This document shows, one piece after another, positions 1-64,000 of a stretch of DNA of 64,000 nt. The notes beneath the pieces are model-generated. The model saw only the letters and a list, made by a program, of their open reading frames with translations, was not told the DNA's origin and searched no databases. The position numbers and the translations under genes were made by a program. Numbering within the stretch: position 1 is the stretch's first letter; every line of letters starts with the position of its first letter. This stretch comes from Thermococcus sp. LS1 (lineage in GTDB: Archaea > Methanobacteriota_B > Thermococci > Thermococcales > Thermococcaceae), in the NCBI RefSeq assembly GCF_012027395.1, contig NZ_SNUJ01000001.1, positions 248,001 to 312,000 on the forward strand, read 5' to 3'.

Positions 1-362
1 GCGTGATTTTCTCTAGAGAGTACACAGTCGAAACTATGAGTGCTAGCGAGACCGAGAACTACTACGATGACAGGGCAGAAGTCAAGGCCTACCTCGGCGA
101 GCCAAATCTTCCGAACGCCTGGAGCAGCGTGGAGCCGAAGCTCCAAGCAGTGTCAGGGATTGGGGTGAAGATAACCCCTAATGATATCGAGGTAGGTCCC
201 GGAGAAAACGCGACCTTTGAGGTTAAAATAGACACCCATGGAGCCGTTCCAGGAAAAACCTACTACATCTACATAGTCGCCTTTGGGGAAAAGGGGTGGA
301 AGGGCTGGGCTGTGCTGGAAGTGAAGATCTGGATGGTAACAACCTCAAATTACAACCCCTAA
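1..362 (+). CDS. C-terminal end of a secreted or surface protein (5' truncated)
   Basis: The frame is open to the left window edge and stops with TAA at 360-362, so this is the tail of a longer gene; the GTG at position 3 is probably not the real start. The visible 119 residues end in a beta-rich module of about 60 residues (PNDIEVGPGENATFEV, then alternating hydrophobic strands rich in Tyr and Trp), which looks like the Ig/CARDB-like domain found at the end of archaeal surface proteins and secreted proteases. There is no C-terminal membrane anchor. It is convergent with tldD and overlaps it by 4 bp. The function of the full protein cannot be told from this piece. Confidence 0.6.
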   Translation, partial: VIFSREYTVETMSASETENYYDDRAEVKAYLGEPNLPNAWSSVEPKLQAVSGIGVKITPNDIEVGPGENATFEVKIDTHGAVPGKTYYIYIVAFGEKGWKGWAVLEVKIWMVTTSNYNP

Positions 363-1720
363 CGTAGCCCTCCTACAACGGCCCTCGTTAGAACGTGCGG
401 CCCGCCGTCGTCGACCGGAACCCACTGGCCCTTGCCGCAGTAGCCGGGGAACTCAACGGTCAGGTCATTCCCGATGGCGCGTATATTCCTCAGGACGTCG
501 AGTATCTTGCCGGATAGAGCGACATCACGAACCTGCTCCTTTATCTCGCCGTTCTCGATTATGTAGCCCTCTTTAGCTCCAAAGGTGAACGTCCCGTTGG
601 CGGTATCAACCTCACCGCCCTTGTCGCCTATCATGTAGAGGCCACGCTTAACCTCGCTCAGCATCTCCTCAAAGCTCCAGTCTCGGGGTTCAACGTAGGT
701 GTTGGACATCCTCACGAGGGGCTGGTAGCTGTAGCCCTGGGCCCTGCCGTGACCATTAGGCTCTAAACCCAAAACTGCCGCTGTCTCTCTGTCGTTGAGG
801 TAGTTAAGGAGAACGCCGTTCTTGATTATCTCCACGCGCTTCGCCCTGATTCCCTCGTCGTCGTAGATGTAGGAGCCGAACTTGCCGGGCAGAGTTGGGT
901 CGTCAACGACGGTGAGCTCCTCCACGGCTATTCTCTCACCGAGCCTCCCCGTCAGGATGCTCTCGCCTGTCTTTATAGCATCTGCCTCGGCCGCATGACC
1001 CAGGGCCTCGTGGATGAAGACACCTGTAAGCTCAGGATCCATTATCATGTCAAACTCCCCCGAGGGAGGGGACTTCGCGCTGAGCAGGGAGATGGCCTTC
1101 TCCCTCACAAAGGCCGTCCAGCGGGTCAGATCAACTCCTTCAACCAATTCCCAGCCGGCTGCTCCCCCGAAGCTCTTCCAGTACTGCTGCATCTCGCCGT
1201 TGCCTTTGGCCGTGACCGAAAAGCTCAGCCTTATCCTCGGAACCACCGTCTCTATCTCACTCCCGAGGGAGTTGAAGTACAGCTGCTCCTTTAGGCCGTC
1301 TCCATAGGAAACGCTCCTGTTTGAAATGGAATCTCCTTTAAGGAGTGAATCAACCTCCTTGACAAGAGAAAGCTTGTCCTCGATGTCAACGTCCAAAAAA
1401 GATTGCTTGACCTTTATCTCCGCCCTGTCTTTTACTGGATCGCCAAGGTATATCCTCGAGTCACCCTTCGAGAGCTTCGCTATTTTCATGGCAGTTTCTA
1501 TCGCCTTCTCCACCCTGCTCATGTCGTTGGCGCTCGAGAAGCCCCAGGCCCCATTGAAGGCCCTCACTCCGATGCCTATTTCGGTGTTGAGGGCAAGCTC
1601 CTCGAGCTGAGAGTTCTGCATGGTGAGGTGTGAGGCGGTGACCTTGGTTATCCGTATTTCATAATATAATATACCGTAACGTCTCGCCAGCTCCTCAGCT
1701 TTTCTCATCAATCTCTCCAT
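359..1720 (-). CDS. tldD: TldD/PmbA family metalloprotease
   Basis: Homologue of TldD, the metalloprotease that with TldE/PmbA degrades unfolded or modified peptides in the cytoplasm. The zinc-site motif HEALGH lies at about residues 237-242 and is followed by AEAD; the C-terminal signature has GYCGKGQ, whose Cys is a metal ligand in the family. The 453-aa length is normal for TldD. The frame extends 21 codons further upstream, but I place the start at ATG 1720, preceded by GGTGA at 5 nt; the upstream codons run through the TATA-like promoter shared with the divergent HTH gene. No TldE partner is seen in the window. Confidence 0.93.
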   Translation of the reverse strand: MERLMRKAEELARRYGILYYEIRITKVTASHLTMQNSQLEELALNTEIGIGVRAFNGAWGFSSANDMSRVEKAIETAMKIAKLSKGDSRIYLGDPVKDRAEIKVKQSFLDVDIEDKLSLVKEVDSLLKGDSISNRSVSYGDGLKEQLYFNSLGSEIETVVPRIRLSFSVTAKGNGEMQQYWKSFGGAAGWELVEGVDLTRWTAFVREKAISLLSAKSPPSGEFDMIMDPELTGVFIHEALGHAAEADAIKTGESILTGRLGERIAVEELTVVDDPTLPGKFGSYIYDDEGIRAKRVEIIKNGVLLNYLNDRETAAVLGLEPNGHGRAQGYSYQPLVRMSNTYVEPRDWSFEEMLSEVKRGLYMIGDKGGEVDTANGTFTFGAKEGYIIENGEIKEQVRDVALSGKILDVLRNIRAIGNDLTVEFPGYCGKGQWVPVDDGGPHVLTRAVVGGLR

Positions 1721-1793
1721 GCTCTCACCGGAGGACATAAAAGGGAGAGCATTTATATTCGTTCCTATAGAGGGATGAACCACAAGAGTTTAA
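1721..1793. promoter_or_regulatory. Divergent promoter between tldD and the HTH gene
   Basis: A 73-bp gap between divergent genes contains the AT-rich element ATTTATATTC at about 1750-1759, readable as a TATA box on either strand, and GGTGA for tldD at 1725-1730. The encoded HTH protein is a plausible regulator of its own promoter and of tldD, but no clear operator palindrome is visible. Confidence 0.5.
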
Positions 1794-2312
1794 GTGTTGG
1801 ACATGGAGAGGCGTAATGAAATCCTCCACCACATCCAAAGCAAACCCGGAATAACCTTCAGAGAACTGGCAAGAGAGCTGGGAGTAGGAATAGGCGACCT
1901 GCAATACCACCTCCACAGACTGGAGAAGGAAGGCAGAATTTTTTCAAAAAAGCTCGGCAAGAGGCGCTACATCTTCCCCAGGGGCTTCGAGAAGGAGTAC
2001 CAGAAGCTCGTCATAGCGATATCAACGGAAACGAGAAGGAAAATCCTGCTCCTCCTCATGGAGGGATCTATGGGACAGAGCGAGATAGCAAAGCGCCTGA
2101 ACCTCAGCCAGCCGACGGTGAGCTACCACATGGGGGAGCTGGTGAAGCTCGGGATAGTTGAGGCAAGGCGAGAGGGAAAGAACGTGATATACACCCTCTC
2201 CTACGATCCCGCGATAATAGCACGCGTAATAAGGGACTACCGCCCAAGCCTCTGGGAGAAGCTTGCCGACAGCCTGATAGACCTGCTCACAAGCGTGGGT
2301 GATGAGGAATGA
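1794..2312 (+). CDS. Transcriptional regulator with two winged-helix domains
   Basis: A 172-aa protein with two ArsR/MarR-like winged helix-turn-helix units. The first is at about residues 8-60 (FRELARELGVGIGDLQYHLHRLE). The second is at about 75-140 (SEIAKRLNLSQPTVSYHMGEL, then a wing with RREGKNVIYTL). The tandem arrangement is common in archaeal regulators, and no ligand-binding domain is present. GTG 1794 and ATG 1803 are both possible starts. It is divergent from tldD and overlaps the next small membrane gene by 4 bp, so the two are probably cotranscribed. The target genes are unknown; autoregulation is an inference. Confidence 0.8.
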   Translation: MLDMERRNEILHHIQSKPGITFRELARELGVGIGDLQYHLHRLEKEGRIFSKKLGKRRYIFPRGFEKEYQKLVIAISTETRRKILLLLMEGSMGQSEIAKRLNLSQPTVSYHMGELVKLGIVEARREGKNVIYTLSYDPAIIARVIRDYRPSLWEKLADSLIDLLTSVGDEE

Positions 2313-2563
2313 TTGAGACCGTCCTAGCGATTGTAGCAATAATCCTTGCCCTGGCTTTAGCCGGGGTGTCGCTCATAGCCTACAGGAAGAGCCACCTCCG
2401 CGCGGCGCTCTATCTTATAATTGCCTTCCTCCTGCTGGCGATAAAGAAAATACTGGAGGCACTTCACCTAGCCGCGTGGATAGAGAGAGACGTAAGCATA
2501 GCCGTAGGCGGACTGGAGGTAATCGTCCTGCTCCTCTTTGTCCTGGCAATATGGAAGCGTTAG
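2309..2563 (+). CDS. Small membrane protein coupled to the HTH regulator
   Basis: An 84-aa hydrophobic protein with three predicted membrane helices (about 3-24, 30-50 and 62-82) and short basic or acidic linkers. Its ATG overlaps the stop of the HTH gene (ATGA), which points to translational coupling. Small membrane proteins of this layout often accompany archaeal HTH regulators, and a role as membrane partner or sensor is possible, but nothing in the sequence proves it. It overlaps the convergent Usp gene by 4 bp. I do not recognise a characterised family. Confidence 0.7.
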   Translation: MIETVLAIVAIILALALAGVSLIAYRKSHLRAALYLIIAFLLLAIKKILEALHLAAWIERDVSIAVGGLEVIVLLLFVLAIWKR

Positions 2564-3009
2564 CGGACGATCATGACAGGCGGCTCTATGGCGCCAACGA
2601 CCTCCTCAAGCAGGCTTCCTATTCTCGTCTTTCCGCTCCTTCCGTAGGCCCCCATGACAACGAGGCCATACTTCCCGGAGTTTGCCTCCTCAAGGATTTT
2701 CTCCTTCGCGTTCCCCTCCACTATCCTGAATGAGCAGTTTATCCCTTCCTGGTGGCAGAGCTCGAGGAGGTTCGTCATTATGTCCCTTATGCTCTTCTTC
2801 ATTTCCCTCCAGATTTCCTCCTCGAACTTCTGGACGTTCTTCAAATCCTGGCTCAGCATGCCCATGTTGAAAGCCAGGGCCTTTGCCTCCCTTTTATCGA
2901 GAACCGAGAAGAGGGTGACCTTACCCTTCTTTTTCTTGGCTATCGCGATAGCATGAAGCGCCGCCTTCTGACTCCACTTTGAGCCATCAACGAGCACGAG
3001 TATCTTCAT
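2560..3009 (-). CDS. Universal stress protein (UspA-like), single domain
   Basis: A 149-aa Usp fold. The N-terminal strand ILVLVDGS supplies the nucleotide-binding Asp, and the C-terminal segment VVMGAYGRSGKTRIGS resembles the GxxG-x(n)-G[ST] ATP-binding loop, followed by PVMIVR. It sits 3 bp after the ArsB/NhaD-type transporter gene on the same strand, and another Usp gene lies just before that transporter, so the three probably form one operon. A regulatory or stress role connected to the transporter is an inference from this context. Confidence 0.88.
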   Translation of the reverse strand: MKILVLVDGSKWSQKAALHAIAIAKKKKGKVTLFSVLDKREAKALAFNMGMLSQDLKNVQKFEEEIWREMKKSIRDIMTNLLELCHQEGINCSFRIVEGNAKEKILEEANSGKYGLVVMGAYGRSGKTRIGSLLEEVVGAIEPPVMIVR

Positions 3010-3012
3010 CGT

Positions 3013-4290
3013 TCACACCCCTATGTACCTAATCCAGAGCAGCCCCATGCCAGCAGCAACCGTTGTGAACATTATGACCAGGCCTATCTTCAGGAAGTCC
3101 ATGAAGGTGATTTTCACTCCCTCGCGGGAGGCTATACCAAGGACGACTATGTTGGCGGAGGCACCTATGGCCGTGCCGTTGCCTCCGAGACACGCACCCA
3201 AGCTTAAAGCCCACCAGAGGGGATACACGTCCATCGAGGTTCCCATCGACTTTATGAGTGGTATCATGGCGGCCGTCAGCGGAATATTGTCTACTACAGC
3301 CGACGCTATCGCCGAGAACCAGGTCACCATCACGAGTGCCTGGCCGGTTGTGTGAACGTAGCCCAAAAGCCACTGGGCGACATTATCTATAACGCCGGTT
3401 TCCACGAGGGAGCCAACTATTATGAACAGCCCCATGAAGAAGAATATCGCCGTCCACTCGATCTTTTCGAGTATCTCCGTGGGCTCCATCCTGCTCCACA
3501 TGAGCAGAACCGAGGCTCCGGTAAGGGCAACGACGGCCGGCGGTATCTCCAGCCTGTCATGGACGAAGAAGAGCAGGACGACGCCAATTATCACGGTCAC
3601 AGACTTTTTGAAAAGGGCGTAGTCCCTTATGGCCTCGTCCTCCCTCAGCCTCTCAATGGTGGAAAGAATCCTCTCCCTCTTCGCCCTGCTGGTCTTCATC
3701 TCATTCCTGTAGGCGATGTAGATTATTCCAAGCGCGATGGCCAGATCGATGGCAGCTATTGGCCCCATGTTCAGGAGGAATTCGGTAAAACTCAGCCCTG
3801 CCGCGGAGCCTATCATTATGTTCGGTGGGTCTCCAATGAGCGTCGCCGTTCCGCCTATGTTGGAGGCGAATATCTCCGCCAGGAGGAACGGGATTGGGTT
3901 AACGTCCATGAGGCGGGTTATGTAGAGGAGCATCGGGGTGAGCAGCAAAACCGTCGTGACGTTATCGAGGACAGAGCTTACAAGAGCTGTGACAAATGAA
4001 AACAGGATCAGGACTTTCATCGGACTTCCTTTTGCAAACTTGGCTGTTTTTATCGCTATGAACTCGAAGAGACCGCTCGCCTTGGCAGTGTTGACGATTA
4101 TCATCATGCCTATGAGAAGGAGAAGCGTTCCAAGGTCAAGATACTCCGGGAGCCTCTCCCAGGGGACAATACCCAGGAAGAGAACTATCGAGGCCCCGAA
4201 AAGTGCCGCCACAGTTCTGTGAACTCTCTCGCTGATTATAAGCGCATATGTAAAGAGGAACACTGCAACCGCTATGATCACCTGATTCAT
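3013..4290 (-). CDS. ArsB/NhaD-type ion transporter (ion transporter superfamily)
   Basis: A 425-aa integral membrane protein with about 11-12 helices. It has the two inverted-repeat signatures of the superfamily: SSVLDNVTTVLLLTP followed by NIGGTATLIGDPPN, and SAVVDNIPLTAAMIP followed by LGGNGTAIGASAN. The family includes arsenite efflux ArsB, Na+/H+ antiporter NhaD and anion permeases; the substrate cannot be assigned from sequence. GTG and ATG codons lie upstream in frame, but GGTGAT ends 4 nt before ATG 4290, so I start there. It lies between two Usp genes with gaps of 9 and 3 bp. Confidence 0.88.
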   Translation of the reverse strand: MNQVIIAVAVFLFTYALIISERVHRTVAALFGASIVLFLGIVPWERLPEYLDLGTLLLLIGMMIIVNTAKASGLFEFIAIKTAKFAKGSPMKVLILFSFVTALVSSVLDNVTTVLLLTPMLLYITRLMDVNPIPFLLAEIFASNIGGTATLIGDPPNIMIGSAAGLSFTEFLLNMGPIAAIDLAIALGIIYIAYRNEMKTSRAKRERILSTIERLREDEAIRDYALFKKSVTVIIGVVLLFFVHDRLEIPPAVVALTGASVLLMWSRMEPTEILEKIEWTAIFFFMGLFIIVGSLVETGVIDNVAQWLLGYVHTTGQALVMVTWFSAIASAVVDNIPLTAAMIPLIKSMGTSMDVYPLWWALSLGACLGGNGTAIGASANIVVLGIASREGVKITFMDFLKIGLVIMFTTVAAGMGLLWIRYIGV

Positions 4291-4299
4291 CGGCATCAC

Positions 4300-4845
4300 C
4301 TAATAGATTATCGTCGGCTTAACCACGTGCTGGACTATCTTGAGGACGACCGGGCTGAGCGGGGACATCTTGGTTATCTCCGAGCCATAGCCTCGCGAGA
4401 TCACAAGGAGGTCAAACTCTTCGGCGAGTTTGATAACGGCGTCGCTCTTGCTCCCAAATATGTGCCTCTTGCTTACCCTCAGACCGATATCATCCAGGCC
4501 AGACGCTATCTCCGCGAGCATCTTCTCCCCCAGCGTCCTTTCAGCTATCTTCAGTTTCTCGGCCTCAAGCTTTCCGAGGGTCTGCTCAATCATTCTGAAT
4601 GCCATGCTCTCAGAGACATAAACAAGTGTAACTGACGCCCCAGCGTAGGCCTCAAGCGTTTCGTAGAGCTCGGGTGGAATCTCATGGGCAAAGCGGTCAA
4701 TGGGAATCAGAATCGAGTTTATCTCCGGAAGAACGAACTCCTCAGGCAGGAGAAGAAACTCCCGATAGCGCTTCGCTATCTCCTCGTACCTGTCGCCCGC
4801 GATGTTCTTGAACTTCTTCGCGATGAGTTTGCTGAAGATGTCCAT
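4300..4845 (-). CDS. Universal stress protein-like, upstream of the transporter
   Basis: A 181-aa protein. The first 45 residues are helical and basic, followed by a Usp core beginning SILIPIDRF and ending in DLLVISRGYGSEI...SPVVLKIVQ. The usual GxxG-x(n)-GS loop is degenerate, so ATP binding is doubtful. The frame extends 24 codons upstream, but ATG 4845 is preceded by GGGGGTGG and gives the better start. It is the first gene of the usp-transporter-usp operon. A role in sensing or modulating the transporter is an inference only. Confidence 0.75.
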   Translation of the reverse strand: MDIFSKLIAKKFKNIAGDRYEEIAKRYREFLLLPEEFVLPEINSILIPIDRFAHEIPPELYETLEAYAGASVTLVYVSESMAFRMIEQTLGKLEAEKLKIAERTLGEKMLAEIASGLDDIGLRVSKRHIFGSKSDAVIKLAEEFDLLVISRGYGSEITKMSPLSPVVLKIVQHVVKPTIIY

Positions 4846-4962
4846 AGCCACCCCCAACCTGGGAGGATAAAGAGGTGATTTAAGCTTTTTGCCGCCCATT
4901 TTAGAGGGTTGAACCACAAACGCTTTATTATGCCTTAACGAGCTAAAATCCGGGTGAGAAAA

Positions 4963-6882
4963 ATGAAAAAGGCAGTAGTCTCGCTGCTAATACTAATGCT
5001 TCTGCTGCCGTTCGCGTCCTTCACAGCAGCTCAATGTCCCAGTGAAGGGCACACGGTGGTTCTCAAAGCTCCAGCCGTTTCAAGGACTGCCGAGGGAGAG
5101 CTCGTTGGTGTTGCCACGGACTTCGTCATAACCGTCGCCCCGGGAAGCGGACACGTCTATGTCGAGACGTGGCCGTTGGCGGAAGTGGACATGCAGGCGA
5201 GCGCGAGACTTGCGGCGCAGATAGCCGGAAAGGTTCTAGGCGTTGACATGAGCAAGTACGACGTTTTCATTCAGATAAAGGCCGATTCTCCAATCATAGG
5301 CGGCCCCTCAGCGGGAGGAACTATGACCGTCGGAATAATCGCGGCCCTTGAGGGCTGGCAGGTCAACCCGAAGGTCATGATGACGGGCATGATAAACCCC
5401 GACGGAACCATAGGGCCCGTTGGCGGGATACTTGAAAAGGCCGCCGCCGCTCATGACGTCGGTGCGGAGGTATTTCTCATTCCCCAAGGCCAGAGGATTC
5501 AGTACGTTGAAGAGACCCAGAAGAGAGAGATTGGGGGAATAGTCGAGATAAACACCCAGACCAAGAAGGTCGACGTCGTCGAGTACGCCAAGGAGCGCTG
5601 GGGCCTTCAGGTAATCGAGATTAAAGACATTTACGACGCCGTTTACTACTTCACCGGCCACAGAATTCCGAGGCCAGAGGCTCCGGCCTACGTCAAGATA
5701 GACACCTCATTCCTCAGGGACGATGCTCTGAAGGACTACGAGAACACAACTGCCTACTACCAGGAGACCCTGGAGAGGCTGAAGAAGAGCGACGTGAACT
5801 ACGCGACTTACACGACCCTTATGGAGGCCCTCAACGAGGCCGCTGGAATACTGAACCAGTCAAAGAGCGCTCTCGACGACGGAAGGTACTACACCACCCT
5901 CAGCAAGGACTTCCAGGCGAGGATAATAATCCGCCACGTGGACTGGTACCTGGGTGTTAAGGGTCCTGAGGACGTCCAGAAGATTCTGAAAACCGTGGAT
6001 TCCCAGATAAACGCCTCCGAGAGGATAGTCTCCAACGTCACGATAAGGGGCACTACGATGCTCCAGGCGGTGGCCGCCGCCGAGGAGAGGGTTGAGCAGG
6101 CAAAGAGCATACTCGACGAGGCCTGGAAGTACTACTACAGCAATGACTACTGGAATGCCGTTGGGGATGCCGCCTTTGCGTATGAGAGGGCAAAGACAGC
6201 CGTATTCTGGGCCCGGCTCGGCGAGAGATTCGCGGGCAACGAAGTCATAAGCAGGGAAATAGTCAGGACCACGGCGAGGGACTACATAGACAGCTCGAAC
6301 CTAATAGTCACCTACATTGAATCCATGTACGGCGACGTCATAGGCAACGACCTCACCCAGAGCATCATCCAGGCGGAGCAGTACTACGAGGACGGAAAAT
6401 ACTCCGCGGCGCTCTTCACAGCAATGGAGGCGCGCGTCAGGGCTGAGGTCTTCCTCGACACGCTGGGCATAGACAACCAGACGATACTTCTCGACAAACT
6501 TCAGGGAATGAAAAACGACGCCAGGACTGCCATAGGGCTGGCGCAGAGCCAGGGAGTAACGCCCATCCTTGCGATAGCCTACTACGAATTCGCCGAGAGC
6601 TACGAGGAGAACGGAAGCCCCGAGGACATTCAGACGGCGATGATATTCTACATGTACGCAAAGGAAACCGCGGGGCTCTTCCTCAGCGCGCCACCGACAC
6701 CAGTGAGCGTTCCGCAGGACAACACCACGGGCATTCCCCAGATAGTGATTCCGACCTCAACGGACTCCAAAACTGCAACGGACTCAGCAACGTCAACATC
6801 AAAGGCTCTAAGCGACGGACTGGTAATAGCGCTCCTCGTTGGAGCGTTCATCGTCGGAGCGGCCGTTGGTAAAAAGCTATGA
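4963..6882 (+). CDS. Secreted, membrane-anchored Lon-like (S16) serine protease
   Basis: A 639-aa protein. It has a signal peptide (about residues 1-24), a Lon-type S16 domain without an AAA+ module, a long helical C-terminal region (about 230-600), a Ser/Thr-rich linker and a C-terminal membrane helix ending GAAVGKKL. The catalytic Ser lies in GGPSAGGT at about residue 116, and the partner Lys is about residue 159 in GGILEKAAAA. An ATP-independent protease on the outer face of the membrane is implied; the helical region may act in substrate recognition or assembly. GGTGA at 4953-4957 selects ATG 4963 over the in-frame GTG 4954. A TATA-like CTTTATTA lies at about 4922-4929. Substrates are unknown. 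Confidence 0.87.
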   Translation: MKKAVVSLLILMLLLPFASFTAAQCPSEGHTVVLKAPAVSRTAEGELVGVATDFVITVAPGSGHVYVETWPLAEVDMQASARLAAQIAGKVLGVDMSKYDVFIQIKADSPIIGGPSAGGTMTVGIIAALEGWQVNPKVMMTGMINPDGTIGPVGGILEKAAAAHDVGAEVFLIPQGQRIQYVEETQKREIGGIVEINTQTKKVDVVEYAKERWGLQVIEIKDIYDAVYYFTGHRIPRPEAPAYVKIDTSFLRDDALKDYENTTAYYQETLERLKKSDVNYATYTTLMEALNEAAGILNQSKSALDDGRYYTTLSKDFQARIIIRHVDWYLGVKGPEDVQKILKTVDSQINASERIVSNVTIRGTTMLQAVAAAEERVEQAKSILDEAWKYYYSNDYWNAVGDAAFAYERAKTAVFWARLGERFAGNEVISREIVRTTARDYIDSSNLIVTYIESMYGDVIGNDLTQSIIQAEQYYEDGKYSAALFTAMEARVRAEVFLDTLGIDNQTILLDKLQGMKNDARTAIGLAQSQGVTPILAIAYYEFAESYEENGSPEDIQTAMIFYMYAKETAGLFLSAPPTPVSVPQDNTTGIPQIVIPTSTDSKTATDSATSTSKALSDGLVIALLVGAFIVGAAVGKKL

Positions 6883-8154
6883 ATAGCCCGCGGGGAGGGC
6901 CTTCACTCCCCTCTTCTTTAACAGCTCAACCTCCCATTCTGCAAGACTCGGGCAGACTGTACAGCCCAGACGGTAGAAGCCTTCGTAATACAGTGGGTGC
7001 AGCTCGAAACCGCGCATGATGATGAAGAGCTGAACCATCATTCCGCTCCAGAACTTGATGGGCATGACCTCAAGGAACTTTCCGAGGATATCGTTCTTCC
7101 TCTCGATGACCGGAGGTTTAAGCCTCCTCCTTGCGCTCTCCCCGTCGCGGTCGCCGACCACCAGAAGCGGCCTCTCAAACTCACCTGCCGCTTTGTAGAG
7201 TGCCTCCACCTTTTTTCTCGTGCACCAGCGGTCCCTGTGGGTCGGCATGCCGAACTCATCGAGCGGCATCGGAACATCTACGCGGACTAAGTTGATTTTA
7301 AGTTTTCTGGCGAGCTTCTCAACGTATTCATCCGTGAGCGGCATCTCGTATTCCATTCTGACGTAGATAGCCGTGACGTCCTTGAAGACCTCGCTGGCCA
7401 GTATCAGTGTGGCAGTCGAGTCTTTCCCACCGCTCCATGGGACGATGATGTCATAATCCTCAAACTGCCGCAGGAAGGCCTTGCTCGCCTCTGCAAAGGC
7501 ATCAATGTAATCCCGGTTGAGCTCTATTAGACTCTCAAGGGAAACGTCCTCTGGACATGGACATCTCCAGAGAACCTCAGTCGGAACGCCGAGCTTTTTG
7601 CTGACCTCGGCAACTTTGTTCGGACCGGAGAAGTAGACCTCCTGGTTCATTAGTTTTCTAAGAACGAGGGAGTTTTCTCCCAGCTCAACGTCGAGAATGC
7701 CTTTCATCGCCTTTCTAAAGTCCTCGCCGAGAGCCAGGTAGATGTCGTAGTCGGGGTTTATCTCGATGCCGAAGGGATTATCCGGATTGAGCCTGTAAGC
7801 GCCACTCCACTCGATTCCAAGTCTGAATCTGGCCTTTATCTCCTCCAGGTGGCCGTAGAGCTCATCGACGCGCATGTTTCTGACGCGCTTGGTTCTCAAG
7901 AGCCAAACGTAGAAGGGCTTTCCAGTCTCGCGAAGGATCGGCAAAACATCTTCCATCAAATCCTTCTCCTTCTCGCCGAAGAGCAGAATAGGAATGTAGG
8001 GGTCCCTCAGGAGTTCTTTGAGGACATTCTCAACCTCCCCAAGAGTCCTTCCGCCGCCGAGGCCCGAAACCTTTAGAAAACTCCCGTAGTTGCGCTCGTT
8101 TATGTACTGAAGGGCTTTGGCGTCTTTCCTTGCCCTGGCCATCACGTGGAACAT
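6877..8154 (-). CDS. PAPS reductase/adenine nucleotide alpha-hydrolase family protein
   Basis: A 425-aa protein with the PP-loop WSGGKDST at about residues 240-247, the ATP-pyrophosphatase signature shared by PAPS reductases and thiolation enzymes. Two Cys pairs (RCPC at about 197-200 and GCTVCPS near the C-terminus) could bind Fe-S or zinc. The extra N-terminal 190 residues are typical of the larger archaeal members, not of bacterial CysH, so the exact reaction is not assignable: sulfonucleotide reduction or RNA/cofactor thiolation are both possible. A TATA-like TTTTAAGC lies about 25 nt before ATG 8154, suggesting a leaderless message. It overlaps the S16 gene end by 6 bp. Confidence 0.8.
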   Translation of the reverse strand: MFHVMARARKDAKALQYINERNYGSFLKVSGLGGGRTLGEVENVLKELLRDPYIPILLFGEKEKDLMEDVLPILRETGKPFYVWLLRTKRVRNMRVDELYGHLEEIKARFRLGIEWSGAYRLNPDNPFGIEINPDYDIYLALGEDFRKAMKGILDVELGENSLVLRKLMNQEVYFSGPNKVAEVSKKLGVPTEVLWRCPCPEDVSLESLIELNRDYIDAFAEASKAFLRQFEDYDIIVPWSGGKDSTATLILASEVFKDVTAIYVRMEYEMPLTDEYVEKLARKLKINLVRVDVPMPLDEFGMPTHRDRWCTRKKVEALYKAAGEFERPLLVVGDRDGESARRRLKPPVIERKNDILGKFLEVMPIKFWSGMMVQLFIIMRGFELHPLYYEGFYRLGCTVCPSLAEWEVELLKKRGVKALPAGYS

Positions 8155-8189
8155 AGAAAAAGATTTTAGGGGAAGCTTAAAACCTTTGC

Positions 8190-8247
8190 CGCCGATGACG
8201 AGAACTCCTTGGACTGAGCCGTGATGAAGACCGGTTTCCTGAGGCTA
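8190..8247 (+). ncRNA. Box C/D guide sRNA (2'-O-methylation guide)
   Basis: A canonical archaeal double-guide layout on the plus strand: box C ATGACGA at 8195-8201 (one mismatch to RTGATGA), box D' CTGA at 8214-8217, a 3-nt gap, box C' GTGATGA at 8221-8227 (perfect), and box D CTGA at 8239-8242. The guides are 12 nt (8202-8213) and 11 nt (8228-8238), both of the length expected for L7Ae/Nop5/fibrillarin particles. By the D+5 rule the targets would be an A (D' guide) and a C (D guide). rRNA or tRNA is the likely target class; I cannot search for the site. Its 3' end touches the stop of the M20 gene. Confidence 0.78.
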
Positions 8248-9351
8248 TGCCAGAGCCTTCAGGTACTCCACGTAGACCTTCTTAACCCTCCTCAGTGACT
8301 CTACACTCACCCACTCATCGGCGGAGTGCCAGTTCCCTCCAATGGGCCCGTAAACGATTGTTGGCTTGCCCAGATATGTTCCGAAGTAGTTGAAGTCCCC
8401 GACGCTCCTGCCGTAAGTTATCTCCGGCTCCCTTCCGAAGAGCGAGCCGTGAATCTTTTTGAAGAGGTTCACAAAGCGGCCATTTTCCCTCACAGTGTAG
8501 GGCGGCATCTCAGGAGTTGGCCTCGGGAACCTCTCTATGTTGAGTTCGACTTTTAGATCGAGCCTCTCAGCAAGTTTTAGGAGTTCGCCCCTGACTTTTT
8601 CCCAATCCTCATCAACGACAACGTGCCTGTCTATTATCACCTTCGCATAGTCGGGAACGCTCAGGCCGTCGGCGGTTCCTTCGATGTGGAGCGTGCAGTA
8701 CGAGCCCGTGCCGAGCTTCCTGTGCCTCTTGAGACGTATCCTCGAGAGGTTTCCAACGAGTTTCCCAAGCTCCTCAACAGCGTTTATTCCAAGCTCCGGC
8801 CGGGCTGCGTGGGCCTTTCTTCCAAAGGCCTCAACCTGGATCACGAACCGTCCCCTCGCGCCGAGCATCAGCTTCTCGTTAGTGGGCTCGGCGACTAGCA
8901 CGAGGTCGGCATCACTAAGTTTTCCGCTCTCTATGAGCTTCCAGGTTCCCCGGGAATAGCCCTCCTCGTCGGAGACGGCGGTGAATATGATGTTCGGCCG
9001 CTCTCTTCTCGGAAGCTCAGCCATCTCAATGAAGGCAGTCATGATGGCGGCAAGGCCGGCTTTCATGTCCGCACTGCCGAGGCCGTAGAACCTATCGCCG
9101 TCGAGCTCGCCCCAGGGGTTCCTTGTCCAGTCCTTCGAGAGGTTCACGGTGTCCATGTGTCCGTTCAGAACAACGGTGTGACCCTTACCAGGGAGATAGG
9201 CAATCACGTCGTCGCCAAAGCCTTCAACCGGGAGGAGCTCCACCCTAAAGCCGTGCTCTTCAAGAAACGAGGCAATAAAACGGGAGATTTCTCCTTCTTC
9301 GCCAAAGGGAGAGCGAATGGAGACGAGCTTCTTGAGGAGTTCAAACTCCAT
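8245..9351 (-). CDS. M20 family deacylase (ArgE/DapE-like)
   Basis: A 368-aa dinuclear-zinc amidohydrolase. The metal ligands are visible in order: NGHMDTV (His about 65), GSADMKAG (Asp about 95), SDEEG (catalytic and ligand Glu pair about 129-130), VAEPT (acidic ligand), and GGNWHSADEW near the C-terminus (His). The family removes acyl groups from N-acetylornithine, N-succinyl-diaminopimelate or related N-acyl amino acids, or cleaves dipeptides; the substrate is not certain. GGTGAT 5 nt before ATG 9351 decides the start over TTG and GTG codons further up. It is monocistronic, with a long non-coding region upstream. Confidence 0.88.
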   Translation of the reverse strand: MEFELLKKLVSIRSPFGEEGEISRFIASFLEEHGFRVELLPVEGFGDDVIAYLPGKGHTVVLNGHMDTVNLSKDWTRNPWGELDGDRFYGLGSADMKAGLAAIMTAFIEMAELPRRERPNIIFTAVSDEEGYSRGTWKLIESGKLSDADLVLVAEPTNEKLMLGARGRFVIQVEAFGRKAHAARPELGINAVEELGKLVGNLSRIRLKRHRKLGTGSYCTLHIEGTADGLSVPDYAKVIIDRHVVVDEDWEKVRGELLKLAERLDLKVELNIERFPRPTPEMPPYTVRENGRFVNLFKKIHGSLFGREPEITYGRSVGDFNYFGTYLGKPTIVYGPIGGNWHSADEWVSVESLRRVKKVYVEYLKALA

Positions 9352-9423
9352 GAGGATCACCAAAGACTAAAAATGGCAAGCATCTTAAAGCCCTTTCCCA
9401 AACACTTTTGCTTGTGCAGGCAA

Positions 9424-9451
9424 ACTTTGTGGGACAAAGTCTGATCAAAGG
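9424..9451 (-). repeat. Palindromic repeat, copy A
   Basis: Perfect inverted repeat ACTTTGT-ggg-ACAAAGT at 9424-9440, followed by GATCAAAGG. On the minus strand it reads CCTTTGATCAGACTTTG, then a short loop, then the complement. It shares this order with copy C and, inverted, with copy B. Confidence 0.65.
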
Positions 9452-9652
9452 ATAAACTTCTCACTAAACGGGCAGGAAATGAGTTTGCATCTTTTTTAAG
9501 CTTGCCAATTTAAAGTGAGTTTAATTCAAAAAGCTGGCAAGTTAAGAGGTTTCCCCCTAATGCCCAGAGGGGCATTATTTTGATGCGTAAACCCTGAAGA
9601 GTGACAATTTAAATGTAAACTCGCTTAGAAGTGGGCAACTTAGAATGAGATG

Positions 9653-9687
9653 CCAACTTTGATCAAACTTTTCGACAGAAAAGTTTG
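9653..9687 (+). repeat. Palindromic repeat, copy B
   Basis: CAACTTTGATCAAACTTTT, a loop, then GAAAAGTTTG. The 10-bp stem is perfect (9664-9673 with 9678-9687, loop GACA). A run of six T follows on the plus strand, so as RNA it would look like an intrinsic terminator on that strand. The CTTTGATCAAACTTT core matches copies A and C in opposite orientation. Confidence 0.65.
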
Positions 9688-9692
9688 TTTTT

Positions 9693-9770
9693 TGGTGGAC
9701 CGGGCGGGATTTGAACCCGCGGCCTCCGCCTTGCGAGGGCGGCGCTCGTACCAGGCTGAGCTACCGGCCC
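9693..9770 (-). tRNA. tRNA-Ala (anticodon CGC)
   Basis: A full cloverleaf on the minus strand: acceptor GGGCCGG paired with CCGGTCC including the G3:U70 pair that is the alanine identity element, a D-arm closed by GCTC/GAGC, anticodon stem CCGCC/GGCGG with loop CTCGCAA (anticodon CGC, codon GCG), T-arm GCGGG-TTCAAAT-CCCGC, and an encoded CCA. No intron. The promoter is a TATA-like TTTTTAAAG centred about 34 nt upstream (9798-9810). Confidence 0.96.
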
Positions 9771-10142
9771 ACTCCCGGTTATAGTGAACCCGACCCAGCT
9801 TTAAAAAGTTTTGGTATATCAGAAACTTTGCCCAGCAAAGTTTCATCAAAGGTTGCATTCCGCTTCTTAAAGTCGACTATTTCTTGATTGGTTTACTGCA
9901 TAGCCCTCGTTCTATAACGGTTTGCTGCAAGTATAACGCCTTTCGGGCGTTAAAAGGAGGAGAAACTTCTTCACTCGCCAGCTTTTTGAGTTAAACCCAC
10001 GTTAAACTTACAATTTTGAAACAGAGATGCAGTCTATCTCCGCCCAGGAGTCTTCATGGAATGAATTAACATGCAAGGGTTAAAACAAATATTAGAACAA
10101 AGAGCTTTTAACTTCCACCTGCCAAATTCTCCCGGTGGTGTC
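9771..10142. other. Non-coding region between tRNA-Ala and malic enzyme
   Basis: Contains the tRNA-Ala promoter (9798-9810), repeat copy C, a perfect 7-bp hairpin TAACGCC-TTTCG-GGCGTTA at 9934-9952, two near-identical 11-mers GGTTTACTGCA/GGTTTGCTGCA about 40 bp apart (9889 and 9920), and the malic enzyme promoter with a TATA-like GCTTTTAAC at about 10103-10111. No credible coding sequence is seen. Confidence 0.6.
9822..9852 (-). repeat. Palindromic repeat, copy C
   Basis: Perfect 9-bp inverted repeat GAAACTTTG-N5-CAAAGTTTC (9822-9830 with 9836-9844), followed by ATCAAAGG. Same order as copy A; both read CCTTTGAT-[CG]A-[AG]ACTTTG on the minus strand. Confidence 0.65.
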
Positions 10143-11411
10143 ATGCATCCTTTTGACTTTCACCGCAACAACTTCCCCGGCAACGGGAAGATTGAGATAA
10201 TCCCCAAGGTTCCGCTCACGAGGGAAACCCTCAGCCTCGCCTACACCCCGGGCGTGGCAGAAGTTTCGAGGGCGATAGCGAAGGGCGAAGACCCCTGCGA
10301 GTACACCAACAGGTGCAATACTGTGGCCGTTGTGAGCGATGGCACGAGGGTTCTGGGCCTCGGAGATATCGGGCCTTCCGCGGCACTACCGGTAATGGAG
10401 GGCAAGGCGCTCCTCTTCAAGGCCTTCGGTGGTGTTGACGCGTTCCCACTCGTTTTAGCCGAAAAGGACCCGGATCGGTTCATCGAAGTCGTTAAGGCAG
10501 TTTCACCTTCCTTCGGCGGGATAAACCTCGAGGACATAGCATCGCCCAAGTGCTTCTACATCCTTGAGAGGCTCCGCGAAGAGCTCGAGATCCCAGTCTT
10601 CCACGATGACCAGCAGGGGACTGCCTCCGTTGTGCTGGCAGGCCTGATAAACGCTCTCAAGGTTGTTGGAAAGAAGCTTAGCGAGATAACCGTGGCACTT
10701 TTTGGAGCTGGAGCTGCTGGCTTTGCAACGCTGAGGATAATAACCTCCGCTGGCGTTAAGCTCGAGAACGTCCGCGTTGTGGAGCTGGTTGATGGCAAGC
10801 CGAGGATACTAACCTCAGACATGCCGCTGGAGGAACTCTTCCCATACCGCGGCGGGTTGCTTGAGAAAACGAATGGTGAAGGTCTTGAGGGCGGCCCGGA
10901 GGAAGCTTTGAAAGGTGCTGACGTGCTCATCTCCTTCACAAAGCCAGGGCCAGGCGTGATAAAGCCCGAATGGATAGCGAAAATGAACGATGACGCGATA
11001 GTTTTCCCGCTGGCAAATCCGGTTCCGGAGATTCTGCCCGAGGATGCCAAGAAAGCAGGAGCGAGAATAGTTGCAACCGGGAGGAGCGATTATCCCAACC
11101 AAGTGAACAACCTCCTTGGTTTTCCGGCGATATTCAGGGGAGCCCTCGACGTTAGGGCCAGAACCATTACGGACGGAATGATAATAGCGGCCTCAAAGGC
11201 GATGGCTTCAGTGATAGAGCCACGCGAGGAAGAGATAATCCCGTCACCGTTTCATCCGGATGTCCATCCGAAGGTCGCCAGGGCCGTTGCGGAGGAGGCT
11301 ATGAAGGAGGGCGTCGCGAGGAGAAAGGTTAAGGGCGAGGAAGTGGAGGAAAACCTGCGCCGCTGGAGGAGGTTCTATGAGGAGATAGAGAGGCTCAACG
11401 CGAGACGGTAG
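10143..11411 (+). CDS. Malic enzyme (malate oxidoreductase, decarboxylating)
   Basis: A 422-aa short-form malic enzyme converting malate to pyruvate and CO2 with NAD(P)+. Family signatures are visible: SLAYTPGVAEV, GLGDIGPSAALPVMEGKA, the metal-site HDDQQGTA, and a Rossmann loop LFGAGAAGFA. The frame opens 24 codons further upstream, but GGTGGTGTC immediately before ATG 10143, a sensible distance from a TATA box at about 10105, fixes the start. The C-terminal 50 residues are charged. Together with the downstream CoA-transferase and fumarase genes it belongs to a C4/acyl-CoA block. Confidence 0.92.
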   Translation: MHPFDFHRNNFPGNGKIEIIPKVPLTRETLSLAYTPGVAEVSRAIAKGEDPCEYTNRCNTVAVVSDGTRVLGLGDIGPSAALPVMEGKALLFKAFGGVDAFPLVLAEKDPDRFIEVVKAVSPSFGGINLEDIASPKCFYILERLREELEIPVFHDDQQGTASVVLAGLINALKVVGKKLSEITVALFGAGAAGFATLRIITSAGVKLENVRVVELVDGKPRILTSDMPLEELFPYRGGLLEKTNGEGLEGGPEEALKGADVLISFTKPGPGVIKPEWIAKMNDDAIVFPLANPVPEILPEDAKKAGARIVATGRSDYPNQVNNLLGFPAIFRGALDVRARTITDGMIIAASKAMASVIEPREEEIIPSPFHPDVHPKVARAVAEEAMKEGVARRKVKGEEVEENLRRWRRFYEEIERLNARR

Positions 11412-11420
11412 GCATATAAG

Positions 11421-11455
11421 CCCCGCCGCTCTAAATGGAACAATGAGCGGCGGGG
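11421..11455 (+). promoter_or_regulatory. 10-bp inverted repeat over the CoA-transferase initiation region
   Basis: Perfect inverted repeat CCCCGCCGCT (11421-11430) and AGCGGCGGGG (11446-11455) with a 15-nt spacer. It begins just after a TATA-like ATATAAG (11414-11420), and its right arm contains the G-rich ribosome-binding sequence of the gene. It could be a DNA operator at the transcription start or, in read-through mRNA, a hairpin that hides the ribosome site. Confidence 0.5.
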
Positions 11456-11463
11456 GTATGCTT

Positions 11464-13074
11464 ATGAAGGTCGTCGATGCCGAGAGAGCCGTTGAGGCCG
11501 TTCCAGATAAAGCCGTTATAGCCGTTTCAGGATTCAACCTGCTCGTCGCACCAGAATACCTTCTCCTCAAGCTCTTCGAGCGCTACAAGGAGACGGGTCA
11601 CCCAAAGGGCATATTTCTTGAGGTGAACCCGATTCCAACCGCCCCGGGCAGGGTTCTCGACAGAATCTTAGAGGAGCTCTACCACGAGAAAAACCAGGAC
11701 TTCCTAGCCGGAATGCTCGTGACGTATCCCGGCTGGTCACCCTACATACAGAAGCTCATCGAGGAGAACCGGGTTGAAGGCTACACCTGGTCAATAGGTA
11801 CCGCCTCATGGTTCTTCCGCGAGGTTGCGCGGGGAATTCCAGGAGTCCTGACGAAGGTTGGACTGGGAACCTTCCTAGACCCGCGGGAGGACGGCGGCTA
11901 CCTCAATGAACTGGCGAGGAAGAAGAGGCGCTGTTGGATTGAGAGGGTCAAAATCGGTGGTGAAGAATACCTCTTCTACCGTGCCCCGAAGCCGAACGTT
12001 GCCTTCATAAGGGGAACCACCGCGGACGAGATAGGCAACGTCACGACCGAGAAGGAAGGGGCCTTTACGGAGATACTGAACCTCGCTCAGGCGGCAAAGG
12101 CTGAACCAAACAAGGGCATCGTGATAGCCCAAGTCGAGAGAGTGGCGAGGTATCCGTCGCTGAAACCTCAGGATGTAAAAGTTCCAGGTCCTCTCGTCGA
12201 CTACGTGGTCGTTTCTCCTCAGGAATACCATAGGCAGAGCGCCAACGTGATCTACGACCCCAGGATTTCGGGAGAGGTCATTCCTCCGATGGATTCCGGC
12301 TCGGTTCCCAAGATGGAGCTGAGCACGAAGAAGGTTATAGCCAGGAGAATTCTGGTGGAGATGCTTGAGCTCGTCAAAAGACTCAACAGGCCGATACTCG
12401 TCAACCTCGGCATAGGAATCCCCGACAGGGTTGCGGGAGTTGCCATCGAGGAAGGTGTTGCCGACTGGGTTTTCACGACGGTTGAATCCGGTCCATTCGG
12501 TGGCATAGCCCTTGGTGGACCGGACTTCGGAGCTTCGATAGGGCCCTTCGCGATAATTTCCCAACCGGACCAGTTCGCCAACTACGAAGGTGGTGTAATA
12601 GACGCCGCCAGTCTGGGCTTCATGCAGGTGGACGAGAGGGGAAACGTCAATCCCTCGCTGCTTCCCGGTCGCCTGCCGGGTCCCGGAGGCTTCCCCGTGA
12701 TTTCCTACGGCTCACCCAGGATGTTCTTCGCCGGTCACTTCACTGCAGGAAAGAAGGAGCTGAGGGTGGCCAACGGAAGGCTGGAGATAGTCAGGGAAGG
12801 GAGCGTCAAGAAGTTCGTGAGGCGCGTTTACAAGGTTGTCTACAACGCCGAACTCGGCCTGAGCAAAGGCCAGGAGGTTATCTACATAACAGAGAGGGCA
12901 GTCTTTAGGCTGACGGAGAAGGGGCTCGTGTTGGAGGAATACGCACCGGGTATAGACGTTGAGAAAGACATCCTGGGCCAGATGGAGTTCGAACCCCTAG
13001 TCAGCCCCAAACTCAGGGAGATGGACGAGAGGCTCTTCCAGGAGGAACCGATGGGCCTGAAGGACGAGCTCTAG
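11464..13074 (+). CDS. Acyl-CoA:acetate/3-ketoacid CoA-transferase family protein
   Basis: A 536-aa single-chain family I CoA-transferase in which alpha and beta halves are fused, like propionate CoA-transferase and YdiF. The catalytic glutamate that forms the glutamyl-CoA thioester is about residue 341 in TTVESGPFGG; NLGIGIPDRVA and the Gly-rich GLGTFLDPREDGG loop are also typical. It moves CoA between short-chain acids; the actual acids are not known. Upstream ATGs at 11443 and 11458 exist; the GGGGGT at 11452-11457 favours 11464. It follows malic enzyme by 52 bp and is convergent with, and 4 bp into, the fumarase beta gene. Confidence 0.87.
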   Translation: MKVVDAERAVEAVPDKAVIAVSGFNLLVAPEYLLLKLFERYKETGHPKGIFLEVNPIPTAPGRVLDRILEELYHEKNQDFLAGMLVTYPGWSPYIQKLIEENRVEGYTWSIGTASWFFREVARGIPGVLTKVGLGTFLDPREDGGYLNELARKKRRCWIERVKIGGEEYLFYRAPKPNVAFIRGTTADEIGNVTTEKEGAFTEILNLAQAAKAEPNKGIVIAQVERVARYPSLKPQDVKVPGPLVDYVVVSPQEYHRQSANVIYDPRISGEVIPPMDSGSVPKMELSTKKVIARRILVEMLELVKRLNRPILVNLGIGIPDRVAGVAIEEGVADWVFTTVESGPFGGIALGGPDFGASIGPFAIISQPDQFANYEGGVIDAASLGFMQVDERGNVNPSLLPGRLPGPGGFPVISYGSPRMFFAGHFTAGKKELRVANGRLEIVREGSVKKFVRRVYKVVYNAELGLSKGQEVIYITERAVFRLTEKGLVLEEYAPGIDVEKDILGQMEFEPLVSPKLREMDERLFQEEPMGLKDEL

Positions 13075-13589
13075 CGGTAGAGCGAGTTTCCATAGGCATC
13101 GATGGCGACCAGCAGCGGGAAGTTCTCAACCTCGAGAACCCACACCGCCTCAGGGATTCCCAACTTACGGAGCCAGAGCACATCAACAACACGCTTTATA
13201 CTCTTTGCCGCCAGAGAGCCAGCCCCACCTGTGAAGGCAAAGTACACCGCCCTGCCCTTAAAGGGCTCGGCATCCATTCCGCCCTTCCCTATTATCCCCC
13301 TGACACCCAGGCTTAGAATGGCGTCGAGGTAAACGTTCATCCTGGCGCTCGTTGTCGGACCGGCTGACACTATCTCGTAGCCTTCCCGGGTTCTCCTCAC
13401 GACCGGCCCGCAGTGGTAGATAACCGCCCCCTCGAGCTCGATAGGAAGCCCTTTCCTGGGAATGTTCAGGATTTTCCGGTGGGCGGAATCGCGGGCAGTG
13501 TAGATGACCCCTGAAAGGTAGACGATATCGCCGACCTTCAGTCCCAAGACGTCATCGAGAGAAAGAGGCGTCCTGAGCTTCACTGCCAT
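13071..13589 (-). CDS. Fumarate hydratase, class I, beta (C-terminal) subunit
   Basis: A 172-aa C-terminal domain of the split, iron-sulfur class I fumarase that interconverts fumarate and malate. It carries the family motifs GPTTSARM and IGKGGMDAEPF. GGAGGGG 7 nt upstream supports ATG 13589, which lies inside the 3' end of the alpha gene (10-bp overlap), so the two subunits are translationally coupled. The longer upstream frame is just the alpha coding region read in another phase. Confidence 0.92.
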   Translation of the reverse strand: MAVKLRTPLSLDDVLGLKVGDIVYLSGVIYTARDSAHRKILNIPRKGLPIELEGAVIYHCGPVVRRTREGYEIVSAGPTTSARMNVYLDAILSLGVRGIIGKGGMDAEPFKGRAVYFAFTGGAGSLAAKSIKRVVDVLWLRKLGIPEAVWVLEVENFPLLVAIDAYGNSLYR

Positions 13590-14428
13590 ATCCTGACCCC
13601 TCCAGGAGTTATCTCGAGGAAGGCTCTCCTGTTGGCCCAGCACTGAACGACCAGCCCAACGGGAAAGCTGGCGGGATGCCGGTGGGCGTACTCGATTTTG
13701 ACATCCAGGGCCGTCGTTTTTCCACCCATTCCCATCGGACCTATGCCGAGGGAGTTAACCCCCTCCAGAATATCTTCCTCGAGTCTGGCTATTCTCTCAT
13801 CGGGATGACGCTCGCCGATGGGCCTCAACAGAGCTTTCTTGGCCAGCTTAATGGCCAGATCAGCGCTCCCACCTATGCCCACACCGAGGATTACCGGCGG
13901 GCAGGGCTTTCCGCCGCAGGCCTTAACCCTCTCGATGACGAAGCGCTTAACCCCCTCAAGGCCCTCCGCGGGGGTAAGCATCGCAAGTGCGGAGCAGTTC
14001 TCGCTGCCGCCACCCTTGGGGAAAACCGCTATCCTGATTTTATCTCCTTCCACGAGCTCCCAGTGTATTATCGGAACCATCCATCCAATGTTGTTTCCAG
14101 AGTTCTTCCCGGTGAGAGGGTCAACGGCATTGGGCCTAAGTGGTACCTCCTCGGTAGCCATCATACTCGCCTGGAGAATCCATTCCCGTATCTTCCCCAG
14201 ATACGGGCTCTTTATCCCGGCCTCCACAAAGAAGGTGAGCGCCCCGGTGTCCTGACAGACGGGGATGCGCTCTTCCCTCCCGATTTCTATAGCCTTGAGG
14301 ATATTTTCAAGGTTGAACCTCGCGATGGGGTTCTCCTCTTCCTCGTAAGCTCTCCTGAGGGCAGAAACTGTATCATCGGGAATGCGAGTAACCGCGAGTC
14401 GTATGGCTTCTACCAGCTCGTTAATCAA
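13580..14428 (-). CDS. Fumarate hydratase, class I, alpha (N-terminal) subunit
   Basis: A 282-aa Fe-S subunit of the two-part fumarase. Three cysteines expected to ligate the 4Fe-4S cluster are visible: PVCQDTG (about 58), SENCSA (about 145) and ACGGKPC (about 171/176). GNNIGWMVP and GIGGSADLA complete the signature. I take the TTG at 14428 as start because GGTGAG sits 6 nt before it; the upstream TTG at 14446 has no ribosome site. A TATA-like CTTTTTAAAC lies about 35 nt upstream. It works with the beta subunit immediately downstream, supplying malate for malic enzyme or fumarate for reduction. Confidence 0.92.
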   Translation of the reverse strand: MINELVEAIRLAVTRIPDDTVSALRRAYEEEENPIARFNLENILKAIEIGREERIPVCQDTGALTFFVEAGIKSPYLGKIREWILQASMMATEEVPLRPNAVDPLTGKNSGNNIGWMVPIIHWELVEGDKIRIAVFPKGGGSENCSALAMLTPAEGLEGVKRFVIERVKACGGKPCPPVILGVGIGGSADLAIKLAKKALLRPIGERHPDERIARLEEDILEGVNSLGIGPMGMGGKTTALDVKIEYAHRHPASFPVGLVVQCWANRRAFLEITPGGVRIWQ

Positions 14429-14488
14429 TCGCCACTCACCGGGCAAAAATAGGAGCCAGAGTTTAAAAAGTTAACAGAAAGGAGGCAA

Positions 14489-15412
14489 TCAGCCCTTCAG
14501 AATCTCGACTATCTGCTCGGCGACCTGGACGCCGGCCCTCATCTGGGCCTCGACGGTCGAGGCGCCGATGTGTGGGGTAAGGACAACGTTGTCGAACTTC
14601 GTGAGCGGGTGGCCCTCAGGCAGTGGCTCCTCCTCGAAGACGTCCAGGCCAGCTCCAGCAATCCAACCCTCCTCGAGGGCCTTGACGAGCGCTTCGGTGT
14701 CTATAACGGCTCCCCTGGCCGCGTTGATGATGATGGCGGTTGGTTTCATGAGCTTTAAGCGCTCCTCGTTTATGAGGTGGTAGGTGGCATCGATGAGCGG
14801 GACGTGAAGCGTAACAACATCGCTCTCCTTGAGAAGCTCCTCCAGGCTGACGAACTTTCCTCCGACTTCCTTGGCCCTCTCCTCATTCGGGTATGGGTCG
14901 TAGAGAAGGACGTTCATCCCAAGGGCCTTTGCTATCTTAGCCACGTTGTAGCCTATTCTGCCGAAGCCGACTATACCTATGGTCTTTCCTTCGAGCTCGA
15001 TTCCCATGCACTGCTTCTTGGCCCAAACGCCCTCGCGCATCTTCCTGTCGGCGAAGGCTATCTTCCTGGCAACGGCGAACATGAGGGCGACGGTAAGCTC
15101 CGCGACGCTCCTGCTTGAGGCGGCCGGGCTGTTGACGACCTTTATGCCCCTCTCCTTGGCGGCCTCAAGGTCGATGTTGTCGAGGCCGACGCCAGCCCTT
15201 CCGATGACCTTGAACTTTGGAGCCGCCTCGATGACCTTCCTGGTCACCTTAGGCTTGCTCCTGACTATAATCGCCTCAACGTCCTTGGCGAGCTCTATCA
15301 GCTTATTCTCATCGGGATACTCCTCGTAAACTACCTCAAACCCAGCGTTCTTCAAAACCTCTATTGCCTTCTCGTGCAGCGGTGCGGCAACCAAAACCTT
15401 GACCACATTCAT
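14489..15412 (-). CDS. serA: D-3-phosphoglycerate dehydrogenase
   Basis: A 307-aa NAD-dependent 2-hydroxyacid dehydrogenase, short form lacking the C-terminal ACT domain, as in Thermococcales SerA. It has the Rossmann loop GFGRIGYN, the substrate/catalytic Arg in NAARGAVID, the acidic DVFEEEPLP and the catalytic His in TPHIGAST. It commits 3-phosphoglycerate to serine synthesis. ATG 15412 overlaps the stop of the upstream DUF47 gene (ATGA), so it is coupled to it, and panE is further upstream on the same strand. The related enzymes glyoxylate or hydroxypyruvate reductase cannot be fully excluded by sequence. Confidence 0.9.
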   Translation of the reverse strand: MNVVKVLVAAPLHEKAIEVLKNAGFEVVYEEYPDENKLIELAKDVEAIIVRSKPKVTRKVIEAAPKFKVIGRAGVGLDNIDLEAAKERGIKVVNSPAASSRSVAELTVALMFAVARKIAFADRKMREGVWAKKQCMGIELEGKTIGIVGFGRIGYNVAKIAKALGMNVLLYDPYPNEERAKEVGGKFVSLEELLKESDVVTLHVPLIDATYHLINEERLKLMKPTAIIINAARGAVIDTEALVKALEEGWIAGAGLDVFEEEPLPEGHPLTKFDNVVLTPHIGASTVEAQMRAGVQVAEQIVEILKG

Positions 15413-16056
15413 CCCCTCCTCTTTATTGCCATGAGCATGACCTGATCGGAGGCGTCCTCCGCGCGGTCGGCTATGTCGCCGATTTTCGTCAGTATCTGGT
15501 TCCATATAAGCTTTGCATAGGTCGTGACAGTCTCGCTCTCAAAAACCTTGCCCTTAAGGTCGTACTCAACTTCGTCAGCTCTCTCCTCGGCATCTTCAAC
15601 GAGCTTTGCGAGTTCTATAGCCCTGTCAACGTCGGAGTTGAGCGCATTGACGGCCTCGACGAGAATCTTGTACGTCTCGATGGCGGAATCCACAAGCTTC
15701 ATGAGCCCATCCCTGAGCTCAAGAGGAACCTTTGGCTTAGCGAGAACGAGCGTGTGGGCGGCACTTTCAGCAGCGTCTGCCACCTGATCAACCAGCTCCG
15801 AGAGCCTGACGTAATCGCCCCTGTTGGCAGGCAGAAAAGCTCCCTCGTAGAGCATCGTCTCTATACTTCTCCTGAGCTGGTCAGCCTTGCTTTCCAGCTG
15901 GTCCACTTCCCTTCCGAAAGCATTGGCCCTCTCAAAATCCCCCTCCAAGTAAGCGATCATAAGCTCCCTGAAGGCAACGAGGGACTCGTTGACGACCTCA
16001 AGGTGCTTTTCAATAGTATCAAAAACCCCACTTTCTTTTCCGCCGAATATGGGCAT
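15409..16056 (-). CDS. DUF47 (PhoU-like) family protein
   Basis: A 215-aa, almost wholly helical protein of the DUF47/PhoU-related family. It has repeated helical heptads with Glu/Asp-rich stretches (DQLESKADQLRRSIE; VEDAEERADEVEYDL) that in PhoU bind metal clusters. Members are commonly paired with Pit phosphate permeases, but the pit gene here is 8 kb away at 23.4-24.3 kb, so functional pairing is possible but not shown by linkage. GGAGG precedes ATG 16056 by 5 nt. It lies between panE and serA in an apparent operon. Confidence 0.87.
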   Translation of the reverse strand: MPIFGGKESGVFDTIEKHLEVVNESLVAFRELMIAYLEGDFERANAFGREVDQLESKADQLRRSIETMLYEGAFLPANRGDYVRLSELVDQVADAAESAAHTLVLAKPKVPLELRDGLMKLVDSAIETYKILVEAVNALNSDVDRAIELAKLVEDAEERADEVEYDLKGKVFESETVTTYAKLIWNQILTKIGDIADRAEDASDQVMLMAIKRRG

Positions 16057-16090
16057 TTTTCCTCCCCCACAATAACTTCGATTGGTGGGT

Positions 16091-16990
16091 TTATCTACTT
16101 TGCTCCTCCTTGGCCTTGATGAGCGCCCAGAGAAGCTCGTTCCTTGGAGCTTCAAGCCCCACGCTCCTCGCGTACTCCACTATCTTTCCGTGAATGTAGT
16201 CGACCTCCGTCCTCTTTCCCCTCTTTATGTCCTGGAGGGTTGAGTTGTAGTTCTCGCGGGTTTTCTCTATCGTGTCCCAGAGAAGCTCCAGTGGGTGGAT
16301 CTCGAACTCTATCCCCAGCTGCTGCGCCACCATGCATCCTTCGCGCGCTATATCCACGGAGATGCCCTCGAGGTAGGGGTTGTCCTTCAGAAAGCCGTTC
16401 TTCACCTCAAGAACCGTTCCGAGTCCGTTGATGACGGAGTTGACTATGGCCTTCGCCCACTTCCAGCCGATGACGTTCTCGGTTGTATGCGTTTCTATTC
16501 CGGCCCCGTTGAAGGTCTCCGCAACCTCTTCCACGAAGGGATGGGTTCCGGTAGGATACTTTCCTACGACCGTTATTCCCCTGCCGGTCCACTTCACCCT
16601 GCCCCACTCAACCAGCATGGCCCCGTTGGTGGTTATTCCCCCCATGACGTTTGGGGTTATCTTCAAAGCTAACTCCTCGTTCCCGAGGCCGTTCTGTATG
16701 CTCAGCACCCAAGTTTCTGGGCCGATGCAGTTCCTTGCGCACTCCAGGGCAGTTTTAGTTGAATACGACTTTGTGGCCAGTATGAGAAGATCGGGGGGCT
16801 CTTCAGGGGCGTAGAGGCTCGCATTAGGATAAACTGTGAACTCTTCAACACCAAGGACGTGAAGGCCGTTCTCATTTATCGCCCTCACCTGCTCCTCCCT
16901 GCCGATGAGCGTTACATCGTTTCCAGCCCTCGCCAGAAGGGCACCGAAAAGTGAGCCTATCGAACCCGCACCGAGGACGTAAACCTTCAT
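16091..16990 (-). CDS. panE: Ketopantoate reductase (2-dehydropantoate 2-reductase)
   Basis: A 299-aa NAD(P)H-dependent reductase of coenzyme A biosynthesis, reducing 2-dehydropantoate to pantoate. It has the N-terminal Rossmann loop [10 protein letters not shown], the motif [11 protein letters not shown], the catalytic Lys region [16 protein letters not shown], and [10 protein letters not shown]. In Thermococcus this enzyme is reported to prefer NADH and to be feedback-inhibited by CoA; that is knowledge of the family, not visible here. GGTGGTGAG precedes ATG 16990. It is divergent from trmJ with a 45-bp shared promoter and is the first gene of the panE-DUF47-serA run. Confidence 0.92.
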
Positions 16991-17035
16991 CTCACCACCG
17001 CAACCGTTTAAAGCATCCTCCTTAAAGCCTTACCG

Positions 17036-17755
17036 ATGAAGCTCAAGGTGATTCTGGTCGAACCTGAGGGGCCCGCAAACATAGGCATGATAGCGAGAAC
17101 GATGAAGAACTTCGGCTTCAATGAGCTAGTTCTGGTCAATCCTAACATCACCGAGGAGAGCTATCTCTATGCAGTCCACGCGCGGGACGTTCTAGAGAGG
17201 GCCGTCATCGTCGAAACCTTCGAGGAAGCGCTGGAGCTCGTGGACCTGGCGGTGGGCACGACCGGGAAGCCGGGAAAGCGCTACATCCCGGACAGGGCAC
17301 CCATGATGCCCTGGGAGCTGAGGGAAGCACTCAAGAGCTATCCCGGAAGGGTCGGCCTCTTCTTCGGGCGCGAGAGCATCGGCCTGAAGAACGAGGAGCT
17401 TGAGAGGATGGATCTAACGGTCACCATCCCGACAAGCGAGATTTACCCAGTCATGAACCTCAGCCAGGCCGTTGCGGTGATACTCTACGAGCTGGCCAAG
17501 GGCGGAAGGGAAGCCATCCACCCCTCGCTCGAACCGGCAACGCGGGAGGAGAAGGAGACCCTCATCAGAACCTGGGAGAGGCTTTTGGATGTTCTGGATT
17601 ACCCGAAGGACCCCGAGAGGAGGGAGGTTTTCGTCAAGATTTTCCGGCGCTTCGTGGGGCGAACCATCCTCTACGGAAGGGAGGTTCACACGCTCATCGG
17701 ACCCTTGAGAAAAGCGGCGTTAAGACTGGAGGAATGTGGAGATGCTGAGCGTTGA
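17036..17755 (+). CDS. trmJ: SPOUT tRNA 2'-O-methyltransferase, TrmJ type
   Basis: A 239-aa SpoU/TrmJ-class methyltransferase. Motif 1 is EPEGPANIGMIARTMKNFG, motif 2 FFGRESIGLKNEEL, and motif 3, forming the AdoMet knot, is PVMNLSQAVAVILYE. Archaeal TrmJ methylates the 2'-OH of C32 in tRNA, which is the likely role. A TATA-like GTTTAAAG is centred about 26 nt before ATG 17036, implying a leaderless message. Its 3' end overlaps ogt by 14 bp, beginning a trmJ-ogt-TPR operon. Confidence 0.88.
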   Translation: MKLKVILVEPEGPANIGMIARTMKNFGFNELVLVNPNITEESYLYAVHARDVLERAVIVETFEEALELVDLAVGTTGKPGKRYIPDRAPMMPWELREALKSYPGRVGLFFGRESIGLKNEELERMDLTVTIPTSEIYPVMNLSQAVAVILYELAKGGREAIHPSLEPATREEKETLIRTWERLLDVLDYPKDPERREVFVKIFRRFVGRTILYGREVHTLIGPLRKAALRLEECGDAER

Positions 17756-18281
17756 GCGCTTTGATATCGCGGGGAAGGAAGTCTGGATCGCGGTGATTTT
17801 TGACGAGAAAATCCAGGGGATTACCTTCTCCTTGGATGGGGAGGGATTTCTGAGGGAGAGAATCGCCAACATGGCGTTCTTCCTCAAGAAAAGGGGTGTC
17901 AATGTCGAATTAACCTTACTGGAGTCAGACTACCCCAGACTCGTCCGCGATGTCATTCTTGGAAAACTCGAGAACGAGGAGCTCCTTCCGGAGCTGGGTT
18001 TTCTGGGTGTAACATCCTTTGAGCGCCGCGTTTACGAATGGCTAACAAAAAGGGTTAAAAGAGGAAGCGTTGTAACGTATGGAGAGCTGGCAAAGACCCT
18101 TGGAACTTCCCCGAGGGCCATTGGAGGGGCGATGAAGAGGAACCCCTACCCCATAGTCGTTCCCTGTCACAGAGTCGTGGCCCAAGACGGGCCCGGCTAT
18201 TACACGCCAAAGCTCGAGTACAAGACCTTCCTGCTGAAGCTTGAGGGGGTGGAAGAATGGACAAGCTCAAAGCGTACCTGA
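17742..18281 (+). CDS. ogt: Methylated-DNA-protein cysteine methyltransferase (O6-alkylguanine)
   Basis: A 179-aa suicide DNA-repair protein that transfers the alkyl group from O6-alkylguanine to its own Cys. The active-site motif PCHRV has Cys at about residue 142; the DNA-binding HTH contains TSPRAIGGAMKRNP, with the Arg finger. The N-terminus MLSVERF agrees well with the known hyperthermophile enzymes, so I start at ATG 17742 rather than GTG 17736. It overlaps trmJ (14 bp) and the TPR gene (25 bp). Confidence 0.95.
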   Translation: MLSVERFDIAGKEVWIAVIFDEKIQGITFSLDGEGFLRERIANMAFFLKKRGVNVELTLLESDYPRLVRDVILGKLENEELLPELGFLGVTSFERRVYEWLTKRVKRGSVVTYGELAKTLGTSPRAIGGAMKRNPYPIVVPCHRVVAQDGPGYYTPKLEYKTFLLKLEGVEEWTSSKRT

Positions 18282-19294
18282 TAGGATTCTTAATTGCCGT
18301 CATAGTGATAGCCGCCGGCATAGTCTGGTACGGTGGCTGGAAGCTGCTGCTCCAGGTGGTTTTAGCCCTTGGATTCCTCGGCGTCACGCTGATGCTGCTC
18401 TTCTTCACCGCGCTGACGTTCTACGCCGAGAGCTGGAAGTACGGAGGGATACTGGCGATTTTCACCGTCATCAGCGGCTATGGTCTCTACTTAAGTGCCA
18501 CTTGGAATCGCACCGATTGGCAGCATCTTTACCCCGTTGGTTGGATAATAGTATTCTTCGTTGCCATTCTTGCCTTCGGCATATGGTACATCAGCGAGCC
18601 CGATCTGGGCCTGGCCGACCGCTTCCGCTCGGCCGAGAAGCTCGAGAGGATGGGCAAGTACAAGGCAGCAGCCAGAAAGTACGAGAAGGCCGGCAACTAT
18701 CTGAAGGCCGCCGAGATGTACGAGAAGCTCGGCTGGATGGAGAGCGCCGCCTGGGCATACGAGAAGGCCGAGAAGTACGAGAAGGCGGCTGAGATATACG
18801 AGGCCCTCTATGAGAAGGAGAAGGACACCTACTACCTCAAGGAGGCCCACGAGTACTGGAAGAAGGCTGGGAACATGGACAGGGCAGCCAAGGCCCTTGA
18901 GAAGTACGCCGAGGAGGAGCCCTGGTTCTGGGAGGACGTCGCTAAGCTCTACGAGGAGCTGGGCAACGAGGAGAAGGCCAAGGAGGCATGGGAGAAGGCA
19001 CTGGAGTACTACACCAAGGAAGCCCAAGAAGAGGGCGTCTTCTGGGAGGACGTCGGAAACATAGCGAGGAAGCTCGGAAGGGAGGAGCTGGCAAAGGAAG
19101 CCTACCAGAAGTTCCTCGAGTACTGCCTCAAGGAGGCCGAAGAAGATCCGATGTGGTGGAAGCACGTCGCTGAGGCCTACGAGTACCTCGGCGAGAAGGA
19201 AAAGGCCGAAGAGGCAAAGAAGAAGTACGAGGAGTACAGGGCAAAAATAATGAAGGCGAACGAGGAGACCTCAAAGTTCCCAGGGGAAAAGTAA
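18257..19294 (+). CDS. Membrane-anchored TPR-repeat protein
   Basis: A 345-aa protein with four predicted N-terminal membrane helices (about residues 5-115) followed by at least six TPR-like helical hairpins (about 120-330) with the recurring pattern AAxKYEKAGNYxKAAEMYEKLG. The repeats are very rich in Lys, Glu and Tyr. TPR arrays mediate protein-protein contacts, so a scaffold on the cytoplasmic face of the membrane is likely, with unknown partners. The gene starts inside the ogt 3' end. The repetitive Lys/Glu code produces long spurious antisense frames. Confidence 0.85.
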   Translation: MDKLKAYLIGFLIAVIVIAAGIVWYGGWKLLLQVVLALGFLGVTLMLLFFTALTFYAESWKYGGILAIFTVISGYGLYLSATWNRTDWQHLYPVGWIIVFFVAILAFGIWYISEPDLGLADRFRSAEKLERMGKYKAAARKYEKAGNYLKAAEMYEKLGWMESAAWAYEKAEKYEKAAEIYEALYEKEKDTYYLKEAHEYWKKAGNMDRAAKALEKYAEEEPWFWEDVAKLYEELGNEEKAKEAWEKALEYYTKEAQEEGVFWEDVGNIARKLGREELAKEAYQKFLEYCLKEAEEDPMWWKHVAEAYEYLGEKEKAEEAKKKYEEYRAKIMKANEETSKFPGEK

Positions 19295-19324
19295 TCCCCT
19301 ATTCCTTTTCTTGGAGGTGAGAAA

Positions 19325-19804
19325 TTGTCAGGGGATAAACAACCAAAGGAGAGACCAAAGCTTAATATCCTCAAGCTGTCAAAGATGCCCATAGGGCTCG
19401 TGATGGAGAAGAACTTCCTCAGGCTTTCTCCCGATGATAAAATAGAGAAGCTCATAAAGGAGCTCGAGCATCCAACCTGCGCCGTCGTCATCGATGACGA
19501 TGGAAAGCTCCTCGGATTCATTTCGATCGACGAGATAATCAACCTCATAATCCCCCCCTCAGACTACATTCTCGTGGGACTTGACGCAATCAAGGAGGCA
19601 CACTTCGACTGGGACAGACCAGTGAAAGACATAATGAACCCCAGACCAATAATCCTCAGTCCGAACGACAGCCTCGGCTATGCCCTCGAAATGATGCTTG
19701 AAACCGGTATCAAGCAGTTTCCAGTTGTTGATAAGAAAAAGACCGTCCTAGGAACGTTTTCCGCCCAGAGTATTGTGAGGATTCTCAGGGTATTTGCCAG
19801 GTGA
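19325..19804 (+). CDS. CBS-domain pair protein, partner of the antiporter
   Basis: A 159-aa protein made almost entirely of two CBS motifs (about 30-85 and 95-155; VKDIMNPRPIILSPNDSLGYALEMML is the second). CBS pairs bind adenine nucleotides and gate enzymes or channels. It uses a TTG start at 19325 behind a good GGAGGTGA. The cation:proton antiporter gene begins 6 bp after its stop, so the pair is very likely cotranscribed, and I infer nucleotide-dependent control of that antiporter. Confidence 0.85.
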   Translation: MSGDKQPKERPKLNILKLSKMPIGLVMEKNFLRLSPDDKIEKLIKELEHPTCAVVIDDDGKLLGFISIDEIINLIIPPSDYILVGLDAIKEAHFDWDRPVKDIMNPRPIILSPNDSLGYALEMMLETGIKQFPVVDKKKTVLGTFSAQSIVRILRVFAR

Positions 19805-19810
19805 GTTCGT

Positions 19811-20977
19811 ATGGAACTCGAGCTGATACTCTACCTAGCCCTCATGCTCGCAGTTGCCGAGACCTTTGGATGGATATTCGCAAGGATAGAGCAACCAGTT
19901 GTCCTAGGCCAGATTATCGGCGGCATACTGCTCGGCATGTTCTTTCCCCCAACTACAGAAGTGAAGGATATTTCAATGCTCGGTGTCCTGCTCCTCCTCT
20001 TCCTGGCAGGTCTGGAAAGTAGCGTTGATGAGCTAAAGGAAGCTGGTAAGGCTGGGCTCTCTGTGGCAGTGGTTGGAGTTGCAATTGCCTTTCTCATGGG
20101 TTTCGGCATTGTGTATCCCTTCAAGGGCTTTGAACAGGCTCTCCTCTACGGTGCCCTAATGACCCCAACGAGCGTGAGCCTGACAGTTAGGGTTCTCATG
20201 GAGCTTGACGCGCTCAAGACTGTTGAGGGCAACACCATACTGACGGCCGCTATAGTCGATGATATTCTCGGCATAGTCATCCTGAGTATTGTCATTTCCA
20301 TGCTTGTCCAGGGAGGCATTAATCCAATTGGGATAGGACTCATCTTTGCCAAGGTTATCATCTTCATACTGGCCGCGATTTACGTTGTCCCGCCTGCGAT
20401 AGACAGACTGCTGAGAAAGGTCGTCCACCTGGGCTTTGCCGATTCGACGATAACCCTATCGATGGCGACTCTCTTCGCTTTTGCCTATTTAGCGGAGCAC
20501 ATGAATTTAGCCTCTATCCTTGGAGCCTACCTCTTCGGTCTCAGTCTAAGCGAGACTGAATTCAGAAGGCCAATATTCGAGCACACAAGGATCCTAGCCC
20601 ACTCTATGTTCATTCCGTTGTTCTTCGTTGACGTTGGCATGAACATTCCGCTCAGAAGCATCTCCGAGGTAGGAATCTTCGCACTGGTTTTCAGCCTCGG
20701 AGCGATAGCCAGCAAGGTTATAGGGTGCGGTCTCGGAGCTCTCCTGGCCGGACTTGACCGCAGACAGTCGCTTAGGGTTGGAATAGGCATGATTCCAAGA
20801 ATGGGCGTTGAGCTCGCGATGCTCGCCATAGCTATGAACGCTGGTATAGTCGGTGAGGATGCCTACGTGGTCATCGTGCTGATGATATTCCTGAGCACGC
20901 TTGTCACGCCGCCTCTCCTTAAGATGGCATTCAAAGAGGAAGCCTCATCGGAATATTCTCCCAACCTTTTGAGCTAG
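19811..20977 (+). CDS. CPA2-type cation:proton antiporter
   Basis: A 388-aa membrane protein with 11-13 helices in the Kef/NapA (CPA2) fold. Signatures: LGQIIGGILLGMF, LLFLAGLE, TPTSVSLTVRVL and the ion-site motif ILTAAIVDDILGIV with adjacent Asp residues. RMGVELAML near the end is also typical. It has no C-terminal RCK/TrkA domain; the CBS protein encoded directly upstream may take over that regulatory role. Na+ or K+ as exchanged ion cannot be decided from sequence. Confidence 0.9.
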   Translation: MELELILYLALMLAVAETFGWIFARIEQPVVLGQIIGGILLGMFFPPTTEVKDISMLGVLLLLFLAGLESSVDELKEAGKAGLSVAVVGVAIAFLMGFGIVYPFKGFEQALLYGALMTPTSVSLTVRVLMELDALKTVEGNTILTAAIVDDILGIVILSIVISMLVQGGINPIGIGLIFAKVIIFILAAIYVVPPAIDRLLRKVVHLGFADSTITLSMATLFAFAYLAEHMNLASILGAYLFGLSLSETEFRRPIFEHTRILAHSMFIPLFFVDVGMNIPLRSISEVGIFALVFSLGAIASKVIGCGLGALLAGLDRRQSLRVGIGMIPRMGVELAMLAIAMNAGIVGEDAYVVIVLMIFLSTLVTPPLLKMAFKEEASSEYSPNLLS

Positions 20978-21001
20978 GGATTTTCCTCAGGTTGCAGCGT
21001 G

Positions 21002-21182
21002 TCATTTCCTGTCCTTCTTGTATTTCTTCAGGTTTCCACGCCATAATGGATCTTTCCGCTTTTTCCATTCCCATATGATCAGGCCAATAACCAGCAACGC
21101 ACCAGAACCCACGGCAAAAGTTGTCCAAGGAGATTTCCGCTTTTTGTCTTCCTCAAAATTCCTTCGGAAAAAATTTAAACAT
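21002..21182 (-). pseudogene. Frameshifted small single-helix membrane protein gene
   Basis: A minus-strand frame from 21154 to 21002 encodes EEDKKRKSPWTTFAVGSG, then a clear membrane helix ALLVIGLIIWEW, and a basic tail ending in KKYKKDRK. It has no usable upstream start in its own frame. The frame just before it begins at ATG 21182 (MFKFFPKEF) and would join perfectly if one T of the TTTT at 21155-21158 were removed, giving a 59-aa protein. I read this as a small gene with a 1-nt frameshift (mutation, sequencing error or slippage site). It shares a divergent promoter region with NAC. GTG within the frame would give only 36 residues. Confidence 0.5.
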
Positions 21183-21256
21183 TACGCTCATAAATCGTCA
21201 TCGAAACTCGCCAACCTTTTTAAAATCCAGCCCGGATTTTTCTCAAGGTGATAGCG

Positions 21257-21592
21257 ATGATGGGAATGAACCCAAGGCAGATGAAGAAGCTCATGCGCCA
21301 GATGGGCATCAAGATGGAGGAGCTTGAAAACGTTGAGGAGGTCGTTATAAAGCTCCCAGACAGGGAGATAATCCTCCGTGACGTTTCAGCTATGGTGATA
21401 ACCGCTCAGGGCGAGAAGAGCTACCAGATAGTTGCTGGCAGGGAGGAAGTAAGGCCAATCCTCAAGATTTCCGAGGAGGATATCCAACTCGTCATGGAGC
21501 AGGCGGGCGTTGACTACGAGACGGCAAAGAAGGCGCTGGAAGAGGCAGAGGGCGACCTCGCGGAGGCCATTCTCAAGCTCACTGAGGGCTGA
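21257..21592 (+). CDS. nac: Nascent polypeptide-associated complex protein (NAC alpha)
   Basis: A 111-aa archaeal NAC homologue: Met-rich, basic N-terminus ([17 protein letters not shown]), the NAC beta-barrel domain (about 20-65; [20 protein letters not shown]), and a C-terminal UBA domain (about 75-111; [26 protein letters not shown]). It binds nascent chains at the ribosome exit as a homodimer. GGTGAT at 21247-21252 selects ATG 21257 over the in-frame GTG 21248. A strong TATA-like TTTTTAAAATCC lies at about 21214-21225. A T-rich stretch follows the stop. Confidence 0.94.
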
Positions 21593-21631
21593 GAAATTTT
21601 CCTTTTATTAAATACAAAGTAGAAAGAGAAA

Positions 21632-21991
21632 TCACTCCGTTCCATGCTCTTTTTCAAAGGTCTCTATGGCCTTCATGAGCGGTATGAGGTGCATAAGTGC
21701 TGGACCGCCGGCCATGAGAACCGCGACGAGACCGGCCTCGATGAGCTCTTCTTTCTTAGCGCCCGCTTCGAGTGCCTTCTGGGTGTGGAGATAGATGCAC
21801 CACTCACAGCCCTGAGCTATGCCGAGGGCAAGGGCAATAAGCTCCTTCTCCCTCGTTGTGAGGGCCTTGTTGTCAACAACCTCGCGGAGGAACCTAGAAA
21901 AGGCGGCTATCTCTTTCGGGTGCTCCTTGCCGAGCTTGTCAAGGAGCTCCTCTATTTCCTTCAACTTAACCTGGACGTCCTCACAGTCCAT
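21632..21991 (-). CDS. AhpD-like / carboxymuconolactone decarboxylase family protein
   Basis: A 119-aa helical protein of the CMD/AhpD family. The redox motif CEWCIYLH (Cys-x-x-Cys plus His three residues later) is intact, indicating peroxide-linked thiol chemistry rather than decarboxylation. GGTGAT precedes ATG 21991 by 5 nt; ten further codons upstream are in frame but lack a ribosome site. It is monocistronic and divergent from hflX. The physiological partner is unknown. Confidence 0.87.
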   Translation of the reverse strand: MDCEDVQVKLKEIEELLDKLGKEHPKEIAAFSRFLREVVDNKALTTREKELIALALGIAQGCEWCIYLHTQKALEAGAKKEELIEAGLVAVLMAGGPALMHLIPLMKAIETFEKEHGTE

Positions 21992-22101
21992 GGGGATCAC
22001 CGTATAAAGATTGCATTCCAAGTTTAAAGGCCTATCCTAAACTTTGGGTTGAGAACTACCTGCTCCAAAAGGATATAAAGGGAGAAACTGAGGCTCTGAC
22101 G

Positions 22102-23388
22102 ATGAGAGCAATAGGGGTCATCAGAAAATCCAGGCGCGAGAGGATAAGCCGGGAAGAGTTCGAGGAGCTGTTAAGGAGTGCCGGCTACGAGGTAGTGGCG
22201 ATTCTCGAACAGAACCGTGAGGAGCACCCTAAGTACAATATCGGAAAGGGAAAGTTCGAGGAGCTCAAAGAGCTCGTGAGAGAGCTTCAGCCGGATAAGG
22301 TCATCTTCGCCAACAAGCTCACGCCAAGTCAGGCCTACAACCTCTGGAAAGAGCTGAGGGTGGAGATAATAGACAAGTGGCAGCTGGTTCTTGAGATATT
22401 CGAGAGGCGCGCGCATTCAAAAGAGGCAAAGCTCCAGGTGGAGCTGGCGAGCCTGCAGTATGAAATTCCTCTCGTAAAGGAGGCCATCAGGAGAATAAAG
22501 CTCGGCGATAGGGCAGGATTCAAGGGAATGGGTGAGTATCAGACCCAGCAGTATCTTAAGCACATCCGCTACCGTATGGGCAAGATAAGGAAGGAGCTGG
22601 AGAGGGTAAAGGCGGACCGCGAGGTTAAAAGGAAGCGCAGGGAAGAGGTTGGCTTCATTTTGCTCGCCTTAGCGGGCTACACGAACGCCGGAAAGTCAAC
22701 GCTCCTCAACACCCTCGCGAGGGAGGAGATAGAGGCGAGAGACCAGATGTTCACCACCCTGGACACGACAACGAGGCGCTTCAAGCTCGGCGGTAAGAGG
22801 GTTCTAGTCACCGACACGGTCGGCTTCATTGACGGCCTCCCGCCGTTTATCGTTGAAGCCTTCCACTCCACGCTGGAGGAGATAGTTAAGGCCGATATAG
22901 TCCTGCTCGTTCTCGATGTGAGCGAGCCCTGGCCGGAGATACGGAGGAAATTCCTGGCATCGCTCAACGTCTTGAGGGAGCTTAAGGCCTTGGATAAGCC
23001 TATGGTAGTCGTCCTCAACAAGAGGGACCTGACGAGCGAGGAGGACGTTAAAGATAAATCTGAGAGGATAATGGAAATAGTCGAGGAGAGGGGGATAAAC
23101 GTCTCCCGTGTCGTTTCCATCTCGGCCAAGTTCGGTCAGCTGGAGGAGCTCTACGGAGCGCTGGAAGAGGTGGTACTAACCCTGCCCAAGTACGGGGCCT
23201 TCGAGATAACCGTGAGGGAGCCTGAGAAAGTCCCTCAGGTCATGGCTCTGATAAATGCTATCGGTGAGGTTTTGTCGGTTGAGTACGGCGAGGAGACGAA
23301 AATAGAAGCCTACATCCAGACGGGAATGATAAAGGAGCTGACGAGGCTGGGGGTCGAGATAAAGCGGCTAAACCAGCCCCACCAATGA
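22102..23388 (+). CDS. hflX: Ribosome-associated GTPase HflX
   Basis: A 428-aa GTPase with the HflX N-terminal domain (glycine-rich NIGKGKFEEL), a coiled helical linker, and the G domain: G1 GYTNAGKST (about 191-199), G2 TTLDTTTR, G3 DTVGF, G4 NKRD. HflX binds the 50S subunit and splits stalled ribosomes. A TATA-like GATATAAAG sits about 26 nt before ATG 22102, so the transcript is probably leaderless. Its 3' end overlaps the convergent pit gene by 21 bp. Confidence 0.94.
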   Translation: MRAIGVIRKSRRERISREEFEELLRSAGYEVVAILEQNREEHPKYNIGKGKFEELKELVRELQPDKVIFANKLTPSQAYNLWKELRVEIIDKWQLVLEIFERRAHSKEAKLQVELASLQYEIPLVKEAIRRIKLGDRAGFKGMGEYQTQQYLKHIRYRMGKIRKELERVKADREVKRKRREEVGFILLALAGYTNAGKSTLLNTLAREEIEARDQMFTTLDTTTRRFKLGGKRVLVTDTVGFIDGLPPFIVEAFHSTLEEIVKADIVLLVLDVSEPWPEIRRKFLASLNVLRELKALDKPMVVVLNKRDLTSEEDVKDKSERIMEIVEERGINVSRVVSISAKFGQLEELYGALEEVVLTLPKYGAFEITVREPEKVPQVMALINAIGEVLSVEYGEETKIEAYIQTGMIKELTRLGVEIKRLNQPHQ

Positions 23389-24330
23389 GAAAGCATTGAA
23401 GATTCCAAGGGCGATGAATATCGCCGTCAGGGGCGTCGCCACCCAGCCAAAGACTATGTCCTTTATGACGGACTTGTCGACGCCTTCTCCCGCGATGAGG
23501 CCAACACCAATAACGCCGCCAACTATGGACTGACTGGAGCTCACCGGGAGACCGAAGATGTTGGCAAGGCTCACAGCTATTGCTGAGCCGAACTGTGCTG
23601 CAAAGGCCGAGATCGGGCCGAGGGCGGTTATCTTCTTTCCAACGGTGTGCATCACTGCGTAGCTGAAAGTTAAAGCGCCTATCGAGAGTGCTATCGCGCC
23701 AAAAATTCCCGCAACCTTTGGCTCCACGAAGCCGGCACCGACCAGAGGTCCAGATGCGTTCGCAACCTCATTGGTGCCGAAGTTGAAGGCCATGTAGGAA
23801 CCGCCCAGTATAGCGAGAGCCTTGTAGAGGACCTCAATCGTCGAGACGCTTTTTATGCTCGAGATAACTTTGGAATAGAACTTGTACAGAATTATCGCCA
23901 GAATCCCGGACAGTATGGGTGAGACAACCCATGCGGAGGCTATTTTAACGAGCGTGTACCAGTTGATCGGAGCGTTGACAGCAAGACCAACTCCTATCAC
24001 ACCACCAACTATGGCCTGAGTCGTGGAAACCGGAAGGCCCTTGACGGTGGCTATCGTGACCCATACGCCAGCGGCGAGAAGCGCTATTACCGCCATCTCC
24101 ATCGTTAGGTAGCCTTCGGGGACGATGCCCTTGCCGACGGTTTTCATAACCTTATAGCCCTTCAGATAGGCACCCATCAGGACGAATATCGCTATGGTGA
24201 GTGTTGCCTGCCGGAAGCTGAGTATTCCTGCACCCACCGCGGTACCCATGGCATTTGCCGAATCGTTGGAGCCTATATTCCAAGCGATGTAGAAGGCCAC
24301 TGCTATTGCTGCTATCACTAGCCCGTCCAT
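23368..24330 (-). CDS. pit: Inorganic phosphate transporter, PiT family
   Basis: A 320-aa permease with the duplicated PiT signature: WNIGSNDSANAMGTAVGAG near the N-terminus and FGTNEVANASGPLVGAG in the second half, plus two GLPVSTTQAIVGGVIG-type repeats (the second is GLPVSSSQSIVGGVIG). About ten membrane helices. It imports phosphate with H+ or Na+. GGTGG precedes ATG 24330 by 5 nt. The upstream region holds a perfect inverted repeat, listed separately. The DUF47 gene at 15.4 kb is a possible regulatory partner. Confidence 0.92.
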   Translation of the reverse strand: MDGLVIAAIAVAFYIAWNIGSNDSANAMGTAVGAGILSFRQATLTIAIFVLMGAYLKGYKVMKTVGKGIVPEGYLTMEMAVIALLAAGVWVTIATVKGLPVSTTQAIVGGVIGVGLAVNAPINWYTLVKIASAWVVSPILSGILAIILYKFYSKVISSIKSVSTIEVLYKALAILGGSYMAFNFGTNEVANASGPLVGAGFVEPKVAGIFGAIALSIGALTFSYAVMHTVGKKITALGPISAFAAQFGSAIAVSLANIFGLPVSSSQSIVGGVIGVGLIAGEGVDKSVIKDIVFGWVATPLTAIFIALGIFNAFSLVGLV

Positions 24331-24343
24331 GGAGACCACCTAT

Positions 24344-24371
24344 ATAGTCTATATATCTCCCTTTAGACTAT
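24344..24371. promoter_or_regulatory. Inverted repeat in the pit promoter
   Basis: ATAGTCTA (24344-24351) and TAGACTAT (24364-24371) are perfect complements separated by 12 nt. For pit (minus strand) they lie just downstream of a TATA-like TTTTTAAGCC at about 24373-24382, covering the expected transcription start, where an archaeal repressor would block RNA polymerase. Phosphate control is an inference. Confidence 0.5.
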
Positions 24372-24555
24372 GGCTTAAAAATTTTGCCAATGACTGCACG
24401 AACTTTTTTCGAGAAATGATGCCCCAATCGTGCCATTGACGACTGACAAAGTTCATGCCTACCCAAAGACACCTGCCGAAGGCTGCTTAACCCAATACCG
24501 AAACTTAAATAAATGCAATAGATGAATAAGTTTTGACAAATTTAAGGAGGCAGGA

Positions 24556-25116
24556 ATGATGATAGAGATTCGTTTTCACGGTAGGGGTGGACAGGGTGCA
24601 GTTACCGCTGCCAACATATTAGCTTCAGCAGCTTTCCTTGAGGGCAAATACGTCCAGGCGTTCCCGTTCTTCGGAGTTGAGAGGCGTGGAGCACCGGTTA
24701 CGGCATTCACCAGGATCGACGAGAAGCCCATCAGGATTAAGACCCAGATCTACGAGCCGGACATAGTCGTCGTCCTCGACCCGTCGCTTCTCGACACCGT
24801 CGACGTTACCGCCGGTCTCAAGGACGGCGGAATCGTTATCATCAACACCGAGAAGAGCAAGGAAGAGGTTCTCGAGAAGCTCAAGAAGAAGCCCGCCAAG
24901 CTCGCTCTGGTCGACGCCACCACCATAGCCCTTGAGATACTTGGCCTCCCGATTACCAACACCGCCATTCTCGGTGCCGTTGCCAAGGCCACTGGCGTCG
25001 TCAGCCTCGAGCACGTCCAGAAGGCAATCCAGGACGTCTTCTCCGGAGCCCTCGGCGAAAAGAACGCCAAGGCTGCAGAAGAGGCCTTCAACAAGACCGT
25101 CGTTTACGAACTCTGA
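24556..25116 (+). CDS. porG: 2-ketoacid:ferredoxin oxidoreductase, gamma subunit (shared POR/VOR)
   Basis: A 186-aa gamma subunit with [18 protein letters not shown] at the N-terminus and [12 protein letters not shown]. In Pyrococcus one gamma gene serves both pyruvate (POR) and 2-ketoisovalerate (VOR) oxidoreductases, and the gene order here (gamma, vorDAB, porDAB) is the same. The enzymes oxidatively decarboxylate 2-oxoacids to acyl-CoA and reduce ferredoxin. AAGGAGG precedes ATG 24556; a second ATG at 24559 is equally placed. A TATA-like CTTAAATAAA lies at about 24506. Confidence 0.94.
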
Positions 25117-25155
25117 TTCTCTTTCCTTTATAATCCTTACAAGGGGTGAAGAGAG

Positions 25156-25473
25156 TTGAACACGTTGTTCGGTGAAAAGAAAGAAGGGGCCACCAAAATC
25201 GTCCTCAAATCCGTGGACGAGTATCCAGAGGCCCCCATAACCCTGGGAACGACCCTCATCAACTTCACCGGTGACTGGAGGACGTTCATACCAGTCGTTG
25301 ATGATAACAAGTGCGTCAAGTGCTACATCTGCTGGAAGTTCTGCCCCGAGCCAGCGATATACATCCGCGAGGACGGCTACGTTGGCATCGACTATGACTA
25401 CTGTAAGGGCTGCGGTATCTGTGCGAACGAATGCCCAACCAATGCCATAACGATGGAGAAAGAGGAGAAGTGA
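25156..25473 (+). CDS. vorD: 2-ketoisovalerate:ferredoxin oxidoreductase, delta (ferredoxin-like) subunit
   Basis: A 105-aa 2[4Fe-4S] ferredoxin-type subunit. Two clusters of the form CxxCxxCxxxCP are visible: CVKCYICWKFCPEP and CKGCGICANECPTN. It passes electrons from the TPP site to free ferredoxin. The start is TTG 25156 with GGGGTGA upstream. It is assigned to VOR because the two genes after it are the VOR-type alpha and beta, matching the known Pyrococcus order. Confidence 0.9.
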   Translation: MNTLFGEKKEGATKIVLKSVDEYPEAPITLGTTLINFTGDWRTFIPVVDDNKCVKCYICWKFCPEPAIYIREDGYVGIDYDYCKGCGICANECPTNAITMEKEEK

Positions 25474-25483
25474 GGTGTTGAGC

Positions 25484-26671
25484 ATGGAGTACAAGCCGAT
25501 TAGGAAGGTTGTGAGCGGCAACTACGCGGCCGCTTACGCCGCCAAGCACGCCCGCGTTGAGGTTGTGGCAGCTTACCCAATCACCCCTCAGACGAGCATC
25601 ATCGAGAAGATAGCGGAGTTCATAGCCAATGGTGAGGTTGAGAACCTCCAGTACGTGGCCGTTGAGAGCGAGCACTCTGCCATGGCCGCGTGTATAGGAG
25701 CTTCAGCGGCTGGAGCGAGGGCCTTTACGGCAACCTCTGCCCAGGGTCTTGCTTTGATGCACGAGATGCTCCACTGGGCGAGCGGCGCGAGATTGCCGAT
25801 AGTTATGGTCAACGTCAACAGGGCTATGGCACCACCGTGGAGCGTCTGGGACGACCAGACCGACAGCCTGGCCCAGCGCGACACCGGATGGATGCAGTTC
25901 TACGCCGAAAACAACCAGGAAGTTTACGACGGTGTTCTCATGTCATTCAAGGTCGCCGAGACCGTCAACCTGCCAGCGATGGTCGTTGAGAGCGCCTTCA
26001 TCCTGAGCCACACCTACGACATTGTTGAAATGATCCCCCAGGAGCTCGTTGACGAGTTCCTCCCGCCGAGGAAGCCTCTCTACACGCTCACTGACTTTGA
26101 CAAGCCGTTCTCAGTTGGAGCCCTTGGAACTCCTGCCGACTACTACGAGTTCCGCTACAAGATAGAGAAGGCCATGGAAGAGGCCAGGGAAGTCATCAGG
26201 AAAGTCGGCAAGGAGTTCGGCGAGATGTTTGGAAGGGACTACAGCCAGATGATAGAGCTCTACAGGACTGACGACGCTGACTTCGTCTTCATGGGCATGG
26301 GTTCACTCATGGGAACCGTCAAGCAGGCCGTTGACGTTCTCCGCGAGGAGGGCTACAAGGTCGGAGCAGCCAAGGTCCGCTGGTTCAGGCCGTTCCCGAA
26401 GGACGAACTCTACGAGCTGGCCAAGAACGTGAAGGGAATAGCGGTCCTTGACAGGAACTTCTCCTTCGGTCAGGAGGGCATACTCTTCAACGAGGCCAAG
26501 GGCGTGCTCTACAACACCGACGCTCACCCGATAATGAAGAACTACATAGTCGGCCTCGGAGGCAGGGACTTCACCGTGAACGACGTCAAGAAGATAGCCG
26601 ACAACATGAAGGCCATCATCGAGAAGGGCGAGCTGGATGTAGAGGTGGACTGGTACCACCTTAAGAGGTGA
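25484..26671 (+). CDS. vorA: 2-ketoisovalerate:ferredoxin oxidoreductase, alpha subunit
   Basis: A 395-aa alpha subunit. The N-terminal pyrimidine-binding domain has AAYPITPQTSIIEKI, VESEHSAM and [13 protein letters not shown]; a C-terminal transketolase-like domain has MGSLMGTVKQAVDVL and LDRNFSFGQEG. It matches the VOR rather than POR paralogue by recall (PPWSVWDDQTDSLAQRD versus [12 protein letters not shown] in the second alpha gene). ATG 25484 is preceded by GAGGTG; GTG 25475 is also in frame. It acts on branched-chain 2-oxoacids from amino-acid catabolism. Confidence 0.91.
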   Translation: MEYKPIRKVVSGNYAAAYAAKHARVEVVAAYPITPQTSIIEKIAEFIANGEVENLQYVAVESEHSAMAACIGASAAGARAFTATSAQGLALMHEMLHWASGARLPIVMVNVNRAMAPPWSVWDDQTDSLAQRDTGWMQFYAENNQEVYDGVLMSFKVAETVNLPAMVVESAFILSHTYDIVEMIPQELVDEFLPPRKPLYTLTDFDKPFSVGALGTPADYYEFRYKIEKAMEEAREVIRKVGKEFGEMFGRDYSQMIELYRTDDADFVFMGMGSLMGTVKQAVDVLREEGYKVGAAKVRWFRPFPKDELYELAKNVKGIAVLDRNFSFGQEGILFNEAKGVLYNTDAHPIMKNYIVGLGGRDFTVNDVKKIADNMKAIIEKGELDVEVDWYHLKR

Positions 26672-26676
26672 GAATG

Positions 26677-27612
26677 ATGGAGATTCCAGAGAACGTTAAG
26701 AAGAGGTTGAGCATTCCCGCGGAAGAGCACTTTTACGCAGGCCACACCGCCTGCCAGGGCTGTGGCGCCTCACTCGGCCTTAGGTACGTCCTCAAGGCCT
26801 ACGGAAAGAAGACGATATTTGCAATCCCCGCATGCTGTTCAACCATCATCGCTGGCCCCTGGCCATACAGCGCACTCGATGCGAACCTGTTCCACACCGC
26901 GTTCGAGACCACTGGTGCGGTCATAAGCGGAATCGAGGCCGCTCTGAAAGCCAAGGGCTACAAGGTTAAGGGCGAGGACGGCATAATGGTCGTCGGCTGG
27001 GCAGGCGACGGTGGAACCGCCGACATAGGACTCCAAGCTCTCTCGGGCTTCCTTGAGAGGGGCCACGATGCGGTTTACATCATGTACGACAACGAGGCCT
27101 ACATGAACACCGGAATCCAGAGGTCGGGTTCAACACCCTACGGTGCCTGGACCACCAACACCCCCGGTGGAAAGAAGCACTTCCTCGAGAAGAGGCACAA
27201 GAAGAAGGTCATCGACATCGTCATTGCCCACGAGATACCCTACGCGGCTACCGCAAGCATTGCCTACCCCGAAGACTTCATAAGGAAGCTCAAGAAGGCC
27301 CAGAAGACCCCAGGGCCGAGCTTCATCCAGCTCTTCGCGCCGTGTCCAACTGGCTGGCGCTCACCGACCGACAAGAGCATCGAACTGGCCAGGCTGGCAG
27401 TCCAGACCGCTTACTTCCCGCTCTTCGAGTACGAGAACGGCAGGTACAAGATCAACATGCCGAGCACCAAGAAGGAGCCCAAGCCCATTGAGGAGTTCCT
27501 CAAGCTCCAGGGCAGGTTCAAGTACATGACCAAGGAGGACATCGAGATCCTCCAGCAGTGGGTCCTCCACGAGTGGGAGAAGCTCAAGAAGCTCGCCGAG
27601 GTCTTCGGCTGA
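26677..27612 (+). CDS. vorB: 2-ketoisovalerate:ferredoxin oxidoreductase, beta subunit
   Basis: A 311-aa TPP-binding beta subunit. It has the cluster cysteines GHTACQGCGASLGLR and IPACCSTI, and the TPP motif [14 protein letters not shown]...[14 protein letters not shown]. ATGs at 26674 and 26677 are both close to GAGGTGA; the second gives the N-terminus MEIPEN and a 311-aa length like that of Pyrococcus VorB. It overlaps closely with vorA and completes the VOR unit. Confidence 0.92.
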   Translation: MEIPENVKKRLSIPAEEHFYAGHTACQGCGASLGLRYVLKAYGKKTIFAIPACCSTIIAGPWPYSALDANLFHTAFETTGAVISGIEAALKAKGYKVKGEDGIMVVGWAGDGGTADIGLQALSGFLERGHDAVYIMYDNEAYMNTGIQRSGSTPYGAWTTNTPGGKKHFLEKRHKKKVIDIVIAHEIPYAATASIAYPEDFIRKLKKAQKTPGPSFIQLFAPCPTGWRSPTDKSIELARLAVQTAYFPLFEYENGRYKINMPSTKKEPKPIEEFLKLQGRFKYMTKEDIEILQQWVLHEWEKLKKLAEVFG

Positions 27613-27641
27613 GCTTTCCATCTTTACCCTAAAGGTTTAAG

Positions 27642-27654
27642 TGTCAAATTGACA
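27642..27654. promoter_or_regulatory. Palindrome at the por promoter
   Basis: TGTCAA-A-TTGACA is a perfect 13-bp palindrome that begins right after a TATA-like GGTTTAAG at 27634-27641, in the 62-bp gap between vorB and porD. The position (between TATA box and ribosome site) suits a repressor site controlling the por half of the cluster separately from vor. Confidence 0.5.
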
Positions 27655-27674
27655 ACTCACCCGAGGTGATATAC

Positions 27675-27992
27675 ATGGCCGAGAGTCCGTTTAAGGCCGA
27701 TATTGAGAGGGTTCAGAAGGAGTATAGCGAAAAGATGACCCCGGGAGCGATTGTATACCTCCCGGGAAGCAGCGTCGTGAACAAGACAGGAAGCTGGAGA
27801 GTTTTCATGCCGGAGTTCAACAGGGACAAGTGCGTTAGGTGCTACCTCTGCTACATCTACTGCCCGGAGCCAGCCATATACCTCGACGAGGAGAACTATC
27901 CGGTCTTCGACTACGACTACTGTAAGGGCTGTGGAATTTGTGCGAACGAGTGCCCGACAAAGGCGATAGTTATGGTTAGGGAGACCAAGTGA
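27675..27992 (+). CDS. porD: Pyruvate:ferredoxin oxidoreductase, delta subunit
   Basis: A 105-aa 2[4Fe-4S] subunit, paralogue of vorD, with CVRCYLCYIYCPEP and CKGCGICANECPTK. GAGGTGAT precedes ATG 27675. A TATA-like element and a palindrome directly upstream suggest that porDAB also has its own promoter inside the cluster. Confidence 0.92.
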   Translation: MAESPFKADIERVQKEYSEKMTPGAIVYLPGSSVVNKTGSWRVFMPEFNRDKCVRCYLCYIYCPEPAIYLDEENYPVFDYDYCKGCGICANECPTKAIVMVRETK

Positions 27993-28003
27993 GGTGGTGA
28001 AAG

Positions 28004-29188
28004 ATGCCGATTAGGAAGGTTATGAAGGCTAACGAGGCTGCTGCCTGGGCGGCCAAGCTGGCCAAGCCAAAGGTTATCGCAGCGTTCCCAATTACACCCT
28101 CGACTCTAGTTCCTGAGAAGATAAGTGAGTTCGTAGCTGACGGAGAGCTTGACGCAGAGTTCATCAAGGTCGAGAGTGAGCACTCAGCGATTTCTGCCTG
28201 TGTCGGTGCTTCGGCGGCAGGTGTTAGGACCTTCACCGCGACCGCTTCTCAGGGTCTCGCTTTGATGCACGAGATACTCTTCATCGCCGCAGGAATGAGG
28301 CTTCCGATAGTCATCGCAGTTGGTAACAGAGCCCTGAGCGCCCCGATCAACATCTGGAACGACTGGCAGGACACCATCAGCGAGCGCGACACCGGCTGGC
28401 TCCAGTTCTACGCCGAGAACAACCAGGAGGCCCTTGACCTCATCCTGATAGCATTCAAGGTCGCCGAGGACGAGAGGGTTCTCCTTCCAGCCATGGTCGG
28501 CTTCGACGCGTTCATCCTGACCCACACCGTCGAGCCGGTTGAAATTCCCGACCAGGAGCTCGTTGACGAGTTCCTCGGCGAGTACGTGCCAAAGCACGCC
28601 TACCTCGACCCGGCCAAGCCGATAACCCAGGGTGCACTCGGATTCCCCGCTCACTACATGGAGGCCCGCTACGGCGTCTGGGAAGCCAACGAGGCCGCGA
28701 AGAAGGTCATTGATGAGGCCTTCGCTGAGTTCGAGAAGAAGTTCGGAAGGAAGTACCAGAAGATTGAAGAGTACAGGACCGAAGATGCCGACATAATCTT
28801 CGTCACCATGGGCTCCCTCGCCGGAACCCTCAAGGAGTACGTTGACCACCTCAGGGAGAAGGGCCTCAAGGTCGGTGCCGCGAAGATTACCGTTTACAGG
28901 CCGTTCCCGGTTGAGGAGGTCAGGGAGCTCGCAAAGAAGGCGAAGGTTCTCGCACTGCTCGAGAAGAACGTCACCTTCAGCGTCGGCGGAGCCCTCTTCC
29001 AGGACTTCAGCAGGGCCCTCGTGAACGTTGAAGACAAGCCCAAGATCGTTGACTTCATCCTCGGCCTCGGTGGCAGGGACGTCACTTTCAAGGACCTCGA
29101 CGAGGCCCTCGAGATAAGCAAGAAGGCCCTCGCCGGAGAGGAGTTTGAGGAAGTCAACTGGATTGGACTGAGGAAGGAGATACTGTGA
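28004..29188 (+). CDS. porA: Pyruvate:ferredoxin oxidoreductase, alpha subunit
   Basis: A 394-aa alpha subunit with [33 protein letters not shown] and [23 protein letters not shown], and the C-terminal [15 protein letters not shown] and [12 protein letters not shown]. It makes acetyl-CoA from pyruvate with the other three subunits. GAGGTGGTGA precedes ATG 28004, 11 bp after porD. A 407-aa antisense frame lies across this gene and reflects codon bias only. Confidence 0.93.
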
Positions 29189-29198
29189 GGTGAGGAAG

Positions 29199-30194
29199 AT
29201 GGCCGTTAGGAAGCCCCCGATTACCACTCGCGAGTACTGGGCACCCGGACACGCCGCCTGTGCCGGATGCGGTTGTGCCACCGCTCTCAAGCTCGCCACC
29301 AAGGCCTTCAGCGAGGCAATGGAGGAGAAGTTCGGCGATCCCAACGCATTCGCCGTAGCCCAGGCCACCGGATGTATGGAAGTCGTCAGCGCCGTCTTCC
29401 CGTACACCGCCTGGAAGGCCCCGTGGGTTCACGTCGCCTTCGAGAACGCTGCCGCAGCTGCCAGCGGTGTTGAGGCCGCCTGGAAGAAGCTCGGCAGGAA
29501 GGGCAAGATCCTCGCCATCGGTGGAGACGGTGGAACTGCTGACATAGGCCTTCAGGCTTTGAGCGGTATGCTTGAGCGCTGGCACAACGTCGTTTACCTG
29601 ATGTACGACAACGAGGCCTACATGAACACCGGAATCCAGAGGAGCTCTTCGACCCCCTACGGTGCCTGGACCACCACCAGCCCGCCGGGCAAGTACTCCA
29701 TCGGTGAGGACAAGCCCAAGAAGTGGGTCGCCCTTATTGCTGCAGCCCACCAGATCCCATACGTTGCAACCGCCAGCATAGGCAACCCCTTCGACTTCAT
29801 CAGGAAGATGAAGAAGGCCGCCAAGGTCGACGGTCCGGCCTTCGTCCAGGTTCAGTGTACCTGTCCAACCGGATGGAAGAGCCCGCTTGAGAAGGGTGTC
29901 GAGATCGCCAGGCTCGCCATTGAGACCGGTGTCTGGCCGCTCTTCGAGATCGAGAACGGCGACATCTGGAACATCAAGATACAGGCTCCTGGCGGAGGCG
30001 CCAAGGTCAAGCGCGAGGGCGGCAGAGTCGTTGCCATTGAGTTCAAGAAGCCCATCGAGGAGTACCTCAAGCTCCAGGGCAGGTTCAAGCACCTCTTCAA
30101 GCAGCCAGAGGCCATTGACGTGATGCGCGAGCAGATCAAGGCCATGTGGAAGGTTCTCGGCGTCGATGTCATCCTCCCGAAGCCGGAGGAGTGA
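29199..30194 (+). CDS. porB: Pyruvate:ferredoxin oxidoreductase, beta subunit
   Basis: A 331-aa TPP-binding beta subunit with [29 protein letters not shown], and the TPP motif [17 protein letters not shown]...[23 protein letters not shown] selects ATG 29199 over the in-frame GTG 29190. It is the last gene of the oxidoreductase cluster; pyrimidine-rich sequence (CTTCCTCCTCTTTCTTC) follows the stop and may be the terminator. Confidence 0.93.
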
Positions 30195-30327
30195 CTTCCT
30201 CCTCTTTCTTCTTCTACCAATTTCCGCTTTCGCCTGATGATTGTTCCACAAAAATGCCCCATAAGGGCCTCTTTTATAACAAAACTTTTAAGCCCTTAGG
30301 CAGACCTAACTTCGGAGGTGGTTAAAA

Positions 30328-31245
30328 ATGACTATCAAGACTCCCCCTACCCTGAACATAGCAGGATTGGGCGCTGACCCGCTCACCCAGAGGATAAACG
30401 AGAAACAGAAAAAGTGGAAGTACAAAATAGCCGTCCTCAGCGGTAAGGGAGGCGTCGGGAAGAGCACCGTTGCTGTCAACCTCGCCGCTGCCCTTGCAAA
30501 GAAGGGTTACTTCGTCGGAATCCTCGACGCGGACATACACGGGCCGAACGTGGCAAAGATGCTCGGTGTCGAGAAGGCCGACGTCCTCGCTGAGAGGATG
30601 GAAGACGGCAGGTTCGAGATGATTCCGCCAATGAACGACTTCCTTGGCCAGACTACACCGATAAAGGTTATGAGCATGGGCTTTCTCGTTCCCGAGGATC
30701 AGCCGATCATCTGGCGCGGAGCCCTCGTCACGAAGGCCATAAAGCAGCTCTTCGGCGACGTCAAGTGGGGCGAGCTGGACTTTATGATAATCGACTTCCC
30801 GCCGGGAACCGGCGACGAGATCCTCACCGTCACTCAGACCCTCCAGCTCGACGCGGCTATAATTGTCACGACTCCCCAGGAGGTTGCTCTCCTCGACACT
30901 GGCAAGGCCGTCAACATGATGAAGAGGATGGAAGTGCCCTACATAGCAGTCGTCGAGAACATGAGCTACCTCATCTGCCCGCACTGCGGCAACAAGATAG
31001 ACCTCTTCGGGGAGGGAGGTGGAGAAAAGCTCGCCCAGAAGGAGGGCGTTGACTTCCTCGGTAAGATACCCATTGACCTCAAGGCCAGGGAAGCGAGCGA
31101 CGCAGGAATCCCGATAGTCCTCTATGAGGACACCATGGCTGCAAAGGCCTTCATGGAGATAGTTGACAAGCTCATCGCCAAGCTCGAAGAGATGAAGGGC
31201 GAAGAGACCGAAGAGGAGAGCAGCGAGGAATCTAAGGAAGAGTAA
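30328..31245 (+). CDS. Mrp/NBP35 (ApbC)-type Fe-S carrier ATPase
   Basis: A 305-aa P-loop ATPase of the MinD/Mrp class. It has the deviant Walker A GKGGVGKSTVAVN, ILDADIHGPNVAKML, a Walker B-type IIDFPPGTGDE, and the cluster-binding CPHC motif at about residue 217. It binds and transfers Fe-S clusters, plausibly serving the Fe-S-rich POR/VOR next door. The C-terminus is an acidic Glu/Ser tail. GGAGGTGG precedes ATG 30328; a TATA-like CTTTTAAGCCC lies at about 30285. Confidence 0.92.
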   Translation: MTIKTPPTLNIAGLGADPLTQRINEKQKKWKYKIAVLSGKGGVGKSTVAVNLAAALAKKGYFVGILDADIHGPNVAKMLGVEKADVLAERMEDGRFEMIPPMNDFLGQTTPIKVMSMGFLVPEDQPIIWRGALVTKAIKQLFGDVKWGELDFMIIDFPPGTGDEILTVTQTLQLDAAIIVTTPQEVALLDTGKAVNMMKRMEVPYIAVVENMSYLICPHCGNKIDLFGEGGGEKLAQKEGVDFLGKIPIDLKAREASDAGIPIVLYEDTMAAKAFMEIVDKLIAKLEEMKGEETEEESSEESKEE

Positions 31246-31276
31246 AGCCTTTAAGCCCTTTTTCTCTATTCTTTAT

Positions 31277-31334
31277 CGCGGCCGAGGCCGGCAGATGCCG
31301 TTGCCGTGAGGCCGCGCTGGGCCAGGCTACATTA
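31277..31334 (+). ncRNA. Candidate structured RNA, possibly H/ACA-like
   Basis: A roughly 55-nt, very GC-rich segment between AT-rich flanks in the 130-bp gap after the Mrp gene. It contains GCGGCC (31278-31283) complementary to GGCCGC (31310-31315), an inner hairpin CGGC-AGAT-GCCG (31289-31300), a GTGA that could be part of a K-turn, and ends with ACA at 31329-31331 followed by TTAACTTTTT. A TATA-like TTTAAG lies at 31250-31255, about 25 nt before the start. The layout suggests a small stable RNA of the H/ACA class; the pseudouridylation pocket could not be modelled with confidence. Confidence 0.45.
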
Positions 31335-31375
31335 ACTTTTTAACCATGTTTGGGTATCTCCCTGGGAGGGATATG

Positions 31376-32740
31376 ATGAAGCGAACCCTCGTTCTAATAA
31401 CCCTCATCATCCTCATGGCTCCCCTCGTTTCTGCCGGTGAGTTGACCTATTATCCAAGCCGGGAAGCTTTTCAGGCTTTTCTGGACTCGAATTCGACTTA
31501 CACTGTGGTTGCCGGGAACGAGACCTGGGCAAAGGCCTGGGCGTATTACGTCGATGAGAAGCTTTCAACTGTGAAGGAGCACGGAAACGAGACGCTAGTC
31601 CTTGTTGGGAATGTTTATAACAACCCCATGATGGAGGTTCTCTGGCCCCAGACCGGCCTTCCCGAAAACCAGTCCCTTCTGCCCGGGATCATCGTTCTCG
31701 ACCACTCCGTTCTCATAACCGGCTCCGAGGACAACATCTACCTGACGGAGCGTGCCTTTGAGGAGCTTTGGAATCCTCCACTCGAATCAAAGATCGGCTT
31801 TGTGGTACTGCTCGTCATTATAGCCTGGGTCTTCCTGCTCACTCTCCGCAACGATAAGAGCCATGCCGGCAGCTTCTACAGCCTGGCCCTCTCCCTATTC
31901 ATGCTATGGTATCTCACAGCCCCTATTCCAAAGATGAGTGAGGTTTTTCTTGAATACTTCTTCCAGGGACTCAAATTCGCCGTCGGGGGCTCTGTGGATT
32001 CTCCGTTAGGAGCAATGTTGGGTATACTATTCAAGATAGTGCCACCCATCGAGGAGAATCTCGTCTTTGCCCACTGGGTGCTCATCCTTCTGCTGATATC
32101 CTTCTCCTTCTATATCTCGCCAAAGCGCGCCCGCGAGTTAGGCTTCATAGTCTTCGGTCTCACCTTCGCCTCGCCAATGTTCAGGGAGCACCTCCATCAC
32201 ATCGACGGGAGTGTCCTCGGCCTAGCCTCTTTCCTCATCACGCTGGCAATAATAAGCAACGTGACTTTCTCGCCGGAGAGGGGGAAGACATTGTTACAGA
32301 CGCTGATTCTGTCTCTGTTCACCCTGCTCACGATAGCGATAAATCCGTATCTCCTCCCAATTCCAGCCATCTTCGTGCTGGCTTTCCCTAAAAGGCATCT
32401 AAGAAACTATGCTTACTTACTTATGAGCGCACTCGGCGTGGCCCTCATGTATACCCAATTCGGCTTTCCGATGAACATACCCAACCACACGACCCCGGAG
32501 TGCTGGGACTACATAGCCAAGTTCTTCTTCAACACTGCCCTGGCGATCCTGGCCATAGCCTACGCGGTGATCTACAGAGAAAAAAGCATAAAAATAAGGG
32601 GCCAGACCCCATTCCTCATTATGCTGGCAATCTTTTACATTCCCCTCGCGCTGTTCATCCCGGAGATACTGCCCTACTGCTTCGTAATCCTTGCCTCTCT
32701 CACGGCGAGGATGCTCTATCAACTCACTCCCCAAACTTGA
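31376..32740 (+). CDS. Uncharacterised multi-pass membrane protein with ectodomain
   Basis: A 454-aa protein that I do not recognise. Order: signal peptide (about 1-21), an extracytoplasmic domain of about 110 residues (Tyr/Glu-rich, with ADHS-like LDHSVLITG and several N-x-T/S sequons), then about nine membrane helices to the C-terminus ending RMLYQLTPQT. Two upstream in-frame ATGs exist; GGGAGGG before ATG 31376 gives the best start. A TATA-like CTTTTTAACC lies at about 31337-31346. No transporter or enzyme signature is visible. It is convergent with the DUF2110 gene (17-bp overlap). Confidence 0.75.
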   Translation: MKRTLVLITLIILMAPLVSAGELTYYPSREAFQAFLDSNSTYTVVAGNETWAKAWAYYVDEKLSTVKEHGNETLVLVGNVYNNPMMEVLWPQTGLPENQSLLPGIIVLDHSVLITGSEDNIYLTERAFEELWNPPLESKIGFVVLLVIIAWVFLLTLRNDKSHAGSFYSLALSLFMLWYLTAPIPKMSEVFLEYFFQGLKFAVGGSVDSPLGAMLGILFKIVPPIEENLVFAHWVLILLLISFSFYISPKRARELGFIVFGLTFASPMFREHLHHIDGSVLGLASFLITLAIISNVTFSPERGKTLLQTLILSLFTLLTIAINPYLLPIPAIFVLAFPKRHLRNYAYLLMSALGVALMYTQFGFPMNIPNHTTPECWDYIAKFFFNTALAILAIAYAVIYREKSIKIRGQTPFLIMLAIFYIPLALFIPEILPYCFVILASLTARMLYQLTPQT

Positions 32741-33458
32741 TAGCGCCTATGATGGCACCCCTAAGGTGCGGGCCGATTTCCTTGATTATTCCCGGAGCCT
32801 GGGTGCCCTTCTTGAGTATCAGAAGCGTCTCCATCAATCCGAGCTCCTCCATGCGCTTGACGTCCCTGCCGTGCCCTGTCCTTATGAGGGCCTTCTCGAC
32901 GTTCTCGCTTATTGTTCCTGTCACGAAGAGCTTGTCGTGGCCATCGCTCAGCCAGGATTTTATGCGCTTGAGCTGAGCATCGCTGAAGGCAAGCTCAACC
33001 TCCCTCGCGCCGAACTCAACTTTGGTAACTTCTACCTCTACGGGAAGGTTGTCGACCCAGCCGAACTTCCTTATCATCTCCCTGACCGGCATCTCTCCAA
33101 AGGTCTCCTTGAGGTAGTAGAGCGGTAGAAGGGCATCCTTAGGCTTTGGAGTGAATATTCCAATGTCAACGTAAGCCCCGTAGCCGACTTTTCCCAGGTC
33201 TATGAACCTTCCCCTGTAGGTTTTGCCTTCTTCAACAGCCTTGAGCCTGTAGGGAACCTCGCCGAACTCTTCCCTTACGAGGTTTGCTGAGATTTCCTCG
33301 TCCTCACCGTTGAGACTTACCCTGACCCACTGCTTCTTGACCGCTGAGAGCTTCCACTCAACTTCCAGATCACCGAGGAGGGCCTTGAGCTTTTTATCGA
33401 GCTTCAAAAAGCCGCTCCTGTCTCCGTAAACCTTCTCCAGAATAACTACTTCCTGCAT
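32724..33458 (-). CDS. DUF2110 family protein
   Basis: A 244-aa conserved archaeal protein matching the DUF2110 family by recall (ILEKVYGDRSGFLKLDKKL near the start, FIDLGKVGYGAYVDIGIFTPKP in the middle, PGIIKEIGPHLRGAIIGAI at the end). No catalytic motif is evident; the beta-rich central part resembles RNA- or nucleotide-binding folds but this is unproven. It is followed 41 bp upstream on the same strand by tfe, suggesting cotranscription with a transcription factor. ATG 33467 is an alternative start. Confidence 0.75.
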   Translation of the reverse strand: MQEVVILEKVYGDRSGFLKLDKKLKALLGDLEVEWKLSAVKKQWVRVSLNGEDEEISANLVREEFGEVPYRLKAVEEGKTYRGRFIDLGKVGYGAYVDIGIFTPKPKDALLPLYYLKETFGEMPVREMIRKFGWVDNLPVEVEVTKVEFGAREVELAFSDAQLKRIKSWLSDGHDKLFVTGTISENVEKALIRTGHGRDVKRMEELGLMETLLILKKGTQAPGIIKEIGPHLRGAIIGAIKFGE

Positions 33459-33499
33459 TCTCACCATCCCCGAAGTTCATCAAACCAAACCATTCAAAT

Positions 33500-34036
33500 C
33501 TACTTCTTCGACTTCCTCGGTTTCTTCCTGAGGCCGAGCTCGATCTCGAGCTCCTCTATGCGCCTCTTGAGCTCCTCGACGACGGCGGTGTTATCGTACT
33601 GCATGAGCATGTTGCCACATATCGGACACTGGAACTCGTACTCCATGGCCTCATCGAAGGTGAGCTTCGGATGGCCTGGAGTGCCACAGTGGTAGTAGAT
33701 CTCGCTCGTCTCTTCCTCGAGCATCTCCTTGAGCTTCTTAAGCTCGGCCATCTTTTTGGAGCGGATTATCTCCGGAAGTCTCTTGGTTTCGAGGCGCCAG
33801 TAGTAGTAATACCAGCCGGTCTCCTTGTCCCTTATGCGCTTGAACTCTGCCAAACCCTGGTCGTAGAGCATGTAGAGAACTTTCCTGACGGTGTTGACCC
33901 GGATGCCGGTTATCTCTGCGAGCTCCTCATCCGTGGATTCCTTTTTCTTTTCGAGAGCCTTAATTACCTCAACGGCCTCCTCTCCGCCCATGTCCATAGC
34001 GAGTTCCAGGAGTTCCTTGTTCTTTCTCCTTGCCAC
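33500..34036 (-). CDS. tfe: Transcription initiation factor TFE, alpha subunit
   Basis: A 178-aa TFE. It has an N-terminal extended winged helix (about 1-90; [35 protein letters not shown]), an aromatic stretch GWYYYYWRL, and a C-terminal zinc ribbon with paired Cys (YYHCGTPGH and [10 protein letters not shown]; the first pair is C-x4-H/C-like). TFE stabilises the open promoter complex with TBP, TFB and RNA polymerase. GGAGGT 7 nt upstream supports the GTG start at 34036 over TTG 34084. A strong TATA-like CTATATATAC is found at about 34114-34123. Confidence 0.93.
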
Positions 34037-34178
34037 AATAACGACCTCCAGAGAATATTTGACCACCCTGGGTTTAATCCCCAATGTTTGTCCAATAATA
34101 GACTATATGGACTGGAGTATATATAGGTTTTTGTCATATTTCCAACGCCAATGAACAGAAAAGAACGTTGAGTGAGAA

Positions 34179-34463
34179 TCAATCGGTAAAGTACTCATTG
34201 AGCAGCTCCTTGGCGGAGGGCTTGTAAAGCTCTATTACCTCAATGTCCTCAATGACATTTCCTTCCCTGAGCTTGAGCCTGACTTTACCACCGTAAACCT
34301 GGAGATCATCGAGCATGCCGTATATTGCGTCCTCAGCTTCCAGCGGGCTCTTAAACTTCATGACGTATTCTCCGCTCTGGTCGATGAGTTTAACCCAGTA
34401 CTCGTTCTTCCTCTTGAATGGCCGGGTAATTTTTGGTTTGAAGTTGTCCACTATGATTTCCAA
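34179..34463 (-). CDS. Small conserved protein of unknown function
   Basis: A 94-aa mixed alpha/beta, charged protein with no membrane segment or cysteine. It starts at TTG 34463 behind GGAGGTG. Visible pattern: two beta-hairpin-like segments (YWVKLIDQSGEYVMKF; GGKVRLKLREGNVIEDIEVIEL) around a helix (PLEAEDAIYGMLDDL). I do not recognise the family; it appears to be a stand-alone gene between tfe and the PfkB kinase. Confidence 0.65.
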   Translation of the reverse strand: MEIIVDNFKPKITRPFKRKNEYWVKLIDQSGEYVMKFKSPLEAEDAIYGMLDDLQVYGGKVRLKLREGNVIEDIEVIELYKPSAKELLNEYFTD

Positions 34464-34532
34464 ACTGAGTCACCTCCGAAATCGGGGTTCACTGCTCTCT
34501 TAACCATTTGGGGTTCAATCTTTTAAGGGTTT

Positions 34533-34570
34533 CTAAAAAACTTAGGTCGGGGGCTGGGGCCCAGACTCGG
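34533..34570 (-). terminator. Intrinsic terminator after the PfkB kinase gene
   Basis: Downstream of the kinase stop on the minus strand is the perfect hairpin CTGGGGCCCAG (34554-34564) followed after about 13 nt by a run of six T (A-run at 34535-34540 on the plus strand). This combination fits archaeal and intrinsic termination. Confidence 0.5.
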
Positions 34571-34576
34571 AGGGAT

Positions 34577-35470
34577 TCACTGGACTCGGAAGGGCAGTTC
34601 AAGACCGAGTTCTTCAGCAACCTTGACGACCTTCTCCAGCGGAACTATGGCCGTTCTTGCACCAACTTTCTGAACAGTCAGGTAAGCAAGCAGCATTCCC
34701 AGTTTAGCCGCATCCTCCAGGTTCCATCCATTGAGAACGCCGTATATCAGCCCAGCATCAAAGGAATCACCTGCACCCGTCGAATCGACGACCTCTGCGC
34801 TCAGCCCCCTGACTTCGCAGACATTTCCGTTCTCATTCCTCAGCAACGCGCCCCCGCCGTTGAGGGTCACGATAACGTTTTTCGCCCTGGCTTTGGAGAG
34901 GTCGAGCTCGCCGAACTTCCTCTTGAACTCATCCTCGTTCATTAGGAGGTAATCGACCTTCTCCTCGATTTCCTCAGGAAGATACGCTTCCCCTATGTCC
35001 AGAGAAACGGTTATGCCCCTCTCGTGTGCGAAATTAACTACATTAACTATGACTTCGGGGGGATTTGAAGAGAGGTGGATGTGCCTTGTCCTGGCAAGGT
35101 AGTCAAAATCGACCTCCTTCATGAGGTTAGCACCGGGATACTTCACTATCCTCTTGTCCTCCCCGTGTATCATGGCCACTGCTATCCCCGATGGAGCATC
35201 GACGACTCGTATACCGCCCGTATCAACGCCTATCCGTCTGAAGTAAGAAAGGTGCGCCTCACCTATCTCGTCCCTTCCGACGGCACCGAGAAAGCCCGTT
35301 TTCAGTCCAAAGTGGGCCAGCCAGGAGACCGTGTTGGCTGCCGCTCCGCCCAGACCGAAAAAGGCCTTCTCAGCACTCACCTTCTCATGAAACTCTGGAA
35401 AGCGCTCGACGAGCATTATGATGTCGTAGTTAAGGTTGCCGATTCCTATCACGTCGAACTCATCGCCCAT
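34577..35470 (-). CDS. PfkB-family sugar/nucleoside kinase
   Basis: A 297-aa ribokinase-fold kinase. It has the N-terminal [31 protein letters not shown], and the C-terminal anion-hole/catalytic motif [12 protein letters not shown]. Thermococcal members phosphorylate nucleosides, ribose-1-phosphate, inositol or sugars; the substrate here is not assignable. GGTGA precedes ATG 35470; GTG 35479 is in frame. It has its own terminator and is divergent from the ACT-HTH regulator. Confidence 0.87.
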
Positions 35471-35612
35471 CACACTCACCTCTGAAAAGTAGGATACGGG
35501 TGCCCCCGTTAATAACCTTGCGGTGCTCTAAAAGAGAAAATCCATAGTCCTCATGTAGGGGAAAGATTTAAATATCCATTCCTACCCATATATGAGTAAG
35601 AGGTGAACAAAA

Positions 35613-36206
35613 ATGATGCTCATACTCGAGGCCTATTTCAAGAACTATCCTGCCAGAAGGAAGGTTGCAGAGTTCCTCTTCGAGAACGGCCTCAGTGTAA
35701 AGAACGGGAAGATATACCTCAGAGACGTTGAGGTGCCGATAAGCGAGCTGGCAAGGATCATTGGCGTCAACAGGAAGATAGTCTATCACACGATAGAGTA
35801 CATCGAAAAGACCTATCCCCTCAAGCTCATATTCGAAAGGCTCAACCCGCTGCCGAGCCTGATAGACGTCGCCCCGCTGATGGGCTGGGAAGTGCTCGAG
35901 ATAGAGCTGGAGAAGGACGCTTATTTAACCGGATTTTCGAAGGTTCTGGAGCTGCTGGCGAAGAATGGAGTTCCAGTAATGGAAGTCTTCAGCAGAAACC
36001 TCCGCGAGGAGCCGAGCAAGCTCTACATAGTCATCGACGGAACGCTACCCGTAGAGGTCTTCATGAAGGTCAAGGAAATGGAGGGCTTCAAGAAACTCAT
36101 CCTCCACACGCCGGAAAAGGACAAGGAAAAGTTCGTCTGCAACTACTGTGAGGTCAAGTACTGCCCCAAGAGGGTGCTCCTCGAGAGGAGCGAGGTCAGC
36201 CAGTGA
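35613..36206 (+). CDS. Regulator with HTH and ACT-like domains and a Cys cluster
   Basis: A 197-aa protein: an N-terminal helix-turn-helix (about 10-65; [26 protein letters not shown]), then an ACT-like ligand domain (about 85-175), a pattern of archaeal regulators of amino-acid metabolism. The C-terminus has [12 protein letters not shown], three closely spaced cysteines that could bind metal or sense redox state. GAGGTGA precedes ATG 35613 and a TATA-like TTTAAATATCC lies at about 35567-35577. Its effector and targets are unknown. Confidence 0.82.
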
Positions 36207-36471
36207 CCTTGAAGCCTTCCAGCCCTTCAGGTTCTTCCCATTTTACCTCAACACGTGTGACCCTCGCCAGGGGCGGTCCTTGGTGGGCCCAGCCTATTAG
36301 AGCCTCAACCCTCTCAGGGTCGCCCTCCACTACAGCCTCCACGGTTCCATCAGGCAGATTCCTAACCCACCCACTCACGCCCAGCTTTCTCGCTTCCCTC
36401 TGCATGCTCCATCTAAAACCAACCCCTTGAACGCGGCCGTAGATTTTAAGGTGTGCCCGCACCCGCTCCAT
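36196..36471 (-). CDS. acyP: Acylphosphatase
   Basis: A 91-aa acylphosphatase, hydrolysing carboxyl-phosphate bonds such as acetyl or carbamoyl phosphate. The phosphate loop [10 protein letters not shown] with the catalytic Arg, and the Asn in [11 protein letters not shown], are both intact. ATG 36471 starts with [16 protein letters not shown]; nine upstream in-frame codons are less plausible. The gene is convergent with the regulator (11-bp overlap) and divergent from cutA. Confidence 0.94.
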
Positions 36472-36544
36472 ACCACATCCCAACGATACTAACCCCACAA
36501 CCGATTTAAGCTTATCCGTCGAAAGTTCACTAGGAGGTGAGATA

Positions 36545-36859
36545 ATGGAGATGATATTCGTTTACACGACATTCCCGGATTGGGAGAGCGCCGAAAAGAC
36601 CGTTAAAACTTTACTCGAGAAGAAGCTCATCGCCTGCGCCAACCTAAGGGAGCACAAGGCATTCTACTGGTGGGAGGGAAAAATCGAAGAAGATAACGAA
36701 GTCGGTGCGCTCCTCAAGACGGACGTGAGCAAGTGGAAGGAGCTACGGGAGACGATAAAGGAACTCCACCCCCACACCGTGCCGCTAATAGCGAGGATAG
36801 ACGTCGACAAGGTGAACGGGGAGTACGCGAAATGGCTCGAGGAAGTTCTGGGGCAATAA
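36545..36859 (+). CDS. cutA: Divalent-cation tolerance protein CutA
   Basis: A 104-aa CutA1, an extremely stable trimeric ferredoxin-like fold protein linked to copper and other divalent cations. Signatures: [32 protein letters not shown], and [22 protein letters not shown] lies 4 nt before ATG 36545; ATG 36551 is the other option. Its 3' end overlaps the DUF99 gene by 28 bp. Confidence 0.95.
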
Positions 36860-37440
36860 GGAAGGTGAAGCCCCAGATTAGGGTCGTAGGTTTTGATGAC
36901 GGAACCTTCTCCTTTTCTTCAAAACTAGAGCGGGAAAAGACAGTTCTAATCGGCGTCGTCATGAAGGGCTCCCAGGAAGTAGTCGGCGTTCTCTCGCGCT
37001 GGATAACCGTCGATGGGCGAGATGCGACGAACGCGATGATAGACGCCGTTAAGAGCTCGCGCTTCAAGGATTTGAGGATCATCATGCTCAAGGGGATAAC
37101 CTACGCGGGCTTTAACGTCGTTGATTTGGAGATGCTCCACCGGGAGACGGGACTTCCAGTGATAGTCGTCGTCAGGAAGAGGCCGGACTTGAGAGCCATG
37201 GAGGAAGCACTGAGGAAGCACTTTTCTGATGCTGAGGAGAGGATAACCCTACTAAGAAAAGCGCCACCTCTGGTGGAACTAATCCCCGGAAGGCTCTACC
37301 TCCAGGCGGTCGGCCTTGACTACGAAAGGGCTACTGAGGTGGTCAGAGTAACCACAAAAATCGGGCTCACTCCAGAGCCCCTTAGACTGGCCCACATGAT
37401 AGCCAGTGCCGTGATAACTGGCGAGAGTACAAGGGAGTAG
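36832..37440 (+). CDS. DUF99 family protein (UPF0215)
   Basis: A 202-aa DUF99 protein, a family related to endonuclease V-like folds. Conserved parts visible: [54 protein letters not shown]. An RNase H-like nuclease activity on nucleic acid is suggested by fold relationship only. The start is uncertain: ATG 36832 inside cutA gives a 12-residue extension before the conserved [12 protein letters not shown]; a start nearer 36862 is possible. Overlap with cutA suggests cotranscription. Confidence 0.85.
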
Positions 37441-37470
37441 GTTTATAAGTGGGTAGGAAAAGGAAAAATC

Positions 37471-37535
37471 GACCGATGATGGCAACAGGGTAGCTACCGA
37501 AACTTGATGTGGAAGCCGTTCCAGTCTGAGGTCTC
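37471..37535 (+). ncRNA. Candidate box C/D guide sRNA
   Basis: In the 93-bp gap after DUF99: box C ATGATGG at 37476-37482, D' CCGA at 37497-37500, a 3-nt gap, C' TTGATGT at 37504-37510, D CTGA at 37526-37529. The internal boxes deviate from consensus as they often do, and the guides are 14-15 nt. A TATA-like TTTATAAG at 37442-37449 is centred about 26 nt before the expected 5' end, supporting an independent transcript. The 3' end abuts the stop of the Usp gene on the other strand. Confidence 0.5.
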
Positions 37536-38370
37536 ATTCGCACGGAACCAGGAGCACCGGGATTTTTGAATCTCTTATAACCCTCTCCGCCGTGCTCCCA
37601 AGGAGTAGGTCCTTTATGAAGCTCCTTCCCTTCTTGCCGATAACTATAAGTGTGGCTCCCTTCGCCAAAGAGGTTCCTATTATGGCCTGAGAGGCAGAAC
37701 CAACGAGAACCTCAAGTTCAAACGGCGCCTTTATTCCCTTAGCTGACTTCTCGAGGTTCTTCTTGGCAACATCTATGTTGTGCTCGAGCTCTTCGACCTT
37801 ACCATAATCAATGGAGTGAAGGAGTATACCCTCGTCCACGAGTTCCTCGAACTCCTTGACGATCTTTATTATCTTTATTGAGCACTTGGAGAAGTCCAGC
37901 GAGACGAGGGGACGCTTAAAGATTTCGGCACAGTCCACGGACAGCTCGAATTTATCATCGCTCTTCAAGTACTTAAGGAGGAGAACCGGCCTTTTGGTGG
38001 CTCTGGCGAGGTTCGATGCAGTGCTGCCAACGAACATTGTTCTCCAGATATTCTCGCCCATGCTCGGAATAACTACGAGATCGATATCGTTCTCTTCGGC
38101 CACCTCCGCGATCTCTATCGAAGGAATGCCTATCCTCACAATTGGGTTTACCTTTACGCCTTTCGTCTCCAGCTCTCTAGCGAGCTCCTCCAGCTTTTCG
38201 CGGTAGATGTCTTCCAGCTCGAAGGCCTCAAACTCGGCGACAGTTATGTCAACGACGTGAATGAGGTGGAGCTCCCTGACCCCCAAAGGGAGCAGCTTGG
38301 GAATACAGTTCCGAAGAGCGTGGAGCGAAACGTCGGAAAAGTCCGTTGGATACAAAATCCTTCCAAACAT
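37534..38370 (-). CDS. Universal stress protein with two tandem Usp domains
   Basis: A 278-aa protein with two Usp domains. Domain 1 (about 1-145) starts ILYPTDFSD and has VVIPSMGENIWRTMFVGSTASNL. Domain 2 (about 155-278) ends with LIVIGKKGRSFIKDLLLGSTAERV and PVLLVP; it keeps the G-x2-G...GS loop better, so ATP binding is likelier there. GAGGTGA precedes ATG 38370. The Lrp-type gene lies 50 bp upstream on the same strand, so it may be cotranscribed with or regulated by that factor. Confidence 0.87.
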   Translation of the reverse strand: MFGRILYPTDFSDVSLHALRNCIPKLLPLGVRELHLIHVVDITVAEFEAFELEDIYREKLEELARELETKGVKVNPIVRIGIPSIEIAEVAEENDIDLVVIPSMGENIWRTMFVGSTASNLARATKRPVLLLKYLKSDDKFELSVDCAEIFKRPLVSLDFSKCSIKIIKIVKEFEELVDEGILLHSIDYGKVEELEHNIDVAKKNLEKSAKGIKAPFELEVLVGSASQAIIGTSLAKGATLIVIGKKGRSFIKDLLLGSTAERVIRDSKIPVLLVPCE

Positions 38371-38419
38371 CTTGGTCACCTCGGTATTAATTTGGACGTT
38401 GATGCTTATTATCGTTGCT

Positions 38420-38959
38420 CTAGACATGCTTGTATTTCATCCGAGTTGTAAACAGTTTTGGACTGGAAACCGCCGGTAGTATCAGGGTTTTCTGGAGTAT
38501 ATCCCTCCCCTGAAGAAAGTCATCGATGGTTTTTTTGAGCTCCTTGAAGTCCTTGTCGAAGAACTTGATAACTGCGTCGTATTCCCCCATGTACTCATCT
38601 ATCTCGAAGACCTTTTTGTGGGATATTGCTTCCTCCATGAACTCGGCGATTTTTTCTTTCGGTGCATCTTCCCGGAACTTGATGAGCACATCAGCCGATG
38701 CCAGGCCAAACTCCTCAAAGATGAAAAGGGCCATTATCCTTACGTAACCCCTCTCCTGAAGGCTTATCCTGTGCCTCCTTGCTGTGGGGACAGAAACACC
38801 CGTTATCCTAGCAAGTTCCGTGTCAGGAAGTCTGCCGTTCTCTCTTAGCGCAAGAAAGATCTTAACGTCCAGGTCACTCAGTTCACCCTTGCTCATCTCC
38901 CTCCAGAACTTTATGTCCTCCGGATTCCAAGAATAGGATTTTTTCTTTTTGTTCATCAT
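38420..38959 (-). CDS. Lrp/AsnC-family transcriptional regulator
   Basis: A 179-aa protein with an N-terminal HTH (about 25-80; LSDLDVKIFLALRENGRLPDTELARITGVSVPTARRHRISLQERG is its span) and a C-terminal alpha/beta RAM-like domain (about 85-165) with GEYDAVIKF. The first 22 residues are a Lys/Trp-rich extension unusual for Lrp. Start ATG 38959 has GGTGGC nearby; ATG 38956 is next. Effector is probably an amino acid, by family; targets are unknown, with the adjacent Usp gene and nitroreductase region as candidates. Confidence 0.85.
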   Translation of the reverse strand: MMNKKKKSYSWNPEDIKFWREMSKGELSDLDVKIFLALRENGRLPDTELARITGVSVPTARRHRISLQERGYVRIMALFIFEEFGLASADVLIKFREDAPKEKIAEFMEEAISHKKVFEIDEYMGEYDAVIKFFDKDFKELKKTIDDFLQGRDILQKTLILPAVSSPKLFTTRMKYKHV

Positions 38960-38997
38960 ATCGTGCCACCTAAATAAAGAATTTGGAAAAAATAGAC

Positions 38998-39303
38998 TTA
39001 AGTTTTTTGATTCTTGATAATTCTAGCAAGTTCCCTTGACAATTCATCGGTCAGCTTCACGAACTCCTCACTGTCGTACATCAGGACATCAATGGCCTCT
39101 TCAACAAGTTCCTTAAGCTTGAGTATTTCCTCGCTGACCTTCCCTTCCTCCTCCATGATCTCTATGAGTCTTGAAGCTGCATCGAGTAACCTTAACGGAC
39201 CGTAAAGCTTTGGTTCATCTATGCAACCCCTGGCGCTTGTTATCAAGAATGCCAAGAGCTGGAAGTGCCGGTCACTCAAAAGGCCTTCCGTACTCTTCAA
39301 CAT
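38998..39303 (-). CDS. Small helical protein (DUF6092-like)
   Basis: A 101-aa all-helical protein with LLSDRHFQLLAFLITSARGCIDEPKLYGPLRLLDAASRLIE as its conserved-looking N-terminal half; from memory this resembles the DUF6092 family. A very good AAGGAGGTGG lies 4-5 nt before ATG 39303, inside the nitroreductase gene, whose end it overlaps by 32 bp. A single Cys in SARGCIDEP is the only notable residue. Function unknown; coupling to the nitroreductase is suggested by the overlap. Confidence 0.7.
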   Translation of the reverse strand: MLKSTEGLLSDRHFQLLAFLITSARGCIDEPKLYGPLRLLDAASRLIEIMEEEGKVSEEILKLKELVEEAIDVLMYDSEEFVKLTDELSRELARIIKNQKT

Positions 39304-39796
39304 GGACCACCTCCTTCAGCGGTCTCCTCCTCGGCGGCTTTGGCCAGACCCTAGGATAACCAAAAATGAGAATGAGAACCGGCTCCACATGCTCTGGAAT
39401 GTTTAAAAGTTCCTTGAGGGCCGTTTTGTTAAAGGAAAGTACTGGACAGGAGCCTATCCCCATAGAGTACGCCGCCAGCATCATATTCTGAGCCGCCATC
39501 GAGATGTCCATAAGAGCGCTTTCCTCTCCGAGCTTTCCGCCCCTTTTGGCCAGTTTCGTGTTTATGCAGAGCACCACCACCGTCGACGGGTTTCCAAACA
39601 GCCCTGGAGAGACCAGCTTTACCCTCTCGATGTTGTCCCGTTCCCTGACCACAATAAACTCCCAAGGTTGAACGTTGCTTCCGCTTGGAGCCCATATCCC
39701 AGCCTCAAGGATTTTCTTCAAGTCTTCTAGGGGAACCTCCCTCTCCTGAAACCTCCTGACGGCCCTTCTGCCTTCTATTGCTTCCATTACCTCCAA
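39272..39796 (-). CDS. Nitroreductase-family FMN oxidoreductase
   Basis: A 174-aa nitroreductase. FMN-site signatures: EGRRAVRRFQEREV (the RRxxRxF motif), APSGSNVQPWEFIVV, MDISMAAQNMMLAAYSMGIGSCPV and LILIFGYPRVWPKPPRR. Members reduce quinones, nitro compounds or enones with NAD(P)H, or act in dehalogenation-like reductions; the substrate is unknown. TTG 39796 has GGTGA 6 nt upstream; ATG 39787 is an alternative. It lies 12 bp after the NicX/M29-like gene on the same strand, at the end of the racemase/DUF917/Opp run. Confidence 0.85.
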   Translation of the reverse strand: MEVMEAIEGRRAVRRFQEREVPLEDLKKILEAGIWAPSGSNVQPWEFIVVRERDNIERVKLVSPGLFGNPSTVVVLCINTKLAKRGGKLGEESALMDISMAAQNMMLAAYSMGIGSCPVLSFNKTALKELLNIPEHVEPVLILIFGYPRVWPKPPRRRPLKEVVHVEEYGRPFE

Positions 39797-39808
39797 CTTA
39801 GTTCACCC

Positions 39809-40849
39809 TTACTCCTTGAGAAGCCTCTTCTCCAACTTCTTCAGTTCGGGATAAACGTACTCGCCGTCCTTTATGATGTAATTCCCGTCGCCTTTGACAG
39901 TCGGGGCGAGGCATATGCCATCTGTGTGGCTCTTTGCGGGGCCAAACTTGCCCTTAAAGCTCTCGGCCTGGTTCCCAAGACCCCATTCAACGGCTCCCCA
40001 GACGCGCTCGTCCTCAAGGATATTTCCCGTGAGCTTTGCTCCCGGATTACACCCGTAGGACAGATGAGCTACGTTGAACATGTTTGGATCGTTGAAGCTA
40101 CGCAGCCATCTCTCGAAGAACCTCGCCTCCCAGCCTCCCTCTACCCTCACGACCTTTCCTTCCTCAACCTCAAGAGTAATGGGCTCCTTTAGTATCCCGA
40201 GCTCCTGGGGGGGCCACACAGAGCCGTCGAAAACGATGGTTCCATTTATAGTTTCTTCTACGGGTGCCCAGTCTACCTGACCAAAGAGCATGTAGTCTCC
40301 GGGTCCTTTAACGTCACCCTCCGTGAACACGGGCCTCTCGGGATCGTTCTCGAATTTCACATTCATTCCGGCAGGACTGCTTATCTCCATCCTCCTGCTT
40401 TCTCTCGTTATCTTTGCCAGAACCCTCTGGAACTCAAGGAGAACCGAGACGTTTATCCTTCCGATGTTTCGGACCATCATGTCTCCCGTCATGCCAACGA
40501 GGCAGATATAGCGCACCTTCCCTTCAGCCATAACCCTGTCCCAGGGAGTCGAGTAGAGGAGCCAGCTCTTGTTGAACTCTATCCACACGTCTGCATTCCT
40601 CAGCGCCGCTTCAAGAGGCCTCATGGGAAGGTAAGGGTCCGCGGCCTTGCCAACATGGGGCGGCATCGAGTACCACAGAACGAGGGGCTTCGCTCCCACG
40701 AGCTTCGCCGCCTTGGCGGTAGCTTCGACCACGCTCCAATCGCTTCCCGTATCGGCCGTTATGACAACGCTCTCTCCGGGAATAACCTTCATGACATCTT
40801 TAACCAGTGTGTAGGCCCCCTCCTGAATCTCTATCGAAAGCTTATTCAC
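39809..40849 (-). CDS. M29-like aminopeptidase / NicX-like family protein
   Basis: A 346-aa protein resembling the COG2309 family, which contains M29 metallo-aminopeptidases (aminopeptidase T) and the NicX 2,5-dihydroxypyridine 5,6-dioxygenases. Visible features: the Rossmann-like N-terminal half (VVITADTGSDWSVVEATAKAAKLVG), GLGNQAESFKGKFGPAKSHTDGICLAPTV in the C-terminal metal-site region (acidic and His residues in E-x-HxD order), and LEVEEGKVVRVEGG. GTG 40849 overlaps the racemase stop by 8 bp, so it is coupled to it. Context with racemases and DUF917 favours a heterocycle or small-amide role over general peptidase activity, but that is inference. Confidence 0.72.
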   Translation of the reverse strand: MNKLSIEIQEGAYTLVKDVMKVIPGESVVITADTGSDWSVVEATAKAAKLVGAKPLVLWYSMPPHVGKAADPYLPMRPLEAALRNADVWIEFNKSWLLYSTPWDRVMAEGKVRYICLVGMTGDMMVRNIGRINVSVLLEFQRVLAKITRESRRMEISSPAGMNVKFENDPERPVFTEGDVKGPGDYMLFGQVDWAPVEETINGTIVFDGSVWPPQELGILKEPITLEVEEGKVVRVEGGWEARFFERWLRSFNDPNMFNVAHLSYGCNPGAKLTGNILEDERVWGAVEWGLGNQAESFKGKFGPAKSHTDGICLAPTVKGDGNYIIKDGEYVYPELKKLEKRLLKE

Positions 40850-41504
40850 CCCTCATCCCCCCAAGTTCCACAATATCCTCCACAATCTTAACCGCCGACG
40901 CCACGGGGTCTATGATGGGAACATCGAAGAAGGGCTGAACTTTCTCTGCAAACCCAGCGAGCCCCGTGCAACCCAAGACAATAACGTCAACACCGTCCGA
41001 AATGGCCAGAGCTATTTCCTCCCTAAGGAGGCGTATCGTTCTGTTCTCATCGATGCTTATTTCCGGAACTGAGATGTCTATCCCCCTTATACTTGTCACT
41101 CGTTTCTCCATCCTGTACTTCAATATCAATTCCTCGAAGAGGGGTATCGCCGTCTTTGAGACTGTGACTATACCCGTTTTCCTTCCAAGAACTGAGGCTA
41201 TGGCAAGGGAAGCCTGACACGGACCAACCGTAGGGGTCGGGATAAGGGAGCGGATGACATCAACGGCTGGATCGAGGCAGCAGTTGACGATTATCCCATC
41301 GTATTCTTCATGGAGTTCCACGGCTTTTCTAACTATAAGCGGGAGAACCTCGGTCTCGGCAGCCCTGTTCTCTATTGACCTAGGGCCCCTTTCCAAACTT
41401 ACGACCTCTATATGAGTACCCTCGGATGCAAACATTTCGTAGATTCTCTTGTCGGATTCGTTCCATTCCTCCGTTCCAACGGGGTTTATAACGAGCAGCC
41501 TCAT
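40842..41504 (-). CDS. Asp/Glu/hydantoin racemase family protein, copy 1
   Basis: A 220-aa racemase-fold protein with the two catalytic-type cysteines of the family: NCCLDPAVD (about residue 75) and LGCTGLAGF (about 180). INPVGTEEWN at the N-terminus and PTVGPCQASLAIAS are typical of hydantoin racemases, which invert 5-substituted hydantoins. AGGTG precedes ATG 41504. It is separated from the DUF917 gene by 22 bp. It shares family but not close sequence with the second racemase at 42.6-43.3 kb. Confidence 0.85.
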   Translation of the reverse strand: MRLLVINPVGTEEWNESDKRIYEMFASEGTHIEVVSLERGPRSIENRAAETEVLPLIVRKAVELHEEYDGIIVNCCLDPAVDVIRSLIPTPTVGPCQASLAIASVLGRKTGIVTVSKTAIPLFEELILKYRMEKRVTSIRGIDISVPEISIDENRTIRLLREEIALAISDGVDVIVLGCTGLAGFAEKVQPFFDVPIIDPVASAVKIVEDIVELGGMRGE

Positions 41505-41526
41505 GGGAACACCTCAAAATATGAAT

Positions 41527-42609
41527 TCAACGGAGACGCTCCTCTATGGGAACGTACTCCATGTCGAGTCCCAGATACCTCGGCCCAAAGATCTCCAGGC
41601 CCTTTGGAGTCCTCCACAGTTCTGGGGCCGGGAATCCAACAACAACGTACTCGTTTCCTTTACTAACATGGGGGTTGGTCACTGGATGTCCGTCTGGGGT
41701 AAGCACGGATATGAGGTCAGGTATGATGACGTCAATCTCCCCGTTCCTCCAAGAGATTAGGTTTTCATTCTTGTACCAGACCCTGTACTTCTCTCCCTCG
41801 AACTCCCCGGTTCCCTCAAGCTCAAACTCTCCAACGGTGAATCCCCCCTCCTCACGCCATTCGGTCTCTGTAGCAACACCCCTGAAGAGTAAGAAGCCGT
41901 TCCCGGCTTTAATCAAGGCCGCTATTGGGTCCTCCCCATTCTCTCTGGCGGTCCTCAATGCCCGACCCATGGTTAGAGCGTGGCTTATGGCATCCTTCAC
42001 GACCGCGTTTCTAAGCTCTTTTCCCCTGACTGGATGTGACGTGACACCAACGTTGGTCTTTATTGACGATGCTATGGCTCTGACGAGTCTCTCAGCCTGA
42101 AAGTCGTCTTTAACACGCCCCACCACTATCTCGTCCCCATAGGGTGTGACAACGGCAAACGGGGCCATCTTAACGCCAACTATGTAATACGTAGTATGTT
42201 GCAGCTCCGGGACTGACCTTCCAGCAGGATCGCCGTCCACTATGGGCCTTCCAAGCCTCGCTGCCGTTGCCAGTGCAGCCGCGGTGTTTGCTCCTCCAAG
42301 TTCGGTTGAAATAACTGCGGCAAATTCTTCCCCCATGAACTCTTCCAAGACCTTATAGGAACGAACGGCTTCACCTTCTTCGTAGACCGACCTGACTTTC
42401 TCACCAGCAAGTGAGCCGACAAAATAGGGCATGGGTACTATGCCATCGTCAGGAACCTCTTCAAGGCCTACCAACCTGAACTCGTTTCCTTCATCGAGTT
42501 CCTTTTTTACCATCCTCCAGCCCTCTTCGGGGTCACCGCCGCCACCCGTCCCAAGGACGGTGCAACCCTCCAAAAGGTCCTTCAAATCCTGTTCCGTCAA
42601 CACCTTCAT
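41527..42609 (-). CDS. DUF917 (S-methyl thiohydantoin desulfurase-like) protein
   Basis: A 360-aa DUF917 protein: N-terminal GCTVLGTGGGGDPEEGW, central TELGGANTAAALATAARLGRPIVDGDPAGRSVPELQ, and a beta-rich C-terminal domain. The family is annotated as S-methyl thiohydantoin desulfurase-like and is often encoded beside hydantoinases and hydantoin racemases, so a role on hydantoin-type rings is plausible but unproven here. GGAGGTGG precedes ATG 42609. It lies between the two racemase genes on one strand with short gaps. Confidence 0.85.
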   Translation of the reverse strand: MKVLTEQDLKDLLEGCTVLGTGGGGDPEEGWRMVKKELDEGNEFRLVGLEEVPDDGIVPMPYFVGSLAGEKVRSVYEEGEAVRSYKVLEEFMGEEFAAVISTELGGANTAAALATAARLGRPIVDGDPAGRSVPELQHTTYYIVGVKMAPFAVVTPYGDEIVVGRVKDDFQAERLVRAIASSIKTNVGVTSHPVRGKELRNAVVKDAISHALTMGRALRTARENGEDPIAALIKAGNGFLLFRGVATETEWREEGGFTVGEFELEGTGEFEGEKYRVWYKNENLISWRNGEIDVIIPDLISVLTPDGHPVTNPHVSKGNEYVVVGFPAPELWRTPKGLEIFGPRYLGLDMEYVPIEERLR

Positions 42610-42623
42610 ACTTCCACCTCCAG

Positions 42624-43310
42624 TCATTTTCCTGAAAACAATCCCTGTTCTCCGTGCCTTATGAACGGATACAAGGAGCGTGCGATTCCATAGGTTATCA
42701 GAAGGGGTTCAAGAACCGGCACCCCAAACCTACTCCAAACATCTTTCCTCAATCTATCCGCGATGTTCACGAACCCGGTACAGCCGAGAACTATGACATC
42801 AGCCCCATCTTCAGCGGCTTTTTCACAGGCCTTTAGAGTCTCCTCGTAGAGACTCTCCTCGTTTTTCAGTATACCTCCTACCGGGAGATCTATTCTCCTA
42901 ACGGAGACGAGTTTGTCGAACAAGCCGTATTCCCTAGCCTGAATTCGTGTCCAGGATACCAGATTTTGTCCCGGCCCAACCACGGAAAACTCACCAAGCA
43001 TAGCGGCGATGTGAAGGGTCGTTTCCCCAGCACCGAAGACTGGAACGTTAAGGTTCTCCCTGAGTTCAAAGAGACATGGGTCTGCAAAGCAGTTCAAGAC
43101 AACTGCCGATGCACCTTGGAATTCGTTCAGATGCTTTAGGACGGAGGCACAGGCCAGGGTCTTCTGGGTGAAGTTCCCTATCTCCTCCGGCCCGTCCTTC
43201 AGCGTCACTATCCTGAAGTGATCCTCCGGGTAGTGCCGGGCAAGATACTCCTTCGTTTCCCGCTGGAAATTACCCTTTTCATCGTTTATTGGGTCCAGAA
43301 TCACTATCAT
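42624..43310 (-). CDS. Asp/Glu/hydantoin racemase family protein, copy 2
   Basis: A 228-aa racemase-fold protein with cysteines in LNCFADPCL (about 75) and LGCTGFVN (about 178), the paired catalytic positions of the family. It diverges strongly from copy 1 (for example DPINDEKGN versus NPVGTEEWN), so the two likely have different substrates or form a heteromer. GGTGA precedes ATG 43310, whose A coincides with the last base of the oppF stop, indicating coupling to the transporter. Confidence 0.84.
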   Translation of the reverse strand: MIVILDPINDEKGNFQRETKEYLARHYPEDHFRIVTLKDGPEEIGNFTQKTLACASVLKHLNEFQGASAVVLNCFADPCLFELRENLNVPVFGAGETTLHIAAMLGEFSVVGPGQNLVSWTRIQAREYGLFDKLVSVRRIDLPVGGILKNEESLYEETLKACEKAAEDGADVIVLGCTGFVNIADRLRKDVWSRFGVPVLEPLLITYGIARSLYPFIRHGEQGLFSGK

Positions 43311-44266
43311 CACAGCTCACCCGCAAAATGGCATCTTACGAAGTGGCCCCTCTCCACCTCAATCATTTCAGGCTCCTCCCGCTTGCAGACATCCTTTGCG
43401 TAGGGACACCTCGTGTGGAATCTGCATCCACTCGGCGGGTTTATGGGACTGGGGATTTCTCCGATTACTGCTCCTTTCCCTATGTTTCTAGCCTTTGGAT
43501 CTGGCACGGGTATCGAGCTCAAGAGCATCCTCGTGTAGGGGTGCATCGGATTATCGAAAACCTGCTCAATAGTTCCGACCTCAACGAGCTTCCCTAGGTA
43601 CATGACGCCGACGTGATCTGCCAGATACCTCACCACTCCGAGGTCGTGGGAAATGAAGAGGTAGGTAAGTTCCCGCTCCTTCTGAAGTCTCTCAAGGAGG
43701 TTGAGAACCTGGGCCTGAACTGAGACGTCGAGAGCTGAGGTAGGCTCGTCCAGAACGAGGAACTCCGGATTCAGGGCAAGGGCTCTCGCTATAGCAACGC
43801 GCTGGCACTGACCGCCACTTATCTCATCGGGATATTTCCTCGCGTGTTCCTCGCTAAGCCCAACCGATTCAAGGAGACCTAGTACGGTGTCCTCAATGTC
43901 TTCATGCCCGTACTCCCTCAGGGGTTCCGCGATGATGTCAAATATAGTCAGTCGTGGATTGAGGGATGAATAGGGATCCTGGTATATTATTTGCATCTTG
44001 GGCCGTAGCTCCCGGAGCTCCTCCTTGGAGAGGGCCGTTACCTCGATGTCGTTGAAGTATACCTTTCCATCCGTAGGCTCGTAGAGCCGCAGGATAGTTC
44101 TTCCGGTGGTAGATTTCCCACTCCCACTCTCACCAACAAGCCCGAACGTCTCCCCATCGTGTATCTCGAAGGAGACACCGTCAACGGCCTTCAGCCACGT
44201 CGTTTTCTTTCTGATAAATCCCTGGGTTATCGGGAAGTACTTCCTGAGGTTTTCAACCCTTAACAC
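43310..44266 (-). CDS. oppF: Oligopeptide-type ABC transporter ATP-binding protein OppF
   Basis: A 318-aa ATPase: Walker A GESGSGKSTTGR, Q-loop IIYQDPYSSLNPR, signature SGGQCQRVAIARAL, Walker B FLVLDEPTSALD, H-loop FISHDLG, and the Opp/Dpp C-terminal Cys cluster CRFHTRCPYAKDVC, which in this family binds an Fe-S cluster. GGGGGTGA lies 5 nt before GTG 44266; GTG 44275 is an alternative. It overlaps oppD by 14 bp. Confidence 0.92.
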   Translation of the reverse strand: MLRVENLRKYFPITQGFIRKKTTWLKAVDGVSFEIHDGETFGLVGESGSGKSTTGRTILRLYEPTDGKVYFNDIEVTALSKEELRELRPKMQIIYQDPYSSLNPRLTIFDIIAEPLREYGHEDIEDTVLGLLESVGLSEEHARKYPDEISGGQCQRVAIARALALNPEFLVLDEPTSALDVSVQAQVLNLLERLQKERELTYLFISHDLGVVRYLADHVGVMYLGKLVEVGTIEQVFDNPMHPYTRMLLSSIPVPDPKARNIGKGAVIGEIPSPINPPSGCRFHTRCPYAKDVCKREEPEMIEVERGHFVRCHFAGEL

Positions 44267-45230
44267 CGGTTTCACCCCCGTATAAGTGACAGGCCACGAA
44301 GTGCCCAGGGGAGCGTTCGATGAGCTCTGGCTTTACCCTACTGCAGATGTCCTTCGCGTAGTCACATCTTGGATGAAACCTGCATCCCACCGGAGGGTTC
44401 AAGAGGCTCGGAACACTACCCCCAAGGGGTTTGAGAGGCTTCTTTGTCCTCGGGTCTGGGACTACCGATAGCAATCCTTGCGTGTATGGATGAAGGGGGT
44501 TCTCAAAGAGCTCTTCCGTCGGGGCTATCTCGACTATGTTGCCCGCGTACATTACCCCCACACGGTCACAGACTTCTGCCACAACCCCGAGGTCATGGGT
44601 TATGAGAAGAACCGAGAAATTGTACCTGTCCCTAAGGTCGAGTATCAGTTTGAGTATCTGCTTCTGGATGGTAACATCCAAAGCCGTGGTCGGCTCGTCC
44701 GCTATCAGAAGGGAAGGATTCGATGAGAGAGCCATCGCTATCATTATTCTCTGCCTCATGCCACCACTGAGCTCGTGAGGATATGAATTGAGTATCCTTT
44801 CAGGGTCAGAGAGCCCAACGGACTTCAAAAGGTTCTTGGCGTGCTCCCACGCTTCTTCCTTGTTTAAACCCTCGTGAAGTGTTATTATGTCGACCATCTG
44901 ATCCCCGATCTTAAATAGGGGGTTCAGAGAAGTCATCGGGTCCTGGAATATTATAGAAATTTCTTTGCCCCGGAGCTTCCTCATTTCTTCTTCCGATTTT
45001 TCCAGCAAGTTCTCGCCCTTGAAGAGAATTTCCCCCAAAATCTGGGCGTTTGAAGGAAGCAGACGGAGCACGCTCAAGGCGGTTACACTCTTCCCGCATC
45101 CGGTTTCCCCGACGAGGCCGAATATCTCGCCCTCCCTTATCTCAAAGCTGACGCCGTTGAGAACCTTTGCAACGCCCCACATCGTTCTAAAGTTGATGTA
45201 GAGGTCGCGTATTTCGAGCACGTTGCTCAT
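44253..45230 (-). CDS. oppD: Oligopeptide-type ABC transporter ATP-binding protein OppD
   Basis: A 325-aa ATPase with Walker A GETGCGKSVTAL, IIFQDPMTSLNPL, signature SGGMRQRIMIAMAL, Walker B LLIADEPTTALD, LITHDLG, and the C-terminal CRFHPRCDYAKDIC cluster motif. The open frame runs 37 codons upstream through oppC, but GGAGGTTACT before ATG 45230 decides the start. It forms the ATPase heterodimer with OppF. Confidence 0.94.
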   Translation of the reverse strand: MSNVLEIRDLYINFRTMWGVAKVLNGVSFEIREGEIFGLVGETGCGKSVTALSVLRLLPSNAQILGEILFKGENLLEKSEEEMRKLRGKEISIIFQDPMTSLNPLFKIGDQMVDIITLHEGLNKEEAWEHAKNLLKSVGLSDPERILNSYPHELSGGMRQRIMIAMALSSNPSLLIADEPTTALDVTIQKQILKLILDLRDRYNFSVLLITHDLGVVAEVCDRVGVMYAGNIVEIAPTEELFENPLHPYTQGLLSVVPDPRTKKPLKPLGGSVPSLLNPPVGCRFHPRCDYAKDICSRVKPELIERSPGHFVACHLYGGETGVKG

Positions 45231-46081
45231 AGTAACCTCCTCCTCAGCCTCGGATCGATTACCTCCCTCACGGTGTCTCCAAGCAGGTTGAAGGCCATGA
45301 CCGTGATGAATATCGCCAGTCCTGGGAAGACGGGATACCACCAGTAATTCAGGAAGTAGTCCTTCCCTTCACTGACCATTAAACCCCAGTCGGGTGTTGG
45401 AGGCTGGACGCCGAGTCCAAGAAAGCTCAGCGCAGCCGCTTCAAGAATGGCAGAGCCCATGTCCATGGTCGCCTGTACTATTATCGGAGAGAGGGAGTTC
45501 GGGAGCACGTGGCGCAACATAATCTTCCAGTCCGAAATTCCCATCGCCTTCGAGGCCTCAACGTAGGGACGCTCCTTCACAGAAATTGCCATCCCCCTGG
45601 CTAGCCTTGTGTACCATGGCCACCAGCTTATCGCGAGGGCAACGATGGCATTTGTCATTCCCCTACCGAGGCTCGTTGCTATGAGAAGGGCCAGAAGCAA
45701 TGGCGGGAAAGCAAGGAAGATGTCGGTTATCCTCATGATTATAAGGTCCGTCTTGCCGCTGAAGTAACCAGCTATCAGTCCCAGAGGGACGCCTATCAGC
45801 AATGCCAGCGCAACCACCGAGAAGCCCATCAACAACGATGTCCTCGCGCCGTATATCACTCTGCTAAGGATGTCCCTCCCCATGTGGTCTGTTCCGAAGA
45901 GATGCGTTCTGCTCGGCGGTTGCAGCCTCTCCTGAAGGTTAGGCTCTCCAAGGGCCTGGTCGGGATACGGTGCGAGCACTGGGGCGAGAAGTGCCATAAG
46001 TATCAGGCCGACTATTATCGCTAGACCGATCAGAGAAAGTTTGTTCCTCAGAAGGATTTTAACTGTCTCTTCTTTCCTCAT
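45227..46081 (-). CDS. oppC: Oligopeptide-type ABC transporter permease OppC
   Basis: A 284-aa permease with six membrane helices, an N-terminal OppC-type segment (LAPYPDQALGEPNLQERLQPPSRTHLFGTDHMGRD is its periplasmic stretch), and the cytoplasmic coupling motif EASKAMGISDWKIMLRHVLPN. GGAGG precedes ATG 46081 and its stop overlaps oppD by 4 bp. Confidence 0.94.
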   Translation of the reverse strand: MRKEETVKILLRNKLSLIGLAIIVGLILMALLAPVLAPYPDQALGEPNLQERLQPPSRTHLFGTDHMGRDILSRVIYGARTSLLMGFSVVALALLIGVPLGLIAGYFSGKTDLIIMRITDIFLAFPPLLLALLIATSLGRGMTNAIVALAISWWPWYTRLARGMAISVKERPYVEASKAMGISDWKIMLRHVLPNSLSPIIVQATMDMGSAILEAAALSFLGLGVQPPTPDWGLMVSEGKDYFLNYWWYPVFPGLAIFITVMAFNLLGDTVREVIDPRLRRRLL

Positions 46082-46090
46082 TTTCCTCCC

Positions 46091-47110
46091 TCACAGCCTT
46101 ATCCTCGGGTCAAGTTTGACCTGGATTAGGTCAACTATCAGGTTGATGAACACGTAAGCCGTGGCCGTGATTATCGTGACTCCAAGAACCGCAGGATAAT
46201 CCATGCTCAGGATCGCATAGGCCGCGTACCTGCCGAGACCGGGCCAGTTGAATATCAGCTCGACCAGGAAAGCCCCGACGAGGGTGTAGGCAAACGAAAG
46301 GCCCACCGTTATCAGCGCCGGGGCTATGGCGTTCTTCAGAGCATACTCGAAGTATATCTTCTTTGAGGGAAGGCCGTAGGCCCACGCGGTGCGGATGTAG
46401 TTCTCGTTTAGGACTTCTATCATCATCGACCGTACCTGCCGGGTTATCAGGCCGATGGGATACATGGCGAGAGTTAGGGCAGGCAGTATTAGATGCTTAA
46501 GCGCATCAACGAAGACCGGAATGTTCCACGTCAGCAGGGAGTCGAGGAGGTAGAATCCAGTTATTACGTGAAGAGGATGCTCTAACATGACAACCGTGTC
46601 AACCCTGCCCGCTAACGGGAGTATTCCAAGATGCTTAAAGAATATAAGCTGGAGCACGATTCCAAACCAGAAAGCGGGCAGTGAAACGCCGCTTATTGCA
46701 AAGACCCTGCCGAAATTGTCAACCCACGAATCCTTTTTGACGGCGGAATAAACGCCTAATGGGATGGCGATAACTATTGCTATGAACTCCGCGGCAAGTA
46801 TCAGCTCAAACGTGGCCGTAAAGGCGGATTTTAAATCCACCGCAACGGGGTTGTGGGTTCTTATTGAGACCCCAAGGTCGCCGTGAAGGAGAGACCACAG
46901 ATAGTAAGCAAACTGCTTGACCACGGGATCGTTGAGATGAAGCTGCTCCCTCGCCCTCTCGATGGCCTCCGGGGTTGGATGAGCACCGACCCACAGGGCC
47001 GCAGGGTCGGATGGAATTATCCTGGATACAAAAAACACGACGGTTACAACACCAATAATAACAAACACTGCCAACACAAGCCTGTATACGATGTACTCCC
47101 TGAACCTCAT
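46091..47110 (-). CDS. oppB: Oligopeptide-type ABC transporter permease OppB
   Basis: A 339-aa permease with about six helices and the coupling motif YIRTAWAYGLPSKKIYFEYALKNA. The N-terminal VSRIIPSDPAALWVG and the long extracytoplasmic loop are typical of OppB/DppB. It pairs with OppC to form the channel. The gap to oppC is 9 bp and to oppA 44 bp. Confidence 0.94.
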   Translation of the reverse strand: MRFREYIVYRLVLAVFVIIGVVTVVFFVSRIIPSDPAALWVGAHPTPEAIERAREQLHLNDPVVKQFAYYLWSLLHGDLGVSIRTHNPVAVDLKSAFTATFELILAAEFIAIVIAIPLGVYSAVKKDSWVDNFGRVFAISGVSLPAFWFGIVLQLIFFKHLGILPLAGRVDTVVMLEHPLHVITGFYLLDSLLTWNIPVFVDALKHLILPALTLAMYPIGLITRQVRSMMIEVLNENYIRTAWAYGLPSKKIYFEYALKNAIAPALITVGLSFAYTLVGAFLVELIFNWPGLGRYAAYAILSMDYPAVLGVTIITATAYVFINLIVDLIQVKLDPRIRL

Positions 47111-47154
47111 CGTCCCCTCCCCTCATCTACCGAATGGAGTAAAAGAAAAAGAAA

Positions 47155-48771
47155 TCACGCCTTGTGCAGGTCATAGAAGAAAACCACCTGCGGATAGCCT
47201 GGGTTATCCTTGAACCCTGCGATGCTCTTGTGGTAGACGTAAACATCATCCGGGTTATAGAAGAATATTGCCGGAGCGTCTTCCATCAGTATCTCTTCAG
47301 CCTTCCTGTAGAGCTGGGCGGCCTTATCCTGGTTGATACCTTCCAGCGTAGCCGCCTCGTCAATGGCCTTGTCAAACTCGCCATTGCAGTAGTAGCAGAG
47401 GTTAAAGTTGATTTCCTCCTCACAGTGGAACATGTTGAAGAGGAAGTCATAGGGCGTCGGGTATGTTGGCCACCAGTACATCATGAGCACGTCTTGGGCC
47501 TTTGATGGGTCACTCTTTGCGAGGGCCCATTGCTGCTCCCAATTCATCGGCCTTATCTCAACCTCAACACCGAGCTTTTTCCACTCGGCCTTTATTATCT
47601 CAGCAACTTTTGCCTCTGCCTGGTCACCCTGAGTATACGTCAGCACGAGTTTGAATCCACCATTGGGATACCCTGCTTGGGCCAACAACTGCTTCGCCTT
47701 GTCAATGTCGTAGGTGTACATGTTCAGGTCTTCAAAGTGACCCAACATGCCCTTTGGAATCGGGCCTTTGGCAACCTCACCGTAACCATGGAGGACGTAA
47801 TCAACGATGTCCTTGTAGGGAACAGCGTAGCTGAGGGCCTGTCTCACCAGTTTGTTATTCAGCGGCTCCTTCTTAGTGTTGAAAAAGGCATAGAGTTCCT
47901 GATAGGATGCTGTCTGGTCGACTTTAACGTTTGGATTCTCCTGGAGCTTCGGGAGGTCATCGAGTGGCAGATCCCTCGTTATCTGGATTTCCCCGCTCGT
48001 CACCATCTGCTCCCTCAGGGAGGCATCCGGCACTATCTTTATCACCGCAATATCGAACTGGTCGTTGCTCCAGCCGCCCCAGTAGTCACTGAATTTCTCA
48101 AGGACTATTTCCGTCTTTGGATCATATTTGTCTTTTACTATCGTGTATGGCCCCGTTCCAGCGTCTTGTCCCTGGTTGAGCCAATCGGCTATTGCGTTAT
48201 CGTCCCCAATGGTCGAAAGATACTTGCTATCCATTATGTAAGCACCGTAGGCTGAGGAGGCTATTAACGGGAGGTTCGCCGGGTATTTTAGGTAGAACTT
48301 TATAGTGTAGTCGTTCACAACTTCCATTTTTTCAATGGGATCCCATATGAACGCCGGTCCCAGACCCATTCTGAGGGTTCTCTCAATGGACCATTTAACG
48401 TCCTCTGCCGTCATTGTGTTGCCGGTGTGGAATTTGACACCCTCCCTTAGATGGAAAGTCCAAATAGTTCCATTCTCGTTGCTCTCCCATGAGGTGGCGA
48501 GCCATGGCTCCAGCCCGTTGGGGGTGTACTTAACAAGGCACTCATAAACGTTCGCAAGGACTACTATGGAATTGGAAAACTCCGTGCTTGGGTCGAGAGT
48601 TATCATCTCGCTTCCGTATCCGTAGATCACGACGTTTGTTGTTTTCTCCGATGTGGAACTCTCACCGGAAGCAGTGCTTGTAGAAGTGCTCTCCTGCCCA
48701 CTCAAGCATCCACTGGCCACCACACCCATAACGGTGATGACCAGCATAAACAGGGCAAGTTCCTTTTTCAC
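47155..48771 (-). CDS. oppA: Oligopeptide-type ABC transporter solute-binding lipoprotein
   Basis: A 538-aa family-5 solute-binding protein with a lipoprotein signal (lipobox VASGC at about residues 18-22), a Ser/Thr-rich tether of about 25 residues, then the binding domain beginning NVVIYGYGSEMITLDPSTEFSN. The family binds peptides, nickel, cellobiose or small amides. GTG start at 48771 has GGTGGT 3 nt upstream. It is the first gene of oppABCDF and the adjoining racemase/DUF917 genes, so its ligand is the best clue to what the cluster uses. Confidence 0.93.
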   Translation of the reverse strand: MKKELALFMLVITVMGVVASGCLSGQESTSTSTASGESSTSEKTTNVVIYGYGSEMITLDPSTEFSNSIVVLANVYECLVKYTPNGLEPWLATSWESNENGTIWTFHLREGVKFHTGNTMTAEDVKWSIERTLRMGLGPAFIWDPIEKMEVVNDYTIKFYLKYPANLPLIASSAYGAYIMDSKYLSTIGDDNAIADWLNQGQDAGTGPYTIVKDKYDPKTEIVLEKFSDYWGGWSNDQFDIAVIKIVPDASLREQMVTSGEIQITRDLPLDDLPKLQENPNVKVDQTASYQELYAFFNTKKEPLNNKLVRQALSYAVPYKDIVDYVLHGYGEVAKGPIPKGMLGHFEDLNMYTYDIDKAKQLLAQAGYPNGGFKLVLTYTQGDQAEAKVAEIIKAEWKKLGVEVEIRPMNWEQQWALAKSDPSKAQDVLMMYWWPTYPTPYDFLFNMFHCEEEINFNLCYYCNGEFDKAIDEAATLEGINQDKAAQLYRKAEEILMEDAPAIFFYNPDDVYVYHKSIAGFKDNPGYPQVVFFYDLHKA

Positions 48772-49019
48772 AATACCACCCCTGGATTATGTTAATGATT
48801 TTATCACAGTTTCTTTAATGTTTTTATATTATTTAACTGTGTCTGTTCAAAATCTTCACAATTTTATGACCAACTTTATCAAGCATGTGGTTAACAATAT
48901 TAACGGACATTAGTGTTATGATTTTATCATCAACGTTTTGATATGTTCTTTAAGATACCGGTTCATTTTACACAAAAGGATTATATGCCCAAGGGAGGAT
49001 TTCGTGAGTGGTGATAGCT
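48772..49019. promoter_or_regulatory. AT-rich divergent control region of oppA and gcvT
   Basis: A 248-bp intergenic region, far more AT-rich than its neighbours. It contains the 12-mer ATGATTTTATCA twice in direct orientation (48795-48806 and 48918-48929), the small palindrome GTTAA-CAATA-TTAAC at 48890-48904, and several TATA-like stretches (TTTTTATATTATTTAA at about 48820 for oppA; GGATTATATGCCC at about 48979 for gcvT). The repeated 12-mer is a candidate operator. Confidence 0.55.
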
Positions 49020-50216
49020 ATGGTCAAGAGGGTTCACATCTTCGACTGGCACAAGGAAAACGCGAAGAAGGTTGAAGAGTTCGCCGGCTGGGAGATGCCT
49101 ATCTGGTACTCCAGCATAAAGGAGGAGCACCTCGCCGTCAGAAACGGCGTCGGTATCTTTGATGTCTCCCACATGGGAGAGTTCATCTTCCGCGGTAAGG
49201 ACGCCCTTGAGTTCCTCCAGTACGTCACGACCAACGACATAAGCAGGCCGCCGGCGATAAGTGGAACCTACACGCTCGTCCTCAACGAGAGGGGAGCGGT
49301 GAAGGATGAAACTCTGGTCTTCAACATGGGAAATGACACCTACATGATGGTCTGTGACAGCGATGCATTCGAAAAGCTCGAGGCCTGGTTCAACGCGATA
49401 AAGCGCGGAATAGAGAAGTTCGGCGAGCTCGACCTTGAGATTGAGAACAAGACCTACGACATGGCGATGTTCTCCATTCAGGGACCGAAGGCCAGGGATT
49501 TGGCCAAGGATCTCTTTGGCATCGACATCAACGAGCTCTGGTGGTTCCAGGCCAAGGAAGTCGAGCTCGACGGTATAAAGATGCTCCTCTCCAGGAGCGG
49601 GTACACCGGCGAGAACGGCTTTGAGGTCTACTTCGAGGACGCCAACCCATACCACCCCAATCCAGAGAAGAGGGGCGAGCCCGAGAAGGCCCTCCACGTC
49701 TGGAAGACAATACTCGAAGCCGGCGAGAAATACGGCATTAAGCCTGCCGGACTCGGCGCCCGTGACACCCTCAGGCTTGAGGCTGGCTACACGCTTTACG
49801 GCAACGAGACCAAGGAGCTTCAGCTCCTCAGCACCGACATCGACGAGGTTACTCCACTCCAGGCAAACCTCGACTTCGCCATCTTCTGGGACAAGGAGTT
49901 CATCGGAAAGGAGGCTCTGCTCAAGCAGAGGGAGCGCGGCATTCCGAGGAAGCTCGTCCACTTCAAGATGATCGACAAGGGCATCCCAAGGGAGGGCTAC
50001 AAGGTCTACGCCAACGGCGAGCTCATCGGCGAGGTTACGAGCGGAACCAGCTCACCGCTCCTCGGCATCGGAATAGGTATCGCCTTCGTTAAGACGGAGT
50101 ACGCCAAACCTGGCGTCGAAATAGAGGTTGAGATAAGGGGCAAGCCCAGAAAAGCCGTAACCGTTGCTCCCCCGTTCTATGACCCCAAGAAGTACGGCGC
50201 CTTCAGGGAGGAGTGA
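49020..50216 (+). CDS. gcvT: Aminomethyltransferase (glycine cleavage T protein)
   Basis: A 398-aa T-protein that transfers the methylene group of glycine to tetrahydropterin and releases ammonia. Signatures: [74 protein letters not shown]-like end. GGTGAT 4 nt upstream selects ATG 49020 over GTG codons at 49008 and 49011. The other glycine cleavage genes are not in the window. Confidence 0.95.
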
Positions 50217-50247
50217 GGTTTTTATTCCCTTTTCCCCATCTTTCCCC

Positions 50248-51075
50248 ATGTCTAAAAAGCACGCGATCGGAGCCGTTCTCCTCTGGTCAACGGTTGCATC
50301 TGCCTTCAAGCTCTCGCTCGGGTATCTAACTCCACTTCAGCTGCTCTTCTATGCCTCGCTAACTTCATTGCTCGTCTTTGGCGTTCTCTACGCCAAAGAT
50401 TTCGCACCGAGAAGGGAAAACCTTCGTTCGGCCTATCTCGGGCTGATTAATCCGCTTATCTACTACACGGTACTCTTCTCGGCCTACGACCGCCTGCCGG
50501 CCCAAGAGGCACAGGCCCTGAACTACACCTGGCCGCTGATGCTGGTTGTCCTCTCTATCCCCCTCCTCGGAAAGAGACCCAGTGTTAGGGCAATAGCTGG
50601 CTTGTTCCTCGGCTTCCTCGGGGCCCTCGTCGTTGCAACGAAAGGGAACCTGGCCGAACTGAACTTTACAGACCCAGTCGGTGTTACATTAGGCCTCGGG
50701 AGCGCTGTGATATGGGCATCTTACTGGATACTGAACCTCCGCGACGAGAGACCCCTGGTTGAGAAGATGTTCTGGAACTTCCTTTTCGGCTTCATCTATG
50801 TAGCGACCGCAGCTTTCCTCACCGGAAGCTTCGCCCTCCCAGAACCAAAGGCTCTGGCCGGGGCTATTTACGTCGGCCTCTTCGAGATGGGTGTGACCTT
50901 CCTGCTCTGGTACAGAGCCGTGGAGAACGACATGGCCTTTGCCTCAAACTTGGCCTACCTCGTCCCCTTCCTCTCGTTAGTCTTCATATCGGTGGTCGTG
51001 GGCGAGAGCATAGCTCCGTCAACGGTTGTGGGACTGGCGATGATAGTTGGCGGAATCATTATTGGAAGGGAATAG
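50248..51075 (+). CDS. EamA/DMT-family transporter
   Basis: A 275-aa membrane protein with ten predicted helices in two EamA repeats (about 5-130 and 140-275), the drug/metabolite transporter fold. Characteristic segments are ALNYTWPLMLVVLSI and VAENxx-like AVENDMAFASNLAYLVPFLSLVF. Substrate unknown; amino acids or metabolites are typical. ATG 50248 begins MSKKHAIG; the longer frame upstream is gcvT code. It lies 31 bp after gcvT. Confidence 0.88.
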   Translation: MSKKHAIGAVLLWSTVASAFKLSLGYLTPLQLLFYASLTSLLVFGVLYAKDFAPRRENLRSAYLGLINPLIYYTVLFSAYDRLPAQEAQALNYTWPLMLVVLSIPLLGKRPSVRAIAGLFLGFLGALVVATKGNLAELNFTDPVGVTLGLGSAVIWASYWILNLRDERPLVEKMFWNFLFGFIYVATAAFLTGSFALPEPKALAGAIYVGLFEMGVTFLLWYRAVENDMAFASNLAYLVPFLSLVFISVVVGESIAPSTVVGLAMIVGGIIIGRE

Positions 51076-51117
51076 CACAAAACTTATAAACCTCCCCTAG
51101 CTAAGGTTAAGCCGGAT

Positions 51118-51257
51118 GGGGGCGTGGTGTAGCCTGGTCCATCATCGCGGGCTCCAGAGGTATGAGGACTTGCGGGTTTGCTGATTGGGGATGAGCCTTT
51201 GGAGCTCTGACCCGGAGAAACCCGCGGACCGGGGTTCAAATCCCCGCGCCCCCACCA
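51118..51257 (+). tRNA. tRNA-Trp (CCA) with intron
   Basis: Mature parts: acceptor GGGGGCG with CGCCCCC, anticodon stem GCGGG/CCCGC with loop C-T-CCA-G-A (anticodon CCA at 51154-51156), T-arm CGGGG-TTCAAAT-CCCCG, encoded CCA at 51255-51257. The exons are interrupted after position 37 by a 62-nt intron (51158-51219). A TATA-like CTTATAAACC at 51083-51092 is the promoter. Confidence 0.95.
51158..51219 (+). ncRNA. tRNA-Trp intron carrying a box C/D guide
   Basis: The intron contains box C ATGAGGA (51162-51168), D' CTGA (51181-51184), a C'-like ATGAG (51191-51195) and D CTGA (51207-51210). The guide before D (TGGAGC) pairs with GCTCCA of the anticodon loop and places C34 at D+5. The guide before D' (GCGGGTTT) pairs with AAACCCGC across the 3' splice site and places C39 at D'+5. 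This agrees with the known self-methylating tRNA-Trp introns of Euryarchaeota (positions 34 and 39). The exact intron ends are inferred from the canonical 37/38 site. Confidence 0.85.
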
Positions 51258-51466
51258 TTTCTGAAAAACTTCTTCCGGGAGTCTAACGCACACTGTTTCC
51301 TTTTGATAGACCCTTGCGTTTGTGAGCCCTTGCCTTTTCTATAGACATAGCACGGAGAAGTAACTGATGGGGATGCTCTGAAGCAGCTAGTAACCCCAAC
51401 AGCCGGCCAGTACCAACGGAAGTTTTATTAACTTTGACTTACAAAAACATAATTAAGGTGATGGCT
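51258..51466. other. Non-coding stretch with a coding-like tail
   Basis: About 200 bp without a clear gene. A plus-strand frame from 51351 to the TAA at 51429-51431 reads HGEVTDGDALKQLVTPTAG followed by QYQRKFY and looks like the C-terminal end of a protein, but it is preceded by a stop and has no start. A TATA-like GTTTTATTAAC at 51422-51432 belongs to the next gene. Confidence 0.4.
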
Positions 51467-51703
51467 ATGGAGGAACCGATTCTCATCGGAAAGGACAAGT
51501 TCAAGATAAGCGAAGACGAGACCGCCAGAAGAGAACTCAGGGTCATTAAGGTTCACGACGATGTCATCCAGATCCAGGAGGAAGTCCACGGCATCATAGC
51601 CCTCGTTGGCGCGAGCTCCAGCGTCAACATCAAGAAGGAGGAGCTCAAAAACCTCATCAAAGTCGCCAAAGAGAAGTTCGGCTGGACCGACATCTGCGAA
51701 TGA
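51467..51703 (+). CDS. Small conserved protein of unknown function
   Basis: A 78-aa soluble, charged protein: MEEPILIGKDKFKISEDE, a beta-rich centre (VIKVHDDVIQIQEEVHGIIALVG), then a helix and C-terminal FGWTDICE. One Cys near the end. GGTGAT before ATG 51467 favours it over ATG 51461. Family not recognised; a small beta-barrel-like fold is possible. A T-rich terminator-like run follows the stop, and the fbp promoter comes next. Confidence 0.65.
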   Translation: MEEPILIGKDKFKISEDETARRELRVIKVHDDVIQIQEEVHGIIALVGASSSVNIKKEELKNLIKVAKEKFGWTDICE

Positions 51704-51705
51704 AA

Positions 51706-51730
51706 GCTCTTCTTTTTTCCTTACCCTTTT
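51706..51730 (+). terminator. Oligo-T termination region
   Basis: Just after the stop of the small gene come TCTTCTTTTTTCC and then TTACCCTTTT, two pyrimidine runs with a T6 and a T4 tract, typical of archaeal factor-independent termination. No stem-loop precedes it. Confidence 0.45.
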
Positions 51731-51744
51731 GCCAAGTTCTTGTG

Positions 51745-51761
51745 TATCATCGACGGTGATA
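51745..51761. promoter_or_regulatory. Thermococcales glycolytic motif (TGM-like) at the fbp promoter
   Basis: TATCATCGACGGTGATA matches TATCAC-N5-GTGATA with one mismatch. It lies upstream of the TATA-like TTTTATAAG at 51768-51776. For TrmBL1/Tgr-type regulators a site upstream of BRE/TATA is the activating position, expected for a gluconeogenic gene such as fbp. Confidence 0.75.
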
Positions 51762-51810
51762 TTAACGTTTTATAAGCATAAAAGTGATTAAAGCCATCGA
51801 GGTGGTTGCC

Positions 51811-52938
51811 ATGGCCATTGGAGAGAAAATAACGATCAGTGTTATAAAGGCCGACATAGGCGGCTGGCCCGGACATTCCAGAGTCCACCCTCAGCTCATC
51901 GAGACGGCTGAGGAAGTTCTGGCGAAGGCAAAGGAAGAAGGCACGATAATCGACTTCTACGTGGCTTACGCTGGTGATGATCTGCAGCTCATCATGACTC
52001 ACAAGAAGGGTGTTGACAGCCCGGATATACACGGACTCGCATGGAAGGCTTTCGAGGAGGCCACCGAGGTCGCCAAGGAGCTCGGCCTCTATGGTGCCGG
52101 CCAGGACCTTCTCAAGGACGCTTTCAGCGGTAACATCAGAGGAATGGGCCCAGGAGTCGCCGAGATGGAGATTACGCTTAGGAAGAGCGAGCCGATAGTT
52201 ACATTCCACATGGACAAGACCGAGCCCGGTGCGTTTAACCTGCCGATATTCAGGATGTTTGCAGACCCGTTCAACACCGCTGGCCTCGTCATAGACCCCA
52301 GCATGCACATGGGCTTCAGGTTTGAAGTCTGGGACATTAAGGAGCACAAGCGCGTTATCCTTAACACTCCAGAGGAAGTTTACGACCTCTTAGCTCTCAT
52401 CGGCGCCAAGAGCCGCTACGTCATCAAGAGGGTCTACCCGAAAGAGGGGCACAAGATAAGCAAGGACGAACCGGTAGCTGTTATCAGCACGGAGAAGCTC
52501 TACGAGATAGCCGGCGAGTACGTCGGCAAGGATGACCCAGTTGCCATTGTCAGGGCCCAGAGCGGACTTCCGGCCCTTGGAGAAGTCCTCGAGCCCTTCG
52601 CCTTCCCGCACCTCGTCAGCGGCTGGATGCGCGGAAGCCACAACGGACCGATAATGCCGGTTCCAATGCACCAGGCCAACCCGACCAGGTTCGACGGTCC
52701 ACCGAGGGTCGTTGCCCTCGGCTGGCAGATAAGCCCAGAAGGAAAGCTCGTCGGCCCGGTTGACCTCTTCGACGACCCGGCCTTCGACTACGCCAGACAA
52801 AAGGCTCTCGAGGTAACCGAGTACATACGCAGGCACGGACCTTTCGAGCCTCACAGGTTGCCGCTCGAGGACATGGAGTACACTACCCTTCCAGGCGTCC
52901 TCAAGAAGCTCGAGGAGCGCTTTGAGGACATTGAGTGA
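51811..52938 (+). CDS. fbp: Fructose-1,6-bisphosphatase, archaeal type V
   Basis: A 375-aa class V FBPase (the archaeal-type enzyme, in some lineages also an aldolase), which makes fructose-6-phosphate in gluconeogenesis. Visible signatures: ISVIKADIGGWPGHSRVHP at the N-terminus, the acidic metal-site GDDLQLIMTH, AFSGNIRGMGPGVAEM, and SGWMRGSHNGPIMPVPM. GAGGTGGT precedes ATG 51811. A TGM-like operator and TATA box lie upstream. It is followed by gor, the pairing known in Thermococcus, linking gluconeogenic and glycolytic control. Confidence 0.95.
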   Translation: MAIGEKITISVIKADIGGWPGHSRVHPQLIETAEEVLAKAKEEGTIIDFYVAYAGDDLQLIMTHKKGVDSPDIHGLAWKAFEEATEVAKELGLYGAGQDLLKDAFSGNIRGMGPGVAEMEITLRKSEPIVTFHMDKTEPGAFNLPIFRMFADPFNTAGLVIDPSMHMGFRFEVWDIKEHKRVILNTPEEVYDLLALIGAKSRYVIKRVYPKEGHKISKDEPVAVISTEKLYEIAGEYVGKDDPVAIVRAQSGLPALGEVLEPFAFPHLVSGWMRGSHNGPIMPVPMHQANPTRFDGPPRVVALGWQISPEGKLVGPVDLFDDPAFDYARQKALEVTEYIRRHGPFEPHRLPLEDMEYTTLPGVLKKLEERFEDIE

Positions 52939-52989
52939 GCTTTTCTTCTATTCTCTCTTCTAAATTTGTCACAAAAACCCCAGCGAACA

Positions 52990-53023
52990 GTTTTTATACT
53001 CCAAACGTTCTACATTTGTGATA
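52990..53023 (+). promoter_or_regulatory. gor promoter with a GTGATA half-site
   Basis: A TATA-like GTTTTTATAC at 52990-52999 is followed by CTACATTTGTGATAGG with GTGATA at 53018-53023. The left half (TATCAC) is not recognisable, so this is a degenerate or half TGM at best; its position downstream of the TATA box is the repressing position used for glycolytic genes. Confidence 0.4.
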
Positions 53024-53093
53024 GGTTCGGCGGAAGCCTTAAATATTCTTCATGCCAAAACTAACACTCGGAGTGATACAAAGAGGTGAGAGC

Positions 53094-55055
53094 ATGAAGT
53101 TCACGGTTCTCAAGCTCAACCTAAGCGAAAATAAAGTTGAGAGCGAGGAGCTGGAAAAGGAAGGAATCTATGGAGTCATCGACTATGGAATCGAGCTCCA
53201 CGAGAGCCTTAAAACCTATGAACTCAAGCCATATGATCCAGAAAATGTTGTCGTCATGGGAATGGGACCCTTTGCAGGCTCGACACTTCCCGGGGCTCAC
53301 AGGCTGATGTTCTTCTTCCGCTCACCGCTCTATGGAACGCTCTTCCCCTCAGCCATGGGTGGAGCGGCCTACGCCTTCAAGAATGTCGGGGTTGACTTCG
53401 TCACCTTCGAAGGCAAAGCAGAGAAGCCCGTCGTGGTACTCCTCTACAACGACGGCGAAAACGTCAGAGTCGAGCTTCACGAGATCGATGTTGAGAAGGT
53501 CATCGAAATCTGGCGCGGCTACAAGGACGAAGAGGGTGTCTATGCTCTCACCCAGTATCTCATCGACACCTTCGGCGAGAAGTTTCAGGACATGGAGTAC
53601 AGAATAGCAGTCGTCGGTCCAGCGGCCCTGAACACCAACTACGGCGCTATATTCTCTCAAGCGTTGAGGAACGGTAAGAGACTCGTTGGAAGCGAGGACT
53701 GGGCCGCCCGCGGCGGTTCCGGAAGCGTTCTCCTCAGGGCACACAACGTGGTCGGCATAATCTTCGGAGGAAAGCCAAAGAAGAAGGCCTTCCCAAAAGA
53801 AGACATCTCCAACTTCAAGATCGCCAAGACCATCGTTGAGGGCGTCCACAAGAAGTCATACAACGAGATTATCAGCGAGAAGACAACGAAGTACCGCTTT
53901 AATCCGAAGCTCAACACTGGTGGAACCTTCGGTGGAAACTATCCCGCGGAAGGCGACTTCGTCCCGATACTCAACTGGCAGATGCCGTACATACCGAAAG
54001 AGGAGCGCATAAGGATCCATGAAAACATCATGAAGCACTACTGGGAGCCCTTTAACGAGGAAGCCATCAAGCCTAAGAACTGGACGACCTGTGGTGAACC
54101 GTGCCCAGTGGTCTGTAAGAAGCACAGAAGGGGCCACCACGTCGAATACGAGCCCTACGAAGCCAACGGCCCGCTCAGCGGAAGCATAAGCCTGAGGGCA
54201 AGCGACATAAGCGTCCACGCCGTTGATGCCATGGGCTTCGACGCGATTGAGTTCGGCGGGACCGCAGCATGGATCCTTGAACTGGTTCACCGCGACCTGC
54301 TCAAGCCAGAGGAGGTCGGCCTCAGCGGAAAGCCCGAGTTCACCAAGGAGGCCCTTCTTGAGCGCCCGGTCGAGGCGAGTGAGGTCAATGCCAAGCTCGT
54401 GGCCGAGTTAGCGCACCGCGTTGCCTTTGCCGAAAACGAGTTAGCGAGGATAATTGGCTTCGGCAAGAGAAAGGCAAGCAAGATACTCGACGAGAAGTTC
54501 AAGGACAGGCTCAAGTACGGCGAGAGCTTCAGGGACTACGGCGTGTTCGTCCCGCTCGGCGAGAACGGTGAGATGACGCCGACGATGTACTGGGCCATAG
54601 GCAACTACATCCCGCTGCCGATTCAGGGAAGATACTGGACGTTCTATCAGTTCGGCGTCTTCCTTGAGCCTGAGGAGCTGGCGAGCAAGATAATAGCGAG
54701 CGCACTCTGGGAGTTCTGGTACGACAACGTCGGCTGGTGCCGCTTCCACAGGGGATGGATGAAGCCCGTCCTCAAGGCACTCTTCATGGACGCCTACGGA
54801 GAGAACGTTGACATGGAGGAACACGCGAAGAAGCAGATAAAGCGCCTTATTGAGTTCGCGAAGAAAGCCGGCTGTGAACCTGTCTTCTGGGACAGCATGC
54901 GCGTCATTGACCTCGTCGCTGCCGGCAGCGAGGAGTTCGGCAACGAACACTGGGCCGAGAAGTTCAAGATAGACAAAGTCGGAACGGCGAAAGAATACCT
55001 TGAAAAGGTGCTCAATGCGTACAGCGAGATGCTTGGAGTCGATTGGAGGCTCTAA
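53094..55055 (+). CDS. gor: Glyceraldehyde-3-phosphate:ferredoxin oxidoreductase (tungsten)
   Basis: A 653-aa tungstopterin enzyme of the AOR family. Recall places it with GAPOR: MKFTVLKLNL start, GPFAGSTLPGAHRLMFFFRSPLYG, GGTFGGNYPAEGD, and the 653-aa length. Cluster ligands TTCGEPCPVVCKKH and the distant NVGWCRFHRG Cys are present. It oxidises glyceraldehyde-3-phosphate to 3-phosphoglycerate and reduces ferredoxin, replacing GAPDH and PGK in glycolysis. GAGGTGA before ATG 53094 decides the start. Other AOR-family members (AOR, FOR, WOR) are less similar by eye. Confidence 0.9.
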   Translation: MKFTVLKLNLSENKVESEELEKEGIYGVIDYGIELHESLKTYELKPYDPENVVVMGMGPFAGSTLPGAHRLMFFFRSPLYGTLFPSAMGGAAYAFKNVGVDFVTFEGKAEKPVVVLLYNDGENVRVELHEIDVEKVIEIWRGYKDEEGVYALTQYLIDTFGEKFQDMEYRIAVVGPAALNTNYGAIFSQALRNGKRLVGSEDWAARGGSGSVLLRAHNVVGIIFGGKPKKKAFPKEDISNFKIAKTIVEGVHKKSYNEIISEKTTKYRFNPKLNTGGTFGGNYPAEGDFVPILNWQMPYIPKEERIRIHENIMKHYWEPFNEEAIKPKNWTTCGEPCPVVCKKHRRGHHVEYEPYEANGPLSGSISLRASDISVHAVDAMGFDAIEFGGTAAWILELVHRDLLKPEEVGLSGKPEFTKEALLERPVEASEVNAKLVAELAHRVAFAENELARIIGFGKRKASKILDEKFKDRLKYGESFRDYGVFVPLGENGEMTPTMYWAIGNYIPLPIQGRYWTFYQFGVFLEPEELASKIIASALWEFWYDNVGWCRFHRGWMKPVLKALFMDAYGENVDMEEHAKKQIKRLIEFAKKAGCEPVFWDSMRVIDLVAAGSEEFGNEHWAEKFKIDKVGTAKEYLEKVLNAYSEMLGVDWRL

Positions 55056-55145
55056 TCACTCTCTCCTGTTATTTTAACTGTTAAGTTCTCGACAAAGAAC
55101 AACCCTTATATTTTCCCTCTTCCTCAGCTTTTCAGGTGAGATAGA

Positions 55146-56408
55146 ATGAGGTCAGTGGTTATAGGCTCTGGAATCGGCGGACTGCTAACCGCATCATTCC
55201 TGGCTAAAAACGGCTACGAAGTTACTGTTCTTGAAAAAGCACCCTACATCGGGGGAAGATGCACAAACCTAAACTACAAGGGCTTTGGCCTCTCAACCGG
55301 AGCGTTCCACATGATACCCCACGGCGAAGATGGCCCTCTGGCCCATCTCCTTAAGCTCCTCGGTGCAGATGTTCAAATCGTGAACTCCAATCCCAAGGGC
55401 GTGATTTTCTATGAGGGTAGGACCTTTCACTACCGTGAGGGCTGGAAATACCTTAGCCTCACTGAGAAGGCTAAAGCAACAAAGCTCCTGCTTGACATCA
55501 AGCGCGAAAAGCTGCCTCGGGGAGAAGAAGCCGAGATGAGCGGCCGCGAGTGGATACGCGAAAGGGTTGGCGACAATGAGTTCGTTGACCTCTTCATCAA
55601 AAGCTTCCTCGGCTGGGCCGACAGCGTTCTGGACGTTCCAGCGATAGAGCTTGCCAAGGAGATAAAGGCCGCTTTGAGATGGGGCGGGCCTGGCTTAGTC
55701 AAGGGCGGCTGTAAGTCAATACCTGAGGCCCTCTCCGCGATAATCCGCATGAACGGCGGAAGGATACTCACAAAGAAGAAGGCGGTCGAGGTTGACCACG
55801 AGGCCAAGAAGGTAATCACCGCCGACAACGAAGAGCTTACCTACGACGTGCTCATCTCCAACGTCGGGATAAAGGAGACGGTAAGCCTCATCGGCAGGGA
55901 TGCCTTCGATAGGGACTACCTCAAGCGTGTCGATGAATTAAAGCCCAGCGAGGGAATAAAGTACAACATTACCCTGAAGGGCGGGCCGAGGATAGGCAAC
56001 ACGGTGGTTTTCACCCTCGACACGGAAAGAATAAACGGCTACAACGAGCCGAGCTCGATAAGTCCAGAGCTCGCTAAAGAGGGCTACACCCTGATAATGC
56101 TCCACCACGCTTTGCAGAGCAGGAACGTGAAGGCCGAGCAGAAGAAGGGCATCAATGATATTTACAGGATATTCCCAGACATTGATAATGAGGGGGAAAT
56201 TCTGCTGATTCAGACCTACCTCGACGGAAACCCCGTGAACCGCGTAGCGAGTGGCCAGCTCGTCGAAGACTTCCCGATAAGAGATATTTACGTCGTCGGC
56301 GACGCCTACAAGATGCCAGGCGGAATAGAGGTTGACGGCATAGCCCTGGGAGTCATGAGGGTTCTAGAAAAGCTCGGCCTCGGAAGCTTCTCTGAGTGGT
56401 ATCTCTGA
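55146..56408 (+). CDS. Phytoene dehydrogenase-like FAD oxidoreductase
   Basis: A 420-aa FAD-dependent amine-oxidase/phytoene-desaturase-type protein. FAD loop GSGIGGLLTASFLAKNG at the N-terminus, LEKAPYIGGRC, and the C-terminal FAD motif IYVVGDAYKMPGGIEVDGIALG. Thermococcales do not make C40 carotenoids, so another isoprenoid or small-molecule redox role is likelier; the substrate is unknown. AGGTGAG precedes ATG 55146. It follows gor by 90 bp, with a TATA-like CTTATATTTTCCC at about 55106. Confidence 0.82.
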   Translation: MRSVVIGSGIGGLLTASFLAKNGYEVTVLEKAPYIGGRCTNLNYKGFGLSTGAFHMIPHGEDGPLAHLLKLLGADVQIVNSNPKGVIFYEGRTFHYREGWKYLSLTEKAKATKLLLDIKREKLPRGEEAEMSGREWIRERVGDNEFVDLFIKSFLGWADSVLDVPAIELAKEIKAALRWGGPGLVKGGCKSIPEALSAIIRMNGGRILTKKKAVEVDHEAKKVITADNEELTYDVLISNVGIKETVSLIGRDAFDRDYLKRVDELKPSEGIKYNITLKGGPRIGNTVVFTLDTERINGYNEPSSISPELAKEGYTLIMLHHALQSRNVKAEQKKGINDIYRIFPDIDNEGEILLIQTYLDGNPVNRVASGQLVEDFPIRDIYVVGDAYKMPGGIEVDGIALGVMRVLEKLGLGSFSEWYL

Positions 56409-56894
56409 ATTTCCTACCCATTTACCGAAACGCTTTTTTACAATTCCTCCGTACTGTGAAACGTGGTGGACCATGGAGAAGCTCTCCGCCCTTTTGATTA
56501 TCATGCTCTTCTCATCGATGTGGCCAACCGGAACGAGCCCACCCACCGGCGACGCCCAGGATTTTGCCCTCAAGCTCCTCGGCACGGAGTACTACACGAA
56601 CTCAAGCTCCCTCGGTGGGCTCCTCAACTTCACTATTGATGAGCTCTCGGAGTTCGCCTCGAAGAATGTCACCGACGATGCCCAGTACAGAGACCTGATG
56701 AAGTTCCTGGCAGGGATGAACACCTACGAGAGCACGAGGATAGCTCTCATTGAGACGAAGGATTACTATATCGCGAGCAAAGACCTTGAAGGGGTCATGT
56801 ACGACCCGTTCACCGGCCTCGACAAGAGATGGGCACCGATGACCGCCAAGACCAGCGATGAGAACCTCGATGTAGCGTTCTTCGTCGGCACCTG

Positions 56895-57040
56895 CGGTAT
56901 CTATCAGCCCCTCAACCCGGTTTACGGGTTCGAGTTCGACAGGTGGAAGTTCCTCAGCAGGGTCTTTGACCAGGGGACTTACCTCCTCAACGGCACCTAC
57001 GTTCCCTACAGGTGCAACTGGACGATAGAAGAGACTCCAG
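56895..57040 (+). repeat. Tandem duplication, unit 1 (146 bp)
   Basis: First unit, beginning CGGTATCTATCAGCCC and ending GAAGAGACTCCAG. It is in the correct frame of the binding-protein gene (CGIYQPLNPVYGFEFDRW at its start). Confidence 0.95.
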
Positions 57041-57186
57041 CGGTATCTATCAGCCCCTCAACCCGGTTTACGGGTTCGAGTTCGACAGGTGGAAGTTCCT
57101 CAGCAGGGTCTTTGACCAGGGGACTTACCTCCTCAACGGCACCTACGTTCCCTACAGGTGCAACTGGACGATAGAAGAGACTCCAG
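57041..57186 (+). repeat. Tandem duplication, unit 2 (146 bp)
   Basis: Second unit, identical base for base to 56895-57040 by eye. Because 146 is not divisible by three it is read in a shifted frame and truncates the protein; the following sequence (GCAAGGTTCCGG) continues in the original coding sense after unit 2. Confidence 0.95.
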
Positions 57187-58940
57187 GCAAGGTTCCGGAA
57201 GACGCGGTGGTCTACAACCAAACCCTCGGATGGATCAACCCCCATGCCGGTGAAGACTACGCCGTCGCGATAACGTACCGGTGCGGCTTTGGGGAATGGC
57301 ACAACGGGATAAAAAGAAGCATCGAGGACACCAAGAACTTCATCGCGTTCCTCTACACCTGGGCCTACCGCGACTTTCCGGGGGATCCGTACTACGAGAA
57401 GAAAATCGCGACGGACGAGACGGTTTTCCCCAATGTTCTCGGCTTCAGGTTCGACGAGAAGGGCTACACAATCTACCTGAAAAGCAGGGGACCGCTCGTA
57501 AGCGACCTGCTCGCGGAGAAGTACCTCTTCTACCCTTCGATGCCGTGGGAGCTCTACTGGGCGATGGGAGAGCTTGTGGCAAACGAGTACCACTACCAAA
57601 TCTGGGGAACCAACTACACCTTCATCCCGAAGCACGGGAGTTCCCTCTACGGAAGGGAGGAAATGCCGATAGACCTTGCGACTGAAGAAACCCTTCGTGA
57701 CCTCTCAGACGTCATCGAGGCGATACTGGAAGGGAATGCACCGGAATTCCCAGGGATAAACTGGAGCTTGGCCAGTGAGAGGTTCAGGGCAGACCTGGAT
57801 TTCTACCACCGCTACGGCCACATGCTTTTAGGGAACGGGCCGTACGTCTTCACGGAACTCGACGCCCTGGATATGATATACCGCCTTGAGAAGTTCAAGG
57901 GTGAAAGGGAAGTTCTTGGAAAACTCCTGCCAGCCGAGGGCACGCCAGAGGTTATGGTTTGCTACGGAAGGCAGAACCCCAGCGCGGTTATCAGGGATGT
58001 CCTCAACGGGGACCTCGACCTCTTCATGGACCCCCTACCGGCCAGCTACTATCGCGATCTCAAGTGGTATGAGGAAAAGGGCAGACTCAAGCTCTACCCC
58101 AAGGCGAAGAACCGCTACGGACTCGTTCTCAATCCAGCCCACAACGGAAGCGCTCCCCTCGTGGTGGAGGGCGATAAAGTCTACTTCAACCCCTTCGCAG
58201 TGAGAGAGGTTCGCCTCGCACTCAACTACCTCGTCAACAGGAGCTATCTTACCGAGGAGATTCCCTGGTCGGTCCCTGCCTTCGACAACCTCGGGCCGGT
58301 TCACCCCGGCGAGAAAAACGTGAGGAGAGTTTACGAGCTCCTTAACCTGAGTGAAGAGGGGAACTGGAGCTACGGAATGCGGCTGTTTGAGGAGGGTATG
58401 GAGAAGGTCAGGCTCCAGCTGGAGGAGGAAAATCACACTCTCGAAAGGGTCAACGGGACGTGGTACTTCGATGGCGAACCGGTGGAGATAATCCTCGTGG
58501 TTGACAACACGTACCGGTACAACCCAATGGACGAGAGCCCGTGGATAGGCCAATACATCAGTAAAATCTTCAGGGAACTGGGGTTCGGGGTGAAGTGGGA
58601 GTACTGGGACATCTACAAGGCCTACTACGAAATCTACAAGAAAGGGACGTTCTGGCACGGCTACATAATCCGCTTCTGGGGAACAACACCCCACTGGACT
58701 TCGAAGCCCATATTTGAGCCCCGGCACTTCCTCAACCTAACCACCAACATCACCCTCTCAGAGTTCCTGAACTACCTCGCAGAAATCAATGGCTTTGTCC
58801 CGAAGGAGCGGGAGGATGAGGACTTTACCTTTGCCAAGTTCTCCCACCTTTTCCCGAACCTTTTTCCAGTGAACAGGGCTGGCTCCTAACGAACGTTTTT
58901 ATTCTCCTGAGCGTAGATAAGCATCCCGGAGGTGAGACTT

Positions 58941-59888
58941 ATGAAGAGGGTAGTCATAGCTCTCGGCGGGAACGCGATTCTTCAGCGAGGTCAAAAGGGC
59001 ACTTACGAGGAGCAGATGAGCAATGTTATGAAAACTGCCAAGCAGATAGTCGATATAATCCTCGATGGCGATTATGAGGTTGTAATCACCCATGGAAACG
59101 GCCCCCAGGTCGGTGCCCTTCTCCTCCATATGGATGCTGGGCAGCAGCTTCACGGCATCCCAGCCCAGCCCATGGACGTTGCCGGAGCGATGACTCAGGG
59201 CCAGATAGGATACATGATCCAGCAGGCGATAAGAAACGAGCTGAAGAGGAGGGGCGTTGAGCGACCAGTTGCGACTATAGTCACCCAGACGCTCGTTGAC
59301 AAAAACGACCCGGCTTTCCAGAACCCGAGCAAGCCGGTCGGCCCGTTCTACGACGAGGAGACGGCAAAGAGGCTCGCGAAGGAGAAGGGCTGGGTCGTGA
59401 TTGAGGACTCCGGCAGGGGCTGGAGGCGCGTTGTGCCGAGTCCGGATCCAATAGGTCACGTCGAGGCCCCAGTGATTCAGGATCTAGTTGAGAAGGGATT
59501 CATAGTCATAGCCAGCGGCGGCGGTGGCGTTCCCGTTATCGAGGAGGACGGAATGCTCAAGGGAGTTGAGGCCGTCATAGACAAAGACCTTGCCGGAGAG
59601 AAGCTCGCAGAAGAGGTAAACGCCGACATCTTCATGATTCTAACCGACGTGAACGGTGCGGCGATAAACTACGGAAAGCCCGACGAGAGGTGGCTCGAGA
59701 AAGTCACCGTCGAAGAGCTCAAGCGCTACTATAATGAGGGCCACTTCAAGAAGGGCAGCATGGGGCCAAAGGTTCTCGCCGCCATACGTTTTGTCGAATG
59801 GGGCGGCGAGAGGGCGGTTATAGCCGCGCTGGATAAGGCCGTGGAAGCGCTCGAAGGCAAAACCGGGACTCAGGTCATAAAGGGCTGA
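58941..59888 (+). CDS. arcC: Carbamate kinase
   Basis: A 315-aa carbamate kinase, which makes or uses carbamoyl phosphate with ATP. Signatures: [63 protein letters not shown] and [14 protein letters not shown]. In Pyrococcus-type archaea it acts as a carbamoyl-phosphate synthetase from carbamate. GGAGGTGAG precedes ATG 58941. It is monocistronic with a TATA-like element at about 58896-58904. Confidence 0.95.
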
Positions 59889-59935
59889 ACCAAAGCCTAT
59901 AAATATCTCTTCTTCCCTCCTCATTTGGTGGTAGC

Positions 59936-60778
59936 ATGAGCGACGCGACTACCGGATTCTTCGGCTCACTCCTGTGGTGGCTGTTCTTCCTCTACCTGCT
60001 CCTCTGGCCCCAGATGCAGTACAGGGGGCTGCAGATGGCAAGGGCGAGAATACTACAGAGGCTCTCCAAAAAACGCGGCTCAACGGTCATAACAATGATC
60101 CACAGACAGGAGAGCGTTGGACTCTTCGGAATCCCCTTCTACAAGTTCATCAGCATCGAGGACAGCGAGGAAATTCTCAGGGCCATCAGGATGGCGCCGA
60201 AGGACAAGCCAATTGACCTGATAATTCACACTCCAGGAGGCCTCGTGCTGGCAGCAACCCAGATAGCGAGAGCTCTAAAGGATCACCCGGCGGAGACAAG
60301 AGTCATAGTACCCCACTACGCAATGAGCGGCGGAACGCTCATAGCGCTCGCGGCGGACAAAATAATAATGGATCCACACGCGGTTCTCGGACCGGTTGAC
60401 CCACAGCTTGGCCAGTACCCAGGACCGAGCATAGTTCGGGCCGTCGAGAAGAAGGGCGTCGACAAGGTCGACGACCAGACGTTAATCCTGGCGGACGTTG
60501 CCGAGAAGGCCATAAAGCAGGTCAGAGACCTTGTCTTCGATCTCCTGAAAGACCGCTACGGCGAGGAGAAGGCTAAAGAACTTGCCCAGATACTGACCGA
60601 GGGCAGGTGGACTCACGACTACCCGATAACCTACGAGACCGCTAAGGAGCTCGGTCTCCACGTCGAGACTGGCGTTCCTGAGGAAGTGTACGCCCTCATG
60701 GAGCTCTACAAGCAGCCAATGAAGCAGAGAGGCACAGTCGAGTTTATGCCGTACACTCCTAGGGGTGAGAACCCCTGA
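59936..60778 (+). CDS. Membrane-anchored ClpP-class (SDH/SppA-like) serine protease
   Basis: A 280-aa protein with one N-terminal membrane helix (about 10-30) and a ClpP/crotonase-type domain. The catalytic Ser is in HYAMSGGTLIALAADKI (about residue 137), with oxyanion GG and a downstream Lys-containing segment. The family (SDH, serine dehydrogenase-like proteinase) is widespread in archaea; a role in membrane-protein or signal-peptide turnover is likely. GGTGGTAGC precedes ATG 59936 and CTATAAATA at about 59899 is the TATA box. Confidence 0.87.
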   Translation: MSDATTGFFGSLLWWLFFLYLLLWPQMQYRGLQMARARILQRLSKKRGSTVITMIHRQESVGLFGIPFYKFISIEDSEEILRAIRMAPKDKPIDLIIHTPGGLVLAATQIARALKDHPAETRVIVPHYAMSGGTLIALAADKIIMDPHAVLGPVDPQLGQYPGPSIVRAVEKKGVDKVDDQTLILADVAEKAIKQVRDLVFDLLKDRYGEEKAKELAQILTEGRWTHDYPITYETAKELGLHVETGVPEEVYALMELYKQPMKQRGTVEFMPYTPRGENP

Positions 60779-60924
60779 AGGCTTCATTTTTCATTTACTT
60801 CCACCCATTTTTGGACCAACCACAAAGTTTCAGCCAAAAAGTTTTTATTTACTCTCGCCGTTCACCTACCAGATGTTTGGAGTAAGCTCACGGGCTGTTC
60901 TAAAAAGAGGGAAGGGGAAGAGAG

Positions 60925-61827
60925 ATGCAAGTGAAAGTGGACCCAGAGGAAATTAAGAGGATCAAGAGGGAGATTGAGGCCCTGGAAAAAGAGAGAAACG
61001 AGATAAGGGCCAAACTTGAGGAGCTCGAAAAAGAGCTTCAAATCTGGATTCAGAAACGGGATGAGAAGAATAACGAGGTAAAACAGCTCCGCCAAAAGGG
61101 CAGGGAGTATAAAGCCAAAAGAGATGAAATCAATCAGCAGATTCAGGAGCTGAAGAAGAACCGCGAGGAGATCAACGCGAAGCTTGACCTCCTCTATCAG
61201 GAGATACTCGAGTACAGGACCAAGAGGGACGAGTACAACCAGCTCAGAAGGCTTAAGATGCCGCCCGAGAAGATACAGGAGCGCATAGAGAAGCTCGAAT
61301 GGGAGCTCCAGACCAACCCGAACATAACCCCAGAGCGCGAGAAGCAAATCGTCGACCAGATTCAGGTTCTCGCAACCGAGCTCGAGATAATCCAGCAGGC
61401 CGAGAGGTTCCACAACAAGCTCGTCGAGACCAGGAAGAAGGTCGACCAGCTCAAGAAGGCAAGGAGAGCCATCAGCATGGAGATCCAGAAGCTCGCCAAC
61501 CAGAGCCAGCAGTTCCACGAGCAGATGATAAAGGCCTTCAACCAGGCTGACGAGGTCAAGAAGGAGGCCGACGAGTACCATCAGAAGGTCGTCGAGCTCC
61601 GCGAAAAGATCAGGGAAGTCAGGAAGGAGCTCCGCGAGATCGAGAGGAAGATAAGGGAGTACGACGAGAAGCACAAGGAGCTCATTGCCTACAGGCTCGT
61701 CGCCAGGATGCGCGCCAAGAAGGACGCCAGCTTCGAGAAGGCAGTTGAGGCACTCGAGAAGTTCAAGCGCGGCGAGAAGCTCACGCTGGACGAGCTGCTG
61801 CTCCTCCAGAGGTACAACCTCGTCTGA
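60925..61827 (+). CDS. Long coiled-coil protein (COG1340-like)
   Basis: A 300-aa protein that is almost entirely heptad coiled coil (about 5-250; for example EIEALEKERNEIRAKLEELEKELQ and VVELREKIREVRKELREIERKI), with a short helical tail (LTLDELLLLQRYNLV). Archaeal relatives are labelled coiled-coil or SMC-like proteins and may act in chromosome or ribosome assembly; function is not established. It is followed 9 bp later by arcS, so the two may form an operon. Confidence 0.85.
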   Translation: MQVKVDPEEIKRIKREIEALEKERNEIRAKLEELEKELQIWIQKRDEKNNEVKQLRQKGREYKAKRDEINQQIQELKKNREEINAKLDLLYQEILEYRTKRDEYNQLRRLKMPPEKIQERIEKLEWELQTNPNITPEREKQIVDQIQVLATELEIIQQAERFHNKLVETRKKVDQLKKARRAISMEIQKLANQSQQFHEQMIKAFNQADEVKKEADEYHQKVVELREKIREVRKELREIERKIREYDEKHKELIAYRLVARMRAKKDASFEKAVEALEKFKRGEKLTLDELLLLQRYNLV

Positions 61828-61836
61828 GGCCTGACC

Positions 61837-63543
61837 ATGGAGGTACTCAGGCACGAAGGGCCTGGAAGGCTGGGCCTCGTAAGGCTGGGGGAGTACTCCT
61901 TCAGAACTCCAGCTTTGGCAGGGATAGATTTTACTATCTCCCCGTTCAATTCCTTCTTCCACCCCAAAGAGCCGGGTGATTATGACTTCAACCTTGCCCC
62001 GGCAATACCTCTCGGCTTCTACACGCCGGACGAGGTTATCCAGAAGGCCATAGGAAGGCTCTGGAGCATAAATTATGAAGGATTCAACGCGTTCTATCTG
62101 CCTGCACTCCGCCGGATGGAATACCTCCCCGAGTTCTTCAAAATAATCGAGCGCTATGGCTTTGAGGCAGTCTACCTCGGCAACTCAAAGATTCTGGTCA
62201 GGGAGTACCGCTACTTCGTGAGAATTTTAAGGGAACTCCGCGAGAGGTTTCCGAACATCATGATAATTGCCGATTTGGAGCCATTCTTCTATCCGCTGGC
62301 AGTTTACCTCGGTGTTGATGCCTTTGACACCCGCTCGCTCAAGCTCTACGACTTTGAGGGCAAGGCCTTCACTCAGTACAGCCCCTTCATCTGGAGGGAA
62401 GGCGAGAACTCTCTTGACTTCGCCCGTGAGACAATCCTTCTCGTCAGAAAGGCCCTCGAAGAAGGAAAGCTCCGCTATCTGGTTGAGAACTTCTTCCCGA
62501 CGCAGTACAACGCTGGCATTCTCAGAATAGCCGACCTAGAGCACGGCGATTACCTCGAAAAATACACGCCGATCCAGAAGGAGACGGTCTACTTCATCAG
62601 CGACGCCTCGATAAGGAGACCTGAAGTGAAGCGCTGGCACTCCCGCGTGGTTGAGCGCTTCGTCCCGCCGGAAAACACCGAGCTACTTCTCCTCTTCCCC
62701 TGCTCGGCCAAGAAGCCCTATTCATTCTCGCGCTCCCACACGCTCTACCGCAAAGCTGTGAAAGAGGCGCTCGGCTCTGGCATTGCCAAAGTCCACGAGC
62801 TTATCCTTACCTCACCCTTCGGCGTCGTCCCGAGAGAGTGGGAGTGGCTGGCTAAGTACGACATAGTCGTCACCGGCCACTGGAGTGAGGAAGAGATTAA
62901 ACCAGCGGCAGAACTCCTCGCGAAGACGCTGGAGAAGTACCCGAAGGACGTTCCGATAATAGCTCACCTCGACGAGGCCTACGTCGAGATAGCCAAGATA
63001 GCCGCTGAAATGACAGGCAGGGAGATAATCTTCACCCGTGTTGAGAACGGGACCACGAGCAAGGAGAGTCTCAGGTCACTGACTGAAACCCTCAGGGAGT
63101 TCAAGCTTGAGGGAACCAAGGAGGATAGGACATACCGCTACTTCGAGGGCATAAGGAAGGTCTTTGACTTCTATTTTGGTATTGGCGCTGGAGAAGCCGT
63201 CCTGCCGGATAAAGGCCAGGTTAAGGGCTCCAAGATGCTTCGCCTCTTCGTCGACGGCCAGCAGACGGGAACTTACAAGGACGGCGTGATAAGCGTGACG
63301 CCCTTCGGCATGCAGAGGATTTATGATGCAACCAAGTCCTACTGGGTGAAGATAGACTTCGACCTTCGCGGTGATGTCTTCGCAGTGGGTGTTGGCGAAG
63401 CCGATGAGAAAATCCGCCCGGACGATATAGTGGGTATCGTCAGGGACGAGAAGGTCGTCGGTGTCGGCAAGGCCGTCCTCAGTGGCGAGGAGATGGTCAG
63501 GGCTAAGAAGGGCGTTGCCGTGAAGGTAAGGAAGAGGGCATAG
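61837..63543 (+). CDS. arcS: Archaeosine synthase, TgtA2/ArcS
   Basis: A 568-aa amidinotransferase that converts preQ0 at tRNA position 15 to archaeosine. It has a degenerate TGT-like N-terminal domain (about 1-280), the hallmark LFPCSAKKPYSFSRSH segment (about 285-300), and a C-terminal PUA domain (about 490-568; KGSKMLRLFVDGQQTGTY, VGVGEADEKIRPDD). The Cys-based site is the amidinotransferase nucleophile of the family. ATG 61837 follows the coiled-coil gene by 9 bp. Confidence 0.92.
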   Translation: MEVLRHEGPGRLGLVRLGEYSFRTPALAGIDFTISPFNSFFHPKEPGDYDFNLAPAIPLGFYTPDEVIQKAIGRLWSINYEGFNAFYLPALRRMEYLPEFFKIIERYGFEAVYLGNSKILVREYRYFVRILRELRERFPNIMIIADLEPFFYPLAVYLGVDAFDTRSLKLYDFEGKAFTQYSPFIWREGENSLDFARETILLVRKALEEGKLRYLVENFFPTQYNAGILRIADLEHGDYLEKYTPIQKETVYFISDASIRRPEVKRWHSRVVERFVPPENTELLLLFPCSAKKPYSFSRSHTLYRKAVKEALGSGIAKVHELILTSPFGVVPREWEWLAKYDIVVTGHWSEEEIKPAAELLAKTLEKYPKDVPIIAHLDEAYVEIAKIAAEMTGREIIFTRVENGTTSKESLRSLTETLREFKLEGTKEDRTYRYFEGIRKVFDFYFGIGAGEAVLPDKGQVKGSKMLRLFVDGQQTGTYKDGVISVTPFGMQRIYDATKSYWVKIDFDLRGDVFAVGVGEADEKIRPDDIVGIVRDEKVVGVGKAVLSGEEMVRAKKGVAVKVRKRA

Positions 63544-63545
63544 CT

Positions 63546-64000
63546 ATGAGGAGGGCCATTGGACTGCTTTTCTTAGCCCTGGCAGTTCTCGCCCCTCTTC
63601 CTCAGGCTTCTGCAGGGTACAACGGGGCCGAAAAGCTGGAGTTTGATGTGGTCGTCATCTCAGGCGATTCAGCTATCCTTTCGGTGACTTACACAACGTA
63701 CTCCCCCTCCATGAGCGGTTCGCTCGTCCCCACCGTCTGTTGTCTGAGCTTCAACTTCTACGCCAACTCCAGCGGGACATACCTAATAGACGAATCATGG
63801 GAGAAGCCAGTGGTTCACTGGTACAGGGGTTTCTACTACGTCTTCATCACCCCAACAATCGGAAACAACTCACTTGAAGTCTTCCGTCTGGGGGAGGACT
63901 GCTTTGAGAGGGTCACCACGATAAGGCCGGAGATTGAGGACTATCAGATGGACTTCGCCATCGCGATGCCCTACCTCGTGGTCAGGGTTGCGCCGTGGAA
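63546..64000 (+). CDS. N-terminal part of a secreted protein (3' truncated)
   Basis: An open frame from ATG 63546 to the window end without a stop (151 codons). It begins with a clear signal peptide (about 1-23; MRRAIGLLFLALAVLAPLP, cleaved near QASA-G) and continues as a beta-rich, Tyr/Ser-containing extracytoplasmic domain with several N-x-S/T sites and a CC pair (PTVCCLS). It starts 2 bp after the arcS stop. Function cannot be told from this part. Confidence 0.75.
   Translation, partial: MRRAIGLLFLALAVLAPLPQASAGYNGAEKLEFDVVVISGDSAILSVTYTTYSPSMSGSLVPTVCCLSFNFYANSSGTYLIDESWEKPVVHWYRGFYYVFITPTIGNNSLEVFRLGEDCFERVTTIRPEIEDYQMDFAIAMPYLVVRVAPW

Follow-up and report, generated by a model that had tools for sequence, protein, structure and literature searches.

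The window, i.e., the whole stretch of 64,000 nucleotides of the Thermococcus sp. LS1 genome analysed here, harbors between a flavoprotein gene and the carbamate kinase gene arcC a broken gene for a solute-binding protein (SBP), interrupted by a tandem duplication (Table 1). The assignment of this protein to family 5, made in the first-pass annotation, is upheld by homology to other SBPs of the genus and to PDB entry 7fi3 (E = 1.2e-53), though the score with the Pfam profile SBP_bac_5 (PF00496), 21.2 bits, is under the curated cut-off of 32.4. Judging from its homologs, the product is an oligopeptide-type SBP, related to the Thermococcales oligopeptide-binding proteins (7fi3 and genus relatives of 800–860 aa) across the binding-protein body (7fi3 residues 21–550). 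Both the window protein and its two orthologs fall short of these relatives in length. The closest proteins are the syntenic ones in two other Thermococcus genomes, G019 and G025 (52–53% amino acid identity), followed by the best longer SBPs of other species with 41–46% identity to the window protein. Genes for an ABC permease and ATPase are common, but not obligatory, companions of family-5 SBP genes; neither was found beside this one, its neighbors being the CrtI-like flavoprotein gene and arcC, so it represents an orphan SBP gene.

Table 1. Features of the SBP locus (window positions) and other direct repeats of the same genome (contig positions)
Feature	Coordinates	Strand	Remarks
NAD/FAD-binding amine-oxidase/CrtI-like flavoprotein, 420 aa (upstream neighbor)	55146..56408	+	Adjoins arcC in 20 relatives
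Truncated reading frame, 233 aa	56473..57174	+	ATG at 56473, stop at 57174
First 146-bp unit	56894..57039	+	100% identical to second unit (TRF); boundaries by direct comparison
Second 146-bp unit	57040..57185	+	Base 57186 (G) prolongs the match; junction slidable by 1 bp
Rest of SBP frame	57039..58889	+	Open from junction to stop 58887–58889; mostly homologous to family-5 SBPs
Conserved arcC upstream region	58823..58935	+	Common to 23 Thermococcus genomes
Carbamate kinase arcC (downstream neighbor)	58941..59888	+	TIGR00746 above cut-off
Non-adjacent direct repeats (G000, same genome)	C1:546480-547349; C1:622458-623263; C4:121058-122541		Exact

Tandem Repeats Finder (TRF) reported at 56894–57186 a period of 146, 2.0 copies and 100% matches without indels; together with the direct comparison of the boundaries, this confirms the earlier description of two identical 146-bp units placed head-to-tail. 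The start given there, 56895, is an equivalent register of 56894, since one G is common to the junction ends. The left boundary of the first unit is CACCT/GCGGTATC, the junction between the units reads ACTCCA/GCGGTATC, and the right boundary of the second unit is ACTCCA/GGCAAG, so that the microhomology at the junction amounts to this single G (57186), i.e., 1 bp. An exact match of 147 bases at a lag of 146 is far above the chance expectation. No further copy of the unit was found in the genome, and no structured RNA families were found in the region. The unit folds no better than shuffled sequence (z −0.85), revealing no strong secondary structure to drive slippage. The number of units in the cell could exceed two, or be mixed, in a way invisible to the assembly.

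As 146 is not divisible by three, the reading frame is lost on crossing from the first unit into the second, where a stop follows after 135 nt. The product consists of a hydrophobic N-terminus (a probable signal peptide), 189 aa of true SBP sequence and then 44 out-of-frame residues. Hence, the truncation noted at first pass is real at the level of the frame, which ends after 233 aa, and so is the predicted effect of deleting one unit: the one-unit version is an open CDS of 2271 nt coding for 756 aa plus the stop, with no other frameshift or stop. On the evidence of the frame, the duplication seemingly abolished the function of the gene. One might suppose instead that the split gene works as two pieces, a secreted N-terminal fragment and a C-terminal protein translated from an internal start, e.g., GTG 57012, where a frame of 625 aa begins. 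Such a protein, however, would have neither a signal sequence nor the N-terminal part kept in the unsplit orthologs, and its first residues would be encoded in the wrong frame of the first unit; the two-piece arrangement is therefore very hard to credit, and loss of function is the reading followed below.

A comparison of unit number with relatives, called for by the first-pass annotation, gave one unit in both syntenic relatives: G019 and G025 carry an intact frame with no repeat at the site. Their SBP genes differ from each other with a dN of 0.045 and a dS of 0.258 (dN/dS ~0.18), a sign of purifying selection. The presence of intact one-unit relatives indicates that having two units, as in the window, is the derived condition; the purifying selection acting on them suggests, in addition, that the one-unit frame is ancestral and that the gene was formerly functional. 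A search of genome contigs and viral contigs found no genome of the same or a near species.

The SBP gene occurs at this locus in three of the 23 Thermococcus genomes compared (window 56473–58889, G019:C1:1409063-1410889 and G025:C3:27127-28953), and in the other 20 the flavoprotein gene and arcC are directly adjacent. In a tree of the flanking genes, the three carriers form no clade, the nodes near the window's branch being weakly supported; such scattering suggests that the gene is accessory and has been lost or transferred repeatedly. From its patchy occurrence, the SBP gene looks dispensable.

The 3' end of the gene shows a peculiarity of its own. In this genome only, the SBP frame extends with its final 22 codons into the strongly conserved region upstream of arcC and stops inside it; the SBP genes of G019 and G025 end ahead of this region. 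The motifs conserved there across the 23 genomes are TTTACCTTTGNCAACTTAT ... CGAACCTTTTTCCAGTGAAC ... CTAACGAACGTTTTTAT ... GGAGGTGA, and two similar CGAAC-TTTTT boxes are found in the region about 36 bp apart. The region is possibly a tandem promoter or operator.

The genome was scanned over 1,994,849 bases in six contigs, the 19 small contigs (248–447 bp) being left out. The 146-bp repeat is the only exact tandem duplication with a period of 12–3000 in this 1.995 Mb, and TRF run on the same readable sequence returned no other array with a period of at least 20 and a score of at least 100. Likewise, 400 kb taken from the finished G019 genome contained no such tandem duplication, and 336 kb of other Thermococcus loci no tandem repeat with a period above 27 bp. 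Because the repeat is unique in its genome and has no counterpart in G019 or in these other loci, it belongs neither to a hotspot family nor to an assembly-wide error. The same genome also contains non-adjacent exact direct repeats of 55–95 bp spaced 0.6–1.4 kb apart (Table 1).

Broken SBP genes are encountered elsewhere in the genus, with other types of lesion. Recurrent duplications were not found in the other Thermococcus SBP genes, and the broken ones among them carry other indels. Thus, in the finished genome G022 a family-5 SBP gene (L205, G022:C1:1226500-1230800) is broken by a 41-bp deletion; in two drafts, one SBP gene is frameshifted by the loss of 1 nt (L203 of G027) and another has a split frame (L204 of G026), sequencing error being possible in both. 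That the 41-bp deletion of G022 affects the part corresponding by homology to the window's duplicated unit is probably a coincidence.

As the assembly is a draft of 25 contigs, one has to consider that the genome contains one unit, the extra copy having been introduced by the assembler itself or during the closing of gaps or merging. An unmerged overlap would indeed leave two identical copies meeting bluntly with 1 bp in common, and relatives with one unit. Against this, no other duplication of the kind exists anywhere in the assembly scanned, and the repeat is internal to an 824-kb contig without N. The contig ends are informative as well: the left end of contig C4 and the right end of contig C5 share their terminal 127 bases exactly. 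An exact contig-end overlap of 127 bases is a common mark of a de Bruijn assembler run with k = 127, which tentatively suggests that the assembly was made in this way, with one pair of contig ends speaking for it and another pair sharing 69 bp. Under k = 127, a false overlap of 146 bp would have been merged automatically, and the 126 k-mers spanning the junction would have to derive from reads. An artefact is possible but disfavoured, and we rate it as unlikely; the duplication is taken to be real DNA in what follows.

The first-pass annotation regarded the event as very recent. The identity of the units agrees with this, but sets the age no tight limit: with not a single difference over 146 bp, a divergence of up to ~2% (95% limit, 3/146) is still allowed. 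Combined with the mutation rate of Sulfolobus acidocaldarius, ~3e-10 per bp per replication (PMC2688765), this corresponds to a loose upper limit of some 3e7 generations. The rest of the window frame is without other lesion, so the break appears to be young; this open frame and the expected instability of the repeat suggest an event much younger than that limit.

Overall, a recent, spontaneous and untargeted 146-bp duplication likely inactivated an accessory orphan SBP gene, as an ordinary mutation that is revertible in principle. The probable origin of the duplication is slippage during replication or an illegitimate joining event, with a microhomology of 1 bp; the frameshift at its junction would then have inactivated the gene, and removal of one unit, through slippage or by the copies recombining with each other, would give back exactly the 756-aa protein. 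Tandem duplications are a class of spontaneous mutation in the thermophilic archaeon S. acidocaldarius (PMC7785828), and the replicative polymerases PolB and PolD of Pyrococcus abyssi slip in vitro (PMC4134008). The S. acidocaldarius mutants likewise bear de novo tandem duplications in the genes of a thermophilic archaeon, but these (PMC7785828) are products of laboratory selection in a different phylum, whereas the Thermococcus duplication resides in a natural genome.

Reversible duplications of this kind are known from bacteria. In the pneumococcal capsule genes cap3A, cap8E and tts, as described by Waite et al. (2001, 2003) and cited in PMC4022640 and PMC4243769, spontaneous tandem duplications within the reading frame inactivate the gene and the loss of one unit restores it. 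The window locus shares with cap3A an exact in-ORF tandem duplication that breaks the frame and a full frame restored by the loss of one unit. Still, according to the same citing papers, both duplication and reversion were seen to happen in cultured pneumococci and were linked to a phenotype, whereas the Thermococcus case is a single sequence; the former system is bacterial, and the latter belongs to a hyperthermophilic archaeon. In Bordetella pertussis, an exact tandem duplication, one that the sister species lack, likewise inactivates a transport-related gene, that of the manganese exporter BP3410, and it was shown experimentally that precise loss of the duplication restores function under selection; no re-formed duplication was found in the resister clones tested (PMC8546581). 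The BP3410 duplication differs in being 30 bp long, in frame and present in ~98% of strains (PMC8546581); the Thermococcus one is 146 bp long, frameshifting and known from one sequence. By analogy with these cases, reversion of the window gene through loss of one unit is plausible.

The first-pass annotation went further and proposed phase variation, i.e., a maintained switch in which recombination would flip the population back and forth between an ON state with one unit and an OFF state with two, reversibly controlling the binding protein. The exact restoration of the frame and the bacterial precedents fit this proposal, and mixed states could persist if the organism is polyploid like Thermococcus kodakarensis, which has 7–19 genome copies (PMC4502288). 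Other findings do not favor it: neither the sequence nor the folding of the unit is special, the lesions of related SBP genes are ordinary indels, and the gene is an orphan, accessory and often missing in relatives. Moreover, the change is asymmetric, since re-forming a lost duplication needs a rare illegitimate event. In a contingency locus, one expects the repeat to be conserved in relatives or to vary in length. Here, the relatives G019 and G025 have one unit at the site, and the other Thermococcus SBP loci have no tandem repeat of comparable size. Phase variation is thus not borne out, with no hotspot, no recurrence in relatives, no other tandem repeats in the genome and a patchy, dispensable-looking orphan gene to act upon, and the maintained switch is considered very improbable. 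It is about as improbable that one- and two-unit alleles coexist and interconvert in a polyploid population, which would make this the first tandem-duplication switch of a nutrient-binding protein in Thermococcales; no comparable case of tandem duplication or phase variation in Thermococcus was found in the open-access literature.

The preferred reading thus remains a spontaneous duplication. Taken alone, it amounts to an ordinary loss of function, affecting a gene frequently missing from relatives. If real, it would be a clean natural case, in a hyperthermophilic archaeon, of a gene inactivated revertibly by tandem duplication, testable by a simple PCR length assay, and would offer a ready reporter for the speed of tandem-repeat loss in Thermococcales.
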